A stretch of 20,353 nt of DNA from a virus, in IMG/VR virus record IMGVR_UViG_3300025131_000550, positions 1 to 20,353 of that record. One strand, 5' to 3'. Of this stretch, positions 1 to 20,353 are shown in pieces; position 1 is the first letter of the stretch; each line of letters begins with the position of its first letter. The notes beneath the pieces are model-generated. The model ran no database searches, was not told where the DNA came from, and was given only the letters and a program-made list of their open reading frames with translations. Position numbers and translations under genes: made by a program.

Positions 1-57
1 ATCGCGATAAGTCGCTGGAATCGTTGACGGAACCGGTGCCGAGGACCCTTGCGCCAT
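1..57 (-). CDS. possible 5' end of a gene leaving the window
   Basis: An ATG at 55-57 on the minus strand opens 19 codons with no stop before the window edge. The peptide begins MAQGSSAPVPSTIPATYRD. An AGGA element lies about nine bases upstream of the ATG. The reading direction matches the genes to its right, and the preceding gene ends in a terminator at 282-310, so a new gene here is reasonable. The product is not recognisable from 19 residues. Too little is visible for more than a low-confidence call; chance open frame is the alternative. Confidence 0.35.
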   Translation of the reverse strand, partial: MAQGSSAPVPSTIPATYRD

Positions 58-70
58 TGTACGTGATCCT

Positions 71-119
71 GGGCACCGGGCACCGGGCACCGGGCACCGG
101 GCACCGGGCACCGGGCACC
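71..119. repeat. heptamer tandem repeat, 7 x GGGCACC
   Basis: Seven perfect head-to-tail copies of GGGCACC occupy 71-119. They lie in the non-coding stretch upstream of the possible gene at 1-57. The unit length is not a barrier to coding, but no convincing gene covers it. Such arrays change copy number easily by slippage. Confidence 0.95.
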
Positions 120-128
120 GAGCAGGCA

Positions 129-198
129 GATCCGGGCCGGCCGATCCGGGCCGGCCGATCCGGGCGGGCAGATCCGGGCAGGCAGATCCGGGCGCGCG
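129..198. repeat. 14-bp tandem repeat, 5 copies
   Basis: Five consecutive 14-bp units begin with GATCCGGGC at 129, 143, 157, 171 and 185. The first two are identical (GATCCGGGCCGGCC); the others differ only in the last five or so bases. Each unit carries a GATC site. The array follows directly on the heptamer array, so about 130 bp here is almost entirely repeat. Confidence 0.9.
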
Positions 199-203
199 GT
201 TCA

Positions 204-245
204 CGAACCGGTTCGATAGGTTCCGCCGCCCCTGCGGCAGGCGGC
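204..245. repeat. perfect palindrome plus adjacent inverted repeat
   Basis: CGAACCGGTTCG at 204-215 is a perfect 12-bp palindrome. Just after it, GCCGCC (225-230) pairs with GGCGGC (240-245) around a nine-base spacer. No gene covers this stretch. These could be protein-binding dyads or simply a by-product of the GC-rich sequence; function is unknown. Confidence 0.6.
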
Positions 246-281
246 CCGTGGCGTGATTCACTATTGGGCACGGCGCACCAT

Positions 282-310
282 AAAAAAAGGGCCCGCGCGA
301 TGGCGGGCCC
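282..310 (-). terminator. intrinsic terminator
   Basis: Read on the minus strand, GGGCCCGC (303-310) and GCGGGCCC (289-296) form an 8-bp GC stem with a 6-base loop, followed by seven T residues (282-288). It sits 22 bp past the stop of the gene at 332-568. It is almost identical to the terminator at 642-670. Confidence 0.9.
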
Positions 311-331
311 AACGGTTGGTCATTATCTCGG

Positions 332-568
332 TCACATTTCCCCCCACCCCGCCGCCCGTAACCAGACATTGTCCGCCTGGATGCTGGATTCGTGTCGCTG
401 AATATCCGCCAGTGCGCGCGGATCACTGGCGCACGTATTGCAGATTACACGACCGCCGAACGGATCGGTCAGCCCGCACCTAACCTCAATCTCGCAATAG
501 TCCGCGCCGCGCGGAAGCGGAAACCCCAGTAACGGAGTAAAAGAAAACGCAACCATTTGTTCACACAT
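332..568 (-). CDS. small Cys-containing phage protein, unknown function
   Basis: A 78-residue protein with four cysteines in a possible metal-binding layout: C-x6-C (YCEIEVRC, about residues 25-31) followed by CNTC (about 43-46). The ATG is preceded by GGAGTC with seven bases between, the same Shine-Dalgarno element used by six other genes in this part of the window. A strong terminator follows the stop. The family is not recognised; a small zinc-binding protein is the best description. It is one of several stand-alone small genes to the left of the terminase region. Confidence 0.7.
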   Translation of the reverse strand: MCEQMVAFSFTPLLGFPLPRGADYCEIEVRCGLTDPFGGRVICNTCASDPRALADIQRHESSIQADNVWLRAAGWGEM

Positions 569-591
569 ATCAATTGACTCCTGTAGCTAGT

Positions 592-638
592 GGCAAAATT
601 GCCGACTCCAGGCTATGGGATTTAATGGGATAACGCAA
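592..638 (-). promoter_or_regulatory. weak candidate promoter with downstream dyad
   Basis: On the minus strand TTGCGT (633-638) and TAGCCT (610-615) are separated by 17 bp, upstream of the gene at 332-568. The -10 match is poor. A dyad GGCAA-N2-TTGCC (592-603) lies just past the expected start point. Position between a terminator and a gene start supports it; the hexamers alone do not. Confidence 0.35.
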
Positions 639-641
639 ACC

Positions 642-670
642 AAAAAAAGGGCCCGCGCGACGGCGGGCCC
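642..670 (-). terminator. intrinsic terminator
   Basis: On the minus strand an 8-bp stem made by 663-670 and 649-656 is followed by seven T residues (642-648). It lies 26 bp past the stop of the DUF932 gene. The hairpin and tail are identical to the terminator at 282-310 except for one loop base, so one is probably a copy of the other. Confidence 0.9.
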
Positions 671-696
671 AGGCAGGGAGGGGTATGCTGAACGGA

Positions 697-1824
697 TTAT
701 GCGGCAAGCAATTCCAGCGCAGCGCGTTGCGCCTTAGCCTTCAATTTCGCGCCGGTCCCGGTGCCCAGTAAATTCGACGCGATATTGAAAGACACGCCCC
801 GGTCTTTAGTGGGATTGTGGTCTGCGCTCCATGTCACGGTATTAAAAGCGCCCCAAAGCGTACCGCGCGTCGACTCCATATCATGGCCGGGATTAATCGA
901 CGAGTCCGATTCCGTCGTTACATCGTCCGGCAGGCGAGTCGCTACGCCACGTGCAATTTGATCCAACCGGTCCGCCACGTATAGCGCCACGTCAGCGGAG
1001 TCCGCTTTTCCCACGGGGACGAACGCTTGTCCGCGATGCGATGCCATGGCTTTACGAACGCCGATACTATGCCGCACCCGCCCGTTGTCTTCGACCTTTT
1101 CGCGTCCGCCATAAACCGCGCGGAAGTATTCGAGCGCCTCCGCGTCCGTTAGTGCGCGGGCTGCGGCTGCGATTGCGAATTGCGAGAACTCCCCAAACGA
1201 CTCGCGATTGAGTCCTATTGCGGTGGTGATAGCCTCCGCGTCAAACTCGACTCTATGGTCATGGCACACGATTCCGGCACCTTCGCCCGTTGCAGCCTTA
1301 ACGGTGTTATTGCAAACGACCCGAGTATTCGCGCCAATGAATTTATTGGATTCGTTTCCGACATGACTCACGGTTGCCAATAAACGAGACACAAGCTTGT
1401 CGTTTCCCGGCAGGCTGAATTCGTCACCCGTTTCCAACTGAATGAAAACCTTGCTGCCGCCAAACAATGCGCCAGCCGTGATTATTTGGAAATTGTGCTC
1501 AGCCTCTATATGCGCGGCTAGATCCACAAGCGCCGAATTTTGGACTGGCAACCAGTCCCCGGCCACGTACCGGCCGTAAACCATGCGCGGGTCGTCGACT
1601 CTGCTAATGTGGTACGAGTCAGGTATTGGCGTACCGTCCGAAAAGCAATTGGGCGTTAATTGCACGTCATAATCCAAGCGCGCGGCGTTCATAACGTCAT
1701 GCGGCGAAGCGCCGGGCTCAAACGTTTGGGGGTTGGTCTGTTGATGATGCCAGGGCAAGGGATCACCCAAGCGATAGGCCATTGCAAACGTTCCGTCAGC
1801 CGTTTTTAGAATTTCGTGGGACAT
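697..1824 (-). CDS. DUF932-family phage/plasmid-like protein
   Basis: A 375-residue protein matching the DUF932 (TIGR03299, phage/plasmid-like) family in overall pattern. Conserved-looking stretches are the central RVVCNNTVKAA segment and the C-terminal GTLWGAFNTVTWSADH segment with its basic tail. The biochemical role of the family is unknown; members occur on phages and plasmids. The start at 1822-1824 is chosen because GGAGTC precedes it by five bases. A longer frame starting at 1911 would run back through the terminator at 1839-1862 and is rejected. The gene has its own downstream terminator, so it behaves as a single-gene unit, although no clear promoter is seen in the short gap upstream. 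Confidence 0.8.
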   Translation of the reverse strand: MSHEILKTADGTFAMAYRLGDPLPWHHQQTNPQTFEPGASPHDVMNAARLDYDVQLTPNCFSDGTPIPDSYHISRVDDPRMVYGRYVAGDWLPVQNSALVDLAAHIEAEHNFQIITAGALFGGSKVFIQLETGDEFSLPGNDKLVSRLLATVSHVGNESNKFIGANTRVVCNNTVKAATGEGAGIVCHDHRVEFDAEAITTAIGLNRESFGEFSQFAIAAAARALTDAEALEYFRAVYGGREKVEDNGRVRHSIGVRKAMASHRGQAFVPVGKADSADVALYVADRLDQIARGVATRLPDDVTTESDSSINPGHDMESTRGTLWGAFNTVTWSADHNPTKDRGVSFNIASNLLGTGTGAKLKAKAQRAALELLAA

Positions 1825-1838
1825 AATTGACTCCATAT

Positions 1839-1862
1839 AAAAAGGGCAGGATTGCCCTGCCC
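1839..1862 (-). terminator. intrinsic terminator between two minus-strand genes
   Basis: On the minus strand GGGCAGG and CCTGCCC (1856-1862 and 1844-1850) form a 7-bp stem with a 5-base loop, followed by five T residues (1839-1843). It ends transcription of the gene at 1898-2623, and its tail comes within five bases of the GGAGTC of the next gene. Because no promoter fits between, some read-through into the DUF932 gene is likely. Confidence 0.8.
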
Positions 1863-1897
1863 AAATTTTACGGGATAAATCCCGGAGACGCAACCGC

Positions 1898-2623
1898 TTA
1901 TTTTGCGGCATTACTAACCGCCCCTAAATCGCCCGCAATGTGTGGCCGGAAGATTGCACGCGGTTTTAAAGATTGCGCGAACCGGGTTATCTTTTCGGCG
2001 TCGGATTCGTCCGGTTGCGTCCGTTTGGAAAGATTGCGCCAATGGATTGCCACGTTACCGCCGCCCGCGTAACAACCGCCCCGCTCGGCATTGTCGCCTG
2101 CTTTGCGTTTTGCCGCGCCGTGCGCCGTAAAAAGAATCGCATAGTCCCGTTCCGGTCGCGCGCATAACGGCGTACCATTACCGCAACCGGCACAACCGAT
2201 TCCGGTTGTTTCATCGGGACAACGGACCATTTTAACACCGTCCGACTCGGTAACTTTCCTGCTCGGTTTATCGTTCCAAAACGACTCCGGGACAACCGCA
2301 ACGGACGCAACGCCGCGCTTAATGTAATCCGCCGCCTGACTCAACGTATCGGCGCTAAAATTAAAAACGGTTCGCCCCGGCTGATTCTTCTCCGCCCACG
2401 ACTCCGGTTCGAAATGCGTGAATAGGAACGCAATTCCTTTGCGCGGGACGGCGCGACGGACGGCGTATTCATATTCGCGGTCAATCTCGGTTGTCCCCGT
2501 TTCAGAAGGCTTCAGCGGGCACGAATCCGGGCACGTCGCATATATTTCATTTTCGCCCGCTCTATACGCAACGTCGATTCCGGCGGTTTTCTTTGCTCGA
2601 CTGTTTACGGTGCAATTAATCAT
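1898..2623 (-). CDS. Cys-rich phage protein resembling the gene-88 family
   Basis: A 241-residue protein with clustered cysteines: TCPDSCPLK near residue 31, then CAGCGNGTPLC around 144-154 and GGCYAGGGNVAIHWR around 182-196. The pattern CPxSCP, then GCYA(E)xG..A(I/L)HWR, resembles what I recall of the mycobacteriophage gene-88-like family, whose function is not established. The cysteines could bind a metal or an iron-sulphur cluster; this is inference. The ATG overlaps the last codons of the small HTH gene upstream (AATGATTAA), so the two are probably translated as a pair. The ribosome site is GGAGTT, five bases before the start, and a terminator follows. Confidence 0.65.
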   Translation of the reverse strand: MINCTVNSRAKKTAGIDVAYRAGENEIYATCPDSCPLKPSETGTTEIDREYEYAVRRAVPRKGIAFLFTHFEPESWAEKNQPGRTVFNFSADTLSQAADYIKRGVASVAVVPESFWNDKPSRKVTESDGVKMVRCPDETTGIGCAGCGNGTPLCARPERDYAILFTAHGAAKRKAGDNAERGGCYAGGGNVAIHWRNLSKRTQPDESDAEKITRFAQSLKPRAIFRPHIAGDLGAVSNAAK

Positions 2624-2783
2624 TTTTAACTCCGTATTTAATCATCCAATTTGTTAGCGTTTGATAACTAGGCAAGCCAAGCATATCGGCGGCGGCGGTT
2701 TTGTTTCCATTGCACAGAAGCAGCGCCATTTTGATTCGCTTTTGTACTAATTCGCGTATTTCTGTCTGGATTCCCTGATACAT
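2616..2783 (-). CDS. Fis-type helix-turn-helix microprotein
   Basis: A 55-residue protein. Residues 19-50 have the Fis C-terminal HTH pattern: MALLLCNGNKTAAADMLGL followed by QTLTNWMIKYG, with the GNKT.AA..LG signature and a recognition helix with TL..W. Domains of this type bind DNA, usually as dimers; here the domain is essentially the whole protein. GGAGTC lies seven bases before the ATG, and a promoter with a start-site dyad precedes it. The stop overlaps the start of the Cys-rich gene downstream by eight bases. It may regulate its own operon. It was missed by simple length cut-offs but the start, overlap and motif agree well. Confidence 0.85.
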   Translation of the reverse strand: MYQGIQTEIRELVQKRIKMALLLCNGNKTAAADMLGLPSYQTLTNWMIKYGVKND

Positions 2784-2802
2784 TTTCGACTCCTACTAGG
2801 TA

Positions 2803-2843
2803 ATAAGGAATCTTATGGTATGGGATTACTCTTATATGTGCAA
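2803..2843 (-). promoter_or_regulatory. promoter of the HTH/Cys-rich pair, with start-site dyad
   Basis: On the minus strand TTGCAC (2838-2843) and TACCAT (2815-2820) are spaced by 17 bp. A dyad ATAAG-N4-CTTAT (2803-2816) overlaps the -10 edge and is centred at about the expected +1. The unit lies between the terminator at 2846-2870 and the gene starting at 2783. Confidence 0.55.
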
Positions 2844-2845
2844 GC

Positions 2846-2870
2846 AAAAAAAGCCCGCCATTACGGCGGG
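2846..2870 (-). terminator. intrinsic terminator
   Basis: On the minus strand CCCGCC (2865-2870) and GGCGGG (2854-2859) pair over a short loop and run into seven T residues (2846-2852). It follows the Zn-knuckle gene at 2901-3029 by about 30 bp. Confidence 0.8.
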
Positions 2871-2900
2871 GCAGTAAGGCACGGAGCCAACGTGCAAAAT

Positions 2901-3029
2901 TTAATCTTTGTCGGGCTTCGACTCCCTGGGTTCCTTTATCTCCCCCTGGGAATCACACGTATCGCACTGCGCTATCTCGCCGTCCGCTTGCCGCACGTAC
3001 CCGTTTCCATGACAGGTCGGACATGTCAT
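2901..3029 (-). CDS. Zn-knuckle microprotein (DnaJ-like CxxCxGxG)
   Basis: A 42-residue protein with two CxxC pairs: CPTCHGNG at residues 3-10 and CDTC at 22-25, followed by a charged tail. The first pair has the CxxCxGxG form of the DnaJ zinc domain. A structural zinc site is likely; the role is unknown. The start at 3027-3029 is set by GGAGG a few bases upstream and by overlap of its ATG with the stop of the 23-residue gene before it (GGATGACA). A longer frame reaching 3212 has no ribosome site and runs through two other genes. Confidence 0.7.
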   Translation of the reverse strand: MTCPTCHGNGYVRQADGEIAQCDTCDSQGEIKEPRESKPDKD

Positions 3030-3097
3030 CCCTTGCCCTCCAACCAATAGGCCAATTTTTCGATGAACTCTTGCAACCAGTCCGCAAACCAGTCCAT
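3026..3097 (-). CDS. 23-residue amphipathic Trp-rich peptide
   Basis: The peptide starts MDWFADWLQEFIEKLAYW and ends LEGKG. Plotted as a helix it places W, F, L, I and Y on one face and D, E, K on the other, so it could lie on a membrane or pack against a partner protein. GGAGTC sits seven bases before the ATG, the signature shared by genes in this region, and the stop overlaps the start of the Zn-knuckle gene. Both facts argue for real translation. Function is unknown; it might be a leader peptide coupling translation of the next gene. Confidence 0.6.
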   Translation of the reverse strand: MDWFADWLQEFIEKLAYWLEGKG

Positions 3098-3111
3098 ATT
3101 CGACTCCTCTT

Positions 3112-3420
3112 CTATATATAAGGTAAATTAGGCGTGCGGCCATACATAACGTCGTGCGCCATCTCGCACGTCGCCTCATTCCGCAGATCGTAATTCCCCG
3201 ACTCGTATTCATTTGACCAATGCTCCAGCAACTCCAGAATAAACCCTGCGATCAACTGCTGGTTCGTGCGATGCTCTCGGCTAATGGCATCAATCAAAAC
3301 CGCAGGCTTAATTCGGCGAAGCTCCTCCGCAACACGCTCTGCACGGAAGAAATCATGCAGTCCGCGCTCGACACGGTCGCAAACGCTCTCCTCCTTGGTC
3401 TTAACAATATCGGTCAACAT
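3112..3420 (-). CDS. hypothetical phage protein
   Basis: A 102-residue, mostly helical-looking acidic protein with no recognised domain. The N-terminal half (VCDRVERGLHDFFRAERVAEEL) is amphipathic and charged; the C-terminal part is rich in Asn, Glu and Tyr. GGAGTC seven bases before the ATG supports the start. It lies between the nuclease gene and the 23-residue peptide gene, all on the same strand. No promoter of good quality is visible in the 40-bp gap upstream, so it is probably co-transcribed with the nuclease and terminase genes. Confidence 0.7.
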   Translation of the reverse strand: MLTDIVKTKEESVCDRVERGLHDFFRAERVAEELRRIKPAVLIDAISREHRTNQQLIAGFILELLEHWSNEYESGNYDLRNEATCEMAHDVMYGRTPNLPYI

Positions 3421-3460
3421 ATTTGACTCCTTGTTATATGGGAATTAACCCGTACCAAAT

Positions 3461-3943
3461 TCAGACGGGCGACGTCAACGTAAAAAACGCCTGCCAGTCA
3501 TACGGCTCGTCAAAAACAGCCAGAGCCTCCACGGCTGCAAGGCCATCCATACGAAGATCAACAGCATCGGAGCCGCTGTAAACACTAATATCCAGGCTGC
3601 GGTCGCGAACAATAATAAAACAAGGCCCGCCGGTATGCCTAGACAGCCAAGAACACTGGTGCGGGGATAAATTGAGCTTACCAACGCCTGACTTTGCGAT
3701 TTTAAGCTCAAGGAAGCTAAAGACACCGCTTTCCGAGCATAAAAGAACATCGGGTACTCCGGGTATGGCCCAGCTTTCGAGTCGTGTTGTTTCAATCTTC
3801 CGCCCCGACTTTTTCAGTCCGTCGCTTATCAGACGCCACAACCCCGCTTCCCGATTCTTCAGCGCCGTCCTCGGAATCTTGTTCGATGATTTCTTCCGGG
3901 GTGATGTCGATAATTGGCTCAAAAGACTGTCTAATTCGGTCAA
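3461..3943 (-). CDS. VRR-NUC-like PD-(D/E)xK nuclease
   Basis: A 160-residue protein with the restriction-like nuclease core: E33 in the first helix (REAGLWRLI), GVPD with D65, and FLELK with E79 and K81, then SPHQCSWL with Q97. This order and spacing fit VRR-NUC / Holliday-resolvase-like phage nucleases, which cut branched or single-stranded DNA intermediates. The start is a TTG at 3941-3943, preceded by GGAGAAGGA. That places 152 nt of the gene inside the terminase small subunit gene in another frame. No ATG lies in frame before the catalytic core, so a long overlap is unavoidable. Likely roles are replication or packaging-linked DNA processing. Confidence 0.75.
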   Translation of the reverse strand: MTELDSLLSQLSTSPRKKSSNKIPRTALKNREAGLWRLISDGLKKSGRKIETTRLESWAIPGVPDVLLCSESGVFSFLELKIAKSGVGKLNLSPHQCSWLSRHTGGPCFIIVRDRSLDISVYSGSDAVDLRMDGLAAVEALAVFDEPYDWQAFFTLTSPV

Positions 3944-4412
3944 GTTCCTTCTCCACGTCCTCTCGGGTCATCTGGTCGATAGACCCGGTTCTGATCTCGC
4001 TCTTGCTTACATAGATATCACCCTGAGCCTGTCCGCGACGGTACTCGGCCTGCACGGCTGCCGAATAGGCTGAGTTTGCAAGAGCGAGATCGCGTATCTT
4101 TTGCAAATCCCGAATATGACGCTTATAGCCCACTTTGTATTGTTCATCTAGCTCGTCACGATAGCGCGATATCTCATTCACGACATGCGGACAGATATTG
4201 TAATTGGTTAGTTCGTGGGCTCTGGCATGGGCCGACCCCGCCGGATACCCGGCTCGAATAGCCGCTTCCCGCATAGTAATAAGACCATCATTGCTCACCA
4301 GTTCTTTAACAAATTTTTCCTGCCGCCGCGTTAATTTACGATTGGGGCCCCGATTGCCACCTTTTGGGGGTGTACCACCAGTCTTTTCATACACCTTATT
4401 TTGGTTGCCCAT
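3792..4412 (-). CDS. terminase small subunit
   Basis: A 206-residue protein of the Terminase_2 type. Residues 26-81 hold the DNA-binding domain: RKLTRRQEKFVKELV, then MREAAIRAGYPAGSAHARAHEL forming the HTH, then the VVNEI helix. The middle is helical (oligomerisation region in known relatives) and the C-terminus is an acidic tail. It would recognise the packaging site and recruit the large subunit, which is not in this window. The start at 4410-4412 is chosen for GGAGAGG just upstream; an ATG at 4458-4460 has no such site. The last 50 codons overlap the nuclease gene. Upstream lies a repeat-rich non-coding region that may contain its binding site. Confidence 0.85.
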   Translation of the reverse strand: MGNQNKVYEKTGGTPPKGGNRGPNRKLTRRQEKFVKELVSNDGLITMREAAIRAGYPAGSAHARAHELTNYNICPHVVNEISRYRDELDEQYKVGYKRHIRDLQKIRDLALANSAYSAAVQAEYRRGQAQGDIYVSKSEIRTGSIDQMTREDVEKELDRIRQSFEPIIDITPEEIIEQDSEDGAEESGSGVVASDKRRTEKVGAED

Positions 4413-4510
4413 ACTACCTCTCCAAAAGCACTCTAACCGCACTTTTTCCTTTAGTTTCATGGCTGTACCGCCAGTGTACCACCGATTAACTTTAACTTCG
4501 TCCCGTAAGT

Positions 4511-4538
4511 GGTATAGGACAAGTCCTGAAACAGTTAA
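4511..4538 (-). promoter_or_regulatory. weak promoter and dyad upstream of terminase gene
   Basis: On the minus strand TTAACT (4533-4538) and TATACC (4511-4516) are 16 bp apart, about 100 bp before the terminase start. The dyad AGGACAAGTCCT (4516-4527) fills most of the spacer. Its core, GGACAAGTCC, is identical to that of the dyad at 6181-6196 at another promoter. The hexamers are only fair matches. Confidence 0.35.
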
Positions 4539-4744
4539 CCTGAGTTAAAATACCCTACGGCACTCCGAAAACGAACTGCAATTAACTGAGACAGCGTCCC
4601 GCAACCAAGATTACGTGTGTTCCTAGCCGGTACGCCTCCAGACCCAAAAAATCCTTATAGAAGATATGGTTAGTAGACTGTACCACCTGTACCACCTGTA
4701 CCGTCTAAAAACTCGGGAATTTATTTTTTTTTTTCTCAGGAATT

Positions 4745-4760
4745 TACCACTATAGTGGTA
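4745..4760. promoter_or_regulatory. 16-bp perfect palindrome TACCACTATAGTGGTA
   Basis: The sequence at 4745-4760 is a perfect palindrome built from two inverted copies of the TACCAC core that recurs through this region. It is flanked on the left by an 11-T run (4724-4734) between two imperfect copies of CTCGGGAATTTA (4712-4723, 4735-4746). It is a strong candidate binding site for a dimeric protein. Confidence 0.6.
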
Positions 4761-4813
4761 CGGCGGTACGCCAGCCCCCTGTAAAGCCAGCTACTGGGAA
4801 GAACCGTGGGCCA

Positions 4814-4854
4814 TGGTTATTGACTAGTGGTTATTGACTAGTGGTTATTGATTA
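4814..4854. repeat. 14-bp tandem repeat TGGTTATTGACTAG, about 3 copies
   Basis: Two perfect units occupy 4814-4827 and 4828-4841; a third, diverging after TGGTTATTGA, covers 4842-4854. The array ends seven bases before the stop codon of the cysteine-protein gene. It is AT-rich compared with its surroundings. No terminator stem is visible here. Confidence 0.9.
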
Positions 4855-4861
4855 TTAACTT

Positions 4862-5614
4862 TTATAGGTGAGCCACTTTTGAGTAGTGCTCTTTAGCAAA
4901 CAGGACCATGTCCCTCATCCGCAGATAGACCTCAAAGATACTGTGACAGTAGTGCTCGTCGCAAAGCGGGTGCTCTAGCTCTGTAGCCAGTTCTTCCAGC
5001 GGGCCGCTCATCGTGACCCAGTAGTCGGTCCCAACGCCATCGAACTGCGATTCTCTTTCGTATGACAGATCAAATTCCGGGTACTTTTTTATAATTTTCC
5101 TGACGTGGTAGTAGGCGGGATTTGATTTTGCCTTGGGCTTTGTGACGTCGATGTCTGGCTTTGCGACGTTTGAGGAGGTCAATTCGTAAACCTCTGAAAC
5201 GTGCGCTCGGCGCTTCACCCGCTTGTCTTTGATCGACACGATGTCCCGTATTCGTCCGCAGGTGTAGCGCCTTCCGCTGACCAGTTGCCAGTGGTTGCCT
5301 GCCACGATCAGGAAGACGCGGCCTGGGGTACGGTCTTTTTTTGATTGTTTGAGCCACGCCGCAAGCGACGGGCGTCGGCTCCTGCCGTTTGACACAAGCG
5401 GGCAACGCCTCATGTCGATGTTGCAGGCGTTAAGGGCTCGCTGCACTTCGTAGCTGTGCGTGCCTTTGACCGACTTGCGGTCAGGTGACTGCATCCGGAT
5501 TAGCCGCGCGGCCTCTCCGGTCGTCAGTTTGGTTAGTGCTGATATTACGGAAGGCCCGCAATACCGGTTTTTGTCGCGTCCATCTTTGATGGGAAGTAGT
5601 TTGAGTTTTGCCAT
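4862..5614 (-). CDS. papain-like cysteine protease fold protein
   Basis: A 250-residue protein. NRYCGPSVISALT places a candidate nucleophile C19 at the start of a helix, and VAGNHWQLVSG places a candidate H108 in a strand-like segment, followed by GRRYTCG. This is the Cys-His order of papain-like (for example C39-type) enzymes, and similar proteins occur in other phages without known function. A third catalytic residue cannot be assigned by eye. The C-terminal 100 residues are a separate, charged region. GGAGTC is five bases before the ATG, and a strong promoter lies 100 bp upstream. Substrate is unknown; host-protein or peptide cleavage is a guess. Confidence 0.65.
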   Translation of the reverse strand: MAKLKLLPIKDGRDKNRYCGPSVISALTKLTTGEAARLIRMQSPDRKSVKGTHSYEVQRALNACNIDMRRCPLVSNGRSRRPSLAAWLKQSKKDRTPGRVFLIVAGNHWQLVSGRRYTCGRIRDIVSIKDKRVKRRAHVSEVYELTSSNVAKPDIDVTKPKAKSNPAYYHVRKIIKKYPEFDLSYERESQFDGVGTDYWVTMSGPLEELATELEHPLCDEHYCHSIFEVYLRMRDMVLFAKEHYSKVAHL

Positions 5615-5701
5615 GGGTTGACTCCTTGCGGATGGCCCACGGCTCGTCTCAATAGCTGAGTGTCCTATTCACGATGTGTTAGAACGGATCTTTTCGATCT
5701 T

Positions 5702-5741
5702 TTATTAAAATAAGTATATCAGATTTATCCCATAAAGTCAA
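5702..5741 (-). promoter_or_regulatory. strong sigma70-type promoter of the cysteine-protein gene
   Basis: On the minus strand TTGACT (5736-5741), a 17-bp spacer and TATACT (5713-5718) form a near-consensus promoter. A dyad TTATT-N2-AATAA (5702-5713) is centred at about the expected +1. The transcript would have a leader of roughly 90 bases. The surrounding 240-bp gap (5615-5854) holds nothing else I can support. Confidence 0.75.
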
Positions 5742-5854
5742 CGGGGGTGTGACAATACGCCGCACCCAAAGGATTCCATAAATGATTTCAAGGTCTTGCG
5801 GACAAGAACGAATCGAGAACAATCCCGGAGGTTATGACCGGGGTGTTTCCTGGG

Positions 5855-6163
5855 TCAGCATCGTTGTACGGCAGGAGGCATGTCGCGCGGGCTGATCCAC
5901 CCGTAGTAGCCGTGGATCACGGCGTCTTCTAATTCGTCTTCCCGTATCGTCAGGAATTCGACCGTATGCGACCGAGGTCCGAGGTCGTCGCGCGTTATGC
6001 TCAGACAGCTTAGATTGTAGTTGTATATCGAAGAGCCATTGGCTCGGCGGAATGTTGAAGCAAGAACACGCTCCTTGACGACAATATATTCGCCATATTG
6101 ATCGGGAGACACGATGCCTGTGCCGAGCTTACCGGTTCCGTATAACGTTGCGCCTACGAACAT
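5855..6163 (-). CDS. hypothetical phage protein
   Basis: A 102-residue protein of mixed composition with Gly- and Tyr-rich N-terminal strands (GATLYGTGKLGTGIV) and an acidic segment near residue 77. I do not recognise the family. The ATG follows GGAGTC by seven bases. The gene has its own near-consensus promoter with a palindromic element at the start point, so it is probably expressed and regulated on its own. No good terminator follows; a weak CCCGG/CCGGG stem lies just past the stop but lacks a T run. Confidence 0.7.
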   Translation of the reverse strand: MFVGATLYGTGKLGTGIVSPDQYGEYIVVKERVLASTFRRANGSSIYNYNLSCLSITRDDLGPRSHTVEFLTIREDELEDAVIHGYYGWISPRDMPPAVQRC

Positions 6164-6180
6164 TTTTAGACTCCTGTGTT

Positions 6181-6224
6181 ATGGGACAAGTCCCATTTAT
6201 ACGGTTGTCTGACGCGAACGTCAA
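6181..6224 (-). promoter_or_regulatory. near-consensus promoter with operator-like dyad
   Basis: On the minus strand TTGACG (6219-6224), 17 bp, then TATAAA (6196-6201). The dyad ATGGGACAAGTCCCAT (6181-6196) has perfect 7-bp arms around AA and is centred on the expected +1, an ideal place for a repressor. The -35 box overlaps the stop codon of the coiled-coil gene upstream. Confidence 0.8.
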
Positions 6225-6457
6225 CCCGCTTCTGCTTCCTGCCGCTGGATATCGTCTTCAATCTGCTCTTCAAGCAGGCGCTCGTCTTCCGCTTCCTCCA
6301 ACTGCCGTTGTATATCTTCTTCAATCATCTGGTCCTCGCGCATCGCCTCTGCGCGCTCTTCTTCTTCATCCCTTAGCAATTGTGCCTTTTCCTGTGCTTC
6401 CGTTTCTTTCCACATTTCTTCCAACCTTGCATACATAGCTTTTTTGGTCGCGCCCAT
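6221..6457 (-). CDS. highly charged coiled-coil protein
   Basis: A 78-residue protein made almost entirely of E, R, K, Q, A and L, with repeated EEDIQRQ segments (EEDIQRQLEEAEDE and EDDIQRQEAEAG). It should form one long helix or coiled coil. The start at 6455-6457 is chosen because GAGAGGAAA lies just before it; an ATG at 6472 overlaps the lysin stop (ATGA) but has no ribosome site. Gene order directly after the lysin hints at a lysis or virion accessory role, but nothing in the sequence proves it. Simple charged composition makes distant homology searches unreliable. Confidence 0.65.
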   Translation of the reverse strand: MGATKKAMYARLEEMWKETEAQEKAQLLRDEEEERAEAMREDQMIEEDIQRQLEEAEDERLLEEQIEDDIQRQEAEAG

Positions 6458-6468
6458 GATCTTTCCTC

Positions 6469-6933
6469 TCATCTTTGTGCGTAGAACAGGTGGTCCCCGA
6501 TTTGGTCCCGTGGTTCAAGGGCCGTGGCCCATCGCGGCTTGACACTCGTAGTGTGATAGTGCGTGGCATCTTCTATGCCGGTAAACACCAGCTTTGTGGA
6601 TAGGAGAAGGCTGGCTAGGTCGGTTGCACGCCTCCAGAATTTTGGTTCTGCGGGCCGTTCTGGCAGGCCATCGCAGTAATATGAAAACTGGCACTGGTGC
6701 CGGACAGGTTGGCCGCCGCGATAGCGGCCTTGTCGCACCACGCCACAAACATCATTCGGGTATCGCGGATCTTTGACGCGGTTTTGTATGACAACACCCA
6801 CGGCCAGCATTCCGCGCCAGCCCTGATTTCTCGCCTCGAAATACATAGCCTCGGCCAAGCAGTGCTTGTCATCGTTTGCCGCCGCCGCGCTCGCGATCAG
6901 CATTGCCGTCGCCAGCACCACCAGAATTTTCAT
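6469..6933 (-). CDS. secreted SleB-like cell wall hydrolase (endolysin)
   Basis: A 154-residue protein of the SleB / Hydrolase_2 type. An N-terminal Sec signal is clear: MKI, a hydrophobic core to about residue 17 and an AAAA cleavage region. The domain then shows CLAEAMYFEARNQG with the candidate catalytic Glu (E28 or E33), AVGVVIQNRV, CQFSYYCDG and DATHYHT. SleB enzymes are lytic transglycosylases acting on peptidoglycan. The signal suggests export by the host rather than holin-dependent release. The start at 6931-6933 is set by GGGGAGG six bases upstream. It overlaps the end of the Zn-ribbon gene by 65 nt. Lysis of the host is the likely role. Confidence 0.85.
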   Translation of the reverse strand: MKILVVLATAMLIASAAAANDDKHCLAEAMYFEARNQGWRGMLAVGVVIQNRVKDPRYPNDVCGVVRQGRYRGGQPVRHQCQFSYYCDGLPERPAEPKFWRRATDLASLLLSTKLVFTGIEDATHYHTTSVKPRWATALEPRDQIGDHLFYAQR

Positions 6934-7057
6934 TTTCGACCTCCCCGTCGCAACAATCCAGCACGGGCCTGTGGCAGGCCGTACACTCATAGTGACCACG
7001 GACAAAAAGTAGTCTGGTCACGGCACCGCACCAGGGGCAATCTTGGATGTCGGTCAC
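6869..7057 (-). CDS. Zn-ribbon small protein
   Basis: A 62-residue protein with CPWCG at 7-11, YECTACHRP with a second pair, then LDCCDGE. The layout CxxC-x(about 14)-CxxC fits a zinc ribbon and resembles small phage Zn-ribbon proteins. The start is a GTG at 7055-7057, six bases after the stop of the gene before; the ribosome site is weak, so coupling to upstream translation is likely. The C-terminal 20 residues, rich in Gly, Asn and Arg, are encoded in the overlap with the lysin gene and may be unconstrained. Function is unknown. Confidence 0.65.
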   Translation of the reverse strand: MTDIQDCPWCGAVTRLLFVRGHYECTACHRPVLDCCDGEVENENSGGAGDGNADRERGGGKR

Positions 7058-7063
7058 CCCATT

Positions 7064-7558
7064 TTAAACATCCCACAGTTCGCCTTGCGACCTTTCGGGC
7101 ATTTGCGGAACCGGAAGCATACCTTGCTCGTAGTCAAAATGCGTCTTGAAGGCATCCCGTATAAAAATGTTTTTGTCACTGTATCTCACTACACCTGCAT
7201 TGTAGGTGTGGACTGTTTCGGGAACGGTTATTAGGCCGTGGACAAAACGCCAGCCTCTTAGGGTAGGCTTCCACATGCCAGAATGCTTGGTCGCAGGAGT
7301 TTTAGGGCTCTGGCGCTCTATTAACCCCCACCATCGCACGGTGGGAAGTTGGTTTGTGCGGGTCAACCACTTGGGCGCGGTGTTTGGCACGTCAGTCCAG
7401 TCGAAGCCCTCACCAACCAGCCAGATCAAGGCTTTTGCCATTGAAGCGTTGAAATGACGGGGATAAATTTTCCCCCACCTGTCGCAGCATGGGCAGCGCG
7501 CGCCTTCGCCGTGAATCGCGCTCACCCACTCGGTCTTAGCGTCTTCAAGTGTTTTCAT
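7064..7558 (-). CDS. conserved phage protein with Zn-binding N-terminus
   Basis: A 164-residue protein. Near the N-terminus CPCCDRWGK supplies a CxxC pair. The following region (MAKALIWLVGEGFDWTDVPN ... QLPTVRWWGLIE) resembles a winged-helix layout, and HSGMWKPTLRGWRFVHG follows. Similar proteins occur in other phages as uncharacterised genes; this is from memory of the pattern. Two adjacent ATG codons follow GGGGAGG; I take the second (7556-7558) for spacing, though it is still close. It sits directly after the HNH gene with six bases between stop and first ATG. DNA binding is plausible but unproven. Confidence 0.7.
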   Translation of the reverse strand: MKTLEDAKTEWVSAIHGEGARCPCCDRWGKIYPRHFNASMAKALIWLVGEGFDWTDVPNTAPKWLTRTNQLPTVRWWGLIERQSPKTPATKHSGMWKPTLRGWRFVHGLITVPETVHTYNAGVVRYSDKNIFIRDAFKTHFDYEQGMLPVPQMPERSQGELWDV

Positions 7559-7569
7559 CATCCTCCCCT

Positions 7570-8058
7570 TCAAATGTGGTTCCACGTTTCCCGGTTAATT
7601 ATGGCACTCAAATTTCCTTTGGAAATTGCGTAGACCTCTCTGATCTGAGCGTATGTCTTCCCCGCATCACGCATCGACCGCATGTCCAAAACCTGTTCCT
7701 TGGTAAAAGTTCTGTTTCCGGCCATGTGGCGTCCGTGCCGGATCTTGTCTGCGGTATTTTCTGCTGCCGTCGCCCAACGTAAATTACTGTAATGGTTATT
7801 TAGCGGGTCACCGTCCCAATGGGCGCACTGGTGATCCGGGGTCGGTGGTGGGCCAACGAATGCAAACAACACTTCTCGGTGGGCCGAGACGTGCTTTCCC
7901 ACTCCGGCCACCCGAATATGGAATTCCCGGTGGCCGCTCTTCGTCACCCGCCCCTTTAAAATTTTTCCAGCCAGAAGGTTTGACCTATTTACCAACAACC
8001 GAAAGTCGCCGTATTCGGATACCTCATAAAGAGGAACGCTGGCGGGTTTCCATTCCAT
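7570..8058 (-). CDS. HNH homing-type endonuclease with NUMOD-like region
   Basis: A 162-residue protein. The N-terminal part (PLYEVSEYGDFRL ... GKILKG) looks like a NUMOD4 module. The HNH nuclease core follows: AHREVLFAFVG, then CAHWDGDPLNNHYSNLRW with H80, D82, N88 and N92. The C-terminus (KTYAQIREVYAISKGNLSAIINRETW) is a helix-turn-helix. This is the usual build of free-standing phage homing endonucleases, which nick DNA at specific sites and spread by gene conversion. Three ATGs follow GGAGGAGG in a row; the third (8056-8058) has the best spacing. The gene overlaps the one before it by 35 nt and sits within an operon, consistent with insertion between older genes. Confidence 0.85.
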   Translation of the reverse strand: MEWKPASVPLYEVSEYGDFRLLVNRSNLLAGKILKGRVTKSGHREFHIRVAGVGKHVSAHREVLFAFVGPPPTPDHQCAHWDGDPLNNHYSNLRWATAAENTADKIRHGRHMAGNRTFTKEQVLDMRSMRDAGKTYAQIREVYAISKGNLSAIINRETWNHI

Positions 8059-8263
8059 CATCATCCTCCTCCAGAACTTCCCTCGCCATCTTGGCGGGCG
8101 CGGCCCATTGGCCGCTGCTGTCCAGCGCATCAACGTCAACAATGTCTTGTAGACCCTGGCGCAATTTCTCTATGCGCGCGCCACTGGTTTTGATGGGCCG
8201 TGGTGCGTGATCCAGCGGCTTTCTGCACATGAGCCGGTGCCATCTCCACAGACTAATTAACAT
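8024..8263 (-). CDS. hypothetical small phage protein
   Basis: A 79-residue protein with a basic, Trp- and Arg-containing N-terminus and an acidic C-terminal half (ARIEKLRQGLQDIVDVDAL ... REVLEEDDDG). No domain is recognised. AAAGGG lies about seven bases before the ATG, and a promoter with a start-site dyad lies just upstream, so this is the first gene of a transcription unit that continues into the HNH gene, the Zn genes and the lysin. The C-terminal 11 codons overlap the HNH gene. Confidence 0.6.
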   Translation of the reverse strand: MLISLWRWHRLMCRKPLDHAPRPIKTSGARIEKLRQGLQDIVDVDALDSSGQWAAPAKMAREVLEEDDDGMETRQRSSL

Positions 8264-8276
8264 CTTCTACCCTTTA

Positions 8277-8322
8277 CTAGGAGTAATCCTAGATTAATAG
8301 GCAAAAAAATATACGCCGTCAA
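8277..8322 (-). promoter_or_regulatory. promoter with start-site dyad
   Basis: On the minus strand TTGACG (8317-8322), 17 bp, then TATTAA (8294-8299). The dyad CTAGGA-N4-TCCTAG (8277-8292) begins one base past the -10 box and spans the expected +1. It shares the GGA-N4-TCC skeleton with the dyad at 6181-6196. It would drive the lysin-containing operon. Confidence 0.65.
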
Positions 8323-8328
8323 CGGGTT

Positions 8329-8508
8329 TTATTGGATAGTTACGGTTCGGCCGTCCTCGTCGTGGCAATGGGTGCAGCCTTGTCGCACCATGTCTACCAG
8401 CGACGAATAGCACCAAACACAGAAGGCAACTGGGCATACGCCAAAATAACCCGCAACGCCGCCTTCTTTTTGTAAGTTAAAGTCGCCGTCACAAATGGAA
8501 CAGGTCAT
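8329..8508 (-). CDS. zinc-finger-like small protein
   Basis: A 59-residue Cys-rich protein: MTCSICDGDF at the start, then CPVAFCVWCYSSL and CTHCHDE. The three Cys clusters could bind one or two zinc ions in a RING- or treble-clef-like fold; the exact fold is not clear. The start at 8506-8508 is chosen because its ATG overlaps the stop of the basic-protein gene (ATGA) and AGGG lies just before. A longer frame to 8547 would begin inside that gene. A damaged partial copy of this locus lies at 8712-8757. Confidence 0.65.
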   Translation of the reverse strand: MTCSICDGDFNLQKEGGVAGYFGVCPVAFCVWCYSSLVDMVRQGCTHCHDEDGRTVTIQ

Positions 8509-8645
8509 TTGCCCTGTCCGCGTTTCCTTTTCTTCGTGTTCTTCCATGCGGAACGCGCCCCTGCGCTTTTCCTGAAATTGAAGGGCCTCAGACGGCCTCG
8601 CCTCCGGGTCTTGGTTCGTTTCGTGTGCGAGTAGGAGTCATTCAT
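8505..8645 (-). CDS. 46-residue strongly basic protein
   Basis: The protein starts MNDSYSHTKRTKTRRRGRLR and carries 18 Lys or Arg in 46 residues, with very few acidic residues. Such composition suggests nucleic acid binding, most likely without much fixed structure. GAGGT lies seven bases before the ATG, and the stop overlaps the start of the zinc-finger gene (ATGA), the arrangement of translationally coupled genes. No homologue is recognised. A basic, DNA-compacting or RNA-binding role with the coupled zinc finger as partner is inference. Confidence 0.6.
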   Translation of the reverse strand: MNDSYSHTKRTKTRRRGRLRPFNFRKSAGARSAWKNTKKRKRGQGK

Positions 8646-8679
8646 CTACTATACCTCGCTGCGCGGCGGGTGCAGAGGA

Positions 8680-8794
8680 GGGGGGTGGGAGACCGTTTTG
8701 GGATCGCGGTATACCAGCGACGAATAGCACCCGGCGCAGAATCCATGCGGAACGCGCTCCATAGGGGGGTGGGAGACCGTTTTGGGATCGCGGT
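8680..8794. repeat. 31-bp perfect direct repeat
   Basis: Positions 8680-8710 and 8764-8794 are identical over 31 bp; both begin GGGGGGTGGGAGACCG and end GGGATCGCGGT. The copies flank the damaged duplicate of the zinc-finger/basic gene region. The whole stretch 8646-8886 has no intact gene that I can support. Confidence 0.95.
8712..8757 (-). pseudogene. degenerate duplicate of the zinc-finger/basic-protein locus
   Basis: TACCAGCGACGAATAGCACC at 8712-8731 is identical to 8395-8414 in the zinc-finger gene, and a 16-bp block at 8742-8757 is identical to 8543-8558 in the basic-protein gene. In the intact locus these blocks are about 130 bp apart; here only 10 bp separate them. Translated, the first block still reads F-C-x2-C-Y-S-S-L-V. 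This is a partial, internally deleted copy with no ribosome site or usable start, so it is a remnant. Confidence 0.7.
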
Positions 8795-8803
8795 CTCCCA
8801 CCC
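8767..8803. repeat. hairpin with 13-bp perfect stem
   Basis: GGGTGGGAGACCG (8767-8779) is perfectly complementary in inverted order to CGGTCTCCCACCC (8791-8803), with an 11-base loop. There is no T run on either strand, so it is not a typical terminator, though it lies downstream of the methylase gene. One arm and the loop belong to the 31-bp repeat. Confidence 0.85.
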
Positions 8804-8886
8804 GTGCAGTCCCGCAGCAGTGGGAGTCAAACACCGCCCTTGAGGAGGGAGGCCCCGCAGGGACCGCACTAACACTAGCTCTGGCT

Positions 8887-9486
8887 CTACGCAACCTGTA
8901 GCCCCCGGCCAAAAAACTGCGGCACAACCGAACCGCAGCCCGGGTAATTTTGTTCAAAAAGGTGCCACGCGCAATTATCTTTCCCGGTATGGGCGCTTTC
9001 TGGGATCCATTTGACACGGCCAACTGACACTATCTTTCGTAAAAACATCAGATACCCTGCCGCCTGACGGGTGTGTACCCAGTCGGCGTCGAACAGCAGC
9101 CACGTTGGCCGAATTGACGACAGGTGAATAATTAGAGGGTGGAGGATCGTCCTGTCCCAGGGCGGGTTGGTAATGAAGAAATCCACTTCTTCCGGCACGT
9201 CTTCAATGTCCAAAGCATCGCGCTGTTTGATCGCGCTAGCAGTTCCTGGGTGGCTGTAGTAACCGCCCGCGTGAATGTCAGACGCCTCATGGCAAATGGC
9301 ACAGAACCTTCCGCCGTGAGCGACGCCCTCAAAACTGCCCAACGCCTTGACCAGATCGCCCTTTCCGGCGCACGGCTCAACATAGGTGAACCGGTGCGGA
9401 AGATGGGGAATGAGAGGCTCTACGGCCTTGATTGGCGTGGGGTAAAAATCCCGCTCACGTCGCTCAAAATCGGATCGCTTGCCCAT
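8887..9486 (-). CDS. DNA adenine methyltransferase (NPPW type)
   Basis: A 199-residue class I SAM-dependent methylase. Residues 15-18 read YPTP, motif I is VEPCAGKGD (36-44), and the catalytic motif IV is TNPPW (106-110), typical of amino-methylases acting on adenine. Between them, residues 59-81 form an insert, FCAICHEASDIHAGGYYSHPG, with a CxxCH pair and further His that may bind zinc. Length is short for a site-specific enzyme with a large recognition domain. The ATG directly follows the stop of the 21-residue peptide gene and has no clear ribosome site, so coupling is likely. Probable role: protection from host restriction or marking phage DNA. Confidence 0.8.
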   Translation of the reverse strand: MGKRSDFERRERDFYPTPIKAVEPLIPHLPHRFTYVEPCAGKGDLVKALGSFEGVAHGGRFCAICHEASDIHAGGYYSHPGTASAIKQRDALDIEDVPEEVDFFITNPPWDRTILHPLIIHLSSIRPTWLLFDADWVHTRQAAGYLMFLRKIVSVGRVKWIPESAHTGKDNCAWHLFEQNYPGCGSVVPQFFGRGLQVA

Positions 9487-9552
9487 TTAACTGAACGCCG
9501 CGACTGCCACACAAATGGCATAAAACACGGCGGTCGCAACAACAGCGGTCAT
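9487..9552 (-). CDS. 21-residue hydrophobic peptide
   Basis: The peptide begins MTAVVATAVFYAICVAVAAF and ends in Ser; every other residue is small or hydrophobic, so it could span a membrane once. AGAGGT lies six bases before the ATG, its start is one base from the stop of the RHH gene, and its own stop abuts the methylase ATG. The tight fit in the operon supports translation. Its role is unknown; it may serve mainly to couple methylase translation, or be a genuine membrane microprotein. Confidence 0.55.
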   Translation of the reverse strand: MTAVVATAVFYAICVAVAAFS

Positions 9553-9553
9553 G

Positions 9554-9715
9554 TTACACCTCTTTTGGCGAATCTTCGATACGCTCACCGGTCACCTGTT
9601 CGAGCACAAGAGTGAACTGCCCGGAGATGGTGCGGCGTTCTTTTTCGGCCATGCTTTTCAGCACGCGGTAGCTCTCAATTGGAACCACGACGCTCTTCCA
9701 TTTGTCTGGGTTCAT
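9554..9715 (-). CDS. ribbon-helix-helix (Arc/CopG-like) small protein
   Basis: A 53-residue protein. WKSVVVPIESYRVLKSMA looks like the strand and first helix of a ribbon-helix-helix fold, and RRTISGQFTLVLEQV the second helix with its turn. Such proteins bind operator DNA as dimers through the paired strands. GAGGAT, eight bases before the ATG, overlaps the stop of the polymerase gene. It could repress the operon or a separate phage promoter. It is too short for standard length filters but has a good start and a recognisable fold pattern. Confidence 0.7.
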   Translation of the reverse strand: MNPDKWKSVVVPIESYRVLKSMAEKERRTISGQFTLVLEQVTGERIEDSPKEV

Positions 9716-9725
9716 GTTTCAATCC

Positions 9726-11648
9726 TCATTTGTCTGGGAAAGTATCGGATTTATCAAGTTTGGTCAAGCTCCCCCAGTTGTCGCCTAGCGCGATGTCGCT
9801 AGGGCTCGGCACCTCAAGCTCGTAGGCCGACTCCATAATGGAACAGAGGTCTTTGGCCTCGGCCACTTCCGCTACGGAAAAGGCCAGTTCATCGTGGATC
9901 TGGACGAGGGGAACTTTTTTCCTCTCTTTGTATACCGCTGCCATCGCCGCCTTGGTCTGGTCCGCTGCGCTCGACTGGATGAGCCGGTTCAGGGCCCTAT
10001 AAGTGTATGCGCGCTTAATATTATCGCCATACTCAATCGTGGCCTCTTCCTTTGGCAGCGCCCGGGCTGACACAAATAGGTTGGGTTCCCAAAGATCGAA
10101 CCGGCACTTGCGGCCCAGCAGGGATCGGACAAACCCACCCTTGTCGCGGTGCGATACCTTGCGCTGGACGCGGTCCATCAATTCTTTCACAAAGGGCACG
10201 TCATTGTGGTACTGGCGCATGAGCCGTTTCGCCGCATCAACCGGCACATCAAGCTGTTCCGCGAGGCGCGTTACGCCCATGCCGTACATGATGCCCAGGT
10301 TGACGGCCTTGGCTTGCTTTCTCGACACGCCAACGATGCTGGCGACCATTTCGTGGAAGTCGGTTTTGGGTTCTTCTTTGTAGGCTTTAACAAAAGCGTC
10401 GGATCCGGTCAGACCACGCTTGCCCGTGAGGCTTGCAAAGTGGACTAGTATGCGCGGCTCCTGCTGGTCAAAATCCATCGACGCCCACTTCTCTCCTTCT
10501 TCCGGCAGGAACAGCCCGCGTATCTTCCTTGACGTCTCGGGGTTGCGTGCAGGAATTTGCTGGAGGTTGGGGTTGGACATACTTATGCGCCCGCTTACCG
10601 TGCCGCCACCGTCGGAGCGTAATTGGTTGATATGACCGTGGATGCGGCCTTCGTCCGTGTACCGCGTTATACTGGACAGGAAGGTGTTGCCTATCTTGTC
10701 GTTCTCGCGGGCGGCTGCAATCTTCTGGGCAATTGGGTGTTCATGCTGCGACAGGAAGTTCTTGGTGAAGCTGGGGAGACCCGTCTTGGTGCGGCCATAG
10801 GGTATGCTCAGATGATCGAAGATTTTAGCTATGCTTGCGGCAGCCCAGAGTTCAAACTCCAGACCCGTCTCCTTCTTAATGTCGGACTTTAGATTCTTGA
10901 CGACTTTAATGAAGTCTTGCTTGAGGCGCTCGGCGGCGTCGAGGTCTACGCGGATGCCGCGACGGGTCATTTCAATACACAGCGGGAGAACGGACGCTTC
11001 CAATTCAAAGACTTGCCAGAGGTCTTCCTTGGTCAGTTCGGCTTTGAAAACCTGCCAGAGGTCGAGCGTCAGTTTGGCGTCCGCCTCTGCATATTCACCG
11101 ACAAAACATGCGGGCAATTTGTAAAGCTCCCCCTTGGGGTCAACGCCAAATTCTTGTGCGGCCTCCCGCAATGCGGCCTCCGACTTCATAAGCCCCAGGT
11201 AGTCGTATGCGACGGCGTTGAGCGAATAACTGAACCGGTTCTCGTTGAGTAAAGGTGCAGCCAGCATGGCGTCGAGCATACGGCCCTCCAGCTTTATGCC
11301 TAGCTGCCCTAACCAACCTGCGTCATAGGCTGCATTGTAAAAGATCTTGTCGGATGGGTGGTTGGCGATTTCTCGCTGAAACCACTTCATAACGATGCCA
11401 CGGTCGAGGTTGCCGCCGCCTTCGTGAGCAATGGGCAGGTATGCGTTAAACCCTTCGTATGCCACGGCAAACCCCACCACGTCGCCGTGACCCGTGGGCC
11501 AACCGGGACCGTGGGTCTTGAGACGTGGGTCCTTAGTCTCAAGGTCAATCGCAATTTCCTTGATGCCACTGGGCGTCGATGGGAGATGGTCCACGGGCAC
11601 CCATTCGGTCTTGACGCCCCATCTGGGCTTTTGCAGATTATTTTTCAC
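9726..11648 (-). CDS. polA: family A DNA polymerase with 3'-5' exonuclease
   Basis: A 640-residue replicative-type polymerase. Exonuclease motifs: AIDLETK (D35, E37), YNAAYDAGWL (N105, D109) and YAEAD (Y186, D190). Polymerase motifs: A, MDFDQQEPR with D392; B, RKQAKAVNLGIMYG with K447 and Y455; C, IHDE at 584-587. No 5' nuclease domain is present, as usual for phage enzymes. The residue equivalent to E. coli Phe762 is Leu451. The start is a GTG at 11646-11648, eight bases after GAGGAT, overlapping the previous gene by 11 nt. It is the last large gene of the replication operon and acts with the primase, helicases and ssDNA-binding-like protein. Confidence 0.95.
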   Translation of the reverse strand: MKNNLQKPRWGVKTEWVPVDHLPSTPSGIKEIAIDLETKDPRLKTHGPGWPTGHGDVVGFAVAYEGFNAYLPIAHEGGGNLDRGIVMKWFQREIANHPSDKIFYNAAYDAGWLGQLGIKLEGRMLDAMLAAPLLNENRFSYSLNAVAYDYLGLMKSEAALREAAQEFGVDPKGELYKLPACFVGEYAEADAKLTLDLWQVFKAELTKEDLWQVFELEASVLPLCIEMTRRGIRVDLDAAERLKQDFIKVVKNLKSDIKKETGLEFELWAAASIAKIFDHLSIPYGRTKTGLPSFTKNFLSQHEHPIAQKIAAARENDKIGNTFLSSITRYTDEGRIHGHINQLRSDGGGTVSGRISMSNPNLQQIPARNPETSRKIRGLFLPEEGEKWASMDFDQQEPRILVHFASLTGKRGLTGSDAFVKAYKEEPKTDFHEMVASIVGVSRKQAKAVNLGIMYGMGVTRLAEQLDVPVDAAKRLMRQYHNDVPFVKELMDRVQRKVSHRDKGGFVRSLLGRKCRFDLWEPNLFVSARALPKEEATIEYGDNIKRAYTYRALNRLIQSSAADQTKAAMAAVYKERKKVPLVQIHDELAFSVAEVAEAKDLCSIMESAYELEVPSPSDIALGDNWGSLTKLDKSDTFPDK

Positions 11649-11874
11649 GGTAATCCTCTAGCACAACGACGCCATGGTTTCGTAGGTCGTGCATCCGGTT
11701 CATGTGATCGGCGTGTGCCTCATCAAGTTTGAAGTTCTCCATCTCCTCTTCGTAGCACTCGTCACATAACACCCCAAAACTCGGATCGGAGACGTTCTCG
11801 TCGTTGGGATTGAACACGCCCTCGCCGCAGTACGCGCAGCAAACGGATCCGGGCCACATTTTTTCAAAGCTCAT
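11638..11874 (-). CDS. Zn-binding acidic small protein
   Basis: A 78-residue protein with CAYCGEG at 13-19 and CDEC at 37-40, giving a four-Cys zinc site, followed by a long acidic helix (EEEMENFKLDEAHADHMNRM). The ATG directly follows the stop codon of the DUF6378-like gene, with GAGGAT six bases upstream. Its stop overlaps the polymerase start. I do not recognise the family. Immediate coupling with the polymerase gene suggests a replication accessory role, but this is only context. Confidence 0.65.
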   Translation of the reverse strand: MSFEKMWPGSVCCAYCGEGVFNPNDENVSDPSFGVLCDECYEEEMENFKLDEAHADHMNRMHDLRNHGVVVLEDYREK

Positions 11875-12186
11875 TTAAGAATCCTCACTGAACCCTAGAA
11901 TCTGGTTAAAGTTGTCCTCTCCTTCCCGGCACTCCAGCGCGACTCCGGAGTACCCTGCTCCATCGACGTAGTTGTCAGCATTGAACACGCCGGTTTTGCG
12001 TCGGGCTATTTTCATCAATTCCATCAGATTGGCTACATCTTCCGGTTTTAGCTCGTCAATATTGTACAGGTAGCCATTCCACAGCATGGCAATGTTCTTG
12101 TGGTTCTGATAAATGTCGCCGTAAGCTTCGGCGCGGTCGCCACCGACAAGTTCGGCAGCTTTCTCCAAGGCTTCCAGGGCTGGCAT
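11875..12186 (-). CDS. DUF6378-like phage protein
   Basis: A 103-residue protein. The pattern AAELVGGDRAEAYGDIYQN, then LKPEDVANLMELMKIARRK and NADNYVDGAGYSGVA, matches what I recall of the DUF6378 phage family, helical proteins without a proven function. The ATG follows the stop of the previous gene directly, with GGAGTG upstream inside that gene. Co-translation with the DUF7768-like gene is likely. Similar small proteins travel with phage nucleotide or replication genes. Confidence 0.7.
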   Translation of the reverse strand: MPALEALEKAAELVGGDRAEAYGDIYQNHKNIAMLWNGYLYNIDELKPEDVANLMELMKIARRKTGVFNADNYVDGAGYSGVALECREGEDNFNQILGFSEDS

Positions 12187-12537
12187 TTAGTCATCACTCC
12201 GTATTTTTCTGTGTTCGACAAAAATCGATAGGTGTTCCGCGAGGCTGATGCCCTTCTCCATGCCTGGGGAAATTCCAAGATCGGTGTATGCGACAACGGC
12301 ATTTGCCTTCTCGTACCACTCTGCGGACGCATCAAGACCCCGCGCTCGTTGAACTGGATCTTCGTCATCTAAGACCTGCGTGTACAGAAGGTGAAAAGCT
12401 ATAGGGGATTCCCCCCTAGACAAACTGTCTAGAAGACACTCGCGGGCATACTCTAGGTTGGCGTCAACATTTAGTCCTGCATACGGGCTCTCTAGGATCA
12501 CAAGCATACGCGGCACCGGCAGAAGTACGCGGCTCAT
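12187..12537 (-). CDS. DUF7768-like protein (deoxyribosyltransferase-like fold)
   Basis: A 116-residue protein. MLVILESPYAG near the N-terminus, then YARECLLDSLSRGESP, HLLYTQVLDD and YTDLGISPGMEKGI fit the DUF7768 pattern, related to nucleoside 2-deoxyribosyltransferase-like Rossmann folds. The substrate is unknown; a nucleotide or nucleoside ligand is plausible. The ATG overlaps the helicase stop (ATGA) and a G-rich ribosome site precedes it. A GTG three codons earlier is possible but less likely. Confidence 0.7.
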   Translation of the reverse strand: MSRVLLPVPRMLVILESPYAGLNVDANLEYARECLLDSLSRGESPIAFHLLYTQVLDDEDPVQRARGLDASAEWYEKANAVVAYTDLGISPGMEKGISLAEHLSIFVEHRKIRSDD

Positions 12538-14060
12538 ATTGCCCACCCCCGCTGTGAATCCTCGGGCATCTTCAAAACCAAATTCTTCTTGGTCCTTGTG
12601 ACGCCAACGTATAGCACGCGGTGAGCGTCATCGGGGTTTTTTTCCATTTCTTTCAAAGCTTTGCCGGACAAGTCCGTGAACAGTAGGACGTTATCCGCCT
12701 CTCCGCCTTTTGCACCGTGGATCGTGGACAGTCGGATCTTAGGCTTCTCAAAAATGTTGACGCCCCGGTTCAGCAGCGCCGTCGCATAGGCCCGGTCCTC
12801 GTCCTCAATCCGGTTCAGCACCACGTCCCACGTTGCGTCGGGTGCCTCCAAGCCAAAATGCGCCCGCAACGTGCCCAACGAAAACAGGTCTTGTTCGTCG
12901 GCACCTCCCAGCATCTTCTTAGCGCCGCGTTTTAATCGGCCACTACCGCTAGATATGTGGTCGTAAAGGTTGACCGCTTCCTTTAAAGACACTTCGTGGT
13001 GAGGTCTTTGCTGGAGGTAGTTCCAAGATCCGATAGCGTTGCGGACGTTCTGTTTGAGAGATGGAGCGCCCCGGCGTTCAAAAAAATCTCCGCTTGATTT
13101 GAGGTGTGCAGCCAGATCATCCAGCATGTAATTGGCCTGCGCCAGAACCAACCACTCTTGGTCAGTACCAAACGACACGCCCGTTTCGTCGTAAGTGCGT
13201 TGCACGCTCCCCTCAAATTCTCTCGGCAACCAGTCCTTCTTCTGCCTCTTGTGAATTCTGCGGACCACGGAATCTGCAACCCGGTGTACGCTTCGCGGTA
13301 TTCGGTAGGACTGAGTGAGGACTTCAGAGCCGCCGCCCAGTGTCACGAACCGGTCAATGTCCGCGCCTGCCCAACGGTAGATGCCTTGGTCATCATCGCC
13401 TGCGACGAACATGCGGTCGCTTCTGTCACTCAGGTGGTGCGCCACTTTCCACTGCAACGGCGTCAGATCTTGCGCCTCATCCAGAAACACGGTTTTCAAA
13501 AACGGAATGCTTCCGGGCCTCTCCGACAGTTCAACCATCATGTCGGTAAAATCTTTCAACCCATTGACGGCTTTGAAGCGCGTGTACTCGGAGTAGAGAT
13601 GCTCAAATTCATAGAACGGTATGGGTAGCTCGGTCTGGTTGTAGGCATACAGCGGACCTTCCAGAGAATTCCGGGCTAGGTCAATTGCGCGCATGATGGG
13701 GTTGTTGCTTTTCAGCAACACAAAACCGTCATCCGCTATGTGCTCATTGCCCGCCGAAGACAGGTCAATGCCCGTCTCGTTGCTAAAGTTCTTGAGGCCC
13801 CGGTCGCCCAAGACCTCGGCAGCGGTCATCCCCAGAACCTGGAAAGCCAGACTGTGGAGGGTGCGGAAAAACTGGAAATCTTTTTCCGGGTCCAGATTAA
13901 ATCTAGCAACAGCACGGTCCCGTGCTTCGTGGGCCGCTTTCCGCGTAAACGCAAAATAGCCAATCTCGTTCGGAGCCATCCCCCCTGCCAGCAGGGCATC
14001 GACCTGATTCAGAAGCGTGGTGGTTTTGCCGGTCCCGGGAGGCCCAAAATACCTAAACAT
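12534..14060 (-). CDS. UvrD/Rep-like SF1 DNA helicase
   Basis: A 508-residue SF1A helicase, shorter than UvrD (about 720). Walker A GPPGTGKTT is at 6-14, motif Ia YFAFTRKAA near 35-43, motif II DEAQD at 194-198, motif III GDDDQGIYRWAGAD at 221-234, motif IV QSYRIP at 250-255, motif V STIHGAKGGEAD at 445-456 and motif VI YVGVTRTK at 484-491. Such enzymes move 3'-5' on single strands and support replication or repair. The short length suggests reduced 1B/2B subdomains. The ATG overlaps the stop of the XRE gene by eight bases. In the operon it lies between primase and polymerase, consistent with fork unwinding. Confidence 0.9.
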   Translation of the reverse strand: MFRYFGPPGTGKTTTLLNQVDALLAGGMAPNEIGYFAFTRKAAHEARDRAVARFNLDPEKDFQFFRTLHSLAFQVLGMTAAEVLGDRGLKNFSNETGIDLSSAGNEHIADDGFVLLKSNNPIMRAIDLARNSLEGPLYAYNQTELPIPFYEFEHLYSEYTRFKAVNGLKDFTDMMVELSERPGSIPFLKTVFLDEAQDLTPLQWKVAHHLSDRSDRMFVAGDDDQGIYRWAGADIDRFVTLGGGSEVLTQSYRIPRSVHRVADSVVRRIHKRQKKDWLPREFEGSVQRTYDETGVSFGTDQEWLVLAQANYMLDDLAAHLKSSGDFFERRGAPSLKQNVRNAIGSWNYLQQRPHHEVSLKEAVNLYDHISSGSGRLKRGAKKMLGGADEQDLFSLGTLRAHFGLEAPDATWDVVLNRIEDEDRAYATALLNRGVNIFEKPKIRLSTIHGAKGGEADNVLLFTDLSGKALKEMEKNPDDAHRVLYVGVTRTKKNLVLKMPEDSQRGWAI

Positions 14061-14277
14061 CGTCGGACACCTTCATTGCGTCGAGTTCGTAGCCAAGAGC
14101 AGCTAGGATTGTTTCAACCTTGTATATGGATAACTGTCTGGGGACGTTGATGTTTTCGTACTCCGCGACAGTCCTCTGGCTCATAGACGCCCTGTGGGCT
14201 AACTCCGCCTGCGAGATCCCGGCCTGCGTTCGCAACTCCCGAAGAATCACACTCCAGTTCTGTGGTGCATTGCTCAA
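14053..14277 (-). CDS. XRE-family HTH regulator
   Basis: A 74-residue protein with a Cro/CI-type helix-turn-helix: LRTQAGISQAELAHRASMS then QRTVAEYENI, residues 15-43. The rest (LSIYKVETILAALGYELD) completes the five-helix fold. The start is a TTG overlapping the primase stop, with GGAGGAGG upstream in the primase gene. It has no separate oligomerisation domain. It could regulate the divergent promoters at 17241-17290 or other phage promoters. Its place inside the replication operon would give autoregulation of that operon. Confidence 0.85.
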   Translation of the reverse strand: MSNAPQNWSVILRELRTQAGISQAELAHRASMSQRTVAEYENINVPRQLSIYKVETILAALGYELDAMKVSDDV

Positions 14278-15815
14278 AACGGAACCTCCTCCTCGTCCTC
14301 AAACCGGGATTCAAATTCCTCGGTGACCTTGGCGAACGCCGGGATAGACCAGCAACGGACCACGCGGCCTTTTATTCGGAACTGCTCGGACTTGCCGTCG
14401 ATGTCGCGAAGGCGCTGCGCGATTTTGTTGCTCTTATACTCAAAAAACTTGTTTCGTTTCAGGAAAGCCTCAAAGTCTTTAAGCCGGAAGAATGTTCGTC
14501 CCTGTTCTTCGTCGGTCCATGGGCGGCGGAGCAGCATTTCTTCCTTGTCGAGCGCGGACTGCATGTGCGTCGAAAATTCCTCCAGCATGTCGTAGAACTG
14601 ACCGCGCAGTGACGTGTCATCGGAGGTCGAGATTACCGCCCCCTCCGTGTCTAGCATCTGACTCAAGAGGTTGTTCATCTGGGCTTCCCATGCCTGCCGT
14701 GTGATCGTTCGGGGCATGAAGTTTATTTGCTCCATGCAGAGGATCTGGAAGCGTGGTTGTTTTTGCAGTCCCTCGGTGTCCAGTTCGACCGGGCTCCCGT
14801 TCACGTCGAGGAACCAGAGCGGCGGCTCGGAATCGTATTTTCGCAGGTTCGCAACGCTGGGCGTGTTCGCTCCACCGCCAACGCCGTGCTTGCGGCTACG
14901 GCACAGATCCCGGTTGCAAAAATTGCAGACTGGCTGGTCGGCACACTTGTACTGGTAATCTTTTTTCTTCACCTGATCCGCAACCACGTTGACCTCTTTC
15001 AGGTCTAGGGCGGGCTCCATGATTGTCTGGTTGTAGTCGAGGATCTTCGTTTCCCATTCGTCGGGGTAGGATTTGCGGAGGTACACTCCCAGATTGAACA
15101 GGCCGTTGTTCCGGGTACCCTGCGGAAAGCCCTGCCGCATTAGAGCCTGTAAGCACGGTGGACCATCCTTGAGTCTCTGATCGACCTCCGGGGCCTCAAC
15201 GCTTAAAAGTTCGTCTAAATTCTGTTCGCTGATGGCGGAAGCTTCCGCAAGGTCGAGAAACTCGTCCAACGTGGCCGCGCTGCCGTCCTCCTTGACGGCA
15301 TACCGCAAGCCGTTCTCTTGGTCGAAGTACGGCAAGTTCAGAAAGTTGCCGTTGTCCCCGCGCTCCAAAACCAGCTTTATCTGCTTGGGGAAAATCTCGC
15401 AGCCGCCAAACCCTATCTCGGATGCAATCTCTTTTAATTTAAGCTGGACCTTTTCGGCCTCTACTAACTCATTGAAAAACAAATAAATATGCGCCCCGCC
15501 TGATTTGCTTCTGCAAACCACCATTGGGAGGGCCAGCTTTTTGATCGTGGAAATTATCTGGATGTGGTCCAGGGGGTACTGGTCAACGTCAATTGCACCC
15601 CACCGGCATAAATTCTCCTCGTTAATTGGCACAACACCAATGCTCATCTCACCGCTCAGGTGGGATTCAAACGTGTCGGCGGTCCGTGGTTCGTGGATGA
15701 ATTTGTATTTGCCTTTGACCTTCCCCCGCGCATCCTTGTTGGTGAGGTCGAGGGCCCCGTATGCCCGGTTCAATCCACGGAACAGCCGTGCGAATCTGTT
15801 TACTTGCTCCTGCAT
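14274..15815 (-). CDS. AEP-superfamily DNA primase
   Basis: A 513-residue protein. AEP motifs: GAIDVDQYP with D76 and D78 (metal binding), SKSGGAHIYLFF with H109, and IFPKQIKLVLERGDNGNFLNLPYF (141-164). The set resembles the primase domain found in TOTE-type and phage systems. A Cys cluster (C291, C297, C300, C305, ending CRSRKHG) looks like a PriCT-type metal site. The C-terminus is acidic and ends EEEVPF, like SSB tails. The ATG at 15813-15815 has no close ribosome site; a G-rich candidate lies beyond a hairpin at 15823-15845. The role is primer synthesis, possibly primase-polymerase activity. Confidence 0.8.
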   Translation of the reverse strand: MQEQVNRFARLFRGLNRAYGALDLTNKDARGKVKGKYKFIHEPRTADTFESHLSGEMSIGVVPINEENLCRWGAIDVDQYPLDHIQIISTIKKLALPMVVCRSKSGGAHIYLFFNELVEAEKVQLKLKEIASEIGFGGCEIFPKQIKLVLERGDNGNFLNLPYFDQENGLRYAVKEDGSAATLDEFLDLAEASAISEQNLDELLSVEAPEVDQRLKDGPPCLQALMRQGFPQGTRNNGLFNLGVYLRKSYPDEWETKILDYNQTIMEPALDLKEVNVVADQVKKKDYQYKCADQPVCNFCNRDLCRSRKHGVGGGANTPSVANLRKYDSEPPLWFLDVNGSPVELDTEGLQKQPRFQILCMEQINFMPRTITRQAWEAQMNNLLSQMLDTEGAVISTSDDTSLRGQFYDMLEEFSTHMQSALDKEEMLLRRPWTDEEQGRTFFRLKDFEAFLKRNKFFEYKSNKIAQRLRDIDGKSEQFRIKGRVVRCWSIPAFAKVTEEFESRFEDEEEVPF

Positions 15816-15822
15816 GGAAAAC

Positions 15823-15845
15823 GGGGGAGAGTTAACCCCTCCCCC
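15823..15845 (-). promoter_or_regulatory. hairpin in front of the primase start
   Basis: On the minus strand GGGGGAG is separated by nine bases from CTCCCCC, giving a 7-bp GC-rich stem just before GTTTTCC and the primase ATG. The only G-rich ribosome site is in the upstream arm. The hairpin could limit primase translation or act as a weak attenuator. Confidence 0.55.
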
Positions 15846-15853
15846 TACTCCGA

Positions 15854-16636
15854 TTAAAACGGCGTGTCTTCATCATCGGTCGTGTCTCTGTCCTCGTCAC
15901 GTTGATGACGGACATTGACCTGACCCGATTGAATGCTCTCCGCGAACAACTTGGCCTCCGCGTAGATCAACGGATCGCTGACCACGTCGCCTTTGCTGAT
16001 TTGCCAGCCGTGCCAGCTTCCATTCTTGTTTTCCTCGGAAACCGTTTCCAGCAACCACGTGTACGCAAACCGGGGAGGAGTGAACAAGTTCCCCTTCTGG
16101 TCCTTCATTTTCAGGCTCCGCATCGCGGAGTTCCACTGCTTCGACTTTTTGAATTGTGTCGATTTCATGGGCAGGAGGGCCTGCTGCGTGATTCCGTCTT
16201 CGTCTATGATCAAGACGTAATGCTGTGCCGTGCGCTCAAGGTAACGGCCATTGCCTCCGACAACGTAATCTTTGTTGTCTTCCCCCCTTTCGGTCTGGGG
16301 AATGGTATCACCCGCACTGTAAATCTGGTGAGGTGCGCCAGACCCGGTGCCCCGGGGCTCCCACTCAATGTACTGGAGGTTATACGCGCAGTTGATGACG
16401 GTCACCCCGTCCTTGCCCCTCACGACATCCTTGGTGACGGTGTTGTAGATGTCGCCGGGCTTGGCGTCGCCCAGATCGTCCAACTCGTCGGACATTTTCT
16501 GCAAGACCTTCAGGAAGGGGATTGCGAGGTCCTCGGACCCGAGATTATTGACGCCAACGCCCGCGTCGGCGGCGAACATGTCCTCGGACATTACCGCAAG
16601 CTTTGCTTGCTTCTTTTTTGCTACTGCTCTAGCCAT
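15854..16636 (-). CDS. probable single-stranded DNA-binding protein
   Basis: A 260-residue protein. The core runs from SEDLAIPFLKVLQ through INCAYNLQYIEWEPRGTG, GRYLERTAQHYVLI, MKSTQFKKSKQWNSAM and PPRFAYTWLLETV. The C-terminus is very acidic and ends TDDEDTPF, close to the DDDIPF tip of E. coli SSB, used there to recruit partners. Uncharacterised phage proteins with this pattern are seen next to primase and polymerase genes. ssDNA binding is therefore likely but not proven. The start at 16634-16636 follows AAGAGG and the upstream stop by one base. It precedes the primase gene. Confidence 0.6.
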   Translation of the reverse strand: MARAVAKKKQAKLAVMSEDMFAADAGVGVNNLGSEDLAIPFLKVLQKMSDELDDLGDAKPGDIYNTVTKDVVRGKDGVTVINCAYNLQYIEWEPRGTGSGAPHQIYSAGDTIPQTERGEDNKDYVVGGNGRYLERTAQHYVLIIDEDGITQQALLPMKSTQFKKSKQWNSAMRSLKMKDQKGNLFTPPRFAYTWLLETVSEENKNGSWHGWQISKGDVVSDPLIYAEAKLFAESIQSGQVNVRHQRDEDRDTTDDEDTPF

Positions 16637-16637
16637 C

Positions 16638-17213
16638 TTATTTTTTCCTCTTGATAGTTGCTCGTTGTGAGATGAAAGCTCCAAATAAATCAAGCGGGAT
16701 GGAGTCGCCCGCTTCTACCCGCTCCCGAAGCCACGCCCTCAAAGTCATTGGTTCGACTTTTTCTGCTTGGTTGGGAGCGAAACCTCGTGAACCGCACAAG
16801 TCCACGAACTGTCTTGCAACATCATCTTCTCCGCGACCAAACGTTACGGTCACGTTGTTTTTGACGATATCACCAAAGTCGTGGTCGCGCAGCCATTGGA
16901 AAGCCTCCTGCCTGCGGTCTCTTGGAATCGAAGCTGCAAAAATAGGCTTGACTGCAATTTCGCTGCCGTCTTTTAACGTAAACTTTTCGAGGCCCATAAC
17001 TTCCAGTGCCTCGGGCAGTTGCTCGTCAGTGATTTTATGCAGGGCCTTTTTAGCGTCTTTCATCTGACGCTCGGCGTCGGCCAACTTTATTTCCAACTCG
17101 GCAGCTTCATTTGCCAGACGCGCCACTGCGTCAAGCTTGCCTTCTTCCAGTTGGTCTAGCTGATCGGTTCTCGTACCGGAATCAGCGGCCATTTGAGATA
17201 GTAAATCGTTCAT
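16638..17213 (-). CDS. conserved phage coiled-coil protein, first gene of replication operon
   Basis: A 191-residue protein. The N-terminal half (about 25-75) is a strong coiled coil (LANEAAELEIKLADAERQMKDAKKAL). The second half reads MGLEKFTLKDGSEIAVKP, SIPRDRRQEAFQWLRDHDFGD and KNNVTVTFGRGEDD and ends in a basic tail. This layout recurs in phage genomes next to ssDNA-binding and primase genes as an uncharacterised family. The start at 17211-17213 is set by GAGG seven bases upstream. A promoter lies about 50 bp before it, so it opens the long operon. A replication or recombination accessory role is likely. Confidence 0.7.
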   Translation of the reverse strand: MNDLLSQMAADSGTRTDQLDQLEEGKLDAVARLANEAAELEIKLADAERQMKDAKKALHKITDEQLPEALEVMGLEKFTLKDGSEIAVKPIFAASIPRDRRQEAFQWLRDHDFGDIVKNNVTVTFGRGEDDVARQFVDLCGSRGFAPNQAEKVEPMTLRAWLRERVEAGDSIPLDLFGAFISQRATIKRKK

Positions 17214-17240
17214 CCTTAGTCCTCGTTCGTTCATCGGCGG

Positions 17241-17269
17241 TTGACTTGACCGTCGAATATGTTTATATG
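17241..17269 (+). promoter_or_regulatory. divergent promoter of the SNF2 helicase unit
   Basis: TTGACT (17241-17246), 17 bp, then TATATG (17264-17269), about 35 bp before the helicase ATG. The -35 is good, the -10 fair. It faces the replication operon promoter with overlapping -10 boxes. TTGACTTGACC gives a second, overlapping TTGAC. Confidence 0.55.
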
Positions 17270-17290
17270 GGTATTACGCAGACGATGCAA
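17262..17290 (-). promoter_or_regulatory. promoter of the replication operon
   Basis: On the minus strand TTGCAT (17285-17290), 17 bp, then TATAAA (17262-17267). It lies about 50 bp before the first gene of the operon. Its -10 box overlaps the -10 box of the opposing plus-strand promoter, so both cannot be occupied at once. Confidence 0.7.
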
Positions 17291-17304
17291 GAGAAATCTC
17301 ACCC

Positions 17305-18744
17305 ATGCCCGAATTTAATTTTAAAACCACCCCATACGAGCACCAGCGGGAGGCGTTCGACGCCAGTTGCGACACCGAGAACTACGCCCTTCTTATGGAC
17401 ATGGGGACCGGAAAAACAAAGGTTTGCATTGATACAATTGGATACAATTACGAGAGCGGGAAAATTAATCTGGCGGTCATAGTTGCCCCCAAAGGCGTTA
17501 TTGCAAACTGGATTGGCGAGATCTCGGCGCACCTCCCTGACCGGATAGACCACGAAGTGGTGTTGTGGAAGCCCAGCCTGACCAAGGCAAAACGAAAAGA
17601 GCTTACTGATTTATCACAGCCCGTTGGGAAGTTGAAGTTTTTGTTGATGAATATTGAGGCGTTTTCTACCAAAAAAGGTGTCGATGTCGCGGAGTTTTTT
17701 GTAAAGAAATTCAAGGCCTGCATGGTTGTAGATGAGTCCACTACAATAAAGAACAGGCGCGCAAAGAGGACAAAGGCCGTGTGTGACGTGGGCCGTGGCG
17801 CGGTAACGAAGCGAATTCTAACGGGCTCACCGGTCACCAAATCTCCCATGGACTTGTACAGCCAAATGGATTTTCTGTCCCCGGAAATCTTGGGGTTCAA
17901 AAGTTACTATGCGTTTCAAGGCCGGTATGCCGTGGTGCAGCGCAGGTCCATGGGCGCACACTCTTTTAACCAGATCTTAGGATTCCGCAGGCTGGACGAA
18001 CTCACCGAAAAATTACAAAACTTTTCTTACCGCGTTCGCAAGGAAGAGTGTTTAGATCTTCCGGAGAAGGTGTATGTACGCCGCTCGGTCGAACTGACGA
18101 AGGAACAGTCGGACGCTTACACACAAATGAAACACTTGGCGCTAGCCCGCTTGGAAAGCGGAGAACTTGCGACAACCCAAAATGTTCTGACGCAGATAAT
18201 GCGCCTGCAACAAATCTGTCTGGGTCACTTGACAGACGACGAAGGTGAAACGCACCCGGTCAAATCAAACAGACTTGGTGAACTTTTAAACATTGTCGAA
18301 GAGATACAGGGCAAGGCAATCATATGGGCGACATGGACCCGGGACATTCGCGCGATTGCCGAGGCCCTGCGCGACCGCTTTAGCGTACAAGCGGTCGCAA
18401 CGCTCCACGGGGAAACCCCTGATTCAGAACGCCAACAAGTCGTGGGATCTTTCCAGGACCGGCATTCCGAATTACGTTTCCTCGTGGGGCACCCTAAAAC
18501 CGGCGGATACGGATTGACTTTGACCGCTGCAAACACGGTGATTTATTTCTCCAACAGCTATGATCTAGAGCTACGGTTGCAGTCAGAAGACCGCGCCCAC
18601 CGCATAGGTCAGAAGAACAACGTGACTTATATCGATCTGATATCGCCAAAGACTATAGACGAAAAGGTTGTGGATGCCTTGCGAAACAAGATCCGGATTG
18701 CCGACACAGTGCTTGGGGAGGATGCGAGAGAATGGCTGAAATAG
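17305..18744 (+). CDS. SNF2-like SF2 helicase
   Basis: A 479-residue protein with both RecA-like domains. YEHQREAF near residue 11, Walker A DMGTGKTK (32-39), motif Ib region VIVAPKGVIANW, motif II VDES (142-145), motif III TGSP (173-176), motif V region HPKTGGYGLTL (396-406) and motif VI QSEDRAHRIGQ (426-436). The DES variant and QxxxRxHRxGQ are typical of compact phage SNF2-type proteins, which remodel DNA or branched structures at the fork. It has no accessory domain. The ribosome site is weak (AAGAGA). It is the first gene of the plus-strand unit, divergent from the replication operon. Confidence 0.9.
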   Translation: MPEFNFKTTPYEHQREAFDASCDTENYALLMDMGTGKTKVCIDTIGYNYESGKINLAVIVAPKGVIANWIGEISAHLPDRIDHEVVLWKPSLTKAKRKELTDLSQPVGKLKFLLMNIEAFSTKKGVDVAEFFVKKFKACMVVDESTTIKNRRAKRTKAVCDVGRGAVTKRILTGSPVTKSPMDLYSQMDFLSPEILGFKSYYAFQGRYAVVQRRSMGAHSFNQILGFRRLDELTEKLQNFSYRVRKEECLDLPEKVYVRRSVELTKEQSDAYTQMKHLALARLESGELATTQNVLTQIMRLQQICLGHLTDDEGETHPVKSNRLGELLNIVEEIQGKAIIWATWTRDIRAIAEALRDRFSVQAVATLHGETPDSERQQVVGSFQDRHSELRFLVGHPKTGGYGLTLTAANTVIYFSNSYDLELRLQSEDRAHRIGQKNNVTYIDLISPKTIDEKVVDALRNKIRIADTVLGEDAREWLK

Positions 18745-19940
18745 CGGGTGTGGTCGCCTTTCAGGGATCGGTAATGCAGAGAATTAGAAAATATTGGCTG
18801 CTAATAACAACCTATTTCAAACCTCCCCTCGGGGAGGAAACCTCAGAGGTTGCGCCAGCCAAGGTAATTTCTAAGGTTGTGCCAGCCGCAGAGCAGGACG
18901 AGTACGGGGAATTTTATTTTCGCCATACCATCCTAGATCAACTCGGCAGGTATTTTGTCATCCTCAAACGTATGAAGCGCGGTGATAAAAATGCATATGA
19001 CTTATACTCACAAATCGGCGCATATATATTACCGGAGAGGAAGGTCGAAGGGTATGAATGCGACGTTCTAGAACCACGATGGCTTGAACTTCGCCCCTCC
19101 TTTGGAATGGTGCTGCACGGCAGTCGCTCCCAACAGGTGAAGATAGATAAGGAAAAGAAATTATACGTTCCTTTCGCGGTCTATTTTAACAAATACCTTT
19201 CGGATAGAGCGCCGACTACGGTGCAGCCTGTCAATAGCGGGGATGTTTATTGTTGCACCGTATACTGGGACACGTTTCATGGATCAATGAAAGGTGGCGC
19301 TCCGACTGAATTTGCCCTTAATGTTTCTCCTAGCGGAGAGGTCCATATACTAAAGGTTCTTGAAAACAAAAACATTACGATCCGGGGGAAAAAAGGTAGG
19401 GGTAGAGGATCTACATTTACCATTCCGCGAAGGAGGTGGGGCGTCCCAGAATTTTTTGAAGGCTGGGCTAAAGAACACGGCAAAGACGTGCAACCATTTC
19501 TAGCGTCACTTTTTATCGAAACCGCGAATGCTCAAATAGCCGCCGCCAATTCAATGATAAAGGTGAAAGCGTACAAGGGCCGGTTAGCCGCTATATTTAG
19601 CGTTAACGTCTTACGCACACCATATTTTTTCAAAGACCGTGATTTATATGTAAACGACAGAGGCAGGAAGAAAAAGATATTTCACATTGTGAAAACACAT
19701 ATCAGGAAAACAGGAAGTGTTGTTCGCACACATTTCCGGGGTATGCGGGAATTTAACTGGAATGGTTACAAAATAAGGATAACGGTGCCTGGATGGCACC
19801 ATGTAAACACACACGACTTAGATATTGGATCAACAGACGAGGAGCATATAGAGGATATTCAGGACTATATGGACACGGCTGTATTAGGAAAAACCTTGAG
19901 TGGTCTTGAGGAAGACAGCGTTGGGGGTTTTAGACGATGA
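18732..19940 (+). CDS. unrecognised 402-residue protein
   Basis: A large protein with no motif I recognise. After about 50 residues of variable N-terminus, the body is rich in aromatic and basic residues, for example FVILKRMKRGDKNAYDLY, VYCCTVYWDTFHGSMKGG and IRGKKGRGRGSTFTIPRRRW. The basic stretches suggest nucleic acid contact. Base composition is more AT-rich than in the neighbouring helicase. The ATG at 18732 overlaps the helicase end by 13 nt; an ATG at 18774 with AGGGAT upstream is a good alternative and would remove 14 residues. Its stop overlaps the next gene (ATGA). Function unknown. Confidence 0.75.
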   Translation: MAEIAGVVAFQGSVMQRIRKYWLLITTYFKPPLGEETSEVAPAKVISKVVPAAEQDEYGEFYFRHTILDQLGRYFVILKRMKRGDKNAYDLYSQIGAYILPERKVEGYECDVLEPRWLELRPSFGMVLHGSRSQQVKIDKEKKLYVPFAVYFNKYLSDRAPTTVQPVNSGDVYCCTVYWDTFHGSMKGGAPTEFALNVSPSGEVHILKVLENKNITIRGKKGRGRGSTFTIPRRRWGVPEFFEGWAKEHGKDVQPFLASLFIETANAQIAAANSMIKVKAYKGRLAAIFSVNVLRTPYFFKDRDLYVNDRGRKKKIFHIVKTHIRKTGSVVRTHFRGMREFNWNGYKIRITVPGWHHVNTHDLDIGSTDEEHIEDIQDYMDTAVLGKTLSGLEEDSVGGFRR

Positions 19941-20173
19941 TATCAAAAGCAGTCGTCTTCATGAATATTATAATAATGATAATCATTCTTGCTTTACTTG
20001 TGTCGTTAATCGGCTGCACTCCCCTCGCCTCCGCTTTAGTTGGGGGCGCTAGCAGTGTCTGGTCAACGCAGGAACGCCGCTCCTTGGAGAAGCGCGTCGA
20101 AACGTTAGAAAAGCTTATTAAGAAGGAGCCGGATTGTCTGCTTCTGTGCGACTACCCAACGCGCTGGAACTAG
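19937..20173 (+). CDS. small lipoprotein with coiled coil
   Basis: A 78-residue protein. The N-terminal hydrophobic stretch (about 10-26) ends in LIGC, a lipobox with Cys27 as the lipidation site. The mature part is about 52 residues with a short coiled coil (RRSLEKRVETLEKLIKKE) and two more Cys. It would be anchored in the membrane facing the periplasm. An outer-membrane spanin subunit is one possibility, given the peptidase gene next door on the other strand; a host-surface or exclusion lipoprotein is another. The start overlaps the stop of the unknown gene (ATGA). Confidence 0.65.
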   Translation: MISKAVVFMNIIIMIIILALLVSLIGCTPLASALVGGASSVWSTQERRSLEKRVETLEKLIKKEPDCLLLCDYPTRWN

Positions 20174-20353
20174 ACGAGTTCGCTCCACACCTTACCGTCA
20201 AAGATGTTTGACTTCATCCCCTGTGGATCTTTGTCTATGTCGTAACTGCAATGGACCCAGCCGCTGTGAGGGTCCTCTTTTTTGTAGAACTCCAGAATAA
20301 GCTGGTCAAAACTACAGTTTTCCTTGACCCATAGAGCGACCTCTTTGTTGTCG
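20170..20353 (-). CDS. M15-type peptidoglycan peptidase, 3' end only
   Basis: Sixty C-terminal residues are visible on the minus strand; the start lies beyond the window. NKEVALWVKENCSFDQLILEF followed, after a short gap, by GWVHCSYD is the end of an M15 D-Ala-D-Ala carboxypeptidase-like domain; the Glu of LILEF and the His of WVH are probably the catalytic and zinc-binding residues. Such enzymes serve as phage endolysins. Its stop overlaps the stop of the lipoprotein gene (CTAG), so the two genes converge with no space for a terminator. Confidence 0.75.
   Translation of the reverse strand, partial: DNKEVALWVKENCSFDQLILEFYKKEDPHSGWVHCSYDIDKDPQGMKSNIFDGKVWSELV

Follow-up and report, generated by a model that had tools for sequence, protein, structure and literature searches.

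What reads the short repeats that lie in and just upstream of the terminase small subunit gene (TerS) of this phage? The window, that is, the whole 20,353-nt stretch of viral DNA analysed here, carries TerS at 3792..4412 on the minus strand, assigned by phrog_51 (E=2.2e-8) and by Terminase_2 with an E-value of 1.2e-4, just under the curated cut-off. The gene probably starts at the ATG at 4412, because the conserved Shine-Dalgarno sequence TTTTGGAG supports this start, and the repeat copy at 4371 would therefore lie inside it. With this start, the non-coding stretch that a preliminary description had put at about 450 bp measures 449 bp (4413-4861). That description proposed a packaging site recognised by TerS and named a replication origin or an operator cluster as the alternative.

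The motif TGTACCRCC matches exactly five times in the window, always on the plus strand (4371, 4464, 4475, 4679 and 4688), compared with 0.16 matches expected. None of 100 shuffles gave five matches, and 1000 Markov simulations gave at most two per 450 bp; the five observed copies span 326 bp. No match was found elsewhere in the window, and all six matches of GGYGGKACR in a near-identical 28-kb record likewise fall within the array. Including near-copies, inverted copies and a palindrome, the array is restricted to 4371-4770. Three plus-strand copies follow one another at exactly 9-bp pitch, as first described: TGTACCACC at 4679..4687 and again at 4688..4696, and TGTACCGTC at 4697..4705. The last of these carries one mismatch, and the earlier count of at least six direct copies thus comes to five exact copies and one near-copy. 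Two further exact copies, TGTACCGCC at 4464..4472 and TGTACCACC at 4475..4483 (both +), form a pair at 11-bp pitch, and the copy at 4371..4379 (TGTACCACC, +, exact) falls within the TerS codons GGT GGT ACA (Gly-Gly-Thr).

Alignment blocks revealed a degenerate copy at 4594..4602 (+, GCGTCCCGC), which in the window phage did not take part in the switch to the GT word, and an inverted degenerate copy at 4628..4636 (CGTACCGGC on the minus strand). Between these and the triple lies an AT-rich, TATA-like core at 4645..4678 (AAAAAATCCTTATAGAAGATATGG), which contains the conserved TATATAAGG block and is a possible melting region. Beyond the triple, an A/T tract at 4716..4738 belongs to an A-tract block conserved in relatives. 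The inverted sites and the perfect 16-bp palindrome reported earlier were recovered: the alignment of relatives places inverted near-copies on the minus strand at 4754..4762 and 4762..4770 (the latter CGTACCGCC), and the palindrome TACCACTATAGTGGTA occupies 4745..4760, of which relatives keep only CACTATAG. Other repeats were also observed. In the interval that separates the array from the upstream gene, TGGTTATTGACTAG occurs three times in tandem (4814-4855); it is present in the near-identical L006 and absent from most relatives. A ACCACGGCCCACGGTTC-like element lies at 4800-4820, and many relatives have one directly upstream of their array too. GC-rich tandem repeats (GGGCACC x7.7 and GGCAGATCCGGGCC x4.9) occupy the left end of the window at 71-194, and a 32-bp sequence is repeated 84 bp apart in a gene-poor stretch at 8679-8794.

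We then gathered relatives of TerS from viral contigs. In 144 typed relatives from the window's TerS group, the array, including its in-gene copy, was found upstream of the gene. Read in the orientation of TerS, the conserved order begins with inverted copies and CTATAG, followed by an A-tract and the triple of direct copies at 9-bp pitch. Next come the TATATAAGG block, one inverted and one degenerate copy, and CAGTTAA...TTAACTG; the pair of direct copies at 11-bp pitch, then the Shine-Dalgarno sequence and a copy inside TerS complete the order. The position claimed for the array, within and upstream of the gene, is thus a conserved one, and a wider group of relatives has the same layout. The density of the GT word was 1.69 per kb within -450..+150 versus 0.037 elsewhere, and that of the GG word 5.84 versus 0.026 per kb. 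The region -320..-40 was AT-richer than its own locus in 167 of 200 relatives, and the AT enrichment is modest in the window itself. In the 55.7-kb record of one relative (L299, G013:16642-16867), the exact sequence GGCTCTATATA occurs only twice, as an inverted pair that brackets the array and lies within it. TATATAG boxes were considered as late promoters and rejected, the exact box being confined in that record to the array, as an inverted pair.

The repeat word itself switches as a set between genomes. It follows the form GGTG-NN-AC, where NN is GT, GG, TA, TT or GA: the window phage has GGTG-GT-ACA, most of its close relatives have GGTG-GG-ACA, and members of the wider group have GGTG-TA-AC, GGTG-TT-AC or GGTG-GA-AC. 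Two relatives (L046 and L047) carry GGTGATAGGA, and phages of the HTVC023P type carry CTAGGAAA. Among genomes with the GT, GG and GATAGG words, 386 of 407 typed copies match the majority word of their own genome, and the in-gene copy is kept in relatives with the GT word and in those with the GG word. On the TerS tree the switch is polyphyletic, the GT word having arisen several times. That short repeats spread over 400 bp and both strands change together implies a sequence-specific reader that has switched too.

If TerS were that reader, the array would be a pac site, where recognition of the repeats by TerS is followed by a TerL cut nearby and the start of headful packaging. In every lineage the array lies next to TerS, even where, as in HTVC023P-type phages, the downstream nuclease gene is missing, and it extends into the TerS gene, as a pac or cos site near or inside TerS would. 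The DNA-binding domain of TerS, however, does not change with the word: L011, which has the GT word, shares every residue from 25 to 95 with L019 and L021, which have the GG word, and none of 203 TerS columns separates TA from TT genomes. Weak associations between TerS columns and words were found, and TerS was rejected as the sequence reader since these are contradicted by the identical domains. Repeat identity would also be hard to explain in a pac site, given that in vitro the TerS of phage SF6 has little preference for its repeats (PMC4737164). Contig ends form no sharp cluster at the array; this speaks against a cos end, a reading we rejected, and is uninformative on a headful pac. The linkage to TerS that the preliminary description relied on is therefore conserved, whereas the word does not follow TerS; on these comparisons TerS appears to lose support as reader of the repeats, and we regard a pac site read by TerS as unlikely.

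Two further features of the TerS locus were noted. An AT-hook-like RGRP/GRPK motif precedes the TerS helix-turn-helix (HTH) in many relatives (L081:2834-3472 has PKRRGRPVKKTK); this is a reading of the motif alone, no description of it was found in a literature search, and the TerS of HTVC023P-type phages lacks it. Where present, RGRP would fit the A-tracts, in favour of a pac site. Directly downstream of TerS, a PD-(D/E)XK/VRR-NUC-like gene (3461-3943), possibly a packaging or resolvase nuclease, is found in all typed relatives except the HTVC023P type, where 1 of 51 phages has it. Its product was rejected as the reader because HTVC023P-type phages lack it and because it does not diverge according to word.

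To find where else such words occur, we scanned public viral contigs for them in tandem. As a result, 80 loci adjoined the window's TerS family and 27, in unrelated phages, adjoined SF3 primase-helicase genes, at a median distance of 174 bp across all three words. Exact tandem GGGACA was found at 23 loci beside SF3 genes versus 9 beside the window's TerS family. Neighbours at the SF3 loci include VapE-like, DUF5906 and DUF927 domains, and the words occur there without the window's type of TerS, which further argues against a pac site; they lie on the 3' side of the primase-helicase genes. Several pattern matches outside both contexts were coding repeats, for example in collagen-like genes, and were excluded from the array count; most of the 112 unassigned GGTACA matches are probably of this kind.

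Because of the SF3 loci and the likeness of the array to the P4 origin, we examined the phage's own primase as the reader. This AEP-TOTE primase (14274..15815, minus strand; PF22548, E=3.4e-14) lies 9.5 kb from the array; AEP-TOTE is its only Pfam match, and it has no SF3 helicase domain. Every long record extending into this part of the genome contained a relative of it, and the last 90 residues of the protein vary by word. The C-terminal domain (14277..14543, minus strand) is modelled as a winged helix with moderate confidence (local pLDDT about 72). Its structural matches, all at Z<8, are weak and lie among winged-helix DNA binders, including the C-terminal part of the SCCmec Cch helicase (Z 7.0). 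A sequence search of solved structures gave no match for this domain, and no sequence homology to the C-termini of SF3 proteins or P4 alpha was detected.

Covariation between the primase and the word was assessed in 21 related genomes that have both primase and array and are not phylogenetically independent. Residue 478 (codon 14382-14384, minus strand), located in the predicted winged helix, was the best-associated column: it is Q with the GG and GT words, K with GA, V with TA (9/9) and L or Q with TT (3/3). It was also the only primase column with disjoint residues in TA and TT genomes, a selected result, since all columns were scanned. The contrast includes three genomes with the TT word. 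Moreover, one or more C-terminal columns also distinguished 44 of 220 arbitrary triples of T-word genomes, so phylogeny is a real concern. The cleanest contrast is the pair L098 (TT) and L272 (TA), in which primase residues 477-478 change from RL to TV and the TerS DNA-binding domains match. Residue 485 is V in the window phage, the one GT-word genome in which primase and array were found together, and each of the four GG-word genomes has T there. In 75 close primases on contigs that do not include the array, T is the most frequent residue at this position (52), followed by V (10), a ratio in line with that of GG to GT arrays, without a genome-by-genome linkage.

Taken together, the array is probably an iteron-type replication origin read by the phage primase, and the origin that the preliminary description named as the alternative is now better supported than a packaging site read by TerS. 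What was observed is the array with its conserved layout, words that switch en bloc between genomes, covariation at residue 478 of the primase, and the recurrence of these words at SF3 genes. From these we infer that primase copies would bind the GGTGNNAC iterons through the C-terminal winged helix and that the AT-rich stretch between the two iteron sets would open. Replication would start at the array, with leading-strand synthesis primed by the primase and another helicase unwinding, and the origin would be located upstream of TerS and slightly within it. A fuller proposal is possible, although we hold it only tentatively: a primase lacking an SF3 helicase of its own would read a P4-like origin through its C-terminal winged helix, one or two wing residues (478 and 485) would set the two central iteron bases, primase and about ten scattered sites would have switched specificity together repeatedly in a large marine phage group, and the origin, embedded in the terminase locus, may also guide packaging.

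Other readers were also weighed. Host-type initiation at a DnaA origin was rejected: DnaA boxes are not enriched at the array (0.029 vs 0.023 per kb), and the HTVC023P array shows no GC-skew inflection. These negative results also count against the origin reading, as do the 9.5-kb distance of the primase gene and its lack of an SF3 helicase domain. An operator cluster for TerS or the late transcript, bound by a phage regulator, would suit the stretch before TerS, the only long non-coding one there, with its TATA-like elements. A small HTH protein of the XRE type is encoded at 14053-14277 in the window; its relatives in these loci were too few for a comparison as reader. However, the TATA-like boxes are inverted rather than repeated promoters, and the same words lie elsewhere on the 3' side of primase-helicase genes, making an operator cluster very improbable. 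Since the position of the array resembles that of the SPP1 pac, origin and packaging site could also overlap, with the iterons as the target of the primase and bent A-tract DNA as that of TerS. Two kinds of conserved elements (iterons and A-tract/TATATAG boxes), the inverted GGCTCTATATA pair in L299 and the AT-hook-like TerS arms are consistent with such a division. Both bindings are predictions from sequence, however, and the AT-hook is a motif reading that fails in HTVC023P-type TerS; we consider this overlap rather improbable.

Should the reading of the array as an origin used by the primase hold, a replication origin would be located for a widespread, pelagiphage-related marine phage group, for which none was named in the papers searched, and its likely reader would be identified. 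Close relatives that differ in iteron word and in one or two primase residues would form natural pairs suited to tests of the recognition rule. Repeats adjoining TerS genes would not need to be TerS sites, which would help explain why TerS binds pac repeats weakly in vitro.

Among known systems, the array resembles the origin of P4, which has type I iterons and whose alpha protein binds origin repeats through a C-terminal winged helix (PMC4234260). The P4 record annotates origin repeats GGTGAACAG and ori/crr repeats GGTGAACA(G). Both systems combine an AT-rich core and A-tracts with inverted copies and with tandem copies whose pitch is 9-11 bp, and the words are similar (GGTGAACAG in P4 vs GGTGNNACA(G) here). 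In contrast to P4, the word here is one base longer and variable, a single array replaces ori plus crr, the primase is of the AEP-TOTE type without an SF3 helicase and encoded 9.5 kb away, and the C-terminal domains have no detectable sequence homology. Origins of PICIs (including SaPIs) consist of two iteron sets around an AT-rich region, with a word specific to the initiator (PMC6092414), and the array has a similar layout; PICI origins lie immediately 3' of rep, whereas the array lies at TerS. The SPP1 pac has direct repeats across the promoter region and the start of the TerS gene (PMC4737164), and the array, like the SPP1/SF6 pac, spans the start of that gene; it differs in its approximately ten repeats, which are homogeneous per genome, and in a word that switches without a change in TerS. 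In Pelagibacter phage HTVC023P, CTAGGAAA occurs five times at 11680-11764, upstream of TerS at 11866; position and pair spacing match those of the window array, while the word is unrelated and the C-terminal domain of the primase different. The array has the short direct iterons with inverted copies and the two iteron sets around an AT-rich region that characterise P4/PICI origins. Because its putative initiator has no SF3/VapE/DUF927-type helicase and its gene does not adjoin the array, we do not assign the array to that class, and it is best read as a variant of the P4/PICI-type origin that overlaps the terminase gene.
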